Positions 1-60,924 of a stretch of 60,924 nt of DNA are shown one piece after another. This DNA comes from Elusimicrobiota bacterium. GTDB taxonomy: Bacteria > CAYTYR01 > UBA6262. The translations under genes and the position numbers were made by a program. Under the pieces are notes generated by a model. That model ran no database searches. It was given only the letters and a program-made list of their open reading frames with translations, and was not told the origin of the DNA. The stretch covers positions 1 to 60,924 of the forward strand of contig PMCA01000005.1 in NCBI GenBank assembly GCA_003153935.1, in the 5' to 3' direction. How positions within the stretch are numbered: the stretch's first letter is position 1; every line of letters starts with the position of its first letter.

Positions 1-546
1 CCCGGTGAGGTCATTTACCGGCAGGGAGCGCGGCCGGGAGACTTCCTGTTCGTCAGCGGCCGGATAGGCGAGGCTGCGGCCGGGTTGGCCATATTACAAA
101 AGAAGCTGAAAAGCCGGCAGCTTGGTGCGGCAGCAGGGATAGTAAGAAAATATCTGCGGCCGGAACCAAGACTAAAAGAGTCCAATTTGATCGTTAAGTA
201 TGGATTGGCCTCAAGCATGATCGACATCAGTGACGGGTTGCATATCTCAGTAAAGTTCTTATGCGAGCAAAGCAAGGTTGGCGCCAAAATGTATCTGGGG
301 AAAATACCTTTGAACCATCAACTATCAACAATCAACCATCAACAAGCTCTACGCTGGGCTCTGGCGGGCGGAGAAGATTATGAATTATTGTTCACGGTAC
401 CAAAAAATAAATTAAAGCAAGCCCTGGAACTTTTCCCGCACGGGATGATTGGCGAGATCACCCGGGGCAGAGACATCGTCTTACTGGACAAAACGGGACG
501 GAAGAATATAAGCGTGGATACTGGCTATGAGCATTTCAAAAAATAA
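1..546 (+). CDS. thiL: Thiamine-monophosphate kinase, C-terminal part (cut by window start)
   Basis: ThiL phosphorylates thiamine monophosphate to the diphosphate cofactor in the cytosol. The frame is open from base 1, so the N-terminus lies outside the window. Family landmarks are visible: ARPGD near the start, the MIDISDGL segment and the GGEDYELLFTV motif. Between the IPL and ALRWALAGG segments lies an Asn/His/Gln-rich stretch (about residues 105-115 of the visible part). It is encoded by four imperfect 7-bp repeats and is not expected in the family. The gene overlaps tsaE by 20 bp, so translation is probably coupled. The assignment is firm; whether the insert affects activity is unknown. 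Confidence 0.9.
   Translation, partial: PGEVIYRQGARPGDFLFVSGRIGEAAAGLAILQKKLKSRQLGAAAGIVRKYLRPEPRLKESNLIVKYGLASSMIDISDGLHISVKFLCEQSKVGAKMYLGKIPLNHQLSTINHQQALRWALAGGEDYELLFTVPKNKLKQALELFPHGMIGEITRGRDIVLLDKTGRKNISVDTGYEHFKK
313..343 (+). repeat. Heptanucleotide tandem repeat inside thiL
   Basis: Four consecutive 7-mers of the form AACNATC (aaccatc, aactatc, aacaatc, aaccatc) are followed by AAC. The reading frame of thiL is kept through it and yields NHQLSTINHQQ, placed in a loop-like position before the conserved GGEDYELL motif. The same 7-bp design recurs at 25279-25375 and 54885-54912 with different base content. Confidence 0.8.
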
Positions 547-976
547 GAAAACCATAATCACTACCTCGGCCCGGGCTACGCAACGACTCGGAGAAAGATT
601 GGCCTGCACCCTGGCACCGGGTGATATCGTTTGCCTAGTGGGAGAGCTGGGCGCAGGCAAAACTTGCCTGGTAAAGGGATTAGCCCGTGGCTTGGGGGTC
701 AAGGGATATGTCAACAGTCCGACCTTTAAATTGATAAATGAATACCAGGGAAAATTACCGGTTTTTCATTTTGACCTGTATCGCCTGGAGGATGGCCGGC
801 AAGTCAGCGAACTGGGCTATGAAGAATATCTTTTCGGCCGGGGAGTGACGTTGATCGAATGGGCGGAAAAGATCATACCCTTATTACCCAGACAATATTT
901 GAAGATAAACTTGAAACGGATAGATGAGCATACCCGGAAGATAGAGCTTAGGGACTGGAGAGCCAAAAAGAAATGA
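527..976 (+). CDS. tsaE: tRNA t6A biosynthesis ATPase TsaE
   Basis: TsaE is the P-loop ATPase that works with TsaB, TsaD and TsaC to place threonylcarbamoyl on A37 of ANN-reading tRNAs. The Walker A motif GELGAGKT lies at residues 39-46, followed by SPTFKLINEY and the HFDLYRL and GVTLIEWAEK segments typical of the family. The length (149 aa) is normal. ATG at 527 lies inside the end of thiL, and the stop overlaps the tsaB start by 4 bp, giving a tight thiL-tsaE-tsaB-rimI operon. Confidence 0.95.
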   Translation: MSISKNKKTIITTSARATQRLGERLACTLAPGDIVCLVGELGAGKTCLVKGLARGLGVKGYVNSPTFKLINEYQGKLPVFHFDLYRLEDGRQVSELGYEEYLFGRGVTLIEWAEKIIPLLPRQYLKINLKRIDEHTRKIELRDWRAKKK

Positions 977-1668
977 AAGTATTAGCGATAGAAACCACCA
1001 CTCGGGTCGGCAGCGTGGCCATATGCGCGGCAGGGCGGATACTTAGTGAGATGGAATTGGCCGGTGAGATGAACCACTCGGAAAAATTACTGCCCGGGTT
1101 AGAGAAATTATTGGGTCGGGAAAATTTAACCTACCGGGACCTGGACAGCGTGGCCGCCTCGATCGGGCCAGGATCCTTCACCGGTTTACGGATCGGGCTG
1201 ACCGTAGCCAGGATTATCGCCCAGAACTTGGGACTAAAGGTGGTAGGCGTTCCCACCTTAGACTGCCTGGCGGCCCAGGTGCCGGCGGCAACCGGTTTGA
1301 TCTGCCCGTTGATCGCGGGTGTGCAAAAGCAGGTATATTACGCCCTATATGACAAGTCCCCTAAAGGAAAACTGAGAAAACTGACCGAGTATAACCTGGA
1401 GCCAGTGGCAGAATTGATAAAAAGTGTTAAAAAGAGAAGACCTACAATCATTTTTACCGGTGAGGGGCTATCCCTGCATAAGCAGGAGATAGTTTCCGCG
1501 TTAGGGGAAAAGGCGCTATTCACCGCTCCCGGGGTCTGGCGACCCCAAGCCGGCAGTATCGGTTTATTGAGCGGCTGCTACCGTCCACAAAAGTGGCCGC
1601 GGCTGTTGCCTTTATATATACGTCCGTCCGAAGCCGAGCTTAACTGGGGTCGGCGACGTGGACATTAA
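973..1668 (+). CDS. tsaB: tRNA t6A biosynthesis protein TsaB
   Basis: TsaB is an ASKHA-fold, non-catalytic partner of TsaD in t6A synthesis. It begins MKVLAIETTT and carries the diagnostic ASIGPGSFTGLRIG segment around residues 62-75. At 231 aa it is close to the usual length. It overlaps tsaE by 4 bp and rimI by 11 bp. The pairing of TsaB with TsaE and RimI is a very common bacterial arrangement, which supports all three calls. The catalytic subunit gene tsaD is not in this window. Confidence 0.95.
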   Translation: MKVLAIETTTRVGSVAICAAGRILSEMELAGEMNHSEKLLPGLEKLLGRENLTYRDLDSVAASIGPGSFTGLRIGLTVARIIAQNLGLKVVGVPTLDCLAAQVPAATGLICPLIAGVQKQVYYALYDKSPKGKLRKLTEYNLEPVAELIKSVKKRRPTIIFTGEGLSLHKQEIVSALGEKALFTAPGVWRPQAGSIGLLSGCYRPQKWPRLLPLYIRPSEAELNWGRRRGH

Positions 1669-2116
1669 ATTCGAAAGAATGAAAACCGCGGATATCGATT
1701 CTGTCTTGAGAATAGAGCAAGCCAGTTTTTCACTGCCCTGGACCAGGAGCATGTTCGAACAGGAATTAAGCATACCTTCCAGCCACTTTTTCGTCTTGTT
1801 AGTCCTGCCAGCCAAAGAGATAATAGGCTATGGTGGCTTCTGGCAGGTGGTAGACGAACTGCATCTGATCAATATGGCCGTCAAACCGGAATACCGCCGG
1901 CAGGGGTTGGGCCGGAAGTTACTGCATTTTATACTTTGTCAGGGTAAAGCCCTGGGCCTGAAGCGGGCTACCCTGGAAGTGAGAGCCGCCAATAGCGCGG
2001 CGCAAAAACTATATGAAAAGGTGGGGTTTAAGAACATCGCGGTCCGTAAGGGTTACTACGCTGATAACCATGAAGACGCCGTTATAATGTGGCTTTATAA
2101 TCTCTTTGACTTTTAA
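1658..2116 (+). CDS. rimI: Ribosomal protein alanine N-acetyltransferase-like GNAT enzyme
   Basis: This is a 152-aa GNAT-fold acetyltransferase. It shows the acetyl-CoA loop signature RRQGLGRKLL (about residues 87-96), the NSAAQKLYEKVGFK segment and a late NHEDAVIMW motif, as in RimI, which acetylates the N-terminus of ribosomal protein bS18. The start is GTG at 1658, within the end of tsaB. Its place after tsaB makes RimI the best call, although the substrate cannot be read from sequence alone. Confidence 0.88.
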   Translation: MDIKFERMKTADIDSVLRIEQASFSLPWTRSMFEQELSIPSSHFFVLLVLPAKEIIGYGGFWQVVDELHLINMAVKPEYRRQGLGRKLLHFILCQGKALGLKRATLEVRAANSAAQKLYEKVGFKNIAVRKGYYADNHEDAVIMWLYNLFDF

Positions 2117-2134
2117 GAGCTTTTGTGGTATGTT
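2106..2134 (+). promoter_or_regulatory. Candidate sigma-70 promoter for the sensor-kinase gene
   Basis: TTGACT at 2106-2111 and TATGTT at 2129-2134 are separated by 17 bp, with a TG dinucleotide one base before the -10 (extended -10). It overlaps the end of rimI and lies about 40 bp upstream of the GTG start at 2171. The -10 match is only partial, so this is tentative. Confidence 0.4.
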
Positions 2135-2170
2135 AATTAGTACGGCTAAAATAGCTGTTTGGGAGCAATT

Positions 2171-3973
2171 GTGTTTAACTTTATTCGTCAGAGAATTGAA
2201 TTAAAGTTAGGTGCGGTGTTTTTACTTGTGGTCTTCATCCCGATCACTATAATTTCGATAATTAGCTATAATCTTATCGTCAAAGGCATTCAACGAGAGA
2301 TCCAGCAGCGCACGATCAGCGACCTTAACGTCGCTGTTGCTATTTATGACAAGATCAAGAACCAGTTGCGTTATACGATCCGCGACCAGAGCGGCCGGAT
2401 CAGGTACTATTTTGACACCGATACCCTGGAAGACCTGCCGGCTTACCTGGCGGCCGTAGCCGAGCAGAACAACCTGGATGTCTTCCTGGTGACCGACCGG
2501 AAAGGTCGGGTTGTGGCTCACAGTAATATAGCCACCCGGATGGGGGATAATTTATCCAAGGATCCTCTGGTCCAGAAAGCCCTGGCCGGGGAAGATACTG
2601 TTTCCACTGAATTGATCGCTGCCAGCGATCTTTCCCTGGATGGCTTGAAGTCTGCAGTTCCCGAGGAAATGATGATCCGGGTGGTCATGGCCCTGAAAGA
2701 CCCCGATGGCGCTATCAAAGGGGCTATGGTGGCCGGGTATTTGTTAAATGACAATGATGAAATCGTTGGCATAATCGCCGACCTGGTCAACGCTCAGGCG
2801 GCTATTTTCCAGCGTGATACGATAATTTCCAGCAGCCTGCATGATGAAAAAGGCGCCCGGATCGTGGGCACCCGGACCAGCCGGGAGATCGCCGATATAG
2901 TGTTACATAACGGTAGAGAATATATCGGCGAGGACAGGATATTCGGCACCGGTTTTATGAACGGTTATGTGCCGATACGTAATTTCAGCAATGAAGTGAT
3001 CGGCAGTCTTTACGTGCGCGCCACGGAAGAAGGGTTCCTGGAGATCAAAAGAAAAATGCAGGACACGATCCTGTACATGGCCGGGTTCAGCATCCTGCTG
3101 GCGCTCTTGATCGGGTTTATGGTCGGTCATCCCCTGACCCGGTCCATTGCCCGCCTGAACCAGGGAGCCGAAGTTGTTTCCGGCGGCAATTTTGACGTTA
3201 AGATCGATGTCGAGACCGAAGATGAATTAAAAGACCTGGCAGATTCGTTCAATATCATGACCGCCGATCTTAAAGAGGCCCAGAAAAAACTATTGCAATC
3301 GGAAAAAATGGCGGCGCTGGGCCAGATCGCTGCAGCTGTTAGCCATGAACTTAAGAACCCGCTGACCGGCATTAAAATGGCCGCGTACCTGTTGAAAGAT
3401 ACCCTTGGCGAAGGGAATGTTGAAGTCAATAAGTGCCTGGCGGATATAGAGTCTTCAGTGGACCGGGCCAATAAGATAGTAATGGAAATACTGGCCTTTT
3501 CGCAGCCGGTCAACCCGATTTTCAACGCGGTTAACGTCAATGAAGTCCTGACCGAGATCCTGCCGCTGCTGGAATACCAGGCCCAAGTGCATAGCATTAA
3601 CCTGGTAAAAGAGCTGGCTCACGGCCTGGCGCCGGTAAAAGCGGATAAGGACCAGCTAAAACAGATCTTCGAGAACCTGATGACCAACGCCTTGCAAGCC
3701 ATGGGTGTGGGCGGGGTGTTGACCCTGGTAACCAGCCAGGACAAAGATAATATCATAGTCAAAGTGAAAGATACCGGCGTAGGCATAGCCGAAGAAAATA
3801 TAAAGTCCATATTCCAACCATTTTTTACTACTAAGGACAAAGGGATCGGCTTAGGCCTGGCTATAGTCAACGAGATAGTCAAGAAACACCAGGGGACGAT
3901 AACCGTAGAAAGCCGGTTGGGTAAGGGCACCACTTTTACCGTGATTTTCCCTAAAATCAACCTGAAGGGGTAG
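2171..3973 (+). CDS. Membrane sensor histidine kinase (Cache-like sensor, HAMP, HisKA, HATPase)
   Basis: The protein has a transmembrane segment at about residues 14-34, a roughly 260-residue extracytoplasmic region compatible with a Cache-type sensor, and a second membrane segment near 300-318. HAMP, a phosphoacceptor helix with SHELKNPL (His near 392) and an HATPase domain with NALQAM, DTGVGI and GIGLGLAIV boxes follow. I prefer GTG 2171 over the in-frame TTG 12 bp upstream because GGGAG lies 5 bp before it. It is followed after 6 bp by a receiver-GAF-GGDEF protein, its likely partner. The sensed signal is unknown. Confidence 0.9.
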   Translation: MFNFIRQRIELKLGAVFLLVVFIPITIISIISYNLIVKGIQREIQQRTISDLNVAVAIYDKIKNQLRYTIRDQSGRIRYYFDTDTLEDLPAYLAAVAEQNNLDVFLVTDRKGRVVAHSNIATRMGDNLSKDPLVQKALAGEDTVSTELIAASDLSLDGLKSAVPEEMMIRVVMALKDPDGAIKGAMVAGYLLNDNDEIVGIIADLVNAQAAIFQRDTIISSSLHDEKGARIVGTRTSREIADIVLHNGREYIGEDRIFGTGFMNGYVPIRNFSNEVIGSLYVRATEEGFLEIKRKMQDTILYMAGFSILLALLIGFMVGHPLTRSIARLNQGAEVVSGGNFDVKIDVETEDELKDLADSFNIMTADLKEAQKKLLQSEKMAALGQIAAAVSHELKNPLTGIKMAAYLLKDTLGEGNVEVNKCLADIESSVDRANKIVMEILAFSQPVNPIFNAVNVNEVLTEILPLLEYQAQVHSINLVKELAHGLAPVKADKDQLKQIFENLMTNALQAMGVGGVLTLVTSQDKDNIIVKVKDTGVGIAEENIKSIFQPFFTTKDKGIGLGLAIVNEIVKKHQGTITVESRLGKGTTFTVIFPKINLKG

Positions 3974-3979
3974 ATTTAA

Positions 3980-5404
3980 TTGGTGGATAAAAAAGCGGAT
4001 ATTTTAATCGTAGACGACGAAGAAGTTATCCGGGAAATGTTAAAGACCCTGCTGATGCGGGAGGGTTATAACGTTACCGCAGCGGAGAACGGGGCGGCCG
4101 GCATCGACCAGATCCGGAAAGCCTTTTTTAATATCGCCATCGTTGACATTAAACTGACCGACATGAGCGGCATGGAAGTGATGACTAAGATCCGGGAAGT
4201 GCACCCGGAAACCATCGTGCTAATGGTCACGGCCTATGCCACTACGGAGACGGCGATTAAAGCGCTGGAAGCCGGCGTCTATGATTACATCATCAAGCCC
4301 TTTGATATAAATCGCATTAAAATGATCATCAAGCGGGGTGTAGAGGAACAACGTCTCAGCATCGAGAACCGGGAGTTGTTGGCCAGCCTGAAAGTTGAAA
4401 AGGATAAGCTGGAATCGGTGCTGGAGATCGGCAAGATGATGTCCTCCATCCTGAACTTGAACGAGCTGATCACTTTTATTGTCCGTAAAACCACCGAGGT
4501 ATTGCAGGCGCAAAAAGGCTCATTGATGCTGCTGGACGAGGATACCGGCAACCTGATCATACGCGGCGCCATTGGTTTAAGCACGGAGGTTCTTAATTCC
4601 ACCCCAGTCAAAATAGGCGACAAGATCGCCGGCTGGGTAGCCAAACAAGGAGAGCCTTTGCTGGTAATGAACATAGAAACCGATCCCCGGGTCAAAAGAA
4701 CTAACCGGGAGCATTACCACGGAAAATCGTTCATCAGCATTCCCCTGATAAATAAAGATAAAATTCACGGGGTGCTTAACATAGCCGACAAGAAAGACCC
4801 GGGGCAGGGTATTTTCACCCTGGACGATCTTAACTATATCTCCATTATTGTCAACCAGGCGGCGATCGCCATAGAAAACGCTCAACTTTACACGGAAGTC
4901 ACCCGCCTGGCCATTACCGACGCCTTGACCGGCCTGTTCAACCAACGGTATTTCCAGGATCACCTGGTCAACGAAATAAATCGCGCCAAGCGTTACGGGC
5001 GCCCGTTGTCCCTGGTGATGTTTGACATAGATAATTTCAAGAAATATAACGACCAGTATGGGCATTTGACCGGAGACAGCATTCTGCGCAACATTGGCGC
5101 TATTTTAAAAAACAATGCCCGCGAGGTAGATATAGCTTGCCGGTACGGGGGCGAAGAGTTCATGATGATCCTGCCGGAAACGGATTCGGCCGGAGCCATG
5201 GCCATCGCTGAAAAGATCCGGGATGCGGTCTTTACCTGCGACCAGCGGGAGAAAGCCCTGGAGCATGTCGGCAAGATCACCGTCAGCGGCGGGATCGCCC
5301 AGTATGAGAAAAAATTAGAGAAAGAAAACTTTATTCATCGCACCGACCAGGCCATGTACCAGGCAAAAAAAGAAGGCAAGAACAAGATCTGTATCTGGCA
5401 ATAA
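3980..5404 (+). CDS. Response regulator with GAF and GGDEF domains (diguanylate cyclase)
   Basis: The domain order is receiver (residues 8-120, phospho-acceptor Asp56 in VDIKL, Lys in IIKPF), GAF (about 150-305) and GGDEF (about 315-474). The active-site motif is intact as GGEEF (390-394), and an RxxD inhibition site (REVD, 381-384) lies exactly five residues before it. The protein should therefore make c-di-GMP from GTP with product feedback. The start is TTG 3980, with AGGGG 9 bp upstream; GTG 3983 is an alternative. It is likely phosphorylated by the kinase encoded just upstream. Confidence 0.92.
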   Translation: MVDKKADILIVDDEEVIREMLKTLLMREGYNVTAAENGAAGIDQIRKAFFNIAIVDIKLTDMSGMEVMTKIREVHPETIVLMVTAYATTETAIKALEAGVYDYIIKPFDINRIKMIIKRGVEEQRLSIENRELLASLKVEKDKLESVLEIGKMMSSILNLNELITFIVRKTTEVLQAQKGSLMLLDEDTGNLIIRGAIGLSTEVLNSTPVKIGDKIAGWVAKQGEPLLVMNIETDPRVKRTNREHYHGKSFISIPLINKDKIHGVLNIADKKDPGQGIFTLDDLNYISIIVNQAAIAIENAQLYTEVTRLAITDALTGLFNQRYFQDHLVNEINRAKRYGRPLSLVMFDIDNFKKYNDQYGHLTGDSILRNIGAILKNNAREVDIACRYGGEEFMMILPETDSAGAMAIAEKIRDAVFTCDQREKALEHVGKITVSGGIAQYEKKLEKENFIHRTDQAMYQAKKEGKNKICIWQ

Positions 5405-5422
5405 CCAACGGAGGAAACACAA

Positions 5423-6295
5423 GTGAAGAAACTGAGATTAGGATTCCCGAAAGGGAGCCTGCAGGAATCAACCCTGGCTTTGTTCAAGAAAGCCGGGATA
5501 AATATTTATGTTAACGACCGCAGCTATTTCCCTTCCTGCGATGATGAGGAATTGGAAATCATCATGGTCAGGACCCAGGAGATACCTAAGTATGTGGAGG
5601 ACGGGGTCTTTGATATCGGCTTGGCTGGATATGACTGGATAGTGGAATCAAAGGCCAAGGTGGAGGAGATAGCGGAATTGATCTATGCCAAGAGCGGATA
5701 TCGTCCGGTGCGCTGGGTGCTGGCGGTCAGTGAAAATTCTAAATTCAAAACGGTTAAAGACCTTAGGAACAAGAGGATCGCAACCGAAGCGGTGAATATA
5801 GTAAAAAGTTATTTGCGGCGCCAGAAAGTAAAAGCCGCGGTGGAATTTTCCTGGGGCGCGACCGAGGCCAAGGTGCCGGAGCTGGTGGACGGTATCGTCG
5901 AACTAACGGAAACCGGTTCCAGCCTGCGGGCCAATAAATTGAAGATCATCGACACGGTATTAGAATCAACTACTCGCCTGATCGCCAACGCCCAGGCACT
6001 TAAGGATACTTGGAAAAAAAGAAAGATAGAGAACCTGGCCATCTTGCTTAAGGGCGCTCTGGCTGCCGAAGGCATGGTCGGTCTGAAAATGAACGTGCTG
6101 GCGGATAAATTGCCACAGGTCATCAAGGTCCTGCCGGCGCTGAAAAACCCCACGATATCCAGCCTGACCCAGAAAGGCTGGGTGGCGCTGGAAGTGATCA
6201 TGGAAGAAAAAATAGTCAAACGCATCATTCCGGAATTAAAACGGGCCGGGGCCCAGGGTATTATTGAATACCCGCTGAATAAAGTAATTCTTTAA
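5423..6295 (+). CDS. hisG: ATP phosphoribosyltransferase (long form)
   Basis: HisG catalyses the first step of histidine synthesis, joining ATP and PRPP. The 290-aa length and the C-terminal segment (about residues 215-290) match the long form, which has a regulatory ACT-like domain and needs no HisZ. The protein begins [12 protein letters not shown] and contains [17 protein letters not shown], the PRPP-binding region. GTG 5423 is preceded by GGAGGA. No other his gene is nearby, so the gene is detached from any his operon here. Confidence 0.93.
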
Positions 6296-6298
6296 GAT

Positions 6299-6382
6299 GA
6301 TTCCACAGATTCCAAAATAGATTACACAGATTAAAACTATAAGTATTAATCGGTGTAATCGTCTTCTAAAATCGGTGTAATC
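6299..6382. repeat. Inverted repeat built from GATTACACCGATT-like units
   Basis: The left arm (6299-6332) holds two GATTNCACAGATT units and the right arm (6348-6382) holds two AATCGGTGTAATC units in the reverse sense. The whole can fold into a long imperfect hairpin. A second copy with the same unit sequence and layout lies at 58134-58210. It fills most of the hisG-gltX gap and ends just before the gltX ribosome-binding site. It could act in termination or RNA stability, but there is no T-tract. Confidence 0.75.
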
Positions 6383-6401
6383 TTTCTTTGGAGGTTTTTA
6401 G

Positions 6402-7829
6402 TTGACCATTAGAGTTCGTTTTGCTCCTTCTCCTACCGGCTATCTGCATATCGGCGGGGCCAGGACGGCTTTATTCAACTGGCTATACGCCAGGAAAGAA
6501 CAAGGCGTATTCATTTTACGGATCGAAGATACGGATGAGGCCCGGTCCACCACCGAATCGACCGCGCAGATACTGCGCAGTATGGAATGGCTGGGTTTAA
6601 ACTGGGACGAAGGGCCGTTCCTGCAGAGCGAACAGCTGGAGAAACACCAGGCTTACGCCCGGGAACTTTTGAAACAGGATAAGGCTTACCAGTGTTATTG
6701 CCAGGCGGAAGAGCTGGAAGCGCGCCGCAAGGAAATGATGGCCAGGAAATTGCCGCCCAAGTATAACGGGCAATGCCGCCATTTGACCGCGGAACAGCGC
6801 CGGCAGTATGAACAGGAAGGCCGTAAACCGGTCATCAGGTTCAGGATGGCGGATACCGGCATGACCGGTATCAACGACCTGGTCAAAGGCCCGATCGAGT
6901 TCAATAACGCGCTCCTGGACGATTTTGTCATCCTTAAATCAACCGGTTCCCCGGTATATAACTTCGCGGTGGTTTGCGATGATCATGACATGAACATCAC
7001 TCATGTTATCCGGGGAGATGACCACATCTCCAACACGCCGCGGCAGATCATGCTGTACCAGGCTTTTGGCTGGACGGTCCCGGAGTTCGCCCATATTCCC
7101 ATGATCCTGGGTCCCGACGGGGCCCGTCTCTCCAAGCGCCATGGCGCCGCCGCCCTGGATGAATACATTCAGCAGGGTTACCTGCCCCAAGTAATTTTGA
7201 ATTACCTGGTGTTGCTGGGTTGGGCCACGGAAGACAGCCAGCAGTTGTTCAGCGTGCCGGAGATGATCGAGAAATTCACTTTGGATCGGGTGGCCAAGAA
7301 CCCGGCCATTTTTGACCCGGAAAAACTTAAGTGGATGAACGGCGAATATATCCGCACCAAGATCGATGAAGCGGAATTTGAAAAAATAAGCAAGGAATTT
7401 CTGGAACGCGCCAAGCTGGTCACCGAAGAAGATGATCATGATTATATTAACCAGGTTATCAAGCTGGAAAGGGAAAGGGTCAAAACTTTCGCCGAACTGC
7501 CCGGACTGGTGGATTTCTTTTTCAGCGATGGAGTGACCCTGCAGGATGATAAGGCCAGGCAAACCCTGGCCAAGCCTAAGGTTAAGGAAATACTGGAAAA
7601 ACTGAAAGCGGAGATAGAACAGGCTGCGGACTTTTCGGTTAGCGGTTTAGAAAAGCTGGTCAGGGATTTTTGCACAACCAATAATTATAAGACCGGAGAA
7701 GTATTCCACCCGCTGCGCGTGACGGCCAGCGGCCGGACCACCGGCCCCGGCCTGTTTGAAATGCTGGCCGTACTGGGCCGGGAGAGAGTGCTTAAAAGAC
7801 TGACCGGAACTATTAAAAATTTGGGGTAA
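6402..7829 (+). CDS. gltX: Glutamate-tRNA ligase
   Basis: GltX is a class I aminoacyl-tRNA synthetase that charges tRNA-Glu. In lineages without GlnRS it also mischarges tRNA-Gln for later amidation. The HIGH motif appears as PTGYLHIGGART near the N-terminus and the KMSKS motif as RLSKRHGA. The length (475 aa) is normal. The start is TTG 6402 with GGAGG about 7 bp upstream. A tRNA-Gln and a tRNA-Glu gene follow within 1 kb. Whether this enzyme is discriminating cannot be decided from this window. Confidence 0.95.
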   Translation: MTIRVRFAPSPTGYLHIGGARTALFNWLYARKEQGVFILRIEDTDEARSTTESTAQILRSMEWLGLNWDEGPFLQSEQLEKHQAYARELLKQDKAYQCYCQAEELEARRKEMMARKLPPKYNGQCRHLTAEQRRQYEQEGRKPVIRFRMADTGMTGINDLVKGPIEFNNALLDDFVILKSTGSPVYNFAVVCDDHDMNITHVIRGDDHISNTPRQIMLYQAFGWTVPEFAHIPMILGPDGARLSKRHGAAALDEYIQQGYLPQVILNYLVLLGWATEDSQQLFSVPEMIEKFTLDRVAKNPAIFDPEKLKWMNGEYIRTKIDEAEFEKISKEFLERAKLVTEEDDHDYINQVIKLERERVKTFAELPGLVDFFFSDGVTLQDDKARQTLAKPKVKEILEKLKAEIEQAADFSVSGLEKLVRDFCTTNNYKTGEVFHPLRVTASGRTTGPGLFEMLAVLGRERVLKRLTGTIKNLG

Positions 7830-7836
7830 GAGGAAG

Positions 7837-8130
7837 ATGACGGATAAAAACAAAGAAACAGCTGAAGCCAAGCTGAGCGAAGAGGAACTTCATTTTTTGA
7901 GCCTGGTATATTCATTAACGCAGGCGGCCTGGTCCTGGATGGGGAAACAGGCGAATCCCGTGACCCAGCAAACTCAGATCGACTTGGTCCAAGCCAAGTC
8001 GATGATCGATATGCTCAGGTGCATCCGCACTAAAACACAAGGGAACCTGAGCGCTAAAGAACAAAGCATCCTTGACAGCGTGCTTAGCGATCTAGAATTA
8101 AATTACGTCGAAGAATCCAGTAAGAAATAG
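7837..8130 (+). CDS. DUF1844 family small protein
   Basis: This 97-aa soluble protein resembles the DUF1844 family. A helical N-terminal part (FLSLVYSLTQAAWSWMG) is followed by an acidic/aliphatic segment with QIDLVQAKSMIDML, then KTQGNLSAKEQ and a final helix. The function of the family is unknown. It lies 7 bp after gltX and probably shares its transcript. Its identity rests on the pattern of conserved residues, recalled rather than searched. Confidence 0.75.
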   Translation: MTDKNKETAEAKLSEEELHFLSLVYSLTQAAWSWMGKQANPVTQQTQIDLVQAKSMIDMLRCIRTKTQGNLSAKEQSILDSVLSDLELNYVEESSKK

Positions 8131-8170
8131 ATGGCAGATAACAGTCCGTCAACTGTCATCTAAATATATT

Positions 8171-8241
8171 GCCCGGTGGTGTAATTGGTAACACGTCTGC
8201 CTCTGGAGCAGAAGTCTCCTGGTTCGAGTCCAGGCCGGGCA
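8171..8241 (+). tRNA. tRNA-Gln (anticodon CTG)
   Basis: The cloverleaf reads clearly. The 7-bp acceptor stem is GCCCGGT with GCCGGGC, with one G-T pair. The D-arm contains AATTGGT, the anticodon stem is TCTGC/GCAGA around loop CTCTGGA, giving anticodon CTG, and the T-arm contains GGTTCGAGTCC. The discriminator is A at 8241 and CCA is not encoded. Confidence 0.9.
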
Positions 8242-8263
8242 GTTTTTTCCAGAAGAGGTTATT

Positions 8264-8608
8264 ATGTATTTGTTATTACGTTGGGGAATCAATACTATAG
8301 CGCTAGTCCTGACCAGTTATCTGGTGCGGGGTATCCATATCTCCAATCTCTGGGCGGCGTTGATGGCGGCTTTATTTTTAGGGCTGGTGAATGCCTTTAT
8401 CAAACCGATCATAATTATGCTGACGTTACCGTTAAATATATTGACCTTGGGTTTATTGACTTTTGTGATCAACGGCTTGATGTTAAGCTTTGTGAGCTGG
8501 GCGGTTCCCGGTTTTGGTGTGGATAGTTTGTTATGGGCTATTCTGGGCGCGCTCATCCTCAGTATAATCAGTACCTGTTTAAGTATTTTTATTGTTTCCA
8601 GTAAATAG
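8264..8608 (+). CDS. Phage holin family 4 / YvlD-like small membrane protein
   Basis: This 114-aa protein is almost entirely hydrophobic, with four predicted membrane segments. Features of the PF04020 (phage holin 4 superfamily, YvlD-like) group are visible: an N-terminal LLRWGINTIAL, the central GLVNAFIKPII segment and TLPLNILTLGL. Despite the name these are ordinary chromosomal inner-membrane proteins of unknown role. It sits alone between two tRNA genes, with an AGAGG ribosome-binding site. Confidence 0.82.
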   Translation: MYLLLRWGINTIALVLTSYLVRGIHISNLWAALMAALFLGLVNAFIKPIIIMLTLPLNILTLGLLTFVINGLMLSFVSWAVPGFGVDSLLWAILGALILSIISTCLSIFIVSSK

Positions 8609-8618
8609 GGATAATTTC

Positions 8619-8695
8619 GGCGCCATCGTCTAATTGGTTAGGACGCTGCCCTCTCAAGGCAGAGCTTACGGGTTCGAGTCCCGTTGGCGCCACCA
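8619..8695 (+). tRNA. tRNA-Glu (anticodon CTC), CCA encoded
   Basis: The acceptor stem GGCGCCA pairs with TGGCGCC. The D-arm has CTAATTGGTTAGGAC, the anticodon stem CTGCC/GGCAG encloses loop CTCTCAA (anticodon CTC), and the T-arm has GGGTTCGAGTCCC. The discriminator A (8692) is followed by an encoded CCA (8693-8695), unlike the neighbouring tRNA-Gln. Confidence 0.9.
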
Positions 8696-8717
8696 TTTAA
8701 ATATTTTGAGGTGCAGT

Positions 8718-8816
8718 ATGTTCAAGATAGACAAACTGTGCATAAAGAAACGCCGGTATCATCGGCCGGAACTGAACAGCGTCAATAATTTAATACGCAC
8801 CGTTAACCTGGGATAG
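8718..8816 (+). CDS. Possible 32-aa basic small protein
   Basis: An ATG at 8718 preceded by GAGGTG opens a 32-codon frame rich in Lys/Arg (MFKIDKLCIKKRRYHRPE at the start). It ends in a TAG that lies within the stem of an intrinsic terminator. The spacing between tRNA-Glu, ribosome-binding site, ORF and terminator makes it look like a genuine small gene cotranscribed with the tRNA. No homologous family is recognised, and it could be chance. Confidence 0.4.
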   Translation: MFKIDKLCIKKRRYHRPELNSVNNLIRTVNLG

Positions 8817-8836
8817 ATCGTATCCCGGGTTTTTTA
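8805..8836 (+). terminator. Rho-independent terminator
   Basis: AACCTGGGATA (8805-8815) pairs with TATCCCGGGTT (8821-8831) with a single G-T wobble across a 5-nt loop, followed by a T-run. It closes the tRNA-Glu/small ORF unit. Confidence 0.85.
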
Positions 8837-8868
8837 TTTATAAAGTAAAAATAAGGGGGGAGGCTGAA

Positions 8869-10086
8869 GTGGACATCAATTTAGGAAATTCTTTTAGTCA
8901 GATCGTCAGTGCATTGTCTCAGATCATCGCTTTGGAAAACCATAAGCGCATGTTCCATTCCTGGCGCGTGGCGATTATCTCCACCGAAATGGCTCGCAAG
9001 ATAACTCCGGAAACGGTCAACCAGGTGTTTTATGCCGGTTTGCTGCATGATGTCGGCACGATCAACCTGGAGGAGAACCTCCTGCAGCAATTACCCTGGG
9101 AACGGCAGATAGTTTTGCCGCAGATCAGGGAACATCCGCTCCGGGGTGCCAGGATAGTGGAAGAGATCCCGGGGTTGGACCTGGCCGCCAATATTATCCT
9201 GGACCATCATGAGCGCTGGGACGGCGGCGGCTATCCTCACCAGAAAAGAAACGAAGAGATCAATGAGGGGGCGCAGTGCCTGCGCATCGCCGACGCTTAT
9301 GACCTGTGCCTGGAGCAAAATCCCCAAGCCGATTGCTGGAAGATAATCAAGATAATGAGCGAATATAAAAGCAAGGAGTTCTCACCCTCGGTCTTCGAGG
9401 CGTTCAGCGAAGTGATCGCTCACGATATTTATTGCCAGGATGTGTCCCGGGACGAGTGCCTGCAAGAGGTGGCCGGCGAAATACAGAAGAGCCTGCCGGA
9501 AGTCCAGCTGCAGGCCAAGAGTGACGTGATCGGGGTGACCTTGCGGGTTTTTGCGCGGGTGATCGACGCCAAGCACCAGTACACCAGCGGCCATTCGCAG
9601 CGTGTTTCCCAATATTCGATACTATTGGCGGAAAGCCTGGGGCTGAGCCATGATGAAGTTAGCCAGATAAAGTGGGCCAGTTTGCTGCATGACGCCGGCA
9701 AAGTGGCGATCCCGCAAACCATTTTGAATAAACCCGGGCCGTTGACGCCCGAGGAGTTCGCGCTGGTAAAAACTCACCCGGAGCTGACTGCGGAGATCAT
9801 CAAGTTTATAACTGTGTTCCAGAACCTGTTATTGATCGTCAGGCATCACCATGAACATTTTAACGGCGACGGGTACCCGGGTTCGCTTAAGAATACGAAT
9901 ATACCGCTCCTGGCGCGGGTGATCACGGTCGCCGACGCGTTTGACGCCATGACCAGTCCGCGTCCTTATCAGAGAATGAAGAGCATTAAGGAGGCTTTAG
10001 CGGAACTTGTCGTCCAGAAAGGGCGCCAATTCGACGGGCAGATCATTGACCGGGCCGAGGAAGTGTTCCTGGCCCTGACAGTTTGA
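8869..10086 (+). CDS. Tandem HD-GYP domain protein (putative c-di-GMP phosphodiesterase)
   Basis: Two HD-GYP units lie in one 405-aa soluble protein. The first (about residues 20-150) has LLHDVGT and HHERWDGGGYP. The second (about 215-395) has LLHDAGK and HHHEHFNGDGYP. HD-GYP proteins hydrolyse c-di-GMP using a bi- or trinuclear metal centre. The first unit has Thr where HDxGK is usual, so it may be degenerate or regulatory, while the second looks intact. GTG 8869 follows a strong GGGGGGAGG site. No sensory or membrane domain is present. Confidence 0.88.
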   Translation: MDINLGNSFSQIVSALSQIIALENHKRMFHSWRVAIISTEMARKITPETVNQVFYAGLLHDVGTINLEENLLQQLPWERQIVLPQIREHPLRGARIVEEIPGLDLAANIILDHHERWDGGGYPHQKRNEEINEGAQCLRIADAYDLCLEQNPQADCWKIIKIMSEYKSKEFSPSVFEAFSEVIAHDIYCQDVSRDECLQEVAGEIQKSLPEVQLQAKSDVIGVTLRVFARVIDAKHQYTSGHSQRVSQYSILLAESLGLSHDEVSQIKWASLLHDAGKVAIPQTILNKPGPLTPEEFALVKTHPELTAEIIKFITVFQNLLLIVRHHHEHFNGDGYPGSLKNTNIPLLARVITVADAFDAMTSPRPYQRMKSIKEALAELVVQKGRQFDGQIIDRAEEVFLALTV

Positions 10087-10142
10087 TATTTTTGTCGTCA
10101 GTGGCGATTTTATTGCTCGTCGTAAAAATACGATTATTTTTC

Positions 10143-10172
10143 TTGACAAATTTGAGACGAGTGTAGTATATA
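10143..10172 (+). promoter_or_regulatory. Strong sigma-70-type promoter for the 43-aa protein gene
   Basis: A perfect -35 TTGACA (10143-10148) is followed by TATATA at 10167-10172 (18-bp spacer; GTATAT at 17 bp is an alternative). It lies about 60 bp upstream of the small ORF and downstream of the HD-GYP stop. Confidence 0.7.
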
Positions 10173-10229
10173 GAGATAGAGAGTGAAAGGTCTTTTCTAA
10201 GACCATAAACCGAGGGGGGGTGAAGTTAA

Positions 10230-10361
10230 ATGGCAGAGAAAGTCATGAAATGCGGAGTGAAGAAAGTGGCTGGGTATCTATATTTCATCGATAAGCAGGG
10301 TGATATCTCCAGAGCCAAGATGGCGCGGGGCGGCGAGAAGAAGAAAAAGAAAAAAAGATAA
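10230..10361 (+). CDS. 43-aa small basic protein with poly-lysine tail
   Basis: ATG 10230, preceded by a purine-rich GAGGGGGGG site, opens a 43-aa frame. A compact N-terminal part has the pattern VMKCGVKKVAGYLYFID, then KQGDISRAKMARGG, and the last eight residues are Lys with a final Arg. It has its own promoter (10143-10172) and a strong terminator (10387-10423), so it is monocistronic and probably highly expressed. I think similar small proteins exist in related candidate phyla, but this is from memory only. The basic tail suggests nucleic-acid or ribosome binding (inference). Confidence 0.75.
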   Translation: MAEKVMKCGVKKVAGYLYFIDKQGDISRAKMARGGEKKKKKKR

Positions 10362-10386
10362 ATAGGTCTTAACGACAACAGTTACC

Positions 10387-10423
10387 GAGCTCCCATTAGG
10401 TCAAAAGATGGGAGCTCCTTTTT
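10387..10423 (+). terminator. Rho-independent terminator
   Basis: A perfect 10-bp stem GAGCTCCCAT (10387-10396) / ATGGGAGCTC (10408-10417) with an 11-nt loop is followed by CTTTTT. It ends the 43-aa protein transcript. Confidence 0.92.
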
Positions 10424-10458
10424 AGGGGCGCGTTACGGCGCTTGTTTTTTTACCATAA

Positions 10459-10489
10459 TTGTTAACCAATATAGTAATGTAGTTAACAT
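10459..10489 (+). promoter_or_regulatory. BirA-like biotin operator upstream of bioY
   Basis: TTGTTAACC (10459-10467) and AGTTAACAT (10481-10489) form an inverted pair close to the BirA half-sites TTGTwAACC/GGTTwACAA. The 13-bp spacer is slightly shorter than the usual 14-16. A -10-like TATAGT (10470-10475) lies between the half-sites, as expected for promoter occlusion. Its position directly before bioY supports biotin repression. Confidence 0.6.
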
Positions 10490-10513
10490 AGGCCGGCGGA
10501 AAGCAGGGTAGAG

Positions 10514-11038
10514 ATGAAGCTCAGTACCAGGGATATGGTCAGGATAAGCTTATTTGCCAGCTTGACAGTAATAGGCGGATATATAACTGTCCCCCTGCCT
10601 TTGGGCCTGGTGCCCCTTAGCCTGCAAACATTTTTTACCTATTTGTCCGGGGTATTCCTGGGTCCCTGGCTAGGAGCGGCCAGCCAGCTGATCTACCTGC
10701 TATTAGGCTGCCTGAACCTGCCCGTTTTCGCGGGCGGGGCGGCCGGCTGGGCAGTGTTGCTGGGGCCCACCGGCGGCTACCTTTGGGCTTTTGTCCCGGC
10801 CAGTCTGGTCATCGGCTTGATGACGCGCGGCCGGAAGCAGGCCTGGTGGCTGGTACTAAGCCTCCTGGCGGGCACCGTAATAATATACGGCCTGGGACTG
10901 TTGCAATTCACCGCTGTGACCGGTATCTCCTGGACCCGCGCCCTGTGGGTGGGTGCGGCTATCTTCCTGCCAGGGGATATTATCAAGATAATCACCGTGG
11001 TCCTGCTCACCCGTAAAATCCCCTCATTTTTACAATAG
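10514..11038 (+). CDS. bioY: Biotin transporter BioY
   Basis: BioY is the membrane S-component that imports biotin, alone or with an ECF energising module. The 174-aa protein has about six membrane segments. It shows the family features VPLPLGLVPLSLQTF, FAGGAAGW and LLGPTGGYLWAFVPA in the first two thirds. No ecfA/ecfT genes are adjacent, so it is either solitary or uses a shared module elsewhere. A BirA-like operator lies about 25 bp upstream. Confidence 0.93.
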   Translation: MKLSTRDMVRISLFASLTVIGGYITVPLPLGLVPLSLQTFFTYLSGVFLGPWLGAASQLIYLLLGCLNLPVFAGGAAGWAVLLGPTGGYLWAFVPASLVIGLMTRGRKQAWWLVLSLLAGTVIIYGLGLLQFTAVTGISWTRALWVGAAIFLPGDIIKIITVVLLTRKIPSFLQ

Positions 11039-11067
11039 AATCTCTTTATTTTACCCCTATTTTTCCC

Positions 11068-11096
11068 TTGAAATAAATAAGTGAATGTGTTATCAT
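11068..11096 (+). promoter_or_regulatory. Candidate promoter for tpiA-rpiB-deoC
   Basis: TTGAAA (11068-11073) and TATCAT (11091-11096) are separated by exactly 17 bp in an AT-rich gap of 121 bp between bioY and tpiA. The leader to the TTG start is about 55 nt. Confidence 0.6.
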
Positions 11097-11159
11097 AAAA
11101 AAGATAATTTATGGCGGTTTTATTTGCCCTGATTAATATCCGAAACGGAGGTATTTTAT

Positions 11160-11909
11160 TTGCGGAAACCCATATTAGCCGGCAATTGGAAAATGTTCAA
11201 GAATACTCAGGAAACCAGGGAGCTGGCAGCGGGGCTTAAGAGCAAAGTAGCCCAGGCTGGCGACCGGGAAGTCGTGATCTGTCCGCCTTTCACCAGCCTG
11301 GCGGCGGCGGCCGCGGCGATCCAGGGATCCTCAATAAAATTAGGCGCGCAAAATATGTACTGGGAAGACAAAGGTGCTTTTACGGGTGAGATCTCCCCAG
11401 GGATGTTAAAAGAGATAGGCTGCAGCTACGTGATCGTCGGTCATTCGGAAAGAAGGCAATATTTCGGCGAGACGGATGAAACGGTGAACCGGAAAATGAA
11501 AAAAGCTTTTTCTTCAGGGTTATTACCCATAGTGTGCATCGGCGAGACCCTGGCCGAAAGGGAAGGCAACGCTACCTTTAAGGTACTGGAGCGGCAATTG
11601 CGTGAAGGCATCAAAGACCTGGCGGCAGCCGAAGCCAAACAGTTAGTGATCGCGTATGAACCGGTCTGGGCCATCGGCACGGGTAAAACGGCTACACCGC
11701 AACAGGCCGAAGAAGCGCATGCTTTTATCCGCAAAACTATCGCCGGGATGTATGGCGAGCAGATGGCCGGGGAGATACGGATACTTTACGGCGGCAGCGT
11801 TAAACCTGATAATATTAAAGAGTTAATGGGGCAGGCCGATATTGACGGAGCTTTAGTGGGAGGCGCCAGCCTGGAAGCGGATTCATTCAGCAAAATAGTG
11901 AACTATTAG
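11160..11909 (+). CDS. tpiA: Triosephosphate isomerase
   Basis: TpiA interconverts dihydroxyacetone phosphate and glyceraldehyde 3-phosphate. Catalytic elements are all present: Lys11 in GNWKMFK, the HSERR histidine, the glutamate in YEPVWAIGTG, and the phosphate-binding YGGSV and GGASL loops. The length of 249 aa is standard. It starts with TTG 11160 after a GGAGG site and heads a tpiA-rpiB-deoC run rather than the common gap-pgk-tpiA cluster, which fits a role in pentose and deoxyribose breakdown here. Confidence 0.96.
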   Translation: MRKPILAGNWKMFKNTQETRELAAGLKSKVAQAGDREVVICPPFTSLAAAAAAIQGSSIKLGAQNMYWEDKGAFTGEISPGMLKEIGCSYVIVGHSERRQYFGETDETVNRKMKKAFSSGLLPIVCIGETLAEREGNATFKVLERQLREGIKDLAAAEAKQLVIAYEPVWAIGTGKTATPQQAEEAHAFIRKTIAGMYGEQMAGEIRILYGGSVKPDNIKELMGQADIDGALVGGASLEADSFSKIVNY

Positions 11910-11925
11910 ATATCTGAGGACCTTT

Positions 11926-12375
11926 ATGCGCATAGCTTTAGGCAGTGATCACGGTGGGTTTGCCTTAAAAGAAAAAGTAAAAGCATTTCTACTGGGATTG
12001 GGTCATGAAGTAGTTGATGCCGGTACTGATAGTCAGGAAAGCGTTGATTATCCTGACATCGCTCTTATAGTGGCCGAAGCGGTGGCTAAGGGCCGGTCCG
12101 ACCGTGGCATTCTCCTGTGCAAGACCGGGATAGGGGTCTCCATAGCTGCCAATAAGGTTCCCGGGGTCCGGGCCGCTTTATGTGCCAATGCCGAGTGCGC
12201 CAAGTTGGCTAGTGAACATAATCAAGCTAATGTGCTTTGTTTGAGCGGCCTGACCGGTGAAAAAGATGTGCAGGAGATCATTAAAACCTGGCTGGAGACG
12301 CCCTTCGGCGGGGACCGGCACGCGCGTCGCATTGCTAAGATAAGCGAGATCGAAAAAAAATATATGAAAGAATAA
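11926..12375 (+). CDS. rpiB: Ribose 5-phosphate isomerase B
   Basis: RpiB (RpiB/LacAB family, 149 aa) interconverts ribose 5-phosphate and ribulose 5-phosphate. The N-terminal GSDHGGFALKE motif, the GILLCKTGIG anion-binding loop and the EHNQANVLCL segment are all visible. It lies 16 bp after tpiA and 1 bp before deoC. Ribose 5-phosphate produced by phosphopentomutase (deoB, 26362) would be its substrate in nucleoside breakdown. Confidence 0.95.
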   Translation: MRIALGSDHGGFALKEKVKAFLLGLGHEVVDAGTDSQESVDYPDIALIVAEAVAKGRSDRGILLCKTGIGVSIAANKVPGVRAALCANAECAKLASEHNQANVLCLSGLTGEKDVQEIIKTWLETPFGGDRHARRIAKISEIEKKYMKE

Positions 12376-12376
12376 A

Positions 12377-13060
12377 ATGCCGATCGTAACGGACTTCGAC
12401 CAGAAACTTGCGCAGATCATAGATTTTGCCATCCTGCACCCGGCGGTGAGTAATGAAGACATAACCAGGGCTTGCCGGGCAGCGCAAAAATATCATTTTG
12501 CCGCGGTTTGCATTAATCCCGTTAATGTGCCTTTAACGGTGAAACTACTCAAGGGCAGCGGGGTCCGGGTCTGCACGGTGATCAGCTTCCCGCTGGGAGC
12601 CGACACCTCTACCGTAAAAGCCATTGAAGCCCGCAACGCCATAGTCAGCGGCGCCGACGAAATTGACATGATGATCAATGTCGGCGCTCTTAAGTCGGGC
12701 GAACCGGAACTAGTGGAAGAGGAGATCGCCATGGTCCGGTCCGTGACCAACGGGCATACCCTGAAGATCATCCTCGAAACCTGCCTGCTGACCAAGGAAG
12801 AAAAGATCAAAGTCTGCGAAATAGCGCAAAGTGCCGGTGCTAATTTCATCAAGACCTCCACCGGTTTCAATAAAAGCGGAGCTACTGTGGAAGATATAAA
12901 GCTGATACGCCAGGTAGTCGGGATCGAAATGGGCGTAAAAGCCAGCGGCGGTATCGATACGGCGGAAAAAGCGTACGTATTGATAGAAGCCGGCGCCACC
13001 CGGATCGGTACCAGCCGGGCCATTGAGATAATTTCGGTTGAAAAAAGGAAAGGGGTCTAA
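12377..13060 (+). CDS. deoC: Deoxyribose-phosphate aldolase
   Basis: DeoC cleaves 2-deoxyribose 5-phosphate to glyceraldehyde 3-phosphate and acetaldehyde. The Schiff-base lysine is Lys159 in FIKTSTGF, and the second lysine lies in MGVKASGGI. The protein has the usual 227-aa length. It follows rpiB by one base and shares a transcript with tpiA, which takes its triose phosphate product. Confidence 0.95.
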   Translation: MPIVTDFDQKLAQIIDFAILHPAVSNEDITRACRAAQKYHFAAVCINPVNVPLTVKLLKGSGVRVCTVISFPLGADTSTVKAIEARNAIVSGADEIDMMINVGALKSGEPELVEEEIAMVRSVTNGHTLKIILETCLLTKEEKIKVCEIAQSAGANFIKTSTGFNKSGATVEDIKLIRQVVGIEMGVKASGGIDTAEKAYVLIEAGATRIGTSRAIEIISVEKRKGV

Positions 13061-13061
13061 G

Positions 13062-14168
13062 ATGAACGTTAATGATCTCCTCGAGCTGATGGTCAAGCGC
13101 AGCATCTCCGATATTCACTTCAAGGCGGGCAGTCCCCCGTTACTGCGCTTGAACGGCAAGTTGATGGTCGCCGAATCCAGCCCCCTGACCAGCGAACAGG
13201 CCGAACAACTTGCTTATAGCCTGATGAATGAGAAACAACAGAAGAAATTCGAAAAAGATGACGAACTGGATATCTCCTATGAAGTGGAGAAAGTTTCCCG
13301 CTTCCGCGTTAATATCTACCGCCAGAAAGGCACTATCGCCCTCAGCCTGAGAGTGATTCCGCCCTTCCCTAAAACTTTTGAAGAACTGAACCTGCCGACC
13401 GAAACCATGAGAAAACTGGCCAGTAACAACCGCGGCCTGATCCTGATCGCCGGTATCACCGGCTCCGGCAAAACCACTACCCTAAACACCATGATCGACT
13501 ACATTAACTCCACTCGCAAATTCAACATTATCACCATCGAGGACCCTGTGGAGTTTTACCATAACGATAAAATGAGCACGGTCAGCCAGCGCGAGGTCGG
13601 CAACGATACCAAGTCCTTCGCTCAGGCGCTGAAGCACGTGCTGCGCCAGGATCCCGATACTATCGTGATCGGAGAGATCAGGGATTTTGAAACGGTCAAC
13701 GCCGCTATCCTGGGCGGCGAGACCGGCCACCTGGTCATCTCCACGATCCATACCACGGACGCGGTGCACACCATTAACCGCATAGTCGACATGTATTCTC
13801 CGCACCAGCAGGCCCAGATCAGGATGACCCTGAGTCAGATCCTCAGGGGTATAATCGCGCTGCGTTTAATACCCAGGGTGGACCAGGAAGGGCGTATCCC
13901 GGCGGTAGAGATCCTGACCGTCACGCCATTCGTGCGCAAACTGATCGCCGAGGGTAAAGACGTGGGTATCTATACGGCCATGCAGCAGGGCAATTACTAC
14001 GGCATGCAGACCTTCGATGTTTCCTTACTGAACTTGTATAAAGATGGCAAGATCAGCCTGGAAGAAGCCTTGGACAATGCCACTAATCCGGATGAATTGA
14101 TGCTCAGCGTCAGGGGCATCTATACCGGTATCGAAGACAGTGACAATGCTGGAAAGAAGGATAAATAG
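13062..14168 (+). CDS. pilT: PilT/PilU-type secretion ATPase (twitching motility)
   Basis: PilT is a hexameric ATPase that retracts type IV pili. The Walker A motif is GITGSGKT (residues 131-138). The Asp box (ITIEDPVEFYH), Walker B (IVIGEIRD) and His box (VISTIHTTDA) follow in family order, and a PilT-like EILTVTPFVRKLI segment lies in the C-terminal part. ATG 13062 after AAAGGGG is preferred; an in-frame TTG 24 bp upstream lies in deoC. No pilin or PilB gene is nearby. An uncharacterised protein follows with a 1-bp overlap. Confidence 0.93.
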   Translation: MNVNDLLELMVKRSISDIHFKAGSPPLLRLNGKLMVAESSPLTSEQAEQLAYSLMNEKQQKKFEKDDELDISYEVEKVSRFRVNIYRQKGTIALSLRVIPPFPKTFEELNLPTETMRKLASNNRGLILIAGITGSGKTTTLNTMIDYINSTRKFNIITIEDPVEFYHNDKMSTVSQREVGNDTKSFAQALKHVLRQDPDTIVIGEIRDFETVNAAILGGETGHLVISTIHTTDAVHTINRIVDMYSPHQQAQIRMTLSQILRGIIALRLIPRVDQEGRIPAVEILTVTPFVRKLIAEGKDVGIYTAMQQGNYYGMQTFDVSLLNLYKDGKISLEEALDNATNPDELMLSVRGIYTGIEDSDNAGKKDK

Positions 14169-15115
14169 TGATCAGCAATTGGAAGATAGAGGCCTATTTT
14201 GATGAAAAACACCAGGACCGTTATCTGGTCTCGGTCAAGGGCGATAAAGAAGACGTCTATCGCGTGGTGATAAAATTCGATGAATTCTGCCAGTCGCCGT
14301 TTCCCTTAAAAGGCCAGCAGGTTGACTTCAACTGGGGATTCTTTATGAATACATCCCTCAAGGAAGAACGGCAGGCGCTGGAGAAATACCTTAAAAGATT
14401 AGCGGCAGCCGTGCCGGTGCCCCCCGAGAGCGCTCCGGAGAAGAATGAGACGGAAGAACACACGGCGGCCGATACCGCCCAGATAGGGCACCTGGCCAAG
14501 GAGATCGGCGGGGTCATTAAAGAACTCACCGTGCATGGCATAAGCCAGGAAGAAGCCAAACAGGCCATCAAGCACAAAGACGTGGTCCTGCCGACCGAGA
14601 TCAAGGTCCCGGGCGCCAGCAAAGCCGAAGAGCAAGCGACGGTCAGGATCAAACCCATGTATTTGCAGGAAGAAAAAGAATTACCGGAAGAGCCTTTGAT
14701 GCCTGAGGAGAACCTGGTGCGGATGGGCTTCCTTTATCCGGATAGGGAAAAAGAAAAGGTGGATATTTTCATTACCGGATTGGACGACGTCCTGCAGGCC
14801 GTAAAGCATCATTCCTTCACCCTGGAAAAAGTATATGAGGGCAGCTTCTTGCCGGATGAAAAACTTAGTCTCAAAGATTTGTTGGATATATATAACCGGA
14901 ATAAACTGGAAGTTTTATTGATCTTCCTGCCGAATTTCCGGATCCTGCCTGAAGCCAAGAATCTGGGTGAAGCCCTGAAGAGACTGCCGAAAAAAAGAAA
15001 AGTGCTGATCAAAGCCATTCAGCTGAAAAAGATCGCTTCCCGGGCCACCTTTGTGGACTTGGTAGTGGATATAGCCTTATTTAAGGGCCGGGGAATTGGG
15101 GATTTCCAGAATTGA
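14168..15115 (+). CDS. Unrecognised protein: N-terminal DFNW domain plus C-terminal domain, PilT-linked
   Basis: I do not recognise this 315-aa soluble protein. Residues 1-80 form a domain with the pattern W-x-I, DR, G-x-x-ED and DFNW-x-F (residues 53-58). A variable Ala/Glu-rich middle (about 85-180) follows, then a C-terminal domain from about 183 beginning GFLYP and ending VVDIALFKGRG. The protein encoded at 19423-21252 has a matching N-terminal and a matching C-terminal domain around a DnaA-type ATPase. It overlaps the pilT stop by one base and the gcvT start by 4 bp. Start is GTG 14168. Confidence 0.8.
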   Translation: MISNWKIEAYFDEKHQDRYLVSVKGDKEDVYRVVIKFDEFCQSPFPLKGQQVDFNWGFFMNTSLKEERQALEKYLKRLAAAVPVPPESAPEKNETEEHTAADTAQIGHLAKEIGGVIKELTVHGISQEEAKQAIKHKDVVLPTEIKVPGASKAEEQATVRIKPMYLQEEKELPEEPLMPEENLVRMGFLYPDREKEKVDIFITGLDDVLQAVKHHSFTLEKVYEGSFLPDEKLSLKDLLDIYNRNKLEVLLIFLPNFRILPEAKNLGEALKRLPKKRKVLIKAIQLKKIASRATFVDLVVDIALFKGRGIGDFQN

Positions 15116-16212
15116 AACAGACCATACTTTATTCTTGGCATGAAAACCATGGTGCCAGATTGATCGAGTTCGGCGGCTGGTTAATGCCGGTGCAATACAC
15201 CGGGATCATCGAAGAATATTGGACGGTGCGCAAAGCCAGCGGCTTGTTCGATATCTGCCATATGGGCGAAATAACCGTAGTTGGAAACAGGGCCGAGGAA
15301 TATCTCCAAAGCGTTATGGCCAATGACGTCAGCGGCTTAGGGATCGGTCATTGTTTATACTCGCCTTTATGTTATCCTGACGGCGGGATCGTGGACGACC
15401 TGATCATCTATAAACAGGCCGCCGACCGGTTCCTGCTGGTGGTGAACGCGTCCAATATCGATAAGGATTTACAGTGGCTGGCGACATACCAGGAAAATTT
15501 TAAGGTCCAGGTAAAAAATATATCCGCCGGTACGGCTTTTGTTTCTCTGCAGGGACCGGAATCAAGGAAGTTGCTGCAGAAAAACGCCGATATTGACCTG
15601 GACCTGCTGGACTATTTTAGTTTTCAGCCAGCGCGGTTAAGGAGTATACCGGTAATAATTTCCCGCACCGGTTATACCGGTGAACTGGGCTATGAGATAT
15701 TTCACTTTAGCAGTAACGGTGACCAGTCCCAAGCTTTAAAATTATGGCAAGACCTGATCGACCTGGGGGCAGCGCCCTGCGGCTTGGGAGCCAGGGACTT
15801 ATTGCGCCTGGAAATGAAATACCCGTTATACGGCAATGATATAGACCAAAGCACCAATCCCCTGGAGGCCGGGCTGGGGTGGGCAGTGGATCTGGATAAA
15901 AAGGATTTTATCGGCAAGAAAGCCCTGGAGCAGGTTAAGACGCAGGGATTGAAACGCAAACTGGTGGGATTGACCCTGACCGGCCGGCAGGTACCCAGAC
16001 ATAACTTTTTGATCTTTAACCAGGTTGGTCGGGAGATCGGCAAGGTCACCAGCGGTAGTTTTTCCCCCGCCTTGAATGCGGGCATCGCCCTAGGTTATGT
16101 TGACGTAGCGGAAGCGGCGATAGGAAACGGGGTGCTGGTGGAGATCCGGGGGAATAAGCATCCCGGGCAAATCGTCAAAACACCCTTCGTACCCAGTCAC
16201 GTGAAAGATTAG
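15112..16212 (+). CDS. gcvT: Glycine cleavage system T protein (aminomethyltransferase)
   Basis: GcvT transfers the methylene group from aminomethyl-lipoyl GcvH to tetrahydrofolate, releasing ammonia. The 366-aa protein shows the family features FGGWLMPVQY, DICHMGEI, YSPLCYPDGGIVDDL and SRTGYTGELGYEI, followed by a C-terminal beta-barrel domain. The start is TTG 15112, overlapping the upstream stop by 4 bp. No glycine riboswitch is visible, as the gene is tightly coupled to the preceding one. Confidence 0.95.
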   Translation: MKQTILYSWHENHGARLIEFGGWLMPVQYTGIIEEYWTVRKASGLFDICHMGEITVVGNRAEEYLQSVMANDVSGLGIGHCLYSPLCYPDGGIVDDLIIYKQAADRFLLVVNASNIDKDLQWLATYQENFKVQVKNISAGTAFVSLQGPESRKLLQKNADIDLDLLDYFSFQPARLRSIPVIISRTGYTGELGYEIFHFSSNGDQSQALKLWQDLIDLGAAPCGLGARDLLRLEMKYPLYGNDIDQSTNPLEAGLGWAVDLDKKDFIGKKALEQVKTQGLKRKLVGLTLTGRQVPRHNFLIFNQVGREIGKVTSGSFSPALNAGIALGYVDVAEAAIGNGVLVEIRGNKHPGQIVKTPFVPSHVKD

Positions 16213-16252
16213 AGTGTTCATAGTTGATTGAAAAAGAAATCAGGAGGTAGTA

Positions 16253-16636
16253 ATGGTTCCAGCGGAACTGAAATACAGCGAGTCACATGAGTGGGTCAAG
16301 CAGGAAGGCAATACCGTTATCATCGGCATTACCGATTATGCTCAGGAAGAATTGGGAGATATCGTTTTTGTGGAAGTGCCGAAGCCGGGACGCGAGTTGA
16401 AACAAAAAGAATCTTTCGGCGTAGCGGAAAGCGTTAAGGCGGTCAGCGATCTATTCAGCCCGGTCAGCGGCAAGGTGGTAGCGGTGAACGAAGAATTGTC
16501 AAAAACCCCGGAGCTGGTGAATAAGGAGCCTTACACCGGAGGTTGGATCATAAAAGTAGAGTTATCCCAGGCCGGGGAATTATCCGGATTAATGAGCGCG
16601 GAACAATATGAGAAGCTGATCAAGGAAGGGCACTAA
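16253..16636 (+). CDS. gcvH: Glycine cleavage system H protein
   Basis: GcvH is the lipoylated shuttle between the P, T and L proteins. The lipoylation lysine is Lys62 in the ESVKAVSD motif, flanked by GDIVFVEVP and LFSPVSGKV. The length (127 aa) is standard. It has the strongest ribosome-binding site of the cluster (AGGAGGT before ATG 16253), which suits its role as the stoichiometrically abundant carrier. It is also the expected substrate of the octanoyltransferase at 21266. Confidence 0.97.
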   Translation: MVPAELKYSESHEWVKQEGNTVIIGITDYAQEELGDIVFVEVPKPGRELKQKESFGVAESVKAVSDLFSPVSGKVVAVNEELSKTPELVNKEPYTGGWIIKVELSQAGELSGLMSAEQYEKLIKEGH

Positions 16637-16638
16637 TT

Positions 16639-17982
16639 TTGGAATATATAGGCAACACGGAAGCCGATAATAAGCAAATGCTGACGGAGATAGGTGTCTC
16701 TTCCGCCTCCGAACTGTGGAGCGATATACCCCAGGACAAGATCGTCACCCAGCCGTTGGGTTTGCCCGCGGGACTGAGCGAGTTGGAATTAAGAAAACAT
16801 TTACGGAACCTGTCCGACCGGAACGTCAACGTGGAAGATTACGCCTGTTTTTTAGGGGCGGGCGCTTATGACCATTATATACCCAGCACGGTACCGGTAA
16901 TTACCAAACGGCCGGAATTTTATACGGCCTATACTCCGTACCAGCCGGAAATAAGCCAGGGTACCTTGCAGTCCATATTTGAGTACCAGAGTTTGATCTG
17001 CAACCTGACGGGCCTGGATGTGGCCAATGCCAGTCTTTACGACGGGGCCACCGCTCTCTATGAGGCGGCCCATCTAGCCTGTGACCATACGCAGCGCCGT
17101 AAGATAATTGTATCCAGGGCTCTGCATCCCGAATACCGGCAGGTATTAAAAACATATTTTTCTGACGCCGGCATAGATATCGAGGAGATTGGCTGCGCGC
17201 AGGGGACGACAGACCTTGGGGAGTTGCGGCAAAAGATCAATGACCAGGTGGCAGCGGTGTTGGTCCAGCAACCCAATTTCTTCGGCTGCCTGGAAGAAGT
17301 AGAAGAACTCGCGACCCTGGTCCATGAACATAAAGCGCTTTTTATCGTCGACGTTTATCCGGTCAGCCTGGGACTGTTAAAGAGGCCGGGGAATTACGCG
17401 GCGGACATAGTGGTGGGCGAAGGCCAGAGCCTGGGCCTGCCGGTTTCTTTTGGCGGTCCCTACCTGGGGATCTTTTCCTGCCGTAAAGAATTGATGCGCA
17501 AAATGCCCGGCCGCGTGGTCGGTGAAACCGTGGATAATCAGGGCCGGCGCGCCTACGTGCTCACCTTGCAAACCAGGGAGCAGCATATCCGGCGGGAAAA
17601 AGCTTCTTCCAATATCTGCTCTAATGAGGCCTTATGCGCCCTGGCAGCCTGCGTGCATTTATCTTCCCTCGGCGCCAGGGGATTAAAAGCGGCCGCTACC
17701 GCTAGCGTCATCGGGGCCCATCGTTTAGCTGACGGACTTAAGGACCTGCCCGGATGGCGATTAAATTTCACGGCCCCGTTCTTTAATGAATTTGTCGCTA
17801 CGGCGCCGGTAGAAGCCGATGATTTGAACAAGCAGCTGCTGAAACATAAGATCATCGGCGGTTTGAACCTCGGCCGGTTATATCCGGAATTGCCGCAGTC
17901 GGTTTTGTTCTGTGTCACCGAGAAACGCGGTCCGGAAGAAATTGAAAATTTATTAAACATACTCAGGGAGATAAAACAGTAA
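16639..17982 (+). CDS. gcvPA: Glycine dehydrogenase (decarboxylating) subunit 1
   Basis: This is the N-terminal half of the split P protein, which decarboxylates glycine together with GcvPB. The 447-aa sequence shows the family segments FLGAGAYDHYIP, TAYTPYQPEISQGTLQ and the ASLYDGATA loop. It is homologous to the PLP fold but does not carry the PLP lysine. TTG 16639 follows gcvH by 2 bp, and gcvPB follows after 1 bp. Confidence 0.95.
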   Translation: MEYIGNTEADNKQMLTEIGVSSASELWSDIPQDKIVTQPLGLPAGLSELELRKHLRNLSDRNVNVEDYACFLGAGAYDHYIPSTVPVITKRPEFYTAYTPYQPEISQGTLQSIFEYQSLICNLTGLDVANASLYDGATALYEAAHLACDHTQRRKIIVSRALHPEYRQVLKTYFSDAGIDIEEIGCAQGTTDLGELRQKINDQVAAVLVQQPNFFGCLEEVEELATLVHEHKALFIVDVYPVSLGLLKRPGNYAADIVVGEGQSLGLPVSFGGPYLGIFSCRKELMRKMPGRVVGETVDNQGRRAYVLTLQTREQHIRREKASSNICSNEALCALAACVHLSSLGARGLKAAATASVIGAHRLADGLKDLPGWRLNFTAPFFNEFVATAPVEADDLNKQLLKHKIIGGLNLGRLYPELPQSVLFCVTEKRGPEEIENLLNILREIKQ

Positions 17983-17983
17983 A

Positions 17984-19420
17984 TTGGAAAAATCAATATT
18001 TGCCTATCAGTCCGAACCAACTGAATATATAAAAAGCGGGGACAGCGGCGCGATCGAGGCGCTTATCCCGGAACGATTTTTGCAGCGGCAGGAACCGGAT
18101 CTGCCGCAGGCCACGGAGCAGGACGTGATCAGGCATTTTAGCCGGTTGGCGGGCTTGAATTACAGCGTGGATACGGGGTTTTATCCGTTAGGCTCCTGCA
18201 CCATGAAGTATAACCCCAAGATCAATGAAGCGGTGGCGGACCTGCCCGGATTAGCGGGAGTACATCCATATCAGGATGAAAAAAGTATTCAGGGAGTATT
18301 GGAACTGGCCTATGGTTTGGAACAATTTCTGCTGGCGGTTAGCGGATTCCAGGGCCTGACCCTACAGCCGGCGGCCGGAGCGCATGGCGAGATCACCGGC
18401 ATATTATTAATCAAGGCCTATCACCGGCTGGCGTCAAAAAAAGAAAAGCGGCGAATCATCCTAGTACCCGATACCGCTCATGGTACCAACCCGGCGACGG
18501 CGGCTCTGGCGGGCTACGAAGTCAGGCAGGTAAAAAGCGACGAGGCGGGTGATATCGACCTGGCCGACCTTAAACAGAATCTTTCCCCTGAGGTGGCGGC
18601 CTTGATGCTGACCAATCCCAATACCCTGGGACTGTTTGAAAAGAATATACTGCAGGTCAGCAAGATGGTACATGAGGCCGGCGCCCTGCTATACGGCGAC
18701 GGGGCTAATTTCAACGCTCTACTGGGATTGGTCAAACCGGCCGACCTGGGCTTTGACGTAATGCATTTTAACCTGCACAAAACTTTTTCCACTCCGCACG
18801 GCGGCGGCGGCCCCGGTGCGGGCGCGGTCGGCGTAGTTGAGAAATTGATCCCGTTTTTACCCGTTCCGTTGGTTAAAAAGAAAGGGGAGAAATTTTATTT
18901 TGACTATAAGGTCAAACACTCGATCGGTAAAGTGAGATCTTTTTACGGCAATTTCCTCATCGCGGTAAGGGCCTATGCTTATTTCCTGGCCTTAGGCGAA
19001 GAGGGCATTAAAAAAGTAGGACGGCAATCGATCCTGAACGCCAACTACCTGTTGCGAAAACTTAAAGATGTTTACGAGTGGCCATACCGGCGCAGCTGCA
19101 TGCATGAATTCGTGATCACCCCGAAAACCGGCTGGCAGGTCAATACCCTGGATATCGCCAAGCGGATCATTGATTACGGGTATCATCCACCTACTATTTA
19201 TTTCCCGCTGATCGTTCATGAGGCGATGATGATCGAGCCGACAGAAACCGAAACCAAGAACACGCTGGATGAATTTAGCGCGGCGCTATTAAGCATCGCG
19301 CAAGAAGCGCAAACCACCCCGGAATTATTAAAGAAAGCTCCGGTAAACAGCCCGGTGGGCCGTTTGGACGAGGCCCGCGCGGCCCGGCAGCTAATTTTAA
19401 AATATGAAAAGGCGAGGTAA
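17984..19420 (+). CDS. gcvPB: Glycine dehydrogenase (decarboxylating) subunit 2
   Basis: This is the PLP-binding half of the split P protein (478 aa). The PLP lysine is Lys266 in [18 protein letters not shown]. Other conserved stretches are [23 protein letters not shown] and [11 protein letters not shown]. The start is TTG 17984. The two-subunit form is usual in Firmicutes, archaea and many deep-branching bacteria. A DnaA-like ATPase gene follows after only 2 bp. Confidence 0.96.
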
Positions 19421-19422
19421 AA

Positions 19423-21252
19423 ATGATCATTAAATGGGACATAGTCGAAAGTTTTTCCGCAGACTACCCCGATCGTTGGAAGATCATCCTGCAGGGGGAA
19501 AGAGAGGATGCGGTAAAACTGGCCAATGTGCTGTCCAAGCTGAATTACAGTTGCGGCCGTCCAACCAGTTTACGTGAGAAAGATTTTAACTGGTCTTTTT
19601 ATGTTTATCATCTGACGCTGGAGACCATGAGTTCGATCCAGTCCATTTTAACCGACTTTAAGGATAATCCCGATAATTTTGACTATGCTAAATATTTACC
19701 ACCGCAGGAAGAAAAAGCCGTCGCCCCGGCGGAAGCAGCCGCTGGACCGCTGCCCGAAGCTGTAACCCCGCCGCCACCGCCGGCCGCTGCGCCGCAGGTT
19801 GAGGTCAGTGAAGAACAAAAGGCGCAGATATTGCATGAGCTGGGGTTGAACTCCAGATATACTTTCGATACTTTCGTGGTCGGCAAAAACAATCACTTTG
19901 CCAAGGCCGCGGCCTTGGCCGTGGCGGAGATGCCCGGCAAAGTTTACAATCCGTTATTTATTTACGGCGACGTCGGCCTGGGAAAAACCCATTTGATGCA
20001 GGCTATCGGTCATTTTGTTCTGGGGGTTAATCCCTCAGCCAAGATCATCTATACCACCGCGGAAAGATTCATGGCCGAGGTTATCGACGGTATCCGCTAT
20101 GGCAAGATAATCGATTTCCGTAATAAGTACCGGAAGATCGACGTGCTGCTGATAGACGATATCCAGTTCCTCTCCGAAGCGGAAGCCGCCCAGGAAGAGT
20201 TCTATCACACCTTTAACGCTCTCTACGATGACCACAAACAAATAGTGATCGCCAGCGATAAGCCGCCCAAGAAAATTTCCGTGCTGGAAGAAAGATTGCG
20301 TTCCCGTTTTGAATGGGGCTTGATCACGGATATTCAGTCGCCTAACCTGGAGACCAGGGTGGCGATCCTGAAGGCAAAAGCGGACATTACCAAGATGCAG
20401 ATCGAGGACGAGGTCCTGTACTTTATTGCGGAACAGTTAAAGACCAATATCCGCGAGTTAGAGGGATTTTTGATCCGCATCGTGGCCTATGCTTCGCTGA
20501 CCAAGAGGCAGATCAATAAGAAATTGGCGGAAGAATTGATGCAGGACCTTTTACCGGAAGAGCCAAGCGGCTTGGAGATGGCCACTTTGCCTTCTTTGGA
20601 AGAAGCCCTGGTACAAGCGGCGGAGGAGAACGAGCTCATACCGGAACCTGCCCCGGTGGAAACCGCGCCCGAACCGGAATCGGACATGGGAGCGGAACCA
20701 GCCTGGGAACCGCTACCGGAATCAACTCCCGAATCAGCTCCTGAACCAGCGCCGGAAATGCCAGCGCCCAGTGAAGCGGCACCCCTCAGCGAACCGACTC
20801 CGCCCGAACCGGCAGCCAGCCCGGCGCCTGAAGCCGTCCCGGCTGCTCCCGCAGCCAGAAGCGGTGATGAAGTCCGGGCATTGAAGACCGGGTATATTTA
20901 TCCATCCGGACATGACAAGGAATTGGATATAATGCTCAAGAATTTTGCCGATACGATAAAGAAACATAAGATCAAGTTTAAACTTGACAAGACTTTTGCC
21001 AATACTTACGAACCGCAACCGACTATTGATCACAGCGGGATGATAGCTGCCTGCCGCTCCAACGCTATTGATCTGGTCATCTGGATGGGGCCGCCTCCGG
21101 CCGAAAATATTGTCGAAGGAGAATTTGTCCGCAATCTGCATACGGCTTTTGACAAGGAGAAAATTCCCCTGCAGTATATCTCATTTGAAAGCGTGCCGAA
21201 GCAATATAAATACCTGAACATGGTATTAGATTTCGCGTTTTTAAAAAAGTAA
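19423..21252 (+). CDS. DnaA/Hda-type AAA+ ATPase lacking DnaA domain IV, framed by two extra domains
   Basis: Residues 1-90 match the N-terminal domain of the 14168 protein (DFNW at 54-57). Residues 146-380 are a full DnaA domain [12 protein letters not shown], Walker A GDVGLGKT (182-189), Walker B LLIDDIQF (Asp245-246), arginine-finger box LRSRFEWGL and sensor II NIRELEG. The DnaA DNA-binding domain IV is absent. Instead, a Pro/Glu/Ala-rich linker of about 100 residues leads to a C-terminal domain (about 480-609) similar to that of the 14168 protein. It is therefore not the replication initiator. Function unknown; ATP-dependent assembly or localisation is inference. Confidence 0.85.
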
Positions 21253-21265
21253 GCGAATTACACGA

Positions 21266-22027
21266 ATGACAGCTAATGGCCCTAATAAAAATATCTGGCG
21301 CTTGATCAAATCAGGACCCCTGGACGGGCCCTTGAATATGGCTATCGATGAAGCGATCCTGGAGCAACGCAAATTAAACACGGTCCCGTCTACTTTGCGT
21401 TTTTATTCCTGGCAAAGGAAATATTGCAGTTTTGGTTACAGCCAGGACCCGGAACCGGAAACACTTTCCTTTTGTCGGCAAAACCGGATCGGCCTGGTAA
21501 GAAGGCCCACAGGCGGCGGGTTAGTGCTTCATGACCAGGAAGTAACCTTCAGTTTAGTGTTCAGCCGGGAGGAATTGAGAACCCAACGGTCTCTGGTAGA
21601 GTATTACCGGGTCACTACGGAATGTTTCCGTCAGGCCCTGCTGACATTCGGGTTATCAGTACAAATGGAAGAAAATATCTTTTCCGCCCGGGGCAAGTCA
21701 TCGTTTTGTTTCAGTCAGCCCACCAAGTACGACTTATTAATCCACGGCCGCAAGATTTGCGGGTCGGCCCAGCGTCGTTACAGGAATATAATCCTGCAAC
21801 AGGGATCGCTTATCCTGGCGCTGCAGCCCCAACCCCGGTTTTGGGATAAAGCGGCGGGTTTGCAGGATTTCTTACCGCGGCCCTTAGCCTTACCGGAGTT
21901 CTACCGGGCCGTCGCCGACAGTTTCCATGACGGCTTGGGTATCGAATTCCAAGAAGGTCAATTGAACGGTAACGAAGAAAAAATGGCGGCGCGACTGGCA
22001 CAGACCAAATACGCCAATATTAACTGA
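21266..22027 (+). CDS. lipM: LipM-like octanoyltransferase (BPL/LplA/LipB fold)
   Basis: The 253-aa protein has the lipoyl-transferase signature RRPTGGG, then FCFSQPTKYDLLI and GRKICGSAQRR. The cysteine at residue 148 sits where LipM-type octanoyltransferases carry their catalytic cysteine. LplA ligases lack it and have a longer C-terminal domain. It likely moves octanoate from acyl carrier protein to GcvH, with LipA (57285) inserting sulfur. It lies 13 bp after the DnaA-like gene, in the glycine-cleavage run. Lipoate ligase is the alternative. Confidence 0.75.
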   Translation: MTANGPNKNIWRLIKSGPLDGPLNMAIDEAILEQRKLNTVPSTLRFYSWQRKYCSFGYSQDPEPETLSFCRQNRIGLVRRPTGGGLVLHDQEVTFSLVFSREELRTQRSLVEYYRVTTECFRQALLTFGLSVQMEENIFSARGKSSFCFSQPTKYDLLIHGRKICGSAQRRYRNIILQQGSLILALQPQPRFWDKAAGLQDFLPRPLALPEFYRAVADSFHDGLGIEFQEGQLNGNEEKMAARLAQTKYANIN

Positions 22028-22034
22028 GGCAAAA

Positions 22035-24038
22035 ATGGGTAAGGAAATGATCGAGAGCAGCCCGGCCCGTCTTAGATTTACACTGGGCTTTAAGTTCATC
22101 GGCGTGCTGATACTGGTACTCATACCAATGATGCTGGCCAGCGGCTTGATCATGGTAAACCAGGTAAGGCAAATAGTAACCGAGGACATTAATAAAAAAA
22201 GCAAGAGTTACGCTAATTTCCTGGCCAAGGTCAGCCGGCAAGGGGTTAAAGAACCAGATCTGATAATACTCAAACGCTATATCGGTGAAATAAGCCTGGA
22301 TAAAGACGTCCTCTATATACTGGTGGCCGATACGAAAAACCGGCCCTTGGCCCACAGTGATAAAAAAACCGAGAACCTGACCGGAGCGCTGGAAGTAACC
22401 CTGCCGATTTTTTACAAAGGGGAACGGACCGGATATATCCGGATCTGGTATTCATTTAGCCGGGTAGCTGATGAATTAACCTCCGGCGTGCAACATATCC
22501 TGTTCCTGCTGATCGGGTTGTTCGTGGTAATGATGGGCCTGATCATGTTCGTAATTTCGGAACAGATGATCTTCAACCGCATCGGGATAATTATTAAAGG
22601 GATGAAACAGGTGCAGCGGGGAGACCTGTCCACCCGGATCGAAAAACTGGGCAATGACGAACTTGGTTATCTGGCGCTGCAATTTAACCAGATGGTCAAA
22701 CGGGTGGAAGAAAACCAGCAGGAGTTAACCCTGTTGTTCGAGGTTTCCCGGGCCATGACCGCCGCTCTGGACATCAACCTGATCATTGATATGGTGGTGC
22801 AACTGACCGTGGGAGACCTGCAGGCGTCATCTTGCTGCATCTTCCTGGTCGGCGACGGGATGGGGTTTAATATTCGCGGTTCCCGCGGCCTGTCGGACAA
22901 GTTCATTAATTCCAACGGCATTAGCCTGCTGGAGGACTTGGCGCAGAAATCTTTGATGTATAACGAACCGGTGGTTTTGGATGACTTCCGTCATACCAAC
23001 CCCGGATTGCAGTCCCTGCTGAAGCAGGAAAACATAGCTATGGTTATCAATATCCCGCTGCTGATCGGCGACCGTAAACTGGGAGTGTTGAATATTAACG
23101 CGAAAGACAGCTTGACCTTCCCGCCGGAACGCATCGAGTTACTGACTGCTTTTGCCCGGCAGTTGGCGGTGGCCCTGCAAAACGCCCAGTTGTATGAGCG
23201 CACTCAGCAGTTCAGCAAGGAATTGGAAGAAAAGATAAATATCGCCACCACAGACTTGGCGCGGGCCAATGAACGGCTGAGGCTGGCCAACGAGAAGCTA
23301 CAGGACCTGAACAAGGCCAAGAGCGATTTCATCGCTATCGTCAGCCATGAATTGCGGTCCCCGCTAACCAGTATCCTGGGATTCACTGACCTGCTGCTCC
23401 AGGGGGAAACCGGCGCCTTGGATCCGACGCAAAAGGATTTTATCGATATCATCAACCAGAACACCAAACGCCTGATCGACCTGATCAATAATCTTCTGAA
23501 CCTTTCCAAGATCGAAGCCGGCCGGGTCGAACTCAAGAAGGAGCCGCTCGACCTGGAAAAAACCGTGCACGGGGTTATTCATAATTTCCGCACTTTGATC
23601 GCGGAGAAGAAACTGGTTATCAGGGTGGCTCCGTCAGCCGAGGTTTTGCCTCCGATTATAGCCGATGAAAACCAGCTGGCGAGGGTATTGACCAATCTCC
23701 TGGCCAACGCGGTCAAATACACAGCCGCGGGGGCGGAGATCATTGTCAAATTAAGCGACAAGGGTGATGTCGTGCAGGTGGATGTCCTGGATGGGGGTAA
23801 CGGCATTGAAAGCCGGGACATGACTCACATGTTCGAGCGTTTTTACAGAGCGCCTAAGGCCAAGGCGGAAAATATCGTGGGTACCGGCCTGGGACTGGCC
23901 ATCGCCAAGTCGATCGTGGAAATGCATGGCGGCCGGATTTGGGCGGAAAGCCCGATCGGCGCCGCTGATAAGGAATTTTTCAGCTGGGATAAAAGGGGCG
24001 GGTCGGGGGCTAAATTTTCCTTTACCTTGCCTAAATAG
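22035..24038 (+). CDS. Membrane histidine kinase with HAMP and GAF domains
   Basis: The 667-aa protein has a membrane segment at about residues 20-42, a short extracytoplasmic loop of about 115 residues, a second membrane segment near 155-180, HAMP, and a GAF domain (about 240-385). A coiled linker, HisKA with VSHELRSPLTS and HATPase with LLANAVKY and GTGLGLAIAKS follow. All catalytic boxes are intact. A single-domain receiver follows after about 35 bp and is its probable target. It begins 7 bp after the octanoyltransferase gene. The signal is unknown. Confidence 0.92.
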   Translation: MGKEMIESSPARLRFTLGFKFIGVLILVLIPMMLASGLIMVNQVRQIVTEDINKKSKSYANFLAKVSRQGVKEPDLIILKRYIGEISLDKDVLYILVADTKNRPLAHSDKKTENLTGALEVTLPIFYKGERTGYIRIWYSFSRVADELTSGVQHILFLLIGLFVVMMGLIMFVISEQMIFNRIGIIIKGMKQVQRGDLSTRIEKLGNDELGYLALQFNQMVKRVEENQQELTLLFEVSRAMTAALDINLIIDMVVQLTVGDLQASSCCIFLVGDGMGFNIRGSRGLSDKFINSNGISLLEDLAQKSLMYNEPVVLDDFRHTNPGLQSLLKQENIAMVINIPLLIGDRKLGVLNINAKDSLTFPPERIELLTAFARQLAVALQNAQLYERTQQFSKELEEKINIATTDLARANERLRLANEKLQDLNKAKSDFIAIVSHELRSPLTSILGFTDLLLQGETGALDPTQKDFIDIINQNTKRLIDLINNLLNLSKIEAGRVELKKEPLDLEKTVHGVIHNFRTLIAEKKLVIRVAPSAEVLPPIIADENQLARVLTNLLANAVKYTAAGAEIIVKLSDKGDVVQVDVLDGGNGIESRDMTHMFERFYRAPKAKAENIVGTGLGLAIAKSIVEMHGGRIWAESPIGAADKEFFSWDKRGGSGAKFSFTLPK

Positions 24039-24073
24039 TAGAGAGACAGAACACAAGGAATGGGGTGAACAGA

Positions 24074-24439
24074 ATGGGTAAGAAAGTTTTGATCGTAGAC
24101 GATGAACCGGGAGTAGTGAAAATGGTAAGATTTTTACTGGAAAAGAATTCTTTTGGCGTGGTCAGCGCTACCGAAGGGGAAGAGGGCGTGAAATTAGCCG
24201 CGCAGGAAAAGCCGGACCTGATCCTGATGGATATCATGATGCCTTCTATTGACGGGAACGAAGCGACCCGTCGCTTGAAAGACAACGAGATTACCAGGAA
24301 TATTCCCATTATTATGCTTTCGGCATTGGGACAGGAAGGCGACGTGGCGAAGAGTTTGGAGCTGGGAGCGATCGATTATATTGTCAAACCCTTCCATCCG
24401 CAAGAGCTGTTAGAACGGGTAAAGAAAATATTAGGTTAG
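24074..24439 (+). CDS. Single-domain response regulator (CheY-like receiver)
   Basis: This is a 121-aa receiver domain with LIVDDEPG, the phospho-acceptor aspartate in LILMDIMMP, the conserved Ser/Thr region and Lys in YIVKPF. There is no output domain. I prefer ATG 24074 (GGGGT 7 bp upstream) to the in-frame GTG 24065. It probably receives phosphate from the upstream HAMP-GAF kinase and acts by protein contact, as in a phosphorelay or motility control. Its proximity to carbon-metabolism genes does not reveal the target. Confidence 0.92.
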   Translation: MGKKVLIVDDEPGVVKMVRFLLEKNSFGVVSATEGEEGVKLAAQEKPDLILMDIMMPSIDGNEATRRLKDNEITRNIPIIMLSALGQEGDVAKSLELGAIDYIVKPFHPQELLERVKKILG

Positions 24440-24463
24440 AAAATATTGAAGCGGAGGGATAGG

Positions 24464-25273
24464 TTGGATATAGAGCAGTTAAAAACCAAAGCCAGGAAAA
24501 TACGTTACGACATAATTAAAATGATCGCCGCCGCCGGCAGCGGTCATCCGGGCGGTTCTCTGTCCTCAGCGGATCTGCTGACCGCGTTATATTTCAGCAA
24601 ACTTAAACACCGGCCGCGGGAGCCGTTCTGGGCTGACCGCGACCGTTTTGTTCTCTCCAAGGGGCATTGCGCTCCGGTGCTGTATGCTTGCCTGGCGGAA
24701 AGCGGTTATTTTCCGGTGGAGAAGTTGATCACCCTGCGCCAGCTGGGCAGCTGCTTGCAGGGTCATCCCAGTTGCCGTGGCTTGGACGGGGTGGAAGTTT
24801 CTACCGGCTCCCTGGGCATGGGTTTGTCGGTAGCGGTGGGTATGGCCCTGGGGGCCAGGCTCGATAACAAAAAAACCAGGATCTATTGCCTGATGGGGGA
24901 CGGGGAAACACAGGAGGGACAGATCTGGGAAGCCGCCATGAGCGCCGGCCATTATAAATTGGATAATTTATGCGGTATCATTGATTCCAATAAATTACAG
25001 ATCGACGGCCGGGTGCAGCAGATCATGAACATTGCCCCGGTAGCGGATAAATGGCGGGCCTTTGGCTGGAACACATTGGAGATCGACGGCCATGATTTCA
25101 AACAGATCCTCTCTTCCTATGACCAGGCCGAGAAGACGACCGGCCAGCCGACCATGATCATCGCCAATACCGTTAAAGGCAAAGGGGTTAGCTTCATGGA
25201 GGACCGGGAAGAATGGCATGGCAAGGCGCCCAGCAAAGATTTGGCGGAAAAAGCGCTGAAAGAACTATCTTAA
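24464..25273 (+). CDS. Transketolase, N-terminal (ThDP-binding) subunit
   Basis: This is the first half of a two-gene transketolase. It has GSGHPGGSLSSADLL, the RDRFVLSKGH segment and the ThDP-binding motif GDGETQEGQIWEA, about 270 aa in all. Transketolase exchanges two-carbon units among sugar phosphates in the pentose pathway. TTG 24464 is preferred because GGAGG lies 6 bp before it; a TTG 18 bp upstream is in frame. The second half follows after a 125-bp gap containing an inverted repeat. Confidence 0.93.
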   Translation: MDIEQLKTKARKIRYDIIKMIAAAGSGHPGGSLSSADLLTALYFSKLKHRPREPFWADRDRFVLSKGHCAPVLYACLAESGYFPVEKLITLRQLGSCLQGHPSCRGLDGVEVSTGSLGMGLSVAVGMALGARLDNKKTRIYCLMGDGETQEGQIWEAAMSAGHYKLDNLCGIIDSNKLQIDGRVQQIMNIAPVADKWRAFGWNTLEIDGHDFKQILSSYDQAEKTTGQPTMIIANTVKGKGVSFMEDREEWHGKAPSKDLAEKALKELS

Positions 25274-25278
25274 AAGCA

Positions 25279-25375
25279 GTTTCGGGTTACGGGTTAACGA
25301 GTTACGTGTTGTTGTGAAAGCGATTTAATAATAATTATAACCAAAACTCGAAACTCGTAACGGGTAACTCGCAAC
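25279..25375. repeat. Inverted pair of heptanucleotide repeat arrays between the transketolase genes
   Basis: The left arm (25279-25310) is made of GTTNCGG/GTTACGT-like 7-mers and the right arm (25343-25375) of AACTCGA/AACGGGT-like 7-mers on the opposite strand sense. An AT-rich loop of about 32 bp lies between them. The arms can pair imperfectly. The period of 7 matches the arrays within thiL and argS. It separates two genes whose products must form one enzyme. Confidence 0.75.
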
Positions 25376-25398
25376 TGTATTTAAATAAGGAGCATAAA

Positions 25399-26352
25399 TT
25401 GGAGAAAAAAGCTACACGTTACGGATACTCTGAAGCCCTGCTGGAAATGGGAGCGGTCGACCAGAATATAGTTGTTCTGGACGCTGACCTGAGCCGTTCT
25501 ACTTCCACTGAGCTATTTATGAAGAAATTCCCGGAAAGATTTTTTAATCTCGGGGTAGCTGAACAAAACCTTATGGGTGTGGCCGGCGGCTTGAGCCTGA
25601 TGGGCAAGATCCCTTTTGCCACCACTTACTCAATATTTGCCAGCGGGCGGGCCTGGGAGCAACTGCGCACCACCGTTTGCTACAGTAACCTGAACGTTAA
25701 GATCGGCGGTTCCCACGCCGGGGTTATGACGGGTCCGGATGGCGCCAGCCATCAGGCTCTGGAAGAGATCACCTTGACCCGGGTCTTGCCTAACCTGACG
25801 GTATTCGTGCCCTGTGATTATATCGAAGCTAAGAAAGCTACTCTGGCTGCGGCGAAAATCAAAGGTCCGGTCTATATCCGTTTAGGCCGGGAAGCTATTC
25901 CGATCATAACAACCGCGGATACGGTTTTTGAACCGGGTCGCGGGATCGTTATGCGCCCTGGCACCGATCTAACTATTATTGCCTGCGGGGTTATGGTCAA
26001 TGAAGCGTTGCAGGCCGCTGTGGCTTTGCAGGAGCGGGGTATTTCCGCCCGGGTAGTTAATTTGCACACTCTGAAACCTTTGGACGAAACCCTGATCGAA
26101 AAATGTGCGCGGGAAACCGGCGCCATAGTTACCGCCGAGGAGCACGAGATCTACGGCGGCCTGGGTGGCGCAATCAGCGAAGCCATCGTCAAGAGTTGGC
26201 CGGTGCCGGTGGAGATGGTCGGCGTCAAAGACCAATTCGGCGAATCCGGCCAACCGGAAGAATTGCTGCGTCATTTTAATTTGAAGGATACGGATATTGT
26301 CGCGGCCGCGGAAAAAGTATTGGCCAGGAAAAATAAAAAACAAGGGATTTAG
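25399..26352 (+). CDS. Transketolase, C-terminal (pyrimidine-binding) subunit
   Basis: This second half of the split transketolase (317 aa) carries the pyrimidine-binding and C-terminal domains. It has the catalytic glutamate region NLGVAEQNLMGVAGG, GSHAGVMTGPDGASHQALE and the C-terminal TAEEHEIYGGLGGA. TTG 25399 is preceded by AAGGAG. Its partner is encoded at 24464. 1-Deoxyxylulose-5-phosphate synthase is a related fold but would be a single long chain. Confidence 0.93.
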   Translation: MEKKATRYGYSEALLEMGAVDQNIVVLDADLSRSTSTELFMKKFPERFFNLGVAEQNLMGVAGGLSLMGKIPFATTYSIFASGRAWEQLRTTVCYSNLNVKIGGSHAGVMTGPDGASHQALEEITLTRVLPNLTVFVPCDYIEAKKATLAAAKIKGPVYIRLGREAIPIITTADTVFEPGRGIVMRPGTDLTIIACGVMVNEALQAAVALQERGISARVVNLHTLKPLDETLIEKCARETGAIVTAEEHEIYGGLGGAISEAIVKSWPVPVEMVGVKDQFGESGQPEELLRHFNLKDTDIVAAAEKVLARKNKKQGI

Positions 26353-26361
26353 TGTGGCTAA

Positions 26362-27543
26362 ATGGCCCGCAGAGTAATATTAATCGTCTTGGACAGTGTT
26401 GGCGTAGGTGAGCTGCCTGACGCGCATTTGTATAATGACCAGGGCTCTAATACGGTAGGTAATTTAGCCAGGGTATTAGGAGGTTTGGTTCTGCCCAACC
26501 TCAGCTCTTTGGGATTGCAGCGCATAGTGGATTTAAAATCGGCAGAGCCGCAAAAGATCACCGGTAGTTACGGCAAAATGGCGGAGAGGTCTCCCGGCAA
26601 GGACACAACCACCGGCCATTGGGAGTTGTCCGGGATAATCCTGGCCCGGGCATTCCCTGTTTACCCTCAGGGGTTCCCCCCGGCTTTGATTCGGGAATTT
26701 GAGCGGCAGATCGGGTGCCGGACCCTGGGTAATATTCCGGCCAGCGGCACCGAGATCATCAAGCAAATGGGCGAAGAACACATAAAGACCGGCTGCCCCA
26801 TTGTTTATACTTCCGCTGACAGCGTTCTGCAGATTGCGGCTCATGAAAAATATTTTGGTTTGGAGAAATTATACCGTATCTGCCAGGTGGCCCGCCAGTT
26901 ATTGACCGGCGAATACGCCGTCGGCCGGGTGATCGCCAGGCCGTTCCTGGGAGAATCTTCCGGAACTTTTCAGCGTACCGCCAACCGGCGGGATTTCTCC
27001 CTCAAACCTCCCCAACCAACCATACTGGATAAATTAAAGGAAAATAATTATTTTGTTTTGGGCATTGGCAAGATCGAAGATATTTTTACCGGCCAGGGGC
27101 TTACGGCCAGCGTGCATATTAAAAATAATGCTGATGGCCTCCGGGAAATAATGACCGGAATGGAGAAAACCCGCGGGAAACCCGGCCTGATCTTCGCCAA
27201 TTTGGTCGATTTCGATATGCTCTATGGGCATCGTAACGATAGCCGGGGCTACGCGGCCGCCTTGCAGGAAGTTGACGCGCAGATACCCGCGATCTGTGGA
27301 CAGCTGGCGCCGGAAGACCTGCTGATCATTACCGCCGACCATGGTTGCGACCCGACCACGGCCAGCACCGATCATTCCCGGGAATATGTGCCATTATTGG
27401 TGTATGGGCAGAAATGCCGGGCGGGGGTTGACCTTGGTATCCGCGCCACCTTTGCGGATGTGGCGCAGAGCCTGGCCGCGTATTTTGGCCTGCCGTCCTG
27501 GCCTCAAGGAGAGAGTTTCCTGGCGGAAATAGGAGTAGTATGA
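26362..27543 (+). CDS. deoB: Phosphopentomutase
   Basis: DeoB converts (deoxy)ribose 1-phosphate to the 5-phosphate, the step after nucleoside phosphorolysis. This 393-aa alkaline-phosphatase-fold enzyme has the metal-site motifs [13 protein letters not shown]-like near the N-terminus ([13 protein letters not shown]), [10 protein letters not shown] with the phospho-accepting threonine, and ADHGCDPTT with [10 protein letters not shown] near the C-terminus. It overlaps the phosphate-transporter gene by 4 bp, and the nucleoside phosphorylases follow. Confidence 0.96.
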
Positions 27544-28550
27544 GCATCATATTTCTCCTGGTCATCTTGCTGGCTATCGCCTACGATATATTGAACGGAT
27601 ATAATGACGGCGGCAGTATTATCGGCACCCTGGTATCCGCTCCTTTCCTCTCTCCGTTGCGGATCGTGCTGTTCGTCTGTTTCTTTGAGATCTGCGGTAT
27701 TGGCATGATATATTATATCGGGCTGCACATAACCCGCAACCTGATGGCTCTTAGCCTGTCGCCGGTCACCCCGGCGATCGTGCTGGCGGCTCTAACCGCA
27801 GCGGTTATCTGGAAAATAGTGACCATCGGAGCCGGTATCCCGACCTCGTCAGCACATGCCCTGGTAGGCGGGTTGACGGGCGCCATAATGGTCGCTTATG
27901 GTTGGCAGGGCCTGTCCCAGGTGATCTTCAGGAAGATCATTATAATATTGTTATTGACGCCGGTGGCCAGTTTTATCATCGGTTATTTACTGATGCATAT
28001 AGCCTTGTTTTTCTTACGCCGGGCCACGCCGCAGGCCAACAAAATACTGGCGAAAATGCAGCTACTTACCGTGGCCCTGGCCAGTGTCTTACATGGCGCG
28101 ACTGAACCGCAGAAAACTATCGCTGTCTTCGTGCTGGCCCTGGCGGCCTTTGGCTACCAGAATGACCTGCATGCCCCGGTTTGGGTTATCGTCACGGCGG
28201 TGGTGATGATCGCGGTCGGCATCCTGGCCGGAGGCTGGCGCATCGCGAAAACTTTTAACCGGCGCCTGATGAAGATACGGCCGATCGATTCGGTCATAAC
28301 GCAGATCAGCGCCAGCGTGGCCATACTGACCAGCGCTCTTTTAGGCGGTACTTTTTCCACCAGCCAGATCATCGGTTCCAGCATGGTCGGCGCCGGTGCC
28401 GCGCAACAGATGAAGCAGGTAAGTTGGCGGGTAGCGCGCAATATCATGGTAGCCTGGCTGGTCACCATACCGGTTTCCGGTATCCTGGCCGTGATTATCT
28501 GGAAAATCCTGGAATTCTATGTTAAAGCTGGGGGAGGCGTATGGGTTTAA
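27540..28550 (+). CDS. Inorganic phosphate transporter, PiT family
   Basis: The PiT family consists of ion-coupled low-affinity phosphate importers in the inner membrane. The duplicated signature is visible: [11 protein letters not shown] near the N-terminus, the [19 protein letters not shown] motif and [13 protein letters not shown] in the second half. The 336 aa contain about nine to ten membrane segments. It overlaps deoB by 4 bp and the DUF47 gene by 10 bp. Being wedged between phosphorolysis genes, it may supply their phosphate (inference). Confidence 0.93.
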
Positions 28551-29155
28551 GGGAATTCTTTTTTCCTAAAGAAAAAAATTTCAGCAAGTTACTATTGGAC
28601 CAGGCGGATAAAAGCCTGGATGGTATTATCGCCCTGGAAGAGTTTATGCATAAGCCCGGCAGCGAATCGGGTGACAAAGTAAAACGGTTGGAGCAGGACG
28701 CCGATGATATGCGTCACGTGCTGATCGGGGAACTTAACCAGTCTTTTATCACGCCTTTCGATCGGGAAGATATATTTGCCCTGTCGCGGGCGGTGGACGA
28801 TGTGATGGATTACGCCAAGAGCACGGTCGGAGAAATGGTGCTGTTCAATGTGCAGCCCAATGAAGCCTTGATAAAGATGGTAAATATTCTGCGGCGGCAA
28901 GCGGAGGAGATATCCCGGGCGATCTTTCACCTGCAGAGCAAACCTTCCCTGGGCTTGGAGCACGCGCAAAAAGCCAAAAAGCTGGAGAATGAAATGGAGC
29001 GCGCCTACCAGGAAGCGCTGGCGGAATTATTCAAGGAGAAGGACACTATCTATATCTTGAAAATGCGAGAGATCTACCGGCATTTATCCAATGCCGCTGA
29101 CCGGGCCGACGAGGCCGGTAATATTATCGGGGATATTGTGGTGAAATTGACATGA
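28541..29155 (+). CDS. DUF47 (PhoU-like) Pit accessory protein
   Basis: This 204-aa all-helical protein is of the DUF47/PhoU-like family, which typically neighbours and regulates Pit transporters. The helical repeats contain LEQDADDMRH (a PhoU-type metal-binding acidic motif) early, FDREDIFALSRAVDDVMDYA in the middle and LSNAADRADEAGNIIGDIV at the end. It overlaps the transporter upstream and punA downstream by 4 bp. Confidence 0.9.
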   Translation: MGLREFFFPKEKNFSKLLLDQADKSLDGIIALEEFMHKPGSESGDKVKRLEQDADDMRHVLIGELNQSFITPFDREDIFALSRAVDDVMDYAKSTVGEMVLFNVQPNEALIKMVNILRRQAEEISRAIFHLQSKPSLGLEHAQKAKKLENEMERAYQEALAELFKEKDTIYILKMREIYRHLSNAADRADEAGNIIGDIVVKLT

Positions 29156-29958
29156 TCAGGACAAAAATCGAGCAAGCCCTGAAGATGATCCAGATGAAGA
29201 AAGAGATTAAGCCAGAGGTAGGCATAATACTGGGGTCCGGCCTGGGAGTGCTGGCGGAGGAAGTGGAAAACAAGGCCGTTATCCCGTTCATGGAAATTCC
29301 TTATTTTGTGTCTTCCACCGTGGAAGGGCATGAGGGCGTGCTGGTGCTCGGCACCCTGGCCGGCAAGGACGTGGTCATTATGCGCGGCCGCCTCCACTAT
29401 TACGAAGGCTACAGCCTGGACGAAATAACTTTCCCGGTCCAGGTAATGAAAGCGCTCGGAATCAGGACTTTGGTCTTGACCAACGCTAGCGGCGCCATTA
29501 ATCCATCCTATGAACCGGGGGACCTGGTGCTGATCAAGGACCATATCAATTTTATGGGGGTTAATCCCATGCGCGCGGATAAAGGAGAATCAGATAATTT
29601 CCTGGACCTGACCAACGTATACTCCGCCGCATTGGGGAAAATTGCCAAAAGCGAAGCCAAAAAACTCAAGATCAAATTACAGGACGGTATTTATATAGCG
29701 GTAAGCGGTCCGACCTACGAAACGCCTGCTGAAATACAGTTCTTTAATAAGATCGGCGCGGATATGGTGGGCATGTCCACGGTTCCGGAAGCTATTATCG
29801 CCCGGTCGCTGGGCCTGGAGATACTGGGGCTGGCCTGCATCACCAATAAAGCCGCCGGCATCGGGGCCAGGCATACCCATCAAACGACTTTAGCGGTGGC
29901 GCAGAAGATAAGTTATAACTTGAACCGGGTAATAAAAAACGTGCTGAAGAAAATATAA
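29152..29958 (+). CDS. punA: Purine nucleoside phosphorylase (trimeric type)
   Basis: This enzyme phosphorolyses inosine, guanosine and deoxy forms to base plus (deoxy)ribose 1-phosphate. The 268-aa trimeric-class features are GSGLG near the N-terminus, GRLHYYEGY, LTNASGAINPSYEPGD, the MVGMSTVPEAI segment and CITNKAAG, with the asparagine typical of 6-oxopurine specificity. It overlaps the DUF47 gene by 4 bp, and its sugar product feeds deoB upstream. Confidence 0.94.
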   Translation: MIRTKIEQALKMIQMKKEIKPEVGIILGSGLGVLAEEVENKAVIPFMEIPYFVSSTVEGHEGVLVLGTLAGKDVVIMRGRLHYYEGYSLDEITFPVQVMKALGIRTLVLTNASGAINPSYEPGDLVLIKDHINFMGVNPMRADKGESDNFLDLTNVYSAALGKIAKSEAKKLKIKLQDGIYIAVSGPTYETPAEIQFFNKIGADMVGMSTVPEAIIARSLGLEILGLACITNKAAGIGARHTHQTTLAVAQKISYNLNRVIKNVLKKI

Positions 29959-29972
29959 GAAGCAGGACACCG

Positions 29973-31256
29973 ATGCATTTTCTGGAAATATTGATCAAAA
30001 AAAGAAACGGCCGGAAATTGAGTCCCGGGGAAATTAATTATACCGTGAGCAATTACACCGCGGGAAATATTCCAGATTACCAGATGGCTGCGTGGCTCAT
30101 GGCTGTTTATTTCCGGGGATTAGATGAACAGGAAACAGCGGCGTTGACTGCCGCTATGGCCGGATCCGGTCAGATATTGAAAGTGGCGCCTGGCCGGGGA
30201 GCATTCATCGATAAACATTCTACCGGAGGCGTGGGAGACGGTACATCCTTAGTCCTGGCTCCTCTGGTGGCGGCCGCGGGAGTGCCGGTCCTGATGGTAA
30301 GCGGCCGGGGACTGGGACATACCGGCGGTACACTGGATAAATTAGAGAGTGTTCCCGGTTTGCGGACGGATCTGACCGCGGCGCGGGCCTTGCGGCAAGT
30401 CCGGTGCATAGGCGTAGCCATGATCGGCCAAACCGCGCAATTAGCCCCGGCGGATAAGAAGATCTACGCTCTGCGCGATGCCACCGGCACCGTGGAAAAT
30501 ATATCTTTGATCTGCGCCAGCATCCTTAGCAAGAAGATCGCGGTGGGGATCAAAGGTTTGGTGCTGGATGTTAAGTGCGGGAATGGAGCTTTTATGAAAG
30601 ATTTTCCCGGGGCCTGTAAGCTGGCGGGCCTGTTAATGAAGATAGGGCGCGCCCGGGGATTAAAGAGCAAAGTCCTGGTCACAGATATGAACCAGCCCTT
30701 GGGTAACGCTATCGGTAATAGCCTGGAGATAGCCCAGGCCCTGGAAGTCCTGCAGGGACGCGGGCCGGACGATTTCCGGGAGTTAACCCTGGCTTTAGGA
30801 GCGGAAATGCTCATACTGGGCAAAAAAGCTAAAGATAAGCAGACGGCGATAACTGTGTTATCGCGCTTATTATCTACCGGGCAAGCGCTGAACAAATTCC
30901 GGGAGATGATAAAAGCTCAAGGCGGCAAAATCGATAAATTACCTAGTGCCAAATATAAAACCAGTATCCTGGCAAAAAAAGGCGGCTATATCCGTAGTTT
31001 CGATACCTGCGCCATAGGATTGACAGCGACTTTGTTAGGCGCGGGACGGCAAACGAAAGAGGATCGCGTGGATCCTGCCGCCGGGATCTGGCTTAACAAG
31101 AAATTAGGGGACCGGGTCGTTCCGGGAGAGGTTTTGGGGGAGTTTCACTATAACCGGACCCTGCCGCTGAAAGCGATCGAGCAAAGATTCGTACAGGCCA
31201 TAACCATCGGCAGCGACAGACCCACAGTAAAGCCATTAATAATGGAAAGGTGGTAA
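29973..31256 (+). CDS. Pyrimidine-nucleoside / thymidine phosphorylase
   Basis: The 427-aa protein belongs to the thymidine/pyrimidine-nucleoside phosphorylase family. It has the phosphate-binding KHSTGGVGDGTSLVL region and the family signature VSGRGLGHTGGTLDKLES, then TVENISLICASILSKK. The length fits the bacterial Pdp/DeoA group. Substrate choice (uridine and thymidine versus thymidine only) is not readable with certainty. Cytidine deaminase at 36786 would convert cytidine into its substrate. It lies 14 bp after punA. Confidence 0.92.
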   Translation: MHFLEILIKKRNGRKLSPGEINYTVSNYTAGNIPDYQMAAWLMAVYFRGLDEQETAALTAAMAGSGQILKVAPGRGAFIDKHSTGGVGDGTSLVLAPLVAAAGVPVLMVSGRGLGHTGGTLDKLESVPGLRTDLTAARALRQVRCIGVAMIGQTAQLAPADKKIYALRDATGTVENISLICASILSKKIAVGIKGLVLDVKCGNGAFMKDFPGACKLAGLLMKIGRARGLKSKVLVTDMNQPLGNAIGNSLEIAQALEVLQGRGPDDFRELTLALGAEMLILGKKAKDKQTAITVLSRLLSTGQALNKFREMIKAQGGKIDKLPSAKYKTSILAKKGGYIRSFDTCAIGLTATLLGAGRQTKEDRVDPAAGIWLNKKLGDRVVPGEVLGEFHYNRTLPLKAIEQRFVQAITIGSDRPTVKPLIMERW

Positions 31257-31265
31257 AGAAAATCC

Positions 31266-32711
31266 ATGGCCGATGAAAATATTAACCAAGAAAATTTGCT
31301 AAGAAAATTAGCCGAGGGTGAAGCCGCTTTACACGAATCCCACAAACAGGAGGCGCGATTTCGGTCGGTGATAAGCACGGCCACCGACGCCATTATATGC
31401 GCCGACCTGGCGGGGAATGTGATGGTGTGGAACGACGCGGCCGAGAACGTCTTTGGCTTTACCCCGGAAGATATGATCAACCAATCACTTACGGTAATAA
31501 TGGCTCCTCCCTGGAATGGGATCTTTCAAACCGAGCTGGAGCGCATAATCAGCACCGGTCACTCCGAATATCTGGGTAAAACTTTCGAAGCCAGGGGGGG
31601 TAAGAAAAATGGACAGCAATTCCCCGCCGAAGTAACTGTTTCCCTGTGGGAAGCGAAAGAGGAGTCATTCCTGACCTTCATTATCAGGGATATATCGGAG
31701 CGTAAGGAAGCGGAAGAGGAGATGCTGGAGTTTACCAGCTACCTGGATAAGATCATTAACTCTATAGCCGATCCGATCTTTGTCAAGGATGAAAAACATC
31801 GCTGGGTATTGCTGAATAACGCGCTCTGCGATTTTCTCGGTTATAAGCAGGAAGAACTTATTGGCCGTTCTGATTTTGATTTCTTTCCCAAAGAACAGGC
31901 GCAGGTGTTTTGGGATAGGGATGAAGTGGTTCTTGCCACCGGCAAAGAAAACACCAACGAAGAACAAATTACGAACGCCAACGGCGCCATTCGCACTATT
32001 GTGACCAAAAAGACCCTCTATACCGATAAGAAGGGGCGTAAATATTTAGTCGGCATCATCCGCGACATTACTGACCAGAATATGGTGGGGGATTCGCTGA
32101 AAGAAAGCTATGATAAATTACAGCGGACCTTGATCGGTACGGCTGATGCTTTAGCCACCGCCCTGGAAAAGAGGGATCCTTATACCGCCGGCCATGAGAA
32201 AAGAGTAGCTAAAGTCGCCTGCGCCATCGCCGCGGAGCTGGGCTACGCCCAGGAGCAGATAGACGGGATCAGGATCACCGCTTTTTTACACGACATCGGG
32301 AAAATAGTCGTGCCGGCGGAAATCCTGTCCAAGCCCAGCAAGCTGAACGAATACGAATATAGTATCGTCAAAACCCATCCGGAAGTGGGTTACGATATTT
32401 TAAAAGGACTGGAATTTCCCTGGCCGGTAGCAAAAATAGTCTTGCAGCATCACGAGCGCTTGAACGGTAGCGGATATCCCAACGGTCTGAATGGCGCGAA
32501 CATGCTGCCCGAAGCCAAAATATTGGCGGTAGCAGACGTAGTTGAGGCCATGGTCTCGCATCGTCCTTACCGGCCGGCCAAAACCATAGACGAGGCGTTG
32601 CAGGAGATAACCCAGAACCGTGATATTCTTTATGACCCGAAAGTGGTGGACGCCTGTGTGACTGTTTTCCGGGAAAAACATTTTACTTTTGACGTTAAAC
32701 CGGGGCCATGA
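31266..32711 (+). CDS. PAS-PAS-HD-GYP sensor protein (putative c-di-GMP phosphodiesterase)
   Basis: A coiled N-terminus leads into two PAS domains (about residues 27-150 and 155-275, each ending in IRDIS/IRDIT-type segments) and an HD-GYP domain (about 285-475). The HD-GYP domain has HDIGK and HHERLNGSGYP, both intact. It should degrade c-di-GMP under control of small-molecule or redox sensing by PAS. It is soluble, with no membrane segment seen. It starts 9 bp after the pyrimidine phosphorylase, and its relation to that operon is unclear. Confidence 0.9.
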   Translation: MADENINQENLLRKLAEGEAALHESHKQEARFRSVISTATDAIICADLAGNVMVWNDAAENVFGFTPEDMINQSLTVIMAPPWNGIFQTELERIISTGHSEYLGKTFEARGGKKNGQQFPAEVTVSLWEAKEESFLTFIIRDISERKEAEEEMLEFTSYLDKIINSIADPIFVKDEKHRWVLLNNALCDFLGYKQEELIGRSDFDFFPKEQAQVFWDRDEVVLATGKENTNEEQITNANGAIRTIVTKKTLYTDKKGRKYLVGIIRDITDQNMVGDSLKESYDKLQRTLIGTADALATALEKRDPYTAGHEKRVAKVACAIAAELGYAQEQIDGIRITAFLHDIGKIVVPAEILSKPSKLNEYEYSIVKTHPEVGYDILKGLEFPWPVAKIVLQHHERLNGSGYPNGLNGANMLPEAKILAVADVVEAMVSHRPYRPAKTIDEALQEITQNRDILYDPKVVDACVTVFREKHFTFDVKPGP

Positions 32712-32766
32712 AAAAGGAAGCCTTTAAAACAAAGGATAAAACTAAGATTAGGGGGCAGGAAAAAGA

Positions 32767-34962
32767 ATGATAGTCCATAAGACTAACAGCCTTGGTAAGA
32801 ATAGGATGTTCTCCCCCCTGGCGGTTTCGTTGTTCGCGCTGGGGATCTTCTGGTTGGCCTTTTTCTTCGCTGTCATAATCAACAACCGTTACTTTCTCTT
32901 TGGTGATATAGCTTATTTTTCCCTGCCTTGGCATAAGGCCTTGGCCGAGGCGCTGCGGCATGGCCGCCTGCCTTTCTGGTTGACCCAGATTTTCGGCGGC
33001 TTCCCGTTATTGGCGGAAGGCCAAGCTGGCGCCCTTTATCCGCTAACCATCTTTTTTCACTGGTTCCTGGCTAATGAATACGCTTTAAGCCTGCTGCTGG
33101 TATTCCATTTCCTGCTGGCCGGATTATTCACCCATCTGTATGCCAGGGAACTGGGTATGGAGGAAGCGGCGGCTTTACTATCGGGCCTGGTCTATGCGTT
33201 CGGCGGTTTTTTTATTACGCGCCTGATGCAAACCAGCGTTATATTCAGCGCTGCCTGGCTGCCATTGGGCTTGTATTTTTTGGAGAAGTATTTCCTGGCC
33301 CGGAACTACCGTCAGTTGCTCCCACTCGCTATCGTTATCGCCCTGCAGTGCCTGGCCGGAAACTTCACGGTCTGCTGGTATTCCCTGATCGTTTACATAC
33401 TTTACTTCGCCTGGTTTTGGTCCAAAGAAAAATTGCCGGTTAAGGAAGCCGGTTATTTCACCGGTATCCTGCTTTTAGGATTGGGTCTGGCGGGAGCGCA
33501 ACTGGTTCCGGCCAGGGAGTTTTGGCTGAATTCCGTTAATTCCCAACCCGGTCTCTCCTTTCCTTTGCTCAACCTGGTCACTTACGTTTTCCCCAACTTT
33601 TTCGGCCTGCAAACACCGACCAGCAATTATTTTTATTATGGACAGTATCATTATTGGGACCTGGCCGTTTATATCGGTGTCGCGCCCTTGATACTGGTCC
33701 TGGTGGCGTTGGTATTCCGGATAACTAAGCACATGAATTTTTTCATTGTTTTATGCCTGGGCGCTTTTATACTCTCTCTGGGGCAGCATTCCCAGGGGAT
33801 TACCGGTTACCTGTTCATCGAGAGTTTCGGCCTGGCTATCCTGTCCGGCCTGGGCTTGAAGATCCTGCTGTTGAAAAAAGAAAACTACAGCATTGTCTTG
33901 AAAAAGATCTACGTCTGGCTGGGAAAATTTTTACTGATGCTGTTCGCCAGCGGTTACCTGTTGATACTGCTCGGGGTAGACCGCGTGGCCAGGCTGGCTG
34001 TCGCACTAGGCGGCGGGACTTACGAAAAGATGGCGGTTTGGGCCGACCAGGTGGTCGGCGGGCTGCAGTATTCCTTAAACATACTCAATATCCACCTTTA
34101 TGTGCAATTGATCCTGTTGTTCCTGATCTATTGGGTGATAAAAGGATTCCTTTTTGGCGAACTTAAAACCAGGGTTTTCCAGGCTATCATAGTCCTGCTG
34201 GTCATGTTCGACCTGTATTACTTCGGCGTAGGCTATAACGCCACCACCCGTAACGAGCAGATACTGCCATCGGTGCGACTGCTGAGCATTCTGCGCAACG
34301 ATCCCAGCTATTTCCGCATCTATAATTATAAGATGCCGCGTGATTACGAAGTATTGGGACCGGAATTCAATCTGGTGCCTAATCTGAATATGCTCTGGAA
34401 CATAGAAGAAATAAACGGCTATGCCCCGCGGGAATTGAAAGCGGTAAACGAGCTATTGGGAATTGTGGCCCGGACGGATATCAAGACCGCATTACCGCTG
34501 TTGGGGAAGATGAACGTGAAATATATACTTACTACCGATCCGATCAGATTTGCCGCCCTGAAAGAAGTTTTTCATGATTCCCGGCTCTATGTTTATGAAA
34601 ATTTTTTCTTTAAAGACCGGGCTTTCTTCGTCAAACATGCCCATAGCCAGCCGCTCATTACCGTTTACCAGAATAACGAGGTTAAGATCATAACCAATAA
34701 TCCCGAGCCGGATACCCTGGTCCTGATGGATGCTTATTATCCGGGCTGGAAGGCCTATGTGGATAAACAAAGTGTACCGGTCAGGGAATATGATAACGTT
34801 TTCCGGCAGATAGACCTGCCGGGTGGCAAGCATGAAGTTATATACCGCTACCAGCCGGTTTCCTGGTATTTAGGGTTGGGCCTGAGCCTGCTATCCTTAG
34901 CGGCGCTGATCACGCTCTGGATTTTTAATCGTTTGAGTAATAAACGCCGGTTGCTAAGCTGA
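32767..34962 (+). CDS. YfhO-family multi-spanning membrane protein
   Basis: The 731-aa protein has about 11-13 membrane segments and an early acidic loop (FGDIAYFSLPWHKALAEA), compatible with a GT-C-like glycosyltransferase fold. It ends in the extracytoplasmic domain typical of YfhO proteins (LVLMDAYYPGWKAYVDK, then LPGGKHEVIYRY) and a final membrane helix. YfhO-type proteins are linked to glycosylation of envelope polymers such as lipoteichoic acid in Firmicutes; the substrate here is unknown. ATG 32767 is 56 bp after the preceding gene. Confidence 0.82.
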   Translation: MIVHKTNSLGKNRMFSPLAVSLFALGIFWLAFFFAVIINNRYFLFGDIAYFSLPWHKALAEALRHGRLPFWLTQIFGGFPLLAEGQAGALYPLTIFFHWFLANEYALSLLLVFHFLLAGLFTHLYARELGMEEAAALLSGLVYAFGGFFITRLMQTSVIFSAAWLPLGLYFLEKYFLARNYRQLLPLAIVIALQCLAGNFTVCWYSLIVYILYFAWFWSKEKLPVKEAGYFTGILLLGLGLAGAQLVPAREFWLNSVNSQPGLSFPLLNLVTYVFPNFFGLQTPTSNYFYYGQYHYWDLAVYIGVAPLILVLVALVFRITKHMNFFIVLCLGAFILSLGQHSQGITGYLFIESFGLAILSGLGLKILLLKKENYSIVLKKIYVWLGKFLLMLFASGYLLILLGVDRVARLAVALGGGTYEKMAVWADQVVGGLQYSLNILNIHLYVQLILLFLIYWVIKGFLFGELKTRVFQAIIVLLVMFDLYYFGVGYNATTRNEQILPSVRLLSILRNDPSYFRIYNYKMPRDYEVLGPEFNLVPNLNMLWNIEEINGYAPRELKAVNELLGIVARTDIKTALPLLGKMNVKYILTTDPIRFAALKEVFHDSRLYVYENFFFKDRAFFVKHAHSQPLITVYQNNEVKIITNNPEPDTLVLMDAYYPGWKAYVDKQSVPVREYDNVFRQIDLPGGKHEVIYRYQPVSWYLGLGLSLLSLAALITLWIFNRLSNKRRLLS

Positions 34963-34994
34963 ACCAGTGACTAAAATAGAGAGGGGAGTAATTA

Positions 34995-35858
34995 ATGGAA
35001 AAGGTTGATTTAGGCATTATCGGGGGCAGCGGTCTTTATGATATGGAGGGGTTGGTTAATCTCCAGCCGGTTACGGTAGAAACTCCGTTCGGCAGCCCCA
35101 GCGATGAATATATGATAGGCGAGTTGAACGGGAAAAGGATCGCTTTCCTGCCGCGCCACGCGCGGGGACACCGGATCATGCCTTCGGAGATAAATTTCCG
35201 CGCCAATATTTATGGTTTCAAGAAATTAGGAGTGGAACGCATAATCTCGGTCAGCGCTGTAGGCAGTATGAAGGAGAACATCCGGCCGGGAGACATCGTC
35301 ATAGTCAGCCAGTTCTTTGATAAGACCACCAAAAGGGTCTCCACCTTTTTCGGCCAGGGACTGGTGGCCCATGTAGGTATGTCGGATCCGGTCTGCCCGG
35401 AACTTAGCAAGTTATTACTCGCGGCGGGGAAGAAATTGAAATTCAACATGCACCAGGGCGGTACTTACCTGTGTATTGAAGGTCCACAGTTTTCCACCCG
35501 GGGAGAAAGCCATGTGTACCGGCAGTGGGGCGTCGATGTGATCGGCATGACCAATATCCCCGAAGCCAAACTGGCGCGCGAAGCGGAGATCTGTTACGCT
35601 ACTATAGCCCTGGCGACCGATTATGATTGCTGGCGGTCCAGCGAGGCAGCGGTGACCGCCGACGCGGTCGTTAAAGTGTTGATGGAAAATGTTTCCAAGT
35701 CCAAAGCCTTGCTTAAGGAAGTTATCGCTAAGTTGCCGACCGGCCGCGATTGCCACTGCGGCCAGGCTTTAGAGAACGCCATTATTACCGACCGGAATAA
35801 AATACCGGCCAAGATCAAAAGTCAGCTGGATATAATTGTAGGAAAGTATTTGAAATAA
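34995..35858 (+). CDS. mtnP: S-methyl-5'-thioadenosine phosphorylase
   Basis: MTAP cleaves methylthioadenosine, a by-product of S-adenosylmethionine use, to adenine and methylthioribose 1-phosphate. The 287-aa protein has [11 protein letters not shown] at the N-terminus, [20 protein letters not shown], the SAVGSM phosphate region and [17 protein letters not shown], with ATDYDCW near the C-terminus. A GAGGGGAG site precedes ATG 34995. A PfkB-family kinase follows after 13 bp. Confidence 0.92.
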
Positions 35859-35871
35859 GGGAGGATCGGAT

Positions 35872-36786
35872 TTGAACAAGATATTAGTAGTGGGCTCGAT
35901 CGGGCTGGATTCAGTGGAAACGCCATTTGGCAAAGTAAAAGATATTCCCGGCGGCTCGGCCACATATTTCAGCATGGCCGCTAGCTTTTTTTCCCCGGTT
36001 AACCTGGTGGCGATCGTTGGGCAGGACTTTCCACCGCAGCACATAAAATATTTGCAGCGGAAGGGAATTGACACCGCCGGCTTGGTGGTCAGCCCCGGAC
36101 GGACCTTTCGCTGGAAGGGGAAATATGAATATGACCTTAACCGGGCGCATACCCTGGACACCCAGCTTAATGTGTTCGCCAATTTCCAGCCGGAACTGCC
36201 GGCTGATTACCGGGATTCCAAATTTGTTTTCCTGGCCAATATCGATCCGGAGCTGCAACTGGACGTGCTCCAGCAGGCGAAAAAACCCAAACTGGTGGCC
36301 TGCGATACTATGAATTTCTGGATAGAAAAAAAGAAACCGGCTTTGCGCCGGGTAATTAAACAGGTTGATATTTTATTCATCAATGAAGCCGAGATCCGCC
36401 AGTTGACCGGGCAGTCCAACCTGGTTAAAGCGACCAAGATAGTCTTTTCCTGGGGCGCTAAAATAATCGTGGTCAAACAGGGTGAGTACGGCGCCTTAAT
36501 GTTCACTAAGGATTTTGTCTTCAGTGCGCCGGGCTTTCCGCTAGAACAAGTTTATGACCCGACCGGGGCCGGTGACAGTTTCGCCGGCGGGTTTATGGGC
36601 TACCTGGCCAAAAACGGCGAGCTGACGGAAAAGCGCCTGCGCCAGGCTACTATCTTCGGCAGCGTTATCGCTTCTTTTAACGTGGAGGATTTCAGCTTTA
36701 ACCGTTTCCGGACGCTGACCGGCAAAGAGATCCGCCGGCGGTTCAAGGAATTCAAGAATCTTTCGCATTTCGAGGAGAGCCTATAA
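35872..36786 (+). CDS. PfkB/ribokinase-family sugar or nucleoside kinase
   Basis: This 304-aa PfkB-fold kinase has the N-terminal GGSATYFSMAAS region and the C-terminal signature DPTGAGDSFAGGFMGY with the catalytic aspartate. The substrate is not evident. Adenosine, ribose or a thioribose-related sugar are possible from its place between the MTAP and cytidine deaminase genes. TTG 35872 follows GGGAGG. It overlaps the start of cdd by one base. Confidence 0.85.
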   Translation: MNKILVVGSIGLDSVETPFGKVKDIPGGSATYFSMAASFFSPVNLVAIVGQDFPPQHIKYLQRKGIDTAGLVVSPGRTFRWKGKYEYDLNRAHTLDTQLNVFANFQPELPADYRDSKFVFLANIDPELQLDVLQQAKKPKLVACDTMNFWIEKKKPALRRVIKQVDILFINEAEIRQLTGQSNLVKATKIVFSWGAKIIVVKQGEYGALMFTKDFVFSAPGFPLEQVYDPTGAGDSFAGGFMGYLAKNGELTEKRLRQATIFGSVIASFNVEDFSFNRFRTLTGKEIRRRFKEFKNLSHFEESL

Positions 36787-37190
36787 TGGAAAAAGAGATC
36801 CAGGAACTGATCCTGCAGGCCCGGAATGCCCGGGAAAAAGCTTACGCGCCGTATTCCAAGTTCAAGGTAGGCGCCGCGCTGTTAACCGGCACCGGCAAGA
36901 TCTATAATGGCGGCAATGTGGAAAACTCGTCCTACGGTTTAAGTATTTGCGCCGAAAGGGTAGCGATATTAAAGGCCGTGTCCGCCGGCGAATTGAAATT
37001 GAAATTAATGGTTATTTATACCGATACTGAGGAATTGACCTCGCCTTGCGGCGCCTGCCGGCAGGTACTGTCAGAGTTCAATCCGAAACTGGAAGTTATC
37101 CTGGTAAATAAAAAAGGGGAAATGAAGGCTTTGAACCTGGAAAAACTTTTACCCGAGCCATTCGGATTTAAGAAGGACGACCATGATTAA
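36786..37190 (+). CDS. cdd: Cytidine deaminase
   Basis: Cdd deaminates cytidine and deoxycytidine to uridine forms. The 134-aa homotetrameric type shows YAPYSKFKVGAALL, the NVENSSYGLSICAER segment with the first zinc cysteine and catalytic glutamate region, and PCGACRQVL with two further zinc cysteines. It overlaps the PfkB kinase and the HAD gene. The product enters the pyrimidine-nucleoside phosphorylase route at 29973. Confidence 0.95.
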   Translation: MEKEIQELILQARNAREKAYAPYSKFKVGAALLTGTGKIYNGGNVENSSYGLSICAERVAILKAVSAGELKLKLMVIYTDTEELTSPCGACRQVLSEFNPKLEVILVNKKGEMKALNLEKLLPEPFGFKKDDHD

Positions 37191-37863
37191 AGCGGTTATA
37201 TTTGACCTGGATAATACACTTTGGGATTTTATGAAAGCCAAGCGAGTGGCGGTGGATGCGGCCGTAGAGGCGATGATCGACGCCGGCCTGGACCTGCCCA
37301 AAGAAGACATGATCAAAAGGATATTCAGCCTCTACTCCATAGAAGGCATCGAGGACCAGCAGATATTCGATAAAGTATTGCTGAAAGAATTCGGCAAGAT
37401 CGATTACAAGATACTGGCCGCCGGCATAGTCGGGTACCGCCGGGCCAAAGAGGGGTCCTTAACCCTCTACCCGCACGTTATGGCAACCCTGACAGGCTTG
37501 GCAAAGCTGGGGATAAAGATCGCGGTGGTCAGTGACGCGCCGCGGCTGGCGGTCTGGCTGCGTCTGAGTTCCTTTAACTTGCACCAGATCTTTGACGAAG
37601 TCATCACTTTTGATGATACCGGGGAGAGAAAGCCCGGACCTAAACCTTTCCGCAAGGCCCTGGAGTTGCTTAAGCTGTCCCCCGCGGAAGTTATTATGGT
37701 GGGCGATTGGGCCGAGCGCGACGTGGTCGGGGCCAAACAAGTCGGGATGATGACAGTTTTTGCCCGTTATGGCAACCTATTCGATACAAAAGATAGCGGG
37801 GCTGATTACGAAATAGACGATATTAAGGAAATCCTGAACGTGATCAAAAAAGTTAATGTTTAA
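37183..37863 (+). CDS. HAD-superfamily hydrolase (phosphatase-like)
   Basis: The 226-aa protein shows all HAD motifs in order: FDLDNTLW (nucleophile aspartate), VVSDA, KPGPKPF with the lysine, and VGDWAERDVVGAK. A helical cap lies between motifs I and II. The substrate is unknown; in this context a nucleoside monophosphate or sugar phosphate is plausible. It overlaps cdd by 8 bp and the next gene by 8 bp. Confidence 0.9.
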   Translation: MIKAVIFDLDNTLWDFMKAKRVAVDAAVEAMIDAGLDLPKEDMIKRIFSLYSIEGIEDQQIFDKVLLKEFGKIDYKILAAGIVGYRRAKEGSLTLYPHVMATLTGLAKLGIKIAVVSDAPRLAVWLRLSSFNLHQIFDEVITFDDTGERKPGPKPFRKALELLKLSPAEVIMVGDWAERDVVGAKQVGMMTVFARYGNLFDTKDSGADYEIDDIKEILNVIKKVNV

Positions 37864-38320
37864 GGAAATAGGACATTTTTTTACCCTGTTGGGCATATAT
37901 ATAATGTTGGGCCGGAAAGGGGCGATCCCGCTGGGAATCGCTCTTTTTGACTCCTGGCCTTTGGCCTTTGCCTATGTCCTGATCATAGAACTGGTGCAGA
38001 TACCCTTATTTTTCTATTTGCTAGGCCCGGTGGCCCAACGTTTGCCGTGGGTGCAAAGGCTCAAAAGAGGGTTTTACGGACAGCGCCGCAAAATGGCTGA
38101 CGCGAAGTTATTTAAATTTGCCCAGAAGCACGGGCTCTGGGGCGTGCTATTCGTTGTTTCCATGCCGGCCGGCACCGGCGGCGTTCTCGGCGGGATATTG
38201 CTGACCAAGATACTGGGTCTGGACCGGAAAAAAGGTATAAGCGTGATCCTGCTGGGTATTTTGATCTGTAATTTTAGTTTAGTGTTCGGCACCCAGATAT
38301 TCAAACAATGGTTATGGTAG
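37856..38320 (+). CDS. Small membrane protein, small multidrug export-like (PF06695 type)
   Basis: This 154-aa protein has about four membrane segments. It resembles the putative small multidrug export protein group: an N-terminal LGRKGAIPLGIALFDSWP stretch and the C-terminal MPAGTGGVLGGILLTKIL segment, with a basic amphipathic stretch between them. Transport activity is unproven for the family. It overlaps the HAD gene by 8 bp. Confidence 0.7.
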   Translation: MFKEIGHFFTLLGIYIMLGRKGAIPLGIALFDSWPLAFAYVLIIELVQIPLFFYLLGPVAQRLPWVQRLKRGFYGQRRKMADAKLFKFAQKHGLWGVLFVVSMPAGTGGVLGGILLTKILGLDRKKGISVILLGILICNFSLVFGTQIFKQWLW

Positions 38321-38350
38321 CATCGCAGAAATAGCTATAGGAGCAATAGT

Positions 38351-38926
38351 ATGAAAAGACCTTTTTTCCATTTTCTGGGCGGATTGATCTTCCCGGTGAT
38401 ATATTATTTTAATACGCGGAAAGTGGTCCTGCTATGTACTCTGGTTTTATTGATAGTAATCCTGCTTTTTGAATGGGCCCGTAAAAAATATCCGGTACTG
38501 AATGCCTGGTTGTTCACCTACTGCGCCGGCTTTTTCAAACCACAGGAAAAAAGCGGTTTGACCGGGATGCCATTTTTTGTCGGCGGCGCCTTGATTACCA
38601 TAGCTCTTTATGATAAATCACTGGCGATCACAGCCCTGTGCTTTTTGACTTTCGGCGATGTGACCGCGGCCTTGGTGGGAAAGAAATACGGCAAGCACAA
38701 AATACTGGCGCCTAAAAGCCTGGAAGGCAGCATGGCTTTTTTCCTGGTAACCGGGGCGGTCGGACTTTTCCTGAAGAACTATTATTTTCCTGATTATTTG
38801 AGTAATTCTTCCATTTTGATTGCCGCTTTTATCGCTACTTTGATCGAGTCCCTGCCGGCCTATCTTGACGATAATTTGACCGTGCCGGTCCTGACCGGCC
38901 TGGCCTTGCAACTCCTGCGTTTCTAA
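38351..38926 (+). CDS. Dolichol/phytol kinase-like CTP-dependent membrane kinase
   Basis: This is a 191-aa membrane protein with about six segments. It has the LTFGDVTAALVGKKYGKH and PKSLEGSMAFFLV motifs characteristic of the dolichol kinase/phytol kinase/CTP-dependent diacylglycerol kinase family and related to CdsA. It probably phosphorylates a lipid alcohol. A 7-bp inverted repeat (CCATGAA/TTCATGG, 38941-38963) follows it and runs into the promoter of the sigma-factor gene. Confidence 0.8.
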   Translation: MKRPFFHFLGGLIFPVIYYFNTRKVVLLCTLVLLIVILLFEWARKKYPVLNAWLFTYCAGFFKPQEKSGLTGMPFFVGGALITIALYDKSLAITALCFLTFGDVTAALVGKKYGKHKILAPKSLEGSMAFFLVTGAVGLFLKNYYFPDYLSNSSILIAAFIATLIESLPAYLDDNLTVPVLTGLALQLLRF

Positions 38927-38961
38927 TCAAACTACCATACCCATGAATTTTAGGTTTTCAT

Positions 38962-38991
38962 GGAACTTATTACCTGCTTGGTTTTGTCTAA
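38962..38991 (+). promoter_or_regulatory. ECF sigma-E-type promoter (likely autoregulatory)
   Basis: GGAACTT (38962-38968) and GTCTAA (38986-38991) with a 17-bp spacer match the sigma-E group consensus GGAACTT-N15-19-GTCTAA. The site lies 18 bp upstream of the ATG of an ECF sigma gene. An inverted repeat CCATGAA/TTCATGG (38941-38963) overlaps the first bases of the -35. Confidence 0.7.
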
Positions 38992-39009
38992 ATTAGTGAA
39001 AGAGGGAAA

Positions 39010-39567
39010 ATGAACCTGTCTGACGTATCTAAAGATCTGCTGCTCAAGACGGCCTCCGGCGATATGCCAGCTTTTGCGGAGATTTACAAGATATCCGCTA
39101 GGTTTGTCTATAGCGTAACTTTGAGGATCCTGGGCAGTCGCGAAGAGGCCCAGGAAACAACCCAGGAAGTGTTCCTGAAGGTCCACCGGAGTTTAAGAGA
39201 TTTCAAGTTCCGGTCATCTTTCAAAACATGGCTCTATCGGATAGCGGTCAATGCCGCGCTTAACAGCCGGAAAAAGATGCAAGCGGACCGGGCCCGGCAA
39301 ATCAGATATAACGAAAATCAGCTGGCCGGCGAGGTTAACGCCGTAGAGACTCTGGATAATGGTCTTGATCAAAACCGGCAGACGGAGAAGATAAACGAAC
39401 TGCTGTCCGGACTGGGTGAAGAGCAGAGAGTTTGTCTGGTCCTGAGGGAAATGCAAGGATTAAGTTATCAGGAAATAGCCCAGACCCTGAACATTAATAT
39501 AAATACCGTACGTTCCAGGCTTAAAAGAGCCCGAGAAAGTCTCCTAAAACAGGGAGGTTACAAATGA
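39010..39567 (+). CDS. ECF-type RNA polymerase sigma factor
   Basis: This 185-aa protein has only sigma regions 2 and 4, which marks the extracytoplasmic-function class. Region 2 (about residues 18-90) has SREEAQETTQEVFLKV and FKTWLYRIAVNAALN. Region 4 (about 130-182) has LVLREMQGLSYQEIAQ and the helix-turn-helix INTVRSRLKRARE. It is preceded by a sigma-E-like promoter and followed, with a 4-bp overlap, by an anti-sigma reading frame carrying an in-frame amber codon. It likely controls the downstream efflux genes. Confidence 0.95.
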   Translation: MNLSDVSKDLLLKTASGDMPAFAEIYKISARFVYSVTLRILGSREEAQETTQEVFLKVHRSLRDFKFRSSFKTWLYRIAVNAALNSRKKMQADRARQIRYNENQLAGEVNAVETLDNGLDQNRQTEKINELLSGLGEEQRVCLVLREMQGLSYQEIAQTLNININTVRSRLKRARESLLKQGGYK

Positions 39568-40049
39568 ACTGCAACCAGATCCGGGATATCATCGCCACCG
39601 ACTATATCGATAATGAACTTGATGAAGGCACGTTAAGCATGATCGAGGCTCATGTGCGCAGTTGCGCCACCTGCCGCGCCTAGAAAGAGGCCCTGGTTAC
39701 TTTAGCCGTCAAACCGCTGCGCCGGCAGGATATTATCGAACCGCCGGAAACTCTGTGGCTTAAGATCCAGGAGGAGCTGGAGCGGGAAGAGACGGATAAC
39801 GAAACCGTTGATCTGGGGGCCTCGCTGGAAGTTTTCCGCCGGCAATGGTTGAACGCTGCTCTGGTGATCGGTATGCTGCTCTGTACCATCCTGGCCGGAA
39901 ATTACTGTGTCACCAAAATATTGAATTCCGCATCCAGTTATCCCTCCCAGGCTACCGTGGAATTCACCAATAACTTGGAACTTACCGAGTTCAGCGATAT
40001 GCCTAATAAGCAGGCAGAGTCGGTTTACGCAGATATGATAGGGGGCTGA
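39564..40049 (+). pseudogene. Zinc-finger anti-sigma factor interrupted by an in-frame TAG
   Basis: ATG 39564 overlaps the sigma stop. Codons 1-39 encode a ZAS-type domain (HVRSCATCR, with the H-x3-C-x2-C pattern at 30-37), and codon 40 is TAG (39681-39683). The same frame then stays open for 121 more codons. This part has a membrane helix (ALVIGMLLCTILAGNY) and an extracytoplasmic tail to the TGA at 40049. Only a single substitution (for example from GAG) separates it from an intact gene. It may be a true nonsense mutation, a sequencing error, or a site of readthrough. As shown, a soluble 39-residue zinc finger would be made. Confidence 0.75.
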
Positions 40050-40053
40050 ACAA

Positions 40054-40545
40054 ATGAAAAAGAAGCTAATGGTTGCTATTTTGATACTGTCCTTGGGCTT
40101 GAACATCGGCATCATCGTCACTTTTGGCCATCACTGGTTCATGGAGAGAGAATTCAGGAAAGGACCGGGCGAAAGCCGCTGGCTCAAGGATAAAATGAAA
40201 AAAGAACTAAATTTAACGGATGAACAGGTCAAATTCATGGAGCAGGACCGGGCAGCTCTCCGCCAGGAAATTAAAGTCATAAGGGAAGAGCTGCAAAAAA
40301 AGCGTTCCGAGCTGTTTACCCAGGTGAACGCGGAGAAAGTTGATAATCAGAAGATCGACCAGCTGATCAATGATATCACCCAGTTACAGGTAAAGGTAGA
40401 GAAGGGGATAATTGGGCATTTGCTCAATATGAAAACCCATCTGACTCCGGAACAGCAAAAAAAGCTGACAGCCGCCATGCAGAAGGGTCCCATGAAGATG
40501 AGAGCGGAGCCGGGATTTGCGGAAGAAGAGCACCAGTCCCGTTAA
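40054..40545 (+). CDS. CnrX/Spy-like periplasmic metal sensor
   Basis: The 163-aa protein has an N-terminal membrane anchor (residues 5-24) and a helical periplasmic part with two LTxxQ-type motifs (LTDEQ at 54-58, LTPEQ at 130-134). Potential ligands His26, His27, Glu63, and the pair His122-x3-Met126 resemble the Ni/Co site described for CnrX (two His, Glu63, His119-x3-Met123). Its position after an ECF sigma and an anti-sigma gene reproduces the CnrYXH layout. It probably modulates the anti-sigma factor on metal binding. Confidence 0.8.
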   Translation: MKKKLMVAILILSLGLNIGIIVTFGHHWFMEREFRKGPGESRWLKDKMKKELNLTDEQVKFMEQDRAALRQEIKVIREELQKKRSELFTQVNAEKVDNQKIDQLINDITQLQVKVEKGIIGHLLNMKTHLTPEQQKKLTAAMQKGPMKMRAEPGFAEEEHQSR

Positions 40546-40579
40546 AAGGGATTACCGACATTGTTAGAAGGGAGCGACT

Positions 40580-42529
40580 TTGAGAAAGATTTTCGGCATG
40601 CATTTTTTCTTTTTTTTAACGACCTTATTTATCAGCGGGACCAGCTGCTTTGCCGCTGATGTTTCCACGCTGGTGTGGACCAAACAATTAGGCACGGCAG
40701 CCACCGATGCGACTAATGGCGTAGCGATGGATACTGCCGGGAATGTTTTCATAACCGGTTCTACCAACGGGAACCTCGATGGCAATATATCGGCTGGAGG
40801 TGAAGATATCTTCCTGTCCAAGTTTGGTGCCAACGGCCGGAAATACTGGACCAGGCAGGTTGGCAGCGCAGATAACGATGTTGGCTATGGGGTCACCACT
40901 GATAGTGCCGGGTATATTTATGTGGCCGGGACCATAGGCGGTGACGGCAGTCTCAATAACGGCGATATTGTCGTGCTTAAATACGACACCAACGGCAACC
41001 GCATCTGGCTCAGCCGGTCCAGTCCCGGGGGGACCAGCGACGCCTACGGTATCATAGCCGATAATACGGGTAATATCTACGTGACCGGTCTCACCTCCGG
41101 CAATCTGGACGGTAATACCAGTCTGGGAGGATCGGATATTTTCCTGATAAAATATGATAGTGACGGCAATAAGATCTGGACCCGGCAGACCGGCACCAGC
41201 GATGATGATATACCTAAGGGAGTGGCTGTTGACGGGGCGGGGAATGTTTATCTGGCGGGATATACCTACGGCAATATGGCCGGCACCAACCAGGGAGGGG
41301 CGGACATCTTTATACTGAAATACGATACCGGTGGCAACAAGATTTGGACCCGGCAAATTGGGACCGCGCAGGATGATCTGGCCAATGCCCTGACGGCAGA
41401 TACCACCGGTTATTTGTATATCACCGGTTATACTGCCGGCGGCCTGGACAGCAACAGTAACCAGGGGGGCAAAGATATCATTTTATTAAAATATGATACT
41501 GATGGCAACAAGATCTGGACCCGGCAAACGGGTACGGACCAGGACGATGCCGGAACCGGGGTGACTGTTAATAACTCCGGATATATATTTATAACCGGTT
41601 ATACCCAGGGTGGCCTCGACGGCAAAACCAACGCAGGCCTTAGTGATATTTTTACACTCAAGTATGACAATCTCGGCAATAAGATCTGGACCCAGCAGAC
41701 CGGCACTAATACTAATGATGCCGGCAATGGAATCGCAACTGATAGTACCGGGAACGTCTATGTTTGTGGATATACCGTGAACGGCCTTAACGGCAATTCT
41801 CTGCAGGGCGGAACCGATGCGTTTGTCTTGAAGTATAATTCTGACAAAACGCTGTTGTTGTCCTGGCCGGCTGAGACCAACTATGACCAGGGCGGGCTCT
41901 ATCCGACTTTCGGTAACGATTCGACGGTATTTACCTTCAAGGTGGTTTACACTGACGTAGGGAATAGCGCGCCTAAGTCCGGTTATCCGCGGCTGCATAT
42001 AGAAAAAGGCGGCCAGGAGATCAGTGGCAGTCCCGTTACTTTGCTGGAAACCGACGCTAGCGCGCTCGATTTTACTATCGGCAAAACCTATCAATATCAA
42101 TCAGCCTTGCCCTTAGGGAATGATTATGCTTACTGGTTCGAATCTTTGAACACGGCAGGCGCGGCGGCTGGCGGTATACCAACTGGTATCATCAGCGGTC
42201 CTGCTGTGGAAACAACATCCCTGTCCGCGGTCTACACCTATCCTAATCCTGCTAAAGCAGGAAAAATAAACTTTCATGTTTTCTGCGGTTACACCGATCC
42301 CGACTTGACAATACGGATATATGATCTTAACGGCGATAAAGTCGCTACCATAGGAAACGATAAATTTGACGGTTCGCAAAAACCTAACTATTATTTCCGG
42401 AATTGGGACTGCCGTAATGATGCTGGGAATAAGCTGGCCAGCGGCGTTTATATCTACCGGGTTGAGGCTCATGATGCCAGTACCAATGACCATGCGGAAG
42501 CAACGAACAAATTCGCAATAATCAAATAG
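40580..42529 (+). CDS. Secreted SBBP-type seven-bladed beta-propeller with C-terminal FlgD/T9SS-like domain
   Basis: A signal peptide (about residues 1-25) is followed by seven repeats of about 50 residues with the pattern IWTRQTGT, then GNVYLAGYT, then GGxDIFLLKYD (residues 32-430), likely a seven-bladed propeller. A beta-rich segment follows, then a C-terminal domain starting TYPNPAKAGKINF and containing LASGVYIYRV. This resembles FlgD-Ig or type IX sorting domains. TTG 40580 follows GAAGGGAG. It lies inside the sigma/efflux operon and may be surface-exposed; its partner is unknown. Confidence 0.85.
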   Translation: MRKIFGMHFFFFLTTLFISGTSCFAADVSTLVWTKQLGTAATDATNGVAMDTAGNVFITGSTNGNLDGNISAGGEDIFLSKFGANGRKYWTRQVGSADNDVGYGVTTDSAGYIYVAGTIGGDGSLNNGDIVVLKYDTNGNRIWLSRSSPGGTSDAYGIIADNTGNIYVTGLTSGNLDGNTSLGGSDIFLIKYDSDGNKIWTRQTGTSDDDIPKGVAVDGAGNVYLAGYTYGNMAGTNQGGADIFILKYDTGGNKIWTRQIGTAQDDLANALTADTTGYLYITGYTAGGLDSNSNQGGKDIILLKYDTDGNKIWTRQTGTDQDDAGTGVTVNNSGYIFITGYTQGGLDGKTNAGLSDIFTLKYDNLGNKIWTQQTGTNTNDAGNGIATDSTGNVYVCGYTVNGLNGNSLQGGTDAFVLKYNSDKTLLLSWPAETNYDQGGLYPTFGNDSTVFTFKVVYTDVGNSAPKSGYPRLHIEKGGQEISGSPVTLLETDASALDFTIGKTYQYQSALPLGNDYAYWFESLNTAGAAAGGIPTGIISGPAVETTSLSAVYTYPNPAKAGKINFHVFCGYTDPDLTIRIYDLNGDKVATIGNDKFDGSQKPNYYFRNWDCRNDAGNKLASGVYIYRVEAHDASTNDHAEATNKFAIIK

Positions 42530-42543
42530 AAGGCGGAAGAGAT

Positions 42544-43809
42544 ATGAAAAAAATAATTTTACTCTTATGTTTAATGATAGTGATAACCGCTGGAGCTACC
42601 GCCTGGGCGGCGTCCGGGACGGTGCTTACCTGGGAAGATTGCGTGCGCCTGGCGCAGCAGGACCAGCCTAGCCTGGTTTCTTCCAGGGAAAAATTGAAGC
42701 AGGCTCAAGATGCCAAAACCATTACGCAGAGCGGCATTTTCCCCCAAATTAACGGCAGTGCCGGAGCGCAAAAATCCAAGGCCGCAGGCTTCGACAGCCA
42801 AAAGTCTTATTCTTACGGCCTTAACGGCAGCCAGTTACTCTTTGACGGCGCTAAAACTATGTGGAATACGGCCGTAGCTAACGAAAATATCAAGAATGCG
42901 CAATATAATTACGAGGTCACTTCCTCAAATGTTAGGTTAGATCTGCGCTTGGCTTTTGTCAACCTGCTTAAAGCCCAGGAATCGATCAAACTTACCGAGG
43001 ACATTGCCGCACGGCGCCAACAAAATCTGAATTTGATAACTTTACGCTATAAAGCCGGCTTGGAACACCAAGGAGCCCTAATGACCGCGCAAGCGGACCT
43101 GGCCGAAGCTGAGTTTGAAGTAGCTCAGTCCAAAAGGGATTTGCAGCTGGCACAAAGGCAATTGGTCAAAGCTATAGGATTACCAGCATATGTACCGATA
43201 GAGGTGTCAGGCAGTTTCCAGGTCACTGGGGCCATGGAAGCCGAACCAAATTTTGAAAATTTGGCCGCGACCACCCCGTTATTGCAGTCATTAATCGCCC
43301 AGAGAGAATCAGCCCGTTACGGGCTGAGTTCAGCGCAGTCGAATTACCTGCCGCAGGTCTTTGCTTCCGGGTCGGTCAATCGCAGCGCGGACAATTGGCC
43401 GCCTGATCAGAAACAATGGTCCTTGGGGGTTAATTTGAGCTTGCCTATTTTTTCCGGTGGCAGCCAGGTGGCCGGAGCGGCGCGAGCCAGGTCAGCGTAT
43501 GACCAGTCTAAAGCCGATGAGCGCAGCGGCCGCGACGGGGTGATCTTAACCCTGGTACAAACCTGGACAAGTTTCCAGGATGCGGCAGAACAAATTGCCG
43601 TCCAGGAAAAATTCCTGGCGGCGGCGCAGGAACGCGCCAAGATCGCCGAGTCCCAATATTCCATCGGCTTGATCACTTTTGATAACTGGATCATTATCGA
43701 GGACGATCTGATCACTACTAAAAAGAGTTATTTAAATACGCAGGCTAATACCTTAATAACGGAAGCCAATTGGCTGCAGGCCAAAGGAGAGACTTTAGAT
43801 GAAAAATAA
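42544..43809 (+). CDS. TolC-family outer-membrane efflux protein
   Basis: The 421-aa protein has a signal peptide (about residues 1-24) and two OEP repeats rich in long coiled-coil helices, for example SREKLKQAQDAKTI and QADLAEAEFEVAQSK, with a central NYLPQVFASGSVN strand region. TolC trimers form the outer-membrane exit duct of tripartite pumps. It overlaps the adaptor gene by 11 bp. With the adaptor and MacB it completes a tripartite ABC exporter. Confidence 0.93.
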   Translation: MKKIILLLCLMIVITAGATAWAASGTVLTWEDCVRLAQQDQPSLVSSREKLKQAQDAKTITQSGIFPQINGSAGAQKSKAAGFDSQKSYSYGLNGSQLLFDGAKTMWNTAVANENIKNAQYNYEVTSSNVRLDLRLAFVNLLKAQESIKLTEDIAARRQQNLNLITLRYKAGLEHQGALMTAQADLAEAEFEVAQSKRDLQLAQRQLVKAIGLPAYVPIEVSGSFQVTGAMEAEPNFENLAATTPLLQSLIAQRESARYGLSSAQSNYLPQVFASGSVNRSADNWPPDQKQWSLGVNLSLPIFSGGSQVAGAARARSAYDQSKADERSGRDGVILTLVQTWTSFQDAAEQIAVQEKFLAAAQERAKIAESQYSIGLITFDNWIIIEDDLITTKKSYLNTQANTLITEANWLQAKGETLDEK

Positions 43810-44764
43810 AAAGACCAAAGTGTTTGTAATTATTTTAGCGCTGGCCTTACTCTCGGTAGCGGGGTATATATACCGGAAAAACAAGAGTGCCGCTGTTGTC
43901 CCGACAAAAGAGATAAGCCCTTTTTATGGGGAGATACATAATTATGTCTCTTCCACCGGTACCGTGTTACCCCAAAACCGTCTGGAAGTCAAACCGTCGA
44001 TTAACGGGCGAGTGGAGCAAATATTGGTCGAAGAAGGGGATAGTGTCCGTAAAGGTCAAACCTTGGCCTGGATGAGTTCCACCGATAGAGCCGCTTTGCT
44101 GGACGCGGCCAGGGCCCAAGGTCCGGACGCGGTTAAATACTGGCAGGATGTTTATAAACCAACGCCGCTGATCGCACCTGTAGACGGCGAAGTGATCGTG
44201 AAATCGGTGCAGCCGGGACAAACAGTAAGCGTGGCTGACGATGTAGTGGTGCTTTCCGACCGGCTGATCGTAAAAGGGCAATTCGATGAAACCGATATTG
44301 GAAAAATAAAATTGGGTCAGGAAGTGAAGATCAGTCTGGATGCTTATCCGGATATTAAGGCTAAAGGTAAAATCGACCATATTTCTTACGAATCCACCTT
44401 GGTCAGTAACGTCAATATTTATGAAGTGGATATTTTACCAGTAAAAGTCCCGCCAGTGTTCAGGTCCGGTATGAGCGCGAATGTCAACGTGCTTATAGAA
44501 AGCAAGGATAACGTTCTATTAATACCGTTGGCCGCCGTGAAATCGGATAAAGAAGGCACTTATGTAATGTTAGACAAAGGGCAAAAAGATAAACCGGTAC
44601 AGCAAAAGATCGAAGAAGGCATAACCAATGATGTGAACGTGGAAGTAGTCTCCGGCTTAACTCCCCAGGATAAGGTCGTCATGACAGCTACGGCCGGCAA
44701 AGCCGCAAAAACCAGCTCAGGCGGCACCAATCCGTTTATGCCAACCCGCGCTCGGGGAAGATAA
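43799..44764 (+). CDS. Periplasmic adaptor (membrane fusion protein) with a very short hairpin
   Basis: The 321-aa protein has an N-terminal membrane anchor and a first lipoyl half (PSINGRVEQILVEEGDSVRKGQTL). Only about 35 residues lead to the second half (PLIAPVDGEVIVKSVQPGQTV), then beta-barrel and membrane-proximal domains follow. The usual alpha-helical hairpin that reaches TolC is therefore nearly absent. It is MacA/HlyD-like and overlaps tolC, with macB following after 25 bp. Confidence 0.88.
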   Translation: MKNKKTKVFVIILALALLSVAGYIYRKNKSAAVVPTKEISPFYGEIHNYVSSTGTVLPQNRLEVKPSINGRVEQILVEEGDSVRKGQTLAWMSSTDRAALLDAARAQGPDAVKYWQDVYKPTPLIAPVDGEVIVKSVQPGQTVSVADDVVVLSDRLIVKGQFDETDIGKIKLGQEVKISLDAYPDIKAKGKIDHISYESTLVSNVNIYEVDILPVKVPPVFRSGMSANVNVLIESKDNVLLIPLAAVKSDKEGTYVMLDKGQKDKPVQQKIEEGITNDVNVEVVSGLTPQDKVVMTATAGKAAKTSSGGTNPFMPTRARGR

Positions 44765-44789
44765 GACTAAATCACCAAGGAACAAATAA

Positions 44790-46748
44790 ATGATCGAACT
44801 AAAAAATATCAGTAAAAAATATCAGATAGGTACCGCCGGTGTTCAGGCTCTAAAAGACGTATCTTTAAAGATCGAACCGGGAGAGTTTGTCGCCATTATG
44901 GGTCCCTCTGGTTCAGGCAAATCCACTCTCTTGCATATTTTAGGATTCCTGGACCGGCCGGATAGCGGCTCATATTTACTGGGCGGCAAAGATATCACCA
45001 GTTACAATGATGACGAGCTGGCAGTGCTGCGTAATCGTATTGCCGGTTTTGTTTTCCAGCAGTTCCATCTGTTGTCCCGGGTCTCGGCATTGACCAACGC
45101 TGAATTACCCCTGGTCTATGCCGGACGGCATGACTTGAAAAGCAAAGCGCTGGAGAAGATCAAGCAGGTTGGCCTGGCCGACAGGGCCGAGCACCAGCCT
45201 AATGAGCTTTCCGGCGGAGAACAGCAACGGGTGGCTATTGCCCGGGCCCTGGTCAACGAGCCCTTGATAATTTTCGCTGATGAACCCACTGGTAACCTGG
45301 ACACAAAAACCGAGAACGAGATCATGGCTATTCTCAAGGAGCTTAACCGCCAGGGCAAGACTATTATCATGGTTACTCATGAGAGAGAGATTGGCGAACA
45401 CGCGCAGCGGGTTATCAATATGCGCGATGGCAAGATCGTTTCTGATGAACGTCTGCAAAAACTTCCGGTTAATAAAACTATTACCGAAGGATATATTTCT
45501 TCGCAATTAACTAAGGAAAGTTTACGCGGTGCCGGGGCAAATTTCTGGGATCACCTGAAGCAAGCTGTTAACTCCATGGTGGGGCATAAAATGCGGTCTG
45601 TTCTTTCCATGCTGGGCATTCTCATCGGCGTGGCCGCGGTTATCGCCATGTTAGCCCTGGGTTCAGGTGCCAGTGAGTCAATCCAGAAGAGTCTGGCTTC
45701 TTTAGGGTCTAACCTGTTAATGATAATGCCCGGAGGGCACCAGCAGGGTTTTGTTTCCCTGGGAGCTGGAGCGGTGACCAGGTTCACGATTCAGGATGAA
45801 GAGGACGTGGCAAAATTACCAGAAGTAAAAAACGCTACTGCTAACGTCCGCGGGCGGGGCCAGATCGTATACCAGGATAAAAACTGGAGCACCCAGATAC
45901 TGGGGACCGGAGTTAATTATCCTACTATGAGAGCCTCAGTGCCTGCGGTAGGGAGGTTTTTTACTGATGAGGATGTTACTGTACGGCAGAAAGTAGTGCT
46001 TTTGGGTAATACTGTAGTTACCCAGTTATTTGGCGATGCCAGCCCGATAGGCGCTACGATCAAGATCAACCGTATTTATTTTACCGTGATCGGAGTTTTG
46101 CCAACTAAAGGAGCTGGCGGGTTCCAGGACCAGGATGATATAGTAGTTATTCCGTATACCACAGCCATGTACCGTGTTCTCGGCAAAGAGTATATAGATT
46201 ATATTGATGCGGAAATCAAAGATGCCAGCTTGATGGACCAGGCTCAGGATTCGATCAAAGGGTTGATCATCCAGCGGCATCATTTAGGTAAGGATAGCGA
46301 AGATTCTTTCCAGATCCGTAATATGAACGATATCCAGCAAACAGTGGCGAGCACCACCAAAACCATGAGCATGCTGCTGGGCTCGATCGCCGCTATATCG
46401 CTGCTGGTCGGTGGCATCGGCATTATGAACATAATGCTGGTGTCAGTCCGGGAGCGCACCAGGGAAATAGGTTTGCGTAAGGCCATCGGCGCCCGAGGCA
46501 AAGACATACTGATGCAGTTCCTCATCGAAGCAGTGGTGATGACCTTCAGCGGAGGGATAATAGGTGTCTTGGTAGGCGCCGGCATCGCTTTAGGTTTCTC
46601 CTTCTTTGCGGGCTGGGCCACTAAATTATCTTCGTTCTCCATAATACTGGCCTGTGGTTTTTCTATCCTGGTGGGAGTAGGCTTCGGCCTCTGGCCTGCC
46701 AAACAGGCCGCCAAACTCGATCCGATCGAAGCTCTGCGTTACGAATAA
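44790..46748 (+). CDS. MacB-type ABC exporter (fused ATPase and permease)
   Basis: The 652-aa protein has an N-terminal ABC ATPase (Walker [10 protein letters not shown] near residue 38, signature [15 protein letters not shown], Walker [11 protein letters not shown]) followed by a MacB permease. The permease has a first membrane helix near 270, a large periplasmic domain, and three C-terminal membrane helices with [13 protein letters not shown] and [13 protein letters not shown]. MacB drives export of peptides, lipids or antibiotics from the periplasm through TolC by mechanotransmission. The length matches classical MacB. Confidence 0.93.
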
Positions 46749-46768
46749 TCGTCAAGGGAGATAAATAT

Positions 46769-47386
46769 ATGTTCAGTAAATTCGTCTCAATAATTATTGG
46801 GATTGTTTTTTTAGGGATAACCGTCAGTTTCGCGGAAGACTTGACACCGGCCCAAGGACTCCCGGGCCAGGGTTTGGAATGGTCGGATTACGGGCTTAAT
46901 TTTGAATGGGCCAAGGACAAAAACCTGCTGACGGAATTAGGGCTCACTGCCACTCAGCAGGAGGAATTAGAAAAATTAGAAGCCGCCGCGGCACAGGAAG
47001 AGCCAACTGATAAAGATATCGCGGATAAAACAGCCCAACTAAAAAAACAAATAGAGCTGAAGAGCCTGGTAACGATAAATGGACAATCTGTGCAACCCAA
47101 TCAAGATGATATCAGTTCCCTGATCGGACAGTTAACCAAATTAAGAGGCGAGAAGTACGCCAGGCAAATGTCCCTGAAAGCCAAATTAAGAATGTTATTA
47201 TCGGATAAGCAGAGAGATAAGCTATATGCTCATTTTCAGAATAAGGAAACTGAGCTCAGGGATAAATTCAGGGAACAAATGAAAGGACAGACGGGCGAAC
47301 AACGCGGAGAAATGGGCGGTCACCGGGATATGGGTGGCATGGGCGGGATGGGCCACGGCGGCTTTGGCGGACCCGGCGGATTTTAA
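46769..47386 (+). CDS. Spy-like periplasmic protein with Gly/Met/His-rich tail
   Basis: This 205-aa protein has a signal peptide (about residues 1-22) and a helical body with two LTxxQ-like motifs (LTATQQEEL and LLSDKQRDKL), as in Spy/CpxP/ZraP proteins. It ends in a low-complexity tail rich in Gly, Met and His (from about residue 175) that could bind soft metals such as copper. It sits between macB and a second ABC transporter in the same operon. The metal role is inference. Confidence 0.72.
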   Translation: MFSKFVSIIIGIVFLGITVSFAEDLTPAQGLPGQGLEWSDYGLNFEWAKDKNLLTELGLTATQQEELEKLEAAAAQEEPTDKDIADKTAQLKKQIELKSLVTINGQSVQPNQDDISSLIGQLTKLRGEKYARQMSLKAKLRMLLSDKQRDKLYAHFQNKETELRDKFREQMKGQTGEQRGEMGGHRDMGGMGGMGHGGFGGPGGF

Positions 47387-47389
47387 TTT

Positions 47390-48184
47390 ATGAATGACGC
47401 TATCGTCGTAACTAATTTATCGAAATCTTTCGAGACCGTGAAGGCGGTTGATAATATTTCCTTCGCCGTAAAAGACTCTGAAGTGTTCGCGTTTCTGGGG
47501 CCCAACGGCGCAGGCAAAACCACCACCATCAGCGTTATTTGCGGTTTGCTCAAGCCTACTGCCGGTACTGTGGTTTTAAACGGGTATGATGTCGCGCTGG
47601 AGCCCACTGAGGTGCGCAAATCCATCGGTGTGATCTTCCAGGATCCCAGCCTGGACGAGAGATTGACGGTCTATGAGAATCTTGATTTTCATGGCATGAT
47701 CTATCACATGCCTTACCGGCTGCGGCGGCAGCGGATAACAGAAGTGCTGGATCTGGTCGGGTTGGGTGATAAGACCAAGACGATCGTCAGGACTTTCTCG
47801 GGCGGGATGAAGAGGCGGCTGGAGATTGCTCGTGGCTTGATGCACCGGCCCCGGGTCATGATACTGGATGAACCCACGACCGGATTGGACCCGCAGACGC
47901 GCGCCCATATTTGGGATTATGTGCTAAAACTTTCACAAGAGCAAAAGATAACTATATTTTTTACAACGCATTATCTGGATGAAGCTGAAGTATGCGACCG
48001 CCTGGCGATTATTGACCATGGCCGTATCGCCGCCCTGGATACGCCGGATGCGCTTAAGGAGAAATACCATAAAACGACTTTGAATGATGTTTTCCTGGAA
48101 GTTACCGGTTACGATATCCGGGAGGACGCGGGGGACGCCAAGGAGCATTTTGGCCTGATCGTCAGGCAGAAGAGGCTAAAATAA
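47390..48184 (+). CDS. ABC-2 type transporter ATP-binding subunit
   Basis: This 264-aa ABC ATPase of the drug/polyketide (DrrA/NodI-like) group has Walker A GPNGAGKTT, signature FSGGMKRRLEIARGL, Walker B VMILDEPTTGLDP and the H-loop FFTTHYLDEAE. The C-terminal extension is typical of the DrrA/NodI group. It starts 3 bp after the Spy-like gene, and the permease starts directly at the next base after its stop. Confidence 0.93.
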   Translation: MNDAIVVTNLSKSFETVKAVDNISFAVKDSEVFAFLGPNGAGKTTTISVICGLLKPTAGTVVLNGYDVALEPTEVRKSIGVIFQDPSLDERLTVYENLDFHGMIYHMPYRLRRQRITEVLDLVGLGDKTKTIVRTFSGGMKRRLEIARGLMHRPRVMILDEPTTGLDPQTRAHIWDYVLKLSQEQKITIFFTTHYLDEAEVCDRLAIIDHGRIAALDTPDALKEKYHKTTLNDVFLEVTGYDIREDAGDAKEHFGLIVRQKRLK

Positions 48185-48931
48185 ATGTTTGATTTTGACG
48201 CTATCTATATGATCTGGATCAGGGACCTGATCCGTCACTTCCGTGATCGCTCACGCCTGCTGGGCTCTATCAGCCGGCCGATACTGTGGCTGCTGATCAT
48301 GGGCACGGGCCTGAGAGGTTCTTTCAGTATGCCGGGCGTAAATTACCTGCATTACATTTTCCCCGGGATCATCGCCATGAACCTGCTTTTTGCCTCCATG
48401 ATGTCCACCATTAGCATCATCTGGGACCGGGAGTTCGGCTTTCTTAAAGAGATACTGGTAGCGCCCATCTCGCGCACAGCCATTGTATTGGGGAAAACCC
48501 TAAGCGGGTCGACCATCGCCTTCATCGAAGGAATGTTCGTGATGATCTTCGCCCCGTTCGTTCATATTCACATCCCACTATTAACACTTTTACTGTTGAT
48601 GCCGGCGGTGTTTTTTGCTTCTTTTGCCTGCACCTCTTTGGGTTTAGCTATAGCCGCGCGGATGACTTCATTCGAGGGATTTGGCGTGATCTCTAATTTT
48701 GTCATTATGCCGATGTTCTTTTTGAGCGGGGCCATGTTCCCGCTGGCTAATTTGCCGGCGGTGGTAAATCATTTCGTGCTTATCAATCCCATGACTTACG
48801 CAGTAGATCTGCTGCGCTATATCACTTTAGGATTAAGGAGTTATCCGCTATGTCTAGACCTGTCATATATAGCCGCCTTCACTTTAGCAATGACCGCCAT
48901 CAGCGTGTTTGAGTTCAATAAAGTAAATTAA
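48185..48931 (+). CDS. ABC-2 type transporter permease
   Basis: This 248-aa permease has six membrane segments. It matches ABC-2 families of drug or polysaccharide exporters, with the segments LLGSISRPILWLLIMGTGL, the IWDREFGFLKEILVAPISR coupling loop, and MPMFFLSGAMFPLANLP near the end. It is the last gene of the plus-strand efflux run and ends 8 bp from the convergent MFS gene. Its cargo is unknown. Confidence 0.92.
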   Translation: MFDFDAIYMIWIRDLIRHFRDRSRLLGSISRPILWLLIMGTGLRGSFSMPGVNYLHYIFPGIIAMNLLFASMMSTISIIWDREFGFLKEILVAPISRTAIVLGKTLSGSTIAFIEGMFVMIFAPFVHIHIPLLTLLLLMPAVFFASFACTSLGLAIAARMTSFEGFGVISNFVIMPMFFLSGAMFPLANLPAVVNHFVLINPMTYAVDLLRYITLGLRSYPLCLDLSYIAAFTLAMTAISVFEFNKVN

Positions 48932-48939
48932 CGATTGTT

Positions 48940-50124
48940 TTACAGTACGAGGAAGAGACCAATTGCAGCGAGGATGCCCGTAACGCCACCGAAGTAGAAG
49001 GTGGCCGCAGGACCAAAGTGGGCCCAGAGGATGCCGGCGATGAATGACGCGGGGAATAAACCGATTCCTTGCAAAGTCGCTTGCAATCCGATCATGGTTG
49101 CCCGCAGGTCTTCCGGTGCGATATCCGTAACCAGCGCTTTCTCCACTCCATCCGTAATGCCGATGTAAATCCCGTATAAACTAAAGAGCCACCACATGTA
49201 GAATGGTTGGTGTGTAACGGCAAAGCCGAGATAAACCAGGCCGTAAAAGGCATAACCGCAGACCAGTAATGTTTTCCTGCCGATCTTGTCGGAGAGCCGG
49301 CCTGCCGGATAGGAAACCAGGGCATAGACTATGTTATAGACCAAATATAGTAGCAGAACCGTGGAGGTATCAAACCCAATATTTTTGGCGCGCAGCAAGA
49401 GAAATTGGTTAGACGAGTTACCCAGAGTGAATAACAGGGTCACCAGCAGGAATAACTTTAGTTTCAGGGGGAGTTTTGACCATTGGAAAGAAAGTTTTTT
49501 TGCCGTCTGGGTCAGAGGGGTCTTGGATTCCCGGACAAAGAAAAGGAACCCGACTCCTATGAAAGCCGGTACCAGTGAGATCAGGAATATCTGCTTGTAA
49601 TCGATATTTCCGCTATGCCTGGTAATAAGATAATAGGCGATCAAGACGCCGAAGACGGCGCCCATGGTGTCCATCATCCGGTGCAGCCCGAAATTACGGC
49701 CTCGCGTTTCCTTGGCGCTGGAATCAGCGATCAAGGCGTCTCGCGGGGCGGTCCTGACTCCTTTGCCAAAGCGGTCTATGACCCTGGAAGCCAAAACCCA
49801 CCACCAGCTCATGGCAAAATACAGGAAGATCTTGCCGACAGCAGAGGAACCGTATCCGGCGATGGCCAGGGATTTCCGCTGCTTGAGTTTGTCGGAGATA
49901 TAACCGCTAAAAACCTTGAGCAGGCTGGCGATACTTTCGGCTATGCCTTCTATCAGGCCGATAATGGCCGGAGACGCGCCCAGAGTAGTATTTAGGAAGA
50001 TAGCCAATAAAGGGTAGACCATCTCCGAAGAAATGTCGGTAAATAAACTGGTTATGCCTACAATAATGACGTTAAACATAAGATTATTATAATAGAAGTG
50101 GAGGGCTTTTTCAATAAAATTCAT
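48940..50124 (-). CDS. Major facilitator superfamily transporter
   Basis: This is the only convincing minus-strand gene. It is a protein of about 394 aa with twelve membrane segments. The MFS signature is in the loop after helix 2 (GYISDKLKQRKSLAIAGY) and is repeated in the second half (GRLSDKIGRKTLLVCGY), with VIDRFGKGVRTAPRDALIAD typical of the YfcJ/MdfA-like efflux groups. Start at 50124 (ATG) is preferred; an upstream in-frame TTG at 50166 lies across the proA promoter. Substrate unknown. Confidence 0.9.
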   Translation of the reverse strand: MNFIEKALHFYYNNLMFNVIIVGITSLFTDISSEMVYPLLAIFLNTTLGASPAIIGLIEGIAESIASLLKVFSGYISDKLKQRKSLAIAGYGSSAVGKIFLYFAMSWWWVLASRVIDRFGKGVRTAPRDALIADSSAKETRGRNFGLHRMMDTMGAVFGVLIAYYLITRHSGNIDYKQIFLISLVPAFIGVGFLFFVRESKTPLTQTAKKLSFQWSKLPLKLKLFLLVTLLFTLGNSSNQFLLLRAKNIGFDTSTVLLLYLVYNIVYALVSYPAGRLSDKIGRKTLLVCGYAFYGLVYLGFAVTHQPFYMWWLFSLYGIYIGITDGVEKALVTDIAPEDLRATMIGLQATLQGIGLFPASFIAGILWAHFGPAATFYFGGVTGILAAIGLFLVL

Positions 50125-50153
50125 TGAAAAAACGCTTCTTTTTGTGATATTAT
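50124..50153 (+). promoter_or_regulatory. Candidate promoter for the proA-nadD operon
   Basis: TTGAAA (50124-50129) and TATTAT (50148-50153) are 18 bp apart, with the ATG of proA about 30 bp downstream. The -35 overlaps the start codon of the divergent MFS gene, so transcription of the two may compete. Confidence 0.55.
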
Positions 50154-50183
50154 TAATAACTATCAAAAATCAAGGAGCAATGT

Positions 50184-51440
50184 ATGGAACTAAAAGAAGA
50201 GATCATCAGACGGGCGGCAGCGGCTAAGATGGCTGCCAATAAATTAGCCAATATTGGGACCGATGCCAAAAATAAGGCGCTGTTGGCCATGGCAGCGGCC
50301 CTGGAGAAAAATAAAGACGATATCCTTTTTAAGAATGAGATCGATGTAGACGCGGCCAAAGAATCGGGTTTAAGTGATGCCCTGGTTGACCGTTTAACGC
50401 TGGATGACAAGCGTATCGGGTCCATGATCCAGGGACTGAAGGAAATAGTGGAGCTGAAAGACCCGATTGGCGAGATTTTGTCCACTACTACCAGGCCAAA
50501 CGGTCTTAAAATAAATAAGGTCAGGGTCCCACTGGGTGTCGTCGGCATTATTTATGAATCCAGGCCGAATGTGACCGTGGATACCGCCGGGTTATGCCTG
50601 AAGAGCGGTAACGCGGTGATCCTGCGGGGCGGTTCCGAAGCCTTAAATTCCAATCATATGCTAGCCCGGACCATTGCCGCGGCGGCTTATGAAGCGGGCC
50701 TGCCGGAAGGCGCGATACAATTCGTGGAGACGACCGACCGCCAGGCGATCATGGAGCTGGTCAAATTGGATAGATTTATTGATGTGATCATACCGCGCGG
50801 CGGAGAGGATCTTATCAAATTTATTCGCGAACATACTAAAATACCGGTAATCTTCCATGGCAAGGGTGTTTGTCATACTTATGTGGACATTGACGCGGAC
50901 CTGAAGATGGCCGAGGAAATTTGTTTCAACGCCAAGGTCCAGCGCCCGGGGGTATGCAATGCCATGGAGACCATGCTGGTCCATAAGGGCGTAGCCCTGG
51001 AGTTCCTGCCAAAGATGGCGGCGCGTTACCAGCAGGCCGGTGTGGAATTGCGCGGAGACGCCAAGACCCTGGAAATCCTCAAGGGTATTAAAACGGCACG
51101 GGAAGAAGACTGGGCAGTTGAATATTTGGCCTTGATATTGGCTATCAAGGTCGTGGATACTTTTGAGGAAGCGGTAACGCACATAAATAAATACGGGTCT
51201 CAGCATTCTGACGCCATAGTCACTAATAATAAACAACGGGCGGAGGAATTCCTGAAGCTAATAGATTCCGCTGCCGTGTATTGGAATGCTTCAACCCGTT
51301 TTACCGACGGAGCGGAATTCGGATTGGGCGCCGAGATTGGTATCTCGACCCAGAAGATGCATGCCCGCGGTCCGATGGGACTGGCGGAGCTTTGCTCTTA
51401 CAAATATGAAATATACGGCAATGGACAAGTGCGGAAATGA
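50184..51440 (+). CDS. proA: Glutamate-5-semialdehyde dehydrogenase (gamma-glutamyl phosphate reductase)
   Basis: ProA reduces gamma-glutamyl phosphate to glutamate semialdehyde in proline synthesis. The 418-aa aldehyde-dehydrogenase-fold protein carries the catalytic cysteine Cys258 in QRPGVCNAMET, with VPLGVVGIIYESRPNVT and IPRGGEDLI typical of the family. SD is AAGGAG. It overlaps nadD by 4 bp. Its partner kinase proB is not in the window. Confidence 0.96.
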   Translation: MELKEEIIRRAAAAKMAANKLANIGTDAKNKALLAMAAALEKNKDDILFKNEIDVDAAKESGLSDALVDRLTLDDKRIGSMIQGLKEIVELKDPIGEILSTTTRPNGLKINKVRVPLGVVGIIYESRPNVTVDTAGLCLKSGNAVILRGGSEALNSNHMLARTIAAAAYEAGLPEGAIQFVETTDRQAIMELVKLDRFIDVIIPRGGEDLIKFIREHTKIPVIFHGKGVCHTYVDIDADLKMAEEICFNAKVQRPGVCNAMETMLVHKGVALEFLPKMAARYQQAGVELRGDAKTLEILKGIKTAREEDWAVEYLALILAIKVVDTFEEAVTHINKYGSQHSDAIVTNNKQRAEEFLKLIDSAAVYWNASTRFTDGAEFGLGAEIGISTQKMHARGPMGLAELCSYKYEIYGNGQVRK

Positions 51441-52024
51441 AAAAAATAGGGATTTTTGGCGGGACCTTCGACCCGGTGCACCGCGGTCACATCAAGATAG
51501 CCCGGCTGGCCCGGAAGAAATTTAATCTGGATAAAGTAATTTTTGTTCCCGCCGGCGTTTTACCCCATAAATCCGGCAGTTTTGCCGCCGCCCGTGACCG
51601 TTACAACATGGTCAAGCTGGCTGTGCGTGGTAAAAAATACCTGGCGGTTTCCGACTACGAGGTCAAAAAAAGAACACCCAGCTACACCATTAATACGGTT
51701 AAGTATTTCCAGCGGAAACTCGGCCGGCAGGTGCCGCTGTTTTTTATTGCCGGTAACGACGCCTTCCGGGAGATACGCACCTGGAAGAACTGGCGCCACC
51801 TCCTGAAATTATGCCATTTTATCGTCATCAACCGTCCGGGATACGGCCCGGTAAATCCCGGCACCGGCCTGACCGGGGCAGTGTCGTATCTCCGGATCCC
51901 GGGAATCAATATTTCCGCCACCGATATCAGGTCCCGGCTCGCTGCCGGTAAAAAAGCTGGAGCCATGCTCCCGCCCGGGGTCGGTCGTTATATCGACAAA
52001 AATAATCTTTACCGAAAGAAATAA
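51437..52024 (+). CDS. nadD: Nicotinate-nucleotide adenylyltransferase
   Basis: NadD forms nicotinate adenine dinucleotide from nicotinate mononucleotide and ATP. The 195-aa protein has the nucleotidyltransferase motif GGTFDPVHRGHIKIA at the N-terminus, the FIAGNDAFREIRTWKNW segment and the C-terminal ISATDIRSRL signature. It overlaps proA by 4 bp, and the LCP gene starts on the last base of its stop codon. Confidence 0.95.
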   Translation: MKKIGIFGGTFDPVHRGHIKIARLARKKFNLDKVIFVPAGVLPHKSGSFAAARDRYNMVKLAVRGKKYLAVSDYEVKKRTPSYTINTVKYFQRKLGRQVPLFFIAGNDAFREIRTWKNWRHLLKLCHFIVINRPGYGPVNPGTGLTGAVSYLRIPGINISATDIRSRLAAGKKAGAMLPPGVGRYIDKNNLYRKK

Positions 52025-53199
52025 TGGAAAACCAATCTAAAAGTGTAAAAATAATTCTGGGCCTGAGCCTGGGGTTGATGATCATACTGATCCTGTTGTC
52101 TTTCTTGACCCCGGTCAATCGCGCCCTGCTCAGGAATGAAAGGATCAATATCCTGATCCTGGGCTGCGATAATGTCGAGAACTCCAAAAGAGCCGACGTC
52201 ATTATTTTGCTGAGCTATCATCCCCGGGAAAACCTGATGGACATAGTTTCCATCCCCCGTGATTCGCACGTTCACGTGCCTTCCTACAAGCTGCTGAGGA
52301 TCAACGAGTTCTTTGCCTATGGCTACAAGGAAGGTGGAATGGAGCGGGGAGCGGAATTAACCCGTTCCGTGGTGGAGGGTCTGCTCAAGATCGATATCCC
52401 TTATTACGTCCAGCTGGATTTTGAAGACGCGATCCGGCTGGTGGACGCCCTGGGTGGGGTCGACCTCGATATACCGGAAAAAATGGATTACGATGACAAC
52501 TGGGGTAACCTGCATATACATTTCCTGCCGGGTATGCAGACCCTGAACGGCAAGGAAGCCATTGGTTATTTACGGTTCCGCAAAGATTACCAGGGTGATA
52601 TCGGCCGCATGCAGCGTAACCGGAGCTTCCTGAAAGCTCTCAGCAACAGGATAAAGTCGCCGGCCCTGCTTTTACGGCTGCCGCAGTTAACGCTTGCCGG
52701 TATCAAGAGTTTTCATTCCAACTTGGGATTTTATGATGTTTTGAGCCTGTCTTTCGCCGGCCGCAAATTTGACGGTAAAAGCTTCCGGCAGCAGCAGTTG
52801 CCCGGCAAACCGGTCTCGGTCAGGGGCGCCTGGGTCTGGGAAATCGACCAGCCGCGCCTGGAGAAAGTGGTGCAGCTGTTGCAGACTGAGACTCCTGCTG
52901 TCACGCCGGCGGTAACGAATATCCGGGTGGAATTGTGGAACGCGACGCGTGACCGGGAAGCGGTGGCCGAAGTTACACGCGTACTGCGGCAAAGCGGGGT
53001 GGATGTGCTGTCGTGGGGATATTACGAAAAGGTCCTGCCTCACTGTAAGATCATTGACCGGACCGGCAACCTGGAAATAATAGATAAACTGCGGGACACT
53101 CTTAATTGCAGTGAAGTTGAGACCAGTTTGAATGACGCTACCCTGACCCAGGCGGTCATTATCATAGGTGAGGATTGGAGAAAAAAGCTTGCTTTATAA
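52024..53199 (+). CDS. LytR-CpsA-Psr (LCP) family protein with LytR C-terminal domain
   Basis: LCP enzymes attach undecaprenyl-linked glycopolymers to cell-wall or other acceptors. The 391-aa protein has one N-terminal membrane helix (about residues 14-32), an LCP domain (NILILGCDN, VSIPRDSHV, DALGGVDLDIP, ALGYLRFRKD-type with RMQRNR), and a C-terminal LytR_C/CPS2A domain (about 300-390). It lies between nadD and rsfS, a common arrangement. Confidence 0.9.
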   Translation: MENQSKSVKIILGLSLGLMIILILLSFLTPVNRALLRNERINILILGCDNVENSKRADVIILLSYHPRENLMDIVSIPRDSHVHVPSYKLLRINEFFAYGYKEGGMERGAELTRSVVEGLLKIDIPYYVQLDFEDAIRLVDALGGVDLDIPEKMDYDDNWGNLHIHFLPGMQTLNGKEAIGYLRFRKDYQGDIGRMQRNRSFLKALSNRIKSPALLLRLPQLTLAGIKSFHSNLGFYDVLSLSFAGRKFDGKSFRQQQLPGKPVSVRGAWVWEIDQPRLEKVVQLLQTETPAVTPAVTNIRVELWNATRDREAVAEVTRVLRQSGVDVLSWGYYEKVLPHCKIIDRTGNLEIIDKLRDTLNCSEVETSLNDATLTQAVIIIGEDWRKKLAL

Positions 53200-53536
53200 A
53201 AAATTAGCGGTGGCAGCGGCCAGGTCCGCGGCGGATAAGAAAGCGGAGGATATAACGGTCCTGGACGTCAGGAAGTTGACCGTGGCCACGGATTATTTCG
53301 TGATCGTCACGGTAAATTCGGCGCCACAGGCACAAGCAGTGAGAAATGAAGTGGAAGACAGCCTGTATGTATTAGGCTCGGAGCTGCGCAACCGACGGCA
53401 GCAGTCGTCTTCCCGCTGGATGCTGCTGGATTTTAGCGGTGTGATCGTGCACATTTTCGTCAAGGAAGCGCGTCATTTTTTCAACCTGGAAAGACTGTGG
53501 AGCAAAGCTACCAAAGTAAAGTGGGAGAGTAAGTGA
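53189..53536 (+). CDS. rsfS: Ribosomal silencing factor RsfS
   Basis: RsfS binds ribosomal protein uL14 to block subunit joining under starvation. The roughly 115-aa protein has the family features DKKAEDITVLDVRKL, TDYFVIVTVNS, SRWMLLDFSGVIVHIFV and a final RLWSKATKV-like helix. TTG 53189 is preferred because GGAG lies 8 bp upstream; a GTG 21 bp earlier is in frame. It overlaps both the LCP gene and argS. Confidence 0.92.
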   Translation: MLYKKLAVAAARSAADKKAEDITVLDVRKLTVATDYFVIVTVNSAPQAQAVRNEVEDSLYVLGSELRNRRQQSSSRWMLLDFSGVIVHIFVKEARHFFNLERLWSKATKVKWESK

Positions 53537-55197
53537 CCAAAACGATCTACGAAGAGATCATTAGCCTGTTAAGAGAAGCGGTACAGGCCGTTTCCCGGGA
53601 ATTAGGGGAAAAGGAAAACAAAGTTTTTACGTGGTCTGAAGATAAGTTCTTCCTAACCCTGCCCAGTAACGAAAAATTCGGCGATTACGCCTCTAATATC
53701 GCCTTTTTCGGCGCCACTTTTTACGGTAAATCGCCTCGCGAACTGGCGCAATTGATCGACGCTCATATCGTCAAGGACGGCAAATTGCTGGCGAAGACCG
53801 AAGTCGCCGGTAGCGGCTTTATAAATTTCTTTATCGCCCGGGAAAGGCTATATAGAGAGCTGGCGGAGATCCTGTCAGCCAAAGATAAATACGCCCGCAC
53901 CTCTGCCGGCGGTAAAAAGAAAATACAGATAGAATTCGTCAGCGCCAATCCTACCGGGCCCCTGCATGTGGGCCATGGTCGTGGCGCCGCCACCGGTGAT
54001 GCCCTGGCCAGGATCTTCCGGGCCCTGGGTTATGACGTGCAAAAAGAATATTATGTCAATAACATCGGCAACCAGATGCAGATACTGGGCAGATCCGTGC
54101 AGGCCCGTTTTGAGGATAAAGAAATACCGGAGGACGGGTATAAAGGCGATTATATCAAGGAAATAGCCGGCCAGGTTCCCCAAAAATCAGCGCCTAACGA
54201 AGATTTTTTCCGCCAGTTCGCCATTGATACCATTTTGGACTGGATCAAAAAAGACCTGGAAGATTTTGGGGTGGTTTTTGACAACTGGTTCTTTGAAAAT
54301 ACTTTATATGAAGGCAGGGACCTGAAAAAAGAATTATTAACCAAGCTGGACCATGAACATCCTCCCAAGTCCTATGAGAAAGACGGGGCGGTTTTTGTCA
54401 AAACCACCGATTTTGGTGATGACAAGGACCGCGTGATCTTCCGCGCGGACGGACGGCCGACCTATTTTGCCAGCGATATTGCCTATCATGAGAATAAATT
54501 CAACCGAGGGTTTGATCAGGTTATCGATATCTGGGGAGCGGACCACCATGGTTACGTTCCGCGCATGGAGGCGGCTATCCGGGCGCTCGGGCATCCCGCG
54601 GAAAAACTGAAGATCATCCTTTACCAGCTGGTCAGCCTGAAACGCGGCAGTGAAGTTGTCCCAATGAGCACCCGGGCCGGTGAATTCGTGACTTTGCGCC
54701 AGGTTTTGGATGAAGTGGGTAAAGACGCCTGCCGATTCTTCTTCCTGATGAGGTCCCCGGACAGTCCGCTGGATTTTGACCTGGAATTGGCCAAAAAGCA
54801 CAGTTCGGATAATCCGGTTTACTATGTCCAGTACGCTCACGCCCGTATTTCCAGCGTATTCCGGGAAGCGGAGAAGAATAGCTTGCAGTTAGCAGATGGC
54901 AGTGGGCAGTTAAAGACTTTGGAGCTATTAAAAGAGCCTGAAGAGACGCAAGTGATTAAAAAATTGGCAAATTTCAGCAAAATACTGGCCGATTGCGCCC
55001 GCACCTACGACCCGCACTGGCTGACTATTTATGTGCAGGAACTGGCCACAGTCTTTCACAACTTCTACACCAAACATCGTATAGTGACCGATGACCGCGA
55101 ACTAAGCTTGGCCCGCCTCAACCTGATAAAAGCCGTCAGTTTGGTCATCAAAGACGGTCTAGATCTGCTGGGAATCTCCGCTCCGGAGAAGATGTAG
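53533..55197 (+). CDS. argS: Arginine-tRNA ligase
   Basis: ArgS charges tRNA-Arg. The 554-aa class I synthetase has the N-terminal Arg-S domain, the HIGH-like motif NPTGPLHVGHGRG, the VVPMSTRAGEF region in the KMSKS position and a C-terminal DALR anticodon-binding domain. A loop before the DALR helices (about residues 452-461) is encoded by four imperfect 7-mers, see the repeat at 54885. GTG 53533 overlaps rsfS by 4 bp. Confidence 0.96.
   Translation: MTKTIYEEIISLLREAVQAVSRELGEKENKVFTWSEDKFFLTLPSNEKFGDYASNIAFFGATFYGKSPRELAQLIDAHIVKDGKLLAKTEVAGSGFINFFIARERLYRELAEILSAKDKYARTSAGGKKKIQIEFVSANPTGPLHVGHGRGAATGDALARIFRALGYDVQKEYYVNNIGNQMQILGRSVQARFEDKEIPEDGYKGDYIKEIAGQVPQKSAPNEDFFRQFAIDTILDWIKKDLEDFGVVFDNWFFENTLYEGRDLKKELLTKLDHEHPPKSYEKDGAVFVKTTDFGDDKDRVIFRADGRPTYFASDIAYHENKFNRGFDQVIDIWGADHHGYVPRMEAAIRALGHPAEKLKIILYQLVSLKRGSEVVPMSTRAGEFVTLRQVLDEVGKDACRFFFLMRSPDSPLDFDLELAKKHSSDNPVYYVQYAHARISSVFREAEKNSLQLADGSGQLKTLELLKEPEETQVIKKLANFSKILADCARTYDPHWLTIYVQELATVFHNFYTKHRIVTDDRELSLARLNLIKAVSLVIKDGLDLLGISAPEKM
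54885..54912 (+). repeat. Heptanucleotide tandem repeat inside argS
   Basis: Four consecutive 7-mers beginning GCAG (gcagtta, gcagatg, gcagtgg, gcagtta) lie in the loop between the catalytic core and the DALR domain, coding for LQLADGSGQLK. The period matches the arrays at 313-343 and 25279-25375. It reads through in frame with the usual flanking ArgS sequence preserved on both sides. Confidence 0.75.
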
Positions 55198-55227
55198 TTC
55201 TATACCCCCAAAAACCTCAAAAACCCC

Positions 55228-55256
55228 TTGACAAATCAGGCAAAATCATATAATAT
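55228..55256 (+). promoter_or_regulatory. Strong promoter for the HU gene
   Basis: Perfect TTGACA (55228-55233) is followed by TATAATAT (55249-55256), which offers a 15-bp spacer to TATAAT or 17 bp to TAATAT. It lies about 40 bp upstream of the strong AGGAGGTG site before ATG 55294. Confidence 0.7.
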
Positions 55257-55293
55257 GGCCCAAAGAGTCGCCTTTTACAGGAGGTGCGCGTAA

Positions 55294-55566
55294 ATGAATA
55301 AAGTCGTGTTGATTGAGAAAGTAGCCAATGCTGCCAAGATCAATAAGGCAGCGGCAGGTCGCGCGGTAGCTACCATCGTCGGAGAAATCACTCATACTTT
55401 AAGGCAAAACGGTAAGGTAGCCATAGCCGGTTTAGGAACTTTTAAGGTAAAAACGCGCAAAGCGCGGACCGGGCGCAATCCCAAGACCGGGGCTAGTGTC
55501 CAGATACCTGCAAGAAAAGTGCCGGTTTTCAAGGCCAGTACTACTTTGAAGAACGCGATCAAGTAG
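55294..55566 (+). CDS. hup: HU/IHF-family DNA-binding protein
   Basis: HU is the small histone-like dimer that bends and compacts DNA. The 90-aa protein has the N-terminal helical dimer core (VANAAKINKAAAGRAVATIV), the GLGTFKVKTRKARTGRNP signature and the DNA-binding arm with the intercalating proline region (GASVQIPARKVPVFKAS). It stands alone with its own promoter, a very strong ribosome-binding site and a hairpin after it, so high expression is expected. Confidence 0.96.
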   Translation: MNKVVLIEKVANAAKINKAAAGRAVATIVGEITHTLRQNGKVAIAGLGTFKVKTRKARTGRNPKTGASVQIPARKVPVFKASTTLKNAIK

Positions 55567-55611
55567 CCATTAAACGGGAAATATACACAAATAAGCAACA
55601 TATTAACGTTT

Positions 55612-55640
55612 AGGGTAGGGAGATCTTCTTCCTACCCTTT
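55612..55640 (+). terminator. Hairpin after hup, weak terminator
   Basis: AGGGTAGG (55612-55619) pairs with CCTACCCT (55631-55638), followed by TT and an AT-rich stretch. The T-run is short, so termination may be partial and some readthrough into lpdA is possible. Confidence 0.6.
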
Positions 55641-55655
55641 ATATACTGAGGATTT

Positions 55656-57050
55656 ATGACGGAAGCTTTCGATATAGCGGTAATTGGCGGCGGCCCGGGT
55701 GGGTACACCGCGGCAATACGCGCCAGCCAGAATGGGGCCAAAGTCTGCGTTATTGAACAAGGCCGCCTGGGTGGAGTGTGTCTTAATTGGGGTTGTATTC
55801 CTACTAAAACGCTCATTGAACACATCAAAGCCGTTAAGAAAGCGCAGGAGATTCTTGCGCTGGATCCCGCTCCGGTAATTTCCCTGGAAACATTAATAGC
55901 CAAGAAAAATGCCGTAGTCGCTAATTTAGTTAAGGGACTGGAAATACTTTTCCGTCATCATCAGATAAAGCTGATACAGGGGCAGGCCAGGCTAATTAGT
56001 CCGCAAACGATAGTTGTCGACTGCGGACCAGGCCTGGATAAGCAGAAGATCGAAGCCAGGAATATAATCATCGCCACCGGCAGTCGGCCTAGGGAACTGC
56101 CGGAAATCCCCATAGACGGGCAGAAAAGCATCACCAGCGATCAGGTTTTCAGCTTAAAGCAGGCGCCGGGACGGGTGCTGATAGTAGGCGCCGGCGCTAT
56201 CGGGTGTGAATTTGCCCTGATCTTCAGCGGTATGGGAGCCCAGGTCTCCATGGTGGAAATGGCTGAGCGGATATTGCCTGAAGTGGACGAAGAAATATCC
56301 AGGCTCCTCTCGCAAACCATTCCGCGCCAGGGTGTACAAATATATACCGGTAATAAGGTCAAGGGGTTGGAGCGTAAAGGTACCGCTTACCATGTCCGTC
56401 TGCAGGGCGGGGAAGAAGTGGAAGCAGATTGTATTATCACCGCCGTGGGCCGGCAGGCCAACACCGCGGGTATAGGATTAACGGCAGCTGGCATCATGGT
56501 TGAACGTGGCTATATTAAAACAAATGAACATCAGGAAACGGCGGCCAAGGGCGTTTTTGCCGTAGGTGACTGCGTCGCCGGGCCCATGCTGGCCCATAAA
56601 GCCGCCTATGACGGGACCCTGGTAGCCGATAATATTACCAGGAAATTAAACCGCCAGGTGGACTATAAAAATATTCCCCAGTGTATTTTTACCAGCCCGG
56701 AGATCGGCATGGTAGGATTGCGGGAAAAAGATATACCCGGCACTACTGCCTATAAGACTGGTAAATTTCCCTTCGCCGCCAGCGGCAAGGCGCAGGCGAT
56801 GGGTGAGATCAGGGGCTTCGTTAAAATATTATCCGCGGCCGCTGACGGTCGTATACTGGGAGGGCATATAGTGGGGCCGCAAGCCGCCGAGCTCATAGCC
56901 CAGATAGCTTTGGCCATGACTAACGGCCTAAGCACGGAACAATTTGCCAATACGGTTTATGCGCATCCAACTTTAGGGGAAGCGGTGAAGGAAGCCATGG
57001 AAGATACGCAGGGCCAGGCGATCAGTATCATTAAAAGAGGTGAAAAATGA
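55656..57050 (+). CDS. lpdA: Dihydrolipoyl dehydrogenase
   Basis: This is the E3 or L protein that reoxidises dihydrolipoyl groups with NAD. The 464-aa flavoprotein has the FAD site GGGPGG (residues 11-16), redox-active Cys42 and Cys47 in GGVCLNWGCIPTK, a second nucleotide site GAGAIGCEF and the C-terminal HPTLGE with the catalytic histidine. The gene is not with the gcv genes but pairs with lipA. It overlaps the small membrane protein gene by 4 bp. Confidence 0.95.
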   Translation: MTEAFDIAVIGGGPGGYTAAIRASQNGAKVCVIEQGRLGGVCLNWGCIPTKTLIEHIKAVKKAQEILALDPAPVISLETLIAKKNAVVANLVKGLEILFRHHQIKLIQGQARLISPQTIVVDCGPGLDKQKIEARNIIIATGSRPRELPEIPIDGQKSITSDQVFSLKQAPGRVLIVGAGAIGCEFALIFSGMGAQVSMVEMAERILPEVDEEISRLLSQTIPRQGVQIYTGNKVKGLERKGTAYHVRLQGGEEVEADCIITAVGRQANTAGIGLTAAGIMVERGYIKTNEHQETAAKGVFAVGDCVAGPMLAHKAAYDGTLVADNITRKLNRQVDYKNIPQCIFTSPEIGMVGLREKDIPGTTAYKTGKFPFAASGKAQAMGEIRGFVKILSAAADGRILGGHIVGPQAAELIAQIALAMTNGLSTEQFANTVYAHPTLGEAVKEAMEDTQGQAISIIKRGEK

Positions 57051-57298
57051 CCACCACAAAGAAAGAGACCAGGGGCCTGGTGAACTTAGCCGGTTGGATG
57101 TTCTGTCTCTGGGGTATCCTGGTAACTATCTGGGGATTTTTAAGGTTGTTGAATATAAGCAAGCCCGATAGTGAGTTCGTTATGCCTGCTGATTGGATGC
57201 GCTTCAGCGTCTTTGAAGTGACTTATGGTATGGTCTGTGTCGGCGTTGGGTACCTGCTCTTTATGTACGCTAAGAAAAAATTAAATGATAAGCAATAA
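57047..57298 (+). CDS. Small two-helix membrane protein between lpdA and lipA
   Basis: This 83-aa protein is not recognised. It has two hydrophobic segments (about residues 12-34 and 58-76), with a loop containing [13 protein letters not shown] between them and a Lys-rich C-terminus. Overlaps of 4 bp with lpdA and 14 bp with lipA indicate translational coupling to lipoate-enzyme genes. Any functional link is inference from position. Confidence 0.7.
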
Positions 57299-58157
57299 TA
57301 CAAAAAATAAGATCAATTTAGGCGATATACAGGGATTATCCGCTCTTTTGAAGAAGCAAAATATAAATACTGTCTGCGTAAGCGCGCGGTGCCCTAATAA
57401 AGGCGAGTGTTTTAAGAAGGGAACGGCCACCTTCCTGATCCTTGGGGATGTTTGCAGCCGTAACTGCCGGTTCTGCAGCGTGAAAAACAGCGCTGTTCTT
57501 ATGCCACCCGACCCTGATGAATCGCGTCGCTTGGCGGTCTTTGCCCGGAAGCTGGGCTTGCGCCACATAGTGGTCACTTCCGTAACCCGTGATGACCTGA
57601 CTGATGGCGGGGCGGGACATTTCGCGGCGACCATAACGGCCATGCGGGAATTAAACCCGACTGCCGTCATGGAAGTGCTTACGCCAGATTTTAGATTTAA
57701 CCGGAACGCTCTGGATATGGTCCTGGCGTCCAGGCCCGAAGTATTTAACCATAACGTGGAAACCGTACCTCGGTTATATGACACAGTCCGGCCACAGGCG
57801 GACTACCGGCGCAGTTTGCAGGTCCTGGCGTATATTAAAGAGAAAAATAAAGATATTGTTACCAAAAGCGGATTGATGCTGGGCCTGGGTGAGGAACGGT
57901 CTGAAGTGGAGCAGGTATTAAAGGATCTGCGCGCCGCGGGCTGTGATGTAGTGGTGCTGGGACAATATTTCCAGCCGACCAGGGAAAATATACCGGTAAG
58001 CCGGTATTTGGCCGTGGCAGAATTCAAAGAATATGAAGGGCTGGCGCGTAACCTTGGTTTCCTTTCAGTAGCCGCCGGGCCTTATGTGCGCAGTTCGTAT
58101 TTAGCCGGTGAAATTTATCAAAGACTAAGAAAAGATTACACAGATTTTAGAAAATGA
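57285..58157 (+). CDS. lipA: Lipoyl synthase
   Basis: LipA is a radical-SAM enzyme that inserts two sulfurs into octanoyl-carrier protein. The auxiliary cluster cysteines are Cys31, Cys36 and Cys42 ([12 protein letters not shown]), and the radical-SAM motif is CSRNCRFC (Cys57, 61, 64). The 290-aa length is standard. The last seven residues (DYTDFRK) and the stop codon are encoded by an inverted repeat element (58134-58210), so the C-terminus appears to have been replaced or extended. Confidence 0.95.
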
Positions 58158-58210
58158 TTTCACAGATTAGGTACAAATCGGTGTAATCTGTTTTAGAAAT
58201 CGGTGTAATC
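58134..58210. repeat. Second copy of the GATTACACAGATT inverted repeat
   Basis: The left arm 58134-58169 holds two GATTNCACAGATT units and the right arm 58176-58210 holds two AATCGGTGTAATC units, the same layout as 6299-6382. The left arm overlaps the end of lipA and provides its TGA. The right arm ends just before the aminotransferase ribosome-binding site. Confidence 0.8.
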
Positions 58211-58226
58211 AACTATGGGAGTGAAA

Positions 58227-59402
58227 ATGGATTGTTCCGATAAGCTAAAAAAGTTACCACCCTATGTTTTTGCCGTGATGAATAAATTAATGCGTGAAGC
58301 CTGGGCCAAGAATATCGATGTCATTGACTTGAGCATGGGCAATCCCGATCAACCGACGGCCAAGCACATTGTTGACCGGCTCGTGGATACGGTGCAGAAT
58401 CACCCTAATACCCATCGTTATCCGCAGGCCAAGGGTATGCCTAAATTCCGGCAGGCGGTGTGCCAGTATTACAAGAAAAGATTTGATGTCGACTTGGATC
58501 CCAATACCGAGGCGCTCGCTTTGGTCGGCTCCAAAGAAGGGGTCGGACATCTGGCCGCGGCCGTATTAAATCCCGGCGACCTGGCTTTGGTACCCAGCCC
58601 AGCCTATCCGGTACATTATAACGGCGTGATACTGGGGGGAGGGGAATGTTACCTGATGCCTCTGCTGGCGGAGAATAATTTCCTGCCGGATCTGACTAAG
58701 ATCCCGGAGGACGTGGCCCGCAAAGCCAAACTAATGTTCATTAATTATCCCAATAACCCTACTGCGGCGGTGGTGGAGGACCTGAAATTCTATGAAGAGG
58801 TAGTGGCGTTCGCTAAAAAATACGACATTATCGTCGGCAGCGACCTGGCCTACGCGGAGATAACCTATAACGGCTATAAAGCGCCGAGTTTCCTGCAGGT
58901 GCCGGGCGCCAAGGATGTCGGCGTGGAGTTCCAGTCGTTCTCCAAAACCTACAACATGGCCGGCTGGCGCCTGGGTTTTGTCGTGGGCAATCCCCAGATC
59001 ATCGGCTATCTGGAGAAGTTTAAGAGCTACCTGGATTACGGCGTTTTTACCGCCATCCAGCTGGCTGGCGTGGCGGCTTTGACCGGTCCCCAGGATAGTA
59101 TAACGGAAGTGAACAAAATATATGAAAAGAGACGTGATATATTTGTCGACGGCCTGAACAAGCTGGGATGGAAAGTGACCAAACCTAAAGCCACTATGTA
59201 TCTCTGGGCCGCGATACCGGATAAATTCAAACAGATGAAATCGATCGAATTCTGCGAGTTCTTATTACGGGAAACCGGCGTAGCCGTTTCTCCCGGCATC
59301 GGGTTCGGCCAGTATGGCGAAGGGTACGTACGAATGGCGCTGGTGACCCATGACAACCGTTTCCATGACGCGTTGTTAAGATTACGTAAGTTACTGAAAT
59401 AA
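58227..59402 (+). CDS. PLP-dependent aminotransferase (AlaC-like, class I/II)
   Basis: This fold-type I aminotransferase has the PLP lysine Lys240 in SFSKTYNMAGWRLG, NYPNNPTAA and GSKEGVGHLAAAVLNPGD. It resembles alanine (AlaC) and LL-diaminopimelate aminotransferases; the substrate is not certain. ATG 58227 is preferred because GGGAG lies 5 bp before it, whereas an ATG 12 bp upstream overlaps that site. It precedes hom and thrC, a common order near aspartate-family genes. Confidence 0.9.
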   Translation: MDCSDKLKKLPPYVFAVMNKLMREAWAKNIDVIDLSMGNPDQPTAKHIVDRLVDTVQNHPNTHRYPQAKGMPKFRQAVCQYYKKRFDVDLDPNTEALALVGSKEGVGHLAAAVLNPGDLALVPSPAYPVHYNGVILGGGECYLMPLLAENNFLPDLTKIPEDVARKAKLMFINYPNNPTAAVVEDLKFYEEVVAFAKKYDIIVGSDLAYAEITYNGYKAPSFLQVPGAKDVGVEFQSFSKTYNMAGWRLGFVVGNPQIIGYLEKFKSYLDYGVFTAIQLAGVAALTGPQDSITEVNKIYEKRRDIFVDGLNKLGWKVTKPKATMYLWAAIPDKFKQMKSIEFCEFLLRETGVAVSPGIGFGQYGEGYVRMALVTHDNRFHDALLRLRKLLK

Positions 59403-59419
59403 TTAATTATAGGAGTAAG

Positions 59420-60718
59420 ATGATGGTTAAGATTGGATTGATCGGCTGCGGCACAGTCGGTCAGGGAGTTTTAAGAATAATCGAAAAGCACCGCGCCAGC
59501 ATAGAAAAGAGAGTCGGCGCCCCGGTGGAGATAGTCAAGATCTGCGACGTTAAACGCAAGGTTATGGATCAATTACCGGCGAAATACAAAAATAGTTTCT
59601 GCCGCGATTACCGGGAAGTGCTGAACGACCCGGAGATCGACCTGGTGATCGAACTAGTCGGCGGCACCGATTTCGCCCGGGAAGTGGTGTTGGAAGCTTT
59701 CCGGCAGGGCAAGCACGTGGTCACCGCCAACAAGGCGCTCCTGTCGCAGTATTGGGACGAGATCTTTGTCCAGGCCCGGAAGTTCGGGGTGCTGATCTAT
59801 TTTGAAGCCAGCGTCGGTGGCGGCATACCCGTGATCCAGGCGTTGAACGACGGCTTGGCGGCTAACAAGATCGAATCGATATTAGGGATACTGAACGGCA
59901 CCACCAATTATATTTTGACCAAGATGAGCCATGAAAAGATGCCTTTTGCCAAAGCTTTGCGCCTGGCCCGCAAGCTGGGGTTTGCCGAACGCAACCCGTC
60001 GCTGGATATCAAAGGCATTGATTCCCGGCATAAGATATCTATTTTGGCTTCCATCGCTTTCGGCAGCTGGATCAAGCCGTCGGAGATTTACGCCGAAGGC
60101 ATCCAGAAGATATCCTTACAGGATATCTTGTACGCGGAGGAAGAGTTCGGTTACGCGGTCAAGCTCCTGGCCATCGCCAAGGACGACAACGGCTCCATTG
60201 AGATCCGGGTGCATCCGACCATGATCAACAAGGAACATTTGCTGACCTCCGTCAACAACCAGTTCAACGCCATCTATATCCGGGGCGACGCGGCCGGCGA
60301 GACCATGTACTACGGTCAGGGCGCGGGACAGATGCCGGCAGCCAGCGCCGTGGTCAGTGACGTTATTGACCTGTCGCGCAACATTTTCAACAAGATCGCG
60401 GGGACCATACCGTACGTGCATTATGACCCGTATAAGAAAATAAAGATCAAGAATATCGCGGAAGTGATCGTGAAATACTATATCCGTTTTACCACCGTGG
60501 ATAAACCCGGAGTGCTGTCCAAGATCTCCGGTATACTGGGCAAGCACCATGTCAGCATCGAAGCCTGCCTGCAGAAAGGCCAGAGCGGACGGCGGCGCGT
60601 GCCGATCATCATGATCACCCATAAGGCCAAAGAGAAGGATGTGATGCGGGCGTTGCAGGAGATCGATAACCTGGCCATCTCCAAGTCCAAAACGGTATAT
60701 ATAAGAATTGAGGAGTAA
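59420..60718 (+). CDS. hom: Homoserine dehydrogenase with ACT domain
   Basis: Hom reduces aspartate semialdehyde to homoserine on the path to threonine and methionine. The 432-aa protein has the NAD(P) site GCGTVGQG, the catalytic-domain segments VTANKALL and GILNGTTNYIL, and a C-terminal ACT domain (about residues 350-430) for allosteric feedback, probably by threonine. ATG 59420 follows AGGAG. thrC starts directly at the base after its stop codon. Confidence 0.95.
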   Translation: MMVKIGLIGCGTVGQGVLRIIEKHRASIEKRVGAPVEIVKICDVKRKVMDQLPAKYKNSFCRDYREVLNDPEIDLVIELVGGTDFAREVVLEAFRQGKHVVTANKALLSQYWDEIFVQARKFGVLIYFEASVGGGIPVIQALNDGLAANKIESILGILNGTTNYILTKMSHEKMPFAKALRLARKLGFAERNPSLDIKGIDSRHKISILASIAFGSWIKPSEIYAEGIQKISLQDILYAEEEFGYAVKLLAIAKDDNGSIEIRVHPTMINKEHLLTSVNNQFNAIYIRGDAAGETMYYGQGAGQMPAASAVVSDVIDLSRNIFNKIAGTIPYVHYDPYKKIKIKNIAEVIVKYYIRFTTVDKPGVLSKISGILGKHHVSIEACLQKGQSGRRRVPIIMITHKAKEKDVMRALQEIDNLAISKSKTVYIRIEE

Positions 60719-60924
60719 ATGTCCTATAAAGGATTGATCGAAAAATACAGGGACTACCTGCCGGTATCCGCTAAAACTCCGGTGATAAGCTTATTAGAGG
60801 GCAATACTCCGCTGATCCCGGCCCAGAATTTGAGCCAGGTGCTGGGCGGTAAAGTGGAAGTGTTCCTCAAATATGAAGGTTTGAACCCGACCGGGTCGTT
60901 CAAGGATCGCGGCATGACCATGGC
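60719..60924 (+). CDS. thrC: Threonine synthase, N-terminal part (cut by window end)
   Basis: ThrC converts O-phosphohomoserine to threonine. Only the first 68 residues are present, including [12 protein letters not shown] and the PLP-lysine segment [12 protein letters not shown]. It begins at ATG 60719 directly after the hom stop, with AGGAG just upstream. The frame runs off the window. Confidence 0.9.

Follow-up and report, generated by a model that had tools for sequence, protein, structure and literature searches.

The window, the whole stretch of 60,924 nucleotides that was analysed, contains an ECF sigma factor gene and, directly beside it, an anti-sigma gene whose reading frame is interrupted by an in-frame TAG. 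Genes for a periplasmic protein and for a MacAB-TolC type export system lie downstream on the same strand. The features are as follows.

39010..39567, plus strand: ECF sigma factor, 185 aa, intact (Sigma70_r2, Sigma70_r4_2 and sigma70-ECF TIGR02937 above cut-off)
39564..39683, plus strand: 5' part of the anti-sigma gene, 39 codons, with the zinc ligands C3/H30/C34/C37 and D16 (zf-HC2 PF13490, 30.7 bits against a cut-off of 22.2; alignment)
39681..39683, plus strand: in-frame TAG, codon 40 of the anti-sigma gene, in helix 3 (sequence, alignment and model)
39684..40049, plus strand: 3' part of the anti-sigma gene, with the rest of helix 3, the linker, helix 4 (W65), the membrane helix and the periplasmic tail
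40054..40545, plus strand: periplasmic CpxP/Spy/CnrX-type protein (Metal_resist PF13801, LTXXQ), adjoining the sigma/anti-sigma pair in relatives too
42544-43809, plus strand: TolC-type outer-membrane protein
43799-44764, plus strand: MacA-type adaptor
44790-46748, plus strand: MacB-type ABC transporter

The interrupted gene and its neighbours

The TGA of the sigma gene overlaps the ATG of the anti-sigma gene as ATGA. The anti-sigma gene reads MNCNQIRDIIATDYIDNELDEGTLSMIEAHVRSCATCRA up to the TAG at 39681-39683, after which 121 codons are open as far as a TGA at 40047-40049. The frame (39564-40049) translates as MNCNQ...HVRSCATCRA*KEALV...DMIGG*, with a periplasmic tail ending in LTEFSDMPN...IGG; translation confirms the in-frame TAG of the preliminary description, which is preceded by 39 residues. 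Codon-usage scoring marks the sequence downstream of the TAG as coding in this frame, at +41.7 bits, whereas the two alternative forward frames score -49.5 and -43.0. No other stop-interrupted coding stretch in 443 kb of the genome is as strong, which is more than would be expected by chance. Re-initiation yielding a separate membrane protein was considered and rejected; the frame contains no start codon for 55 codons after the TAG, and the first in-frame start, a TTG at 39849, has no Shine-Dalgarno-like sequence just before it. A Tyr codon and TAG have their first two bases in common, so that a single change at the third base, 39683, turns Tyr into the stop. The check proposed earlier, for a G or T at 39681, was misplaced, as that position is the T of the TAG.

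The CpxP/Spy-like, TolC, MacA and MacB genes suggest an envelope-stress or export regulon, and the last three (42544..46748) are probably targets of the sigma factor. CnrYXH consists of an ECF sigma factor, an anti-sigma factor and a CnrX-type periplasmic sensor; CnrY is short and non-zinc, and the pump is of the RND type. The locus resembles it in the three-gene layout of sigma factor, anti-sigma factor and Metal_resist (PF13801) periplasmic protein adjoining an efflux system, but has a zinc-type domain in place of the short CnrY and MacAB in place of the RND pump. Between the CpxP-like and TolC genes sits a gene (40580-42529) for a secreted seven-repeat beta-propeller protein (SBBP) with a C-terminal match to a FlgD/Por-type secretion tail; in the relative L019 the CpxP-like and TolC genes are immediate neighbours, in that order. 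On the 3' side of MacB, 46769-47386 encodes a second small protein (205 aa) with a glycine/methionine-rich end and a CpxP-like look, which no Pfam or NCBIfam model matched.

Fold of the anti-sigma factor and position of the stop

The gene is predicted to encode a membrane-anchored class I zinc-type anti-sigma factor (ZAS/ASDI, RsiW-like). The Pfam model zf-HC2 scores above cut-off in the first 38 residues. A search of the solved structures with the single sequence gave nothing useful; with a profile of 20 homologues the best match is RsiW of Bacillus subtilis (5WUQ, E = 6.2e-8, residues 1-79), followed by ChrR and, weakly, by DdvA and RslA. Together with the sigma/anti-sigma gene pair, the zf-HC2 and RsiW matches bear out the identity assigned in the preliminary description. 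C3, H30, C34 and C37, which make up an Hx3Cx2C motif and an N-terminal cysteine, are invariant in the 20 aligned sequences, and D16 is nearly so. AlphaFold models the read-through protein with helices at residues 3-14, 21-33, 35-54 and 62-80, and a further, long helix (84-123) contains the hydrophobic membrane stretch (approximately residues 95-118); the sigma-binding domain extends to about residue 80. Foldseek with this model returned weak matches (E at best 0.92), the top ones all being anti-sigma domains. RsiW (5WUQ/5WUR), the anti-sigma factor of SigW, shares the C3/H30/C34/C37 ligands, the numbering of D16, and the four-helix domain with one membrane helix. Unlike in RsiW, the frame here is broken in helix 3 and the neighbours are CpxP-like and MacAB-TolC genes; overall identity is low.

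Both the RsiW structure and the AlphaFold model place codon 40 in helix 3 of the sigma-binding domain, five residues past the beginning of that helix. The four-helix domain, including helix 4, is whole only when the TAG is read through; the encoded product ends at residue 39, in helix 3. The earlier placement of the TAG exactly between the zinc-finger and membrane parts holds for the 35-position Pfam zf-HC2 model only, as the real domain reaches to about residue 80. In RsiW, zinc is bound by C3, H30, C34 and C37, and D16 contacts sigma4; motif 1 buries 489 Å2, motif 2 (the C-terminal half of helix 3) 1316 Å2, and motif 3 (the helix 3/linker region, which contacts sigma2) 1805 Å2, with approximately 3610 Å2 buried in total (PMC5358783). 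Motifs 2 and 3, with more than 80% of the buried surface, map after the stop position. Class-wide coevolution assigns 12 of the 14 strongest contacts to helix 4 with sigma2 (PMC7406223), and helix 4, with the alignment-invariant W65, is lost past the stop. As little of helix 3 and nothing of the linker or helix 4 is retained, the 39-residue product should be inactive and, on the basis of sequence and model, should be unable to hold the sigma factor. This contradicts one outcome put forward previously, in which the sigma factor is held by a soluble 39-residue domain; the other, its permanent release, is a fair consequence only if the stop is real.

Relatives and the use of TAG in the genome

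The set covered five genomes of the phylum, two of which (G001 and G003) belong to the same family but to another genus; the protein sequences of the UBA6262 'Elusimicrobia bacterium' L019 are the same as those of G003. Both same-family genomes share with the window the gene order membrane protein, sigma factor, anti-sigma factor, CpxP-like protein. Their anti-sigma frames are intact, with TAT (Tyr) and TTT (Phe) at the TAG site, so the codon comparison proposed in the preliminary description yields sense codons in both and no shared stop. No stop occurs at this site in any of the 19 homologues scored, 17 of which have Phe, one Tyr (L002) and one Leu (L039); the distant homologue L036 was left out of the scoring because of a gap nearby. 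In a search of 386 genomes, no other match was interrupted within the sigma-binding domain among the matches listed. Recurrent stops in homologues were considered and rejected, as the three flagged matches are complete soluble proteins of 73-78 residues that end after helix 4. The stop is lineage-specific and the gene is intact in relatives, as in a nonsense pseudogene. Mean identity to 18 outgroups before the stop is 36.9% for the window and 37.9% for an intact sister; after the stop the values are 24.3% and 21.1%. As there is no extra divergence after the stop, either the stop is recent, or it is spurious, or the region is still translated; continued translation has no mechanism in its favour.

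Coding frames that run past a stop or lack a start were scanned for by codon-usage log-odds in 443 kb, about one-quarter of the genome, and the anti-sigma gene was the only clear nonsense interruption found. Widespread in-frame stops were rejected, the other candidates being explained by adjacent ordinary genes, by antisense shadows, or by NN gaps that break the frame in a small contig. The draft assembly comprises 36 contigs and contains internal NN runs; on contigs other than that of the window, some of these runs disrupt reading frames. In L138 (G000 C7:1-5624), two-base N runs at 1256-1257, 4990-4991 and 5255-5256 coincide with frame breaks in genes that are otherwise good, one of them for a polysaccharide chain-length type protein; such breaks beside NN are therefore artefacts of the assembly. 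A tRNA-Gly (GCC) at L152 930-1000 (G000 C3 ~32130-32195) is also broken by NN and was missed by ARAGORN.

RF1 is present in the genome. PylS was not found in this 95% complete genome with the N-terminal model TIGR03912, which does match Methanosarcina. None of the 38 tRNAs found has a CUA anticodon (named by ARAGORN, except for two unnamed ones that read CAT and GCC by eye). TAG ends 60 of the 291 ORFs of at least 200 codons in the 443 kb (approximately 21%), in agreement with the earlier remark that it serves as an ordinary stop elsewhere. On these four grounds, TAG reassignment, pyrrolysine and a suppressor tRNA were rejected within the limits of the draft genome. RNA structure after the stop is no stronger than in shuffled sequences (z = 0.03). 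The suggestion that read-through could regulate expression is not sustained by the tRNA set, by PylS, RF1 or RNA structure, or by the relatives, which have no stop.

Origin and consequences of the stop codon

The explanation we prefer, with a probability of roughly 0.48, is a young natural null allele, in which one recent nonsense mutation has struck an ordinary RsiW-like gene in this organism or strain. The weights given to all explanations are judgements rather than computed values. Translation would stop after 39 residues, and the fragment would keep the zinc ligands but end early in helix 3 and lack helix 4 entirely, leaving no sigma clamp. The ECF sigma factor would be free and its regulon constitutively on; that regulon is probably its own operon, which encodes MacAB-TolC export and the CpxP-like chaperone. 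We infer that inhibition is lost, which genes form the regulon, and that the base is real. Natural anti-sigma variants that raise sigma activity are found in RskA of Mycobacterium bovis and M. orygis (PMC7509140). These mutations raise the activity of the sigma regulon, as proposed here; unlike here, they lie in the extracytoplasmic part and turn RskA into an activator, with no truncation (PMC7509140). Against a null allele, the base rests on one draft genome, with one genome per species, and other contigs of the assembly have frame breaks at NN. Constitutive sigma activity may also carry a cost, in which case an error or an allele of low frequency would be likelier.

A consensus or assembly error is a serious contender. 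The anti-sigma gene of the cells would then be intact and the TAG an incorrect base in an assembly that is a draft and probably derives from a metagenome. The isolation of this nonsense codon in 443 kb fits such an error, as do the good conservation of the rest of the gene and operon, which show no decay, and the state of the draft, whose NN placeholders disrupt some frames. About 4% of random coding substitutions make a stop, so that approximately one stop would be expected from a few tens of base errors in a genome. However, the window is without N, no other nonsense interruption was found in it, and single-base errors are uncommon at moderate coverage. Low or regulated read-through, with amber suppression setting the amount of full-length anti-sigma factor, is improbable. 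The downstream frame is open, strongly coding and not decaying, and a basal event would insert a residue where relatives have an aromatic one; nevertheless, 0 of 38 tRNAs read UAG, the RF1, PylS and RNA structure results all speak against it, no other interrupted gene was found in the 443 kb, no relative has the stop, and the basal level would be far too low for a stoichiometric inhibitor. We give still less weight to the amber codon as a maintained switch, where a near-cognate tRNA or slow termination under stress would set the full-length level and termination efficiency would control an envelope-stress sigma factor; programmed control of the stop is unlikely.

The 39-residue zinc fragment might instead be a working soluble anti-sigma factor or modulator produced by evolved shortening, which we consider very doubtful, slightly more so than the switch. 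It keeps all of C3, H30, C34 and C37 for zinc and, in helix 1, the contact residue D16, and a natural RskA truncation of 81 residues in Nocardia still inhibits SigK (PMC7509140). The Nocardia gene resembles the present one in that a stop codon, natural in that case, cuts off the membrane part of the protein (PMC7509140). The Nocardia remnant, however, has the full sigma-binding domain and is fixed across several species, whereas the product encoded here retains only half of that domain, and none of the relatives carries the stop. The whole four-helix domain is kept in the soluble homologues of 73-78 residues as well, while the surfaces corresponding to RsiW motifs 2 and 3 (PMC5358783) lie beyond the end of the fragment. 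In addition, the codons after the stop would be free to decay, yet have not. That TAG is a sense codon in this organism, through pyrrolysine or code reassignment, has the in-frame TAG alone in its favour; with RF1 present, PylS not found, no CUA tRNA and TAG in common use as a stop, we regard its probability as close to nil.

Whether the base is real or an error, the TAG calls for no new mechanism. In the case of an error, the system is an ordinary one, and the locus shows how little a single nonsense codon in a draft genome says about regulation. If the base is real, as in the null allele that we prefer, an uncultured lineage would have lost an anti-sigma factor naturally and would express an envelope-stress/export regulon constitutively; comparable natural variants are already known in mycobacteria and Nocardia.
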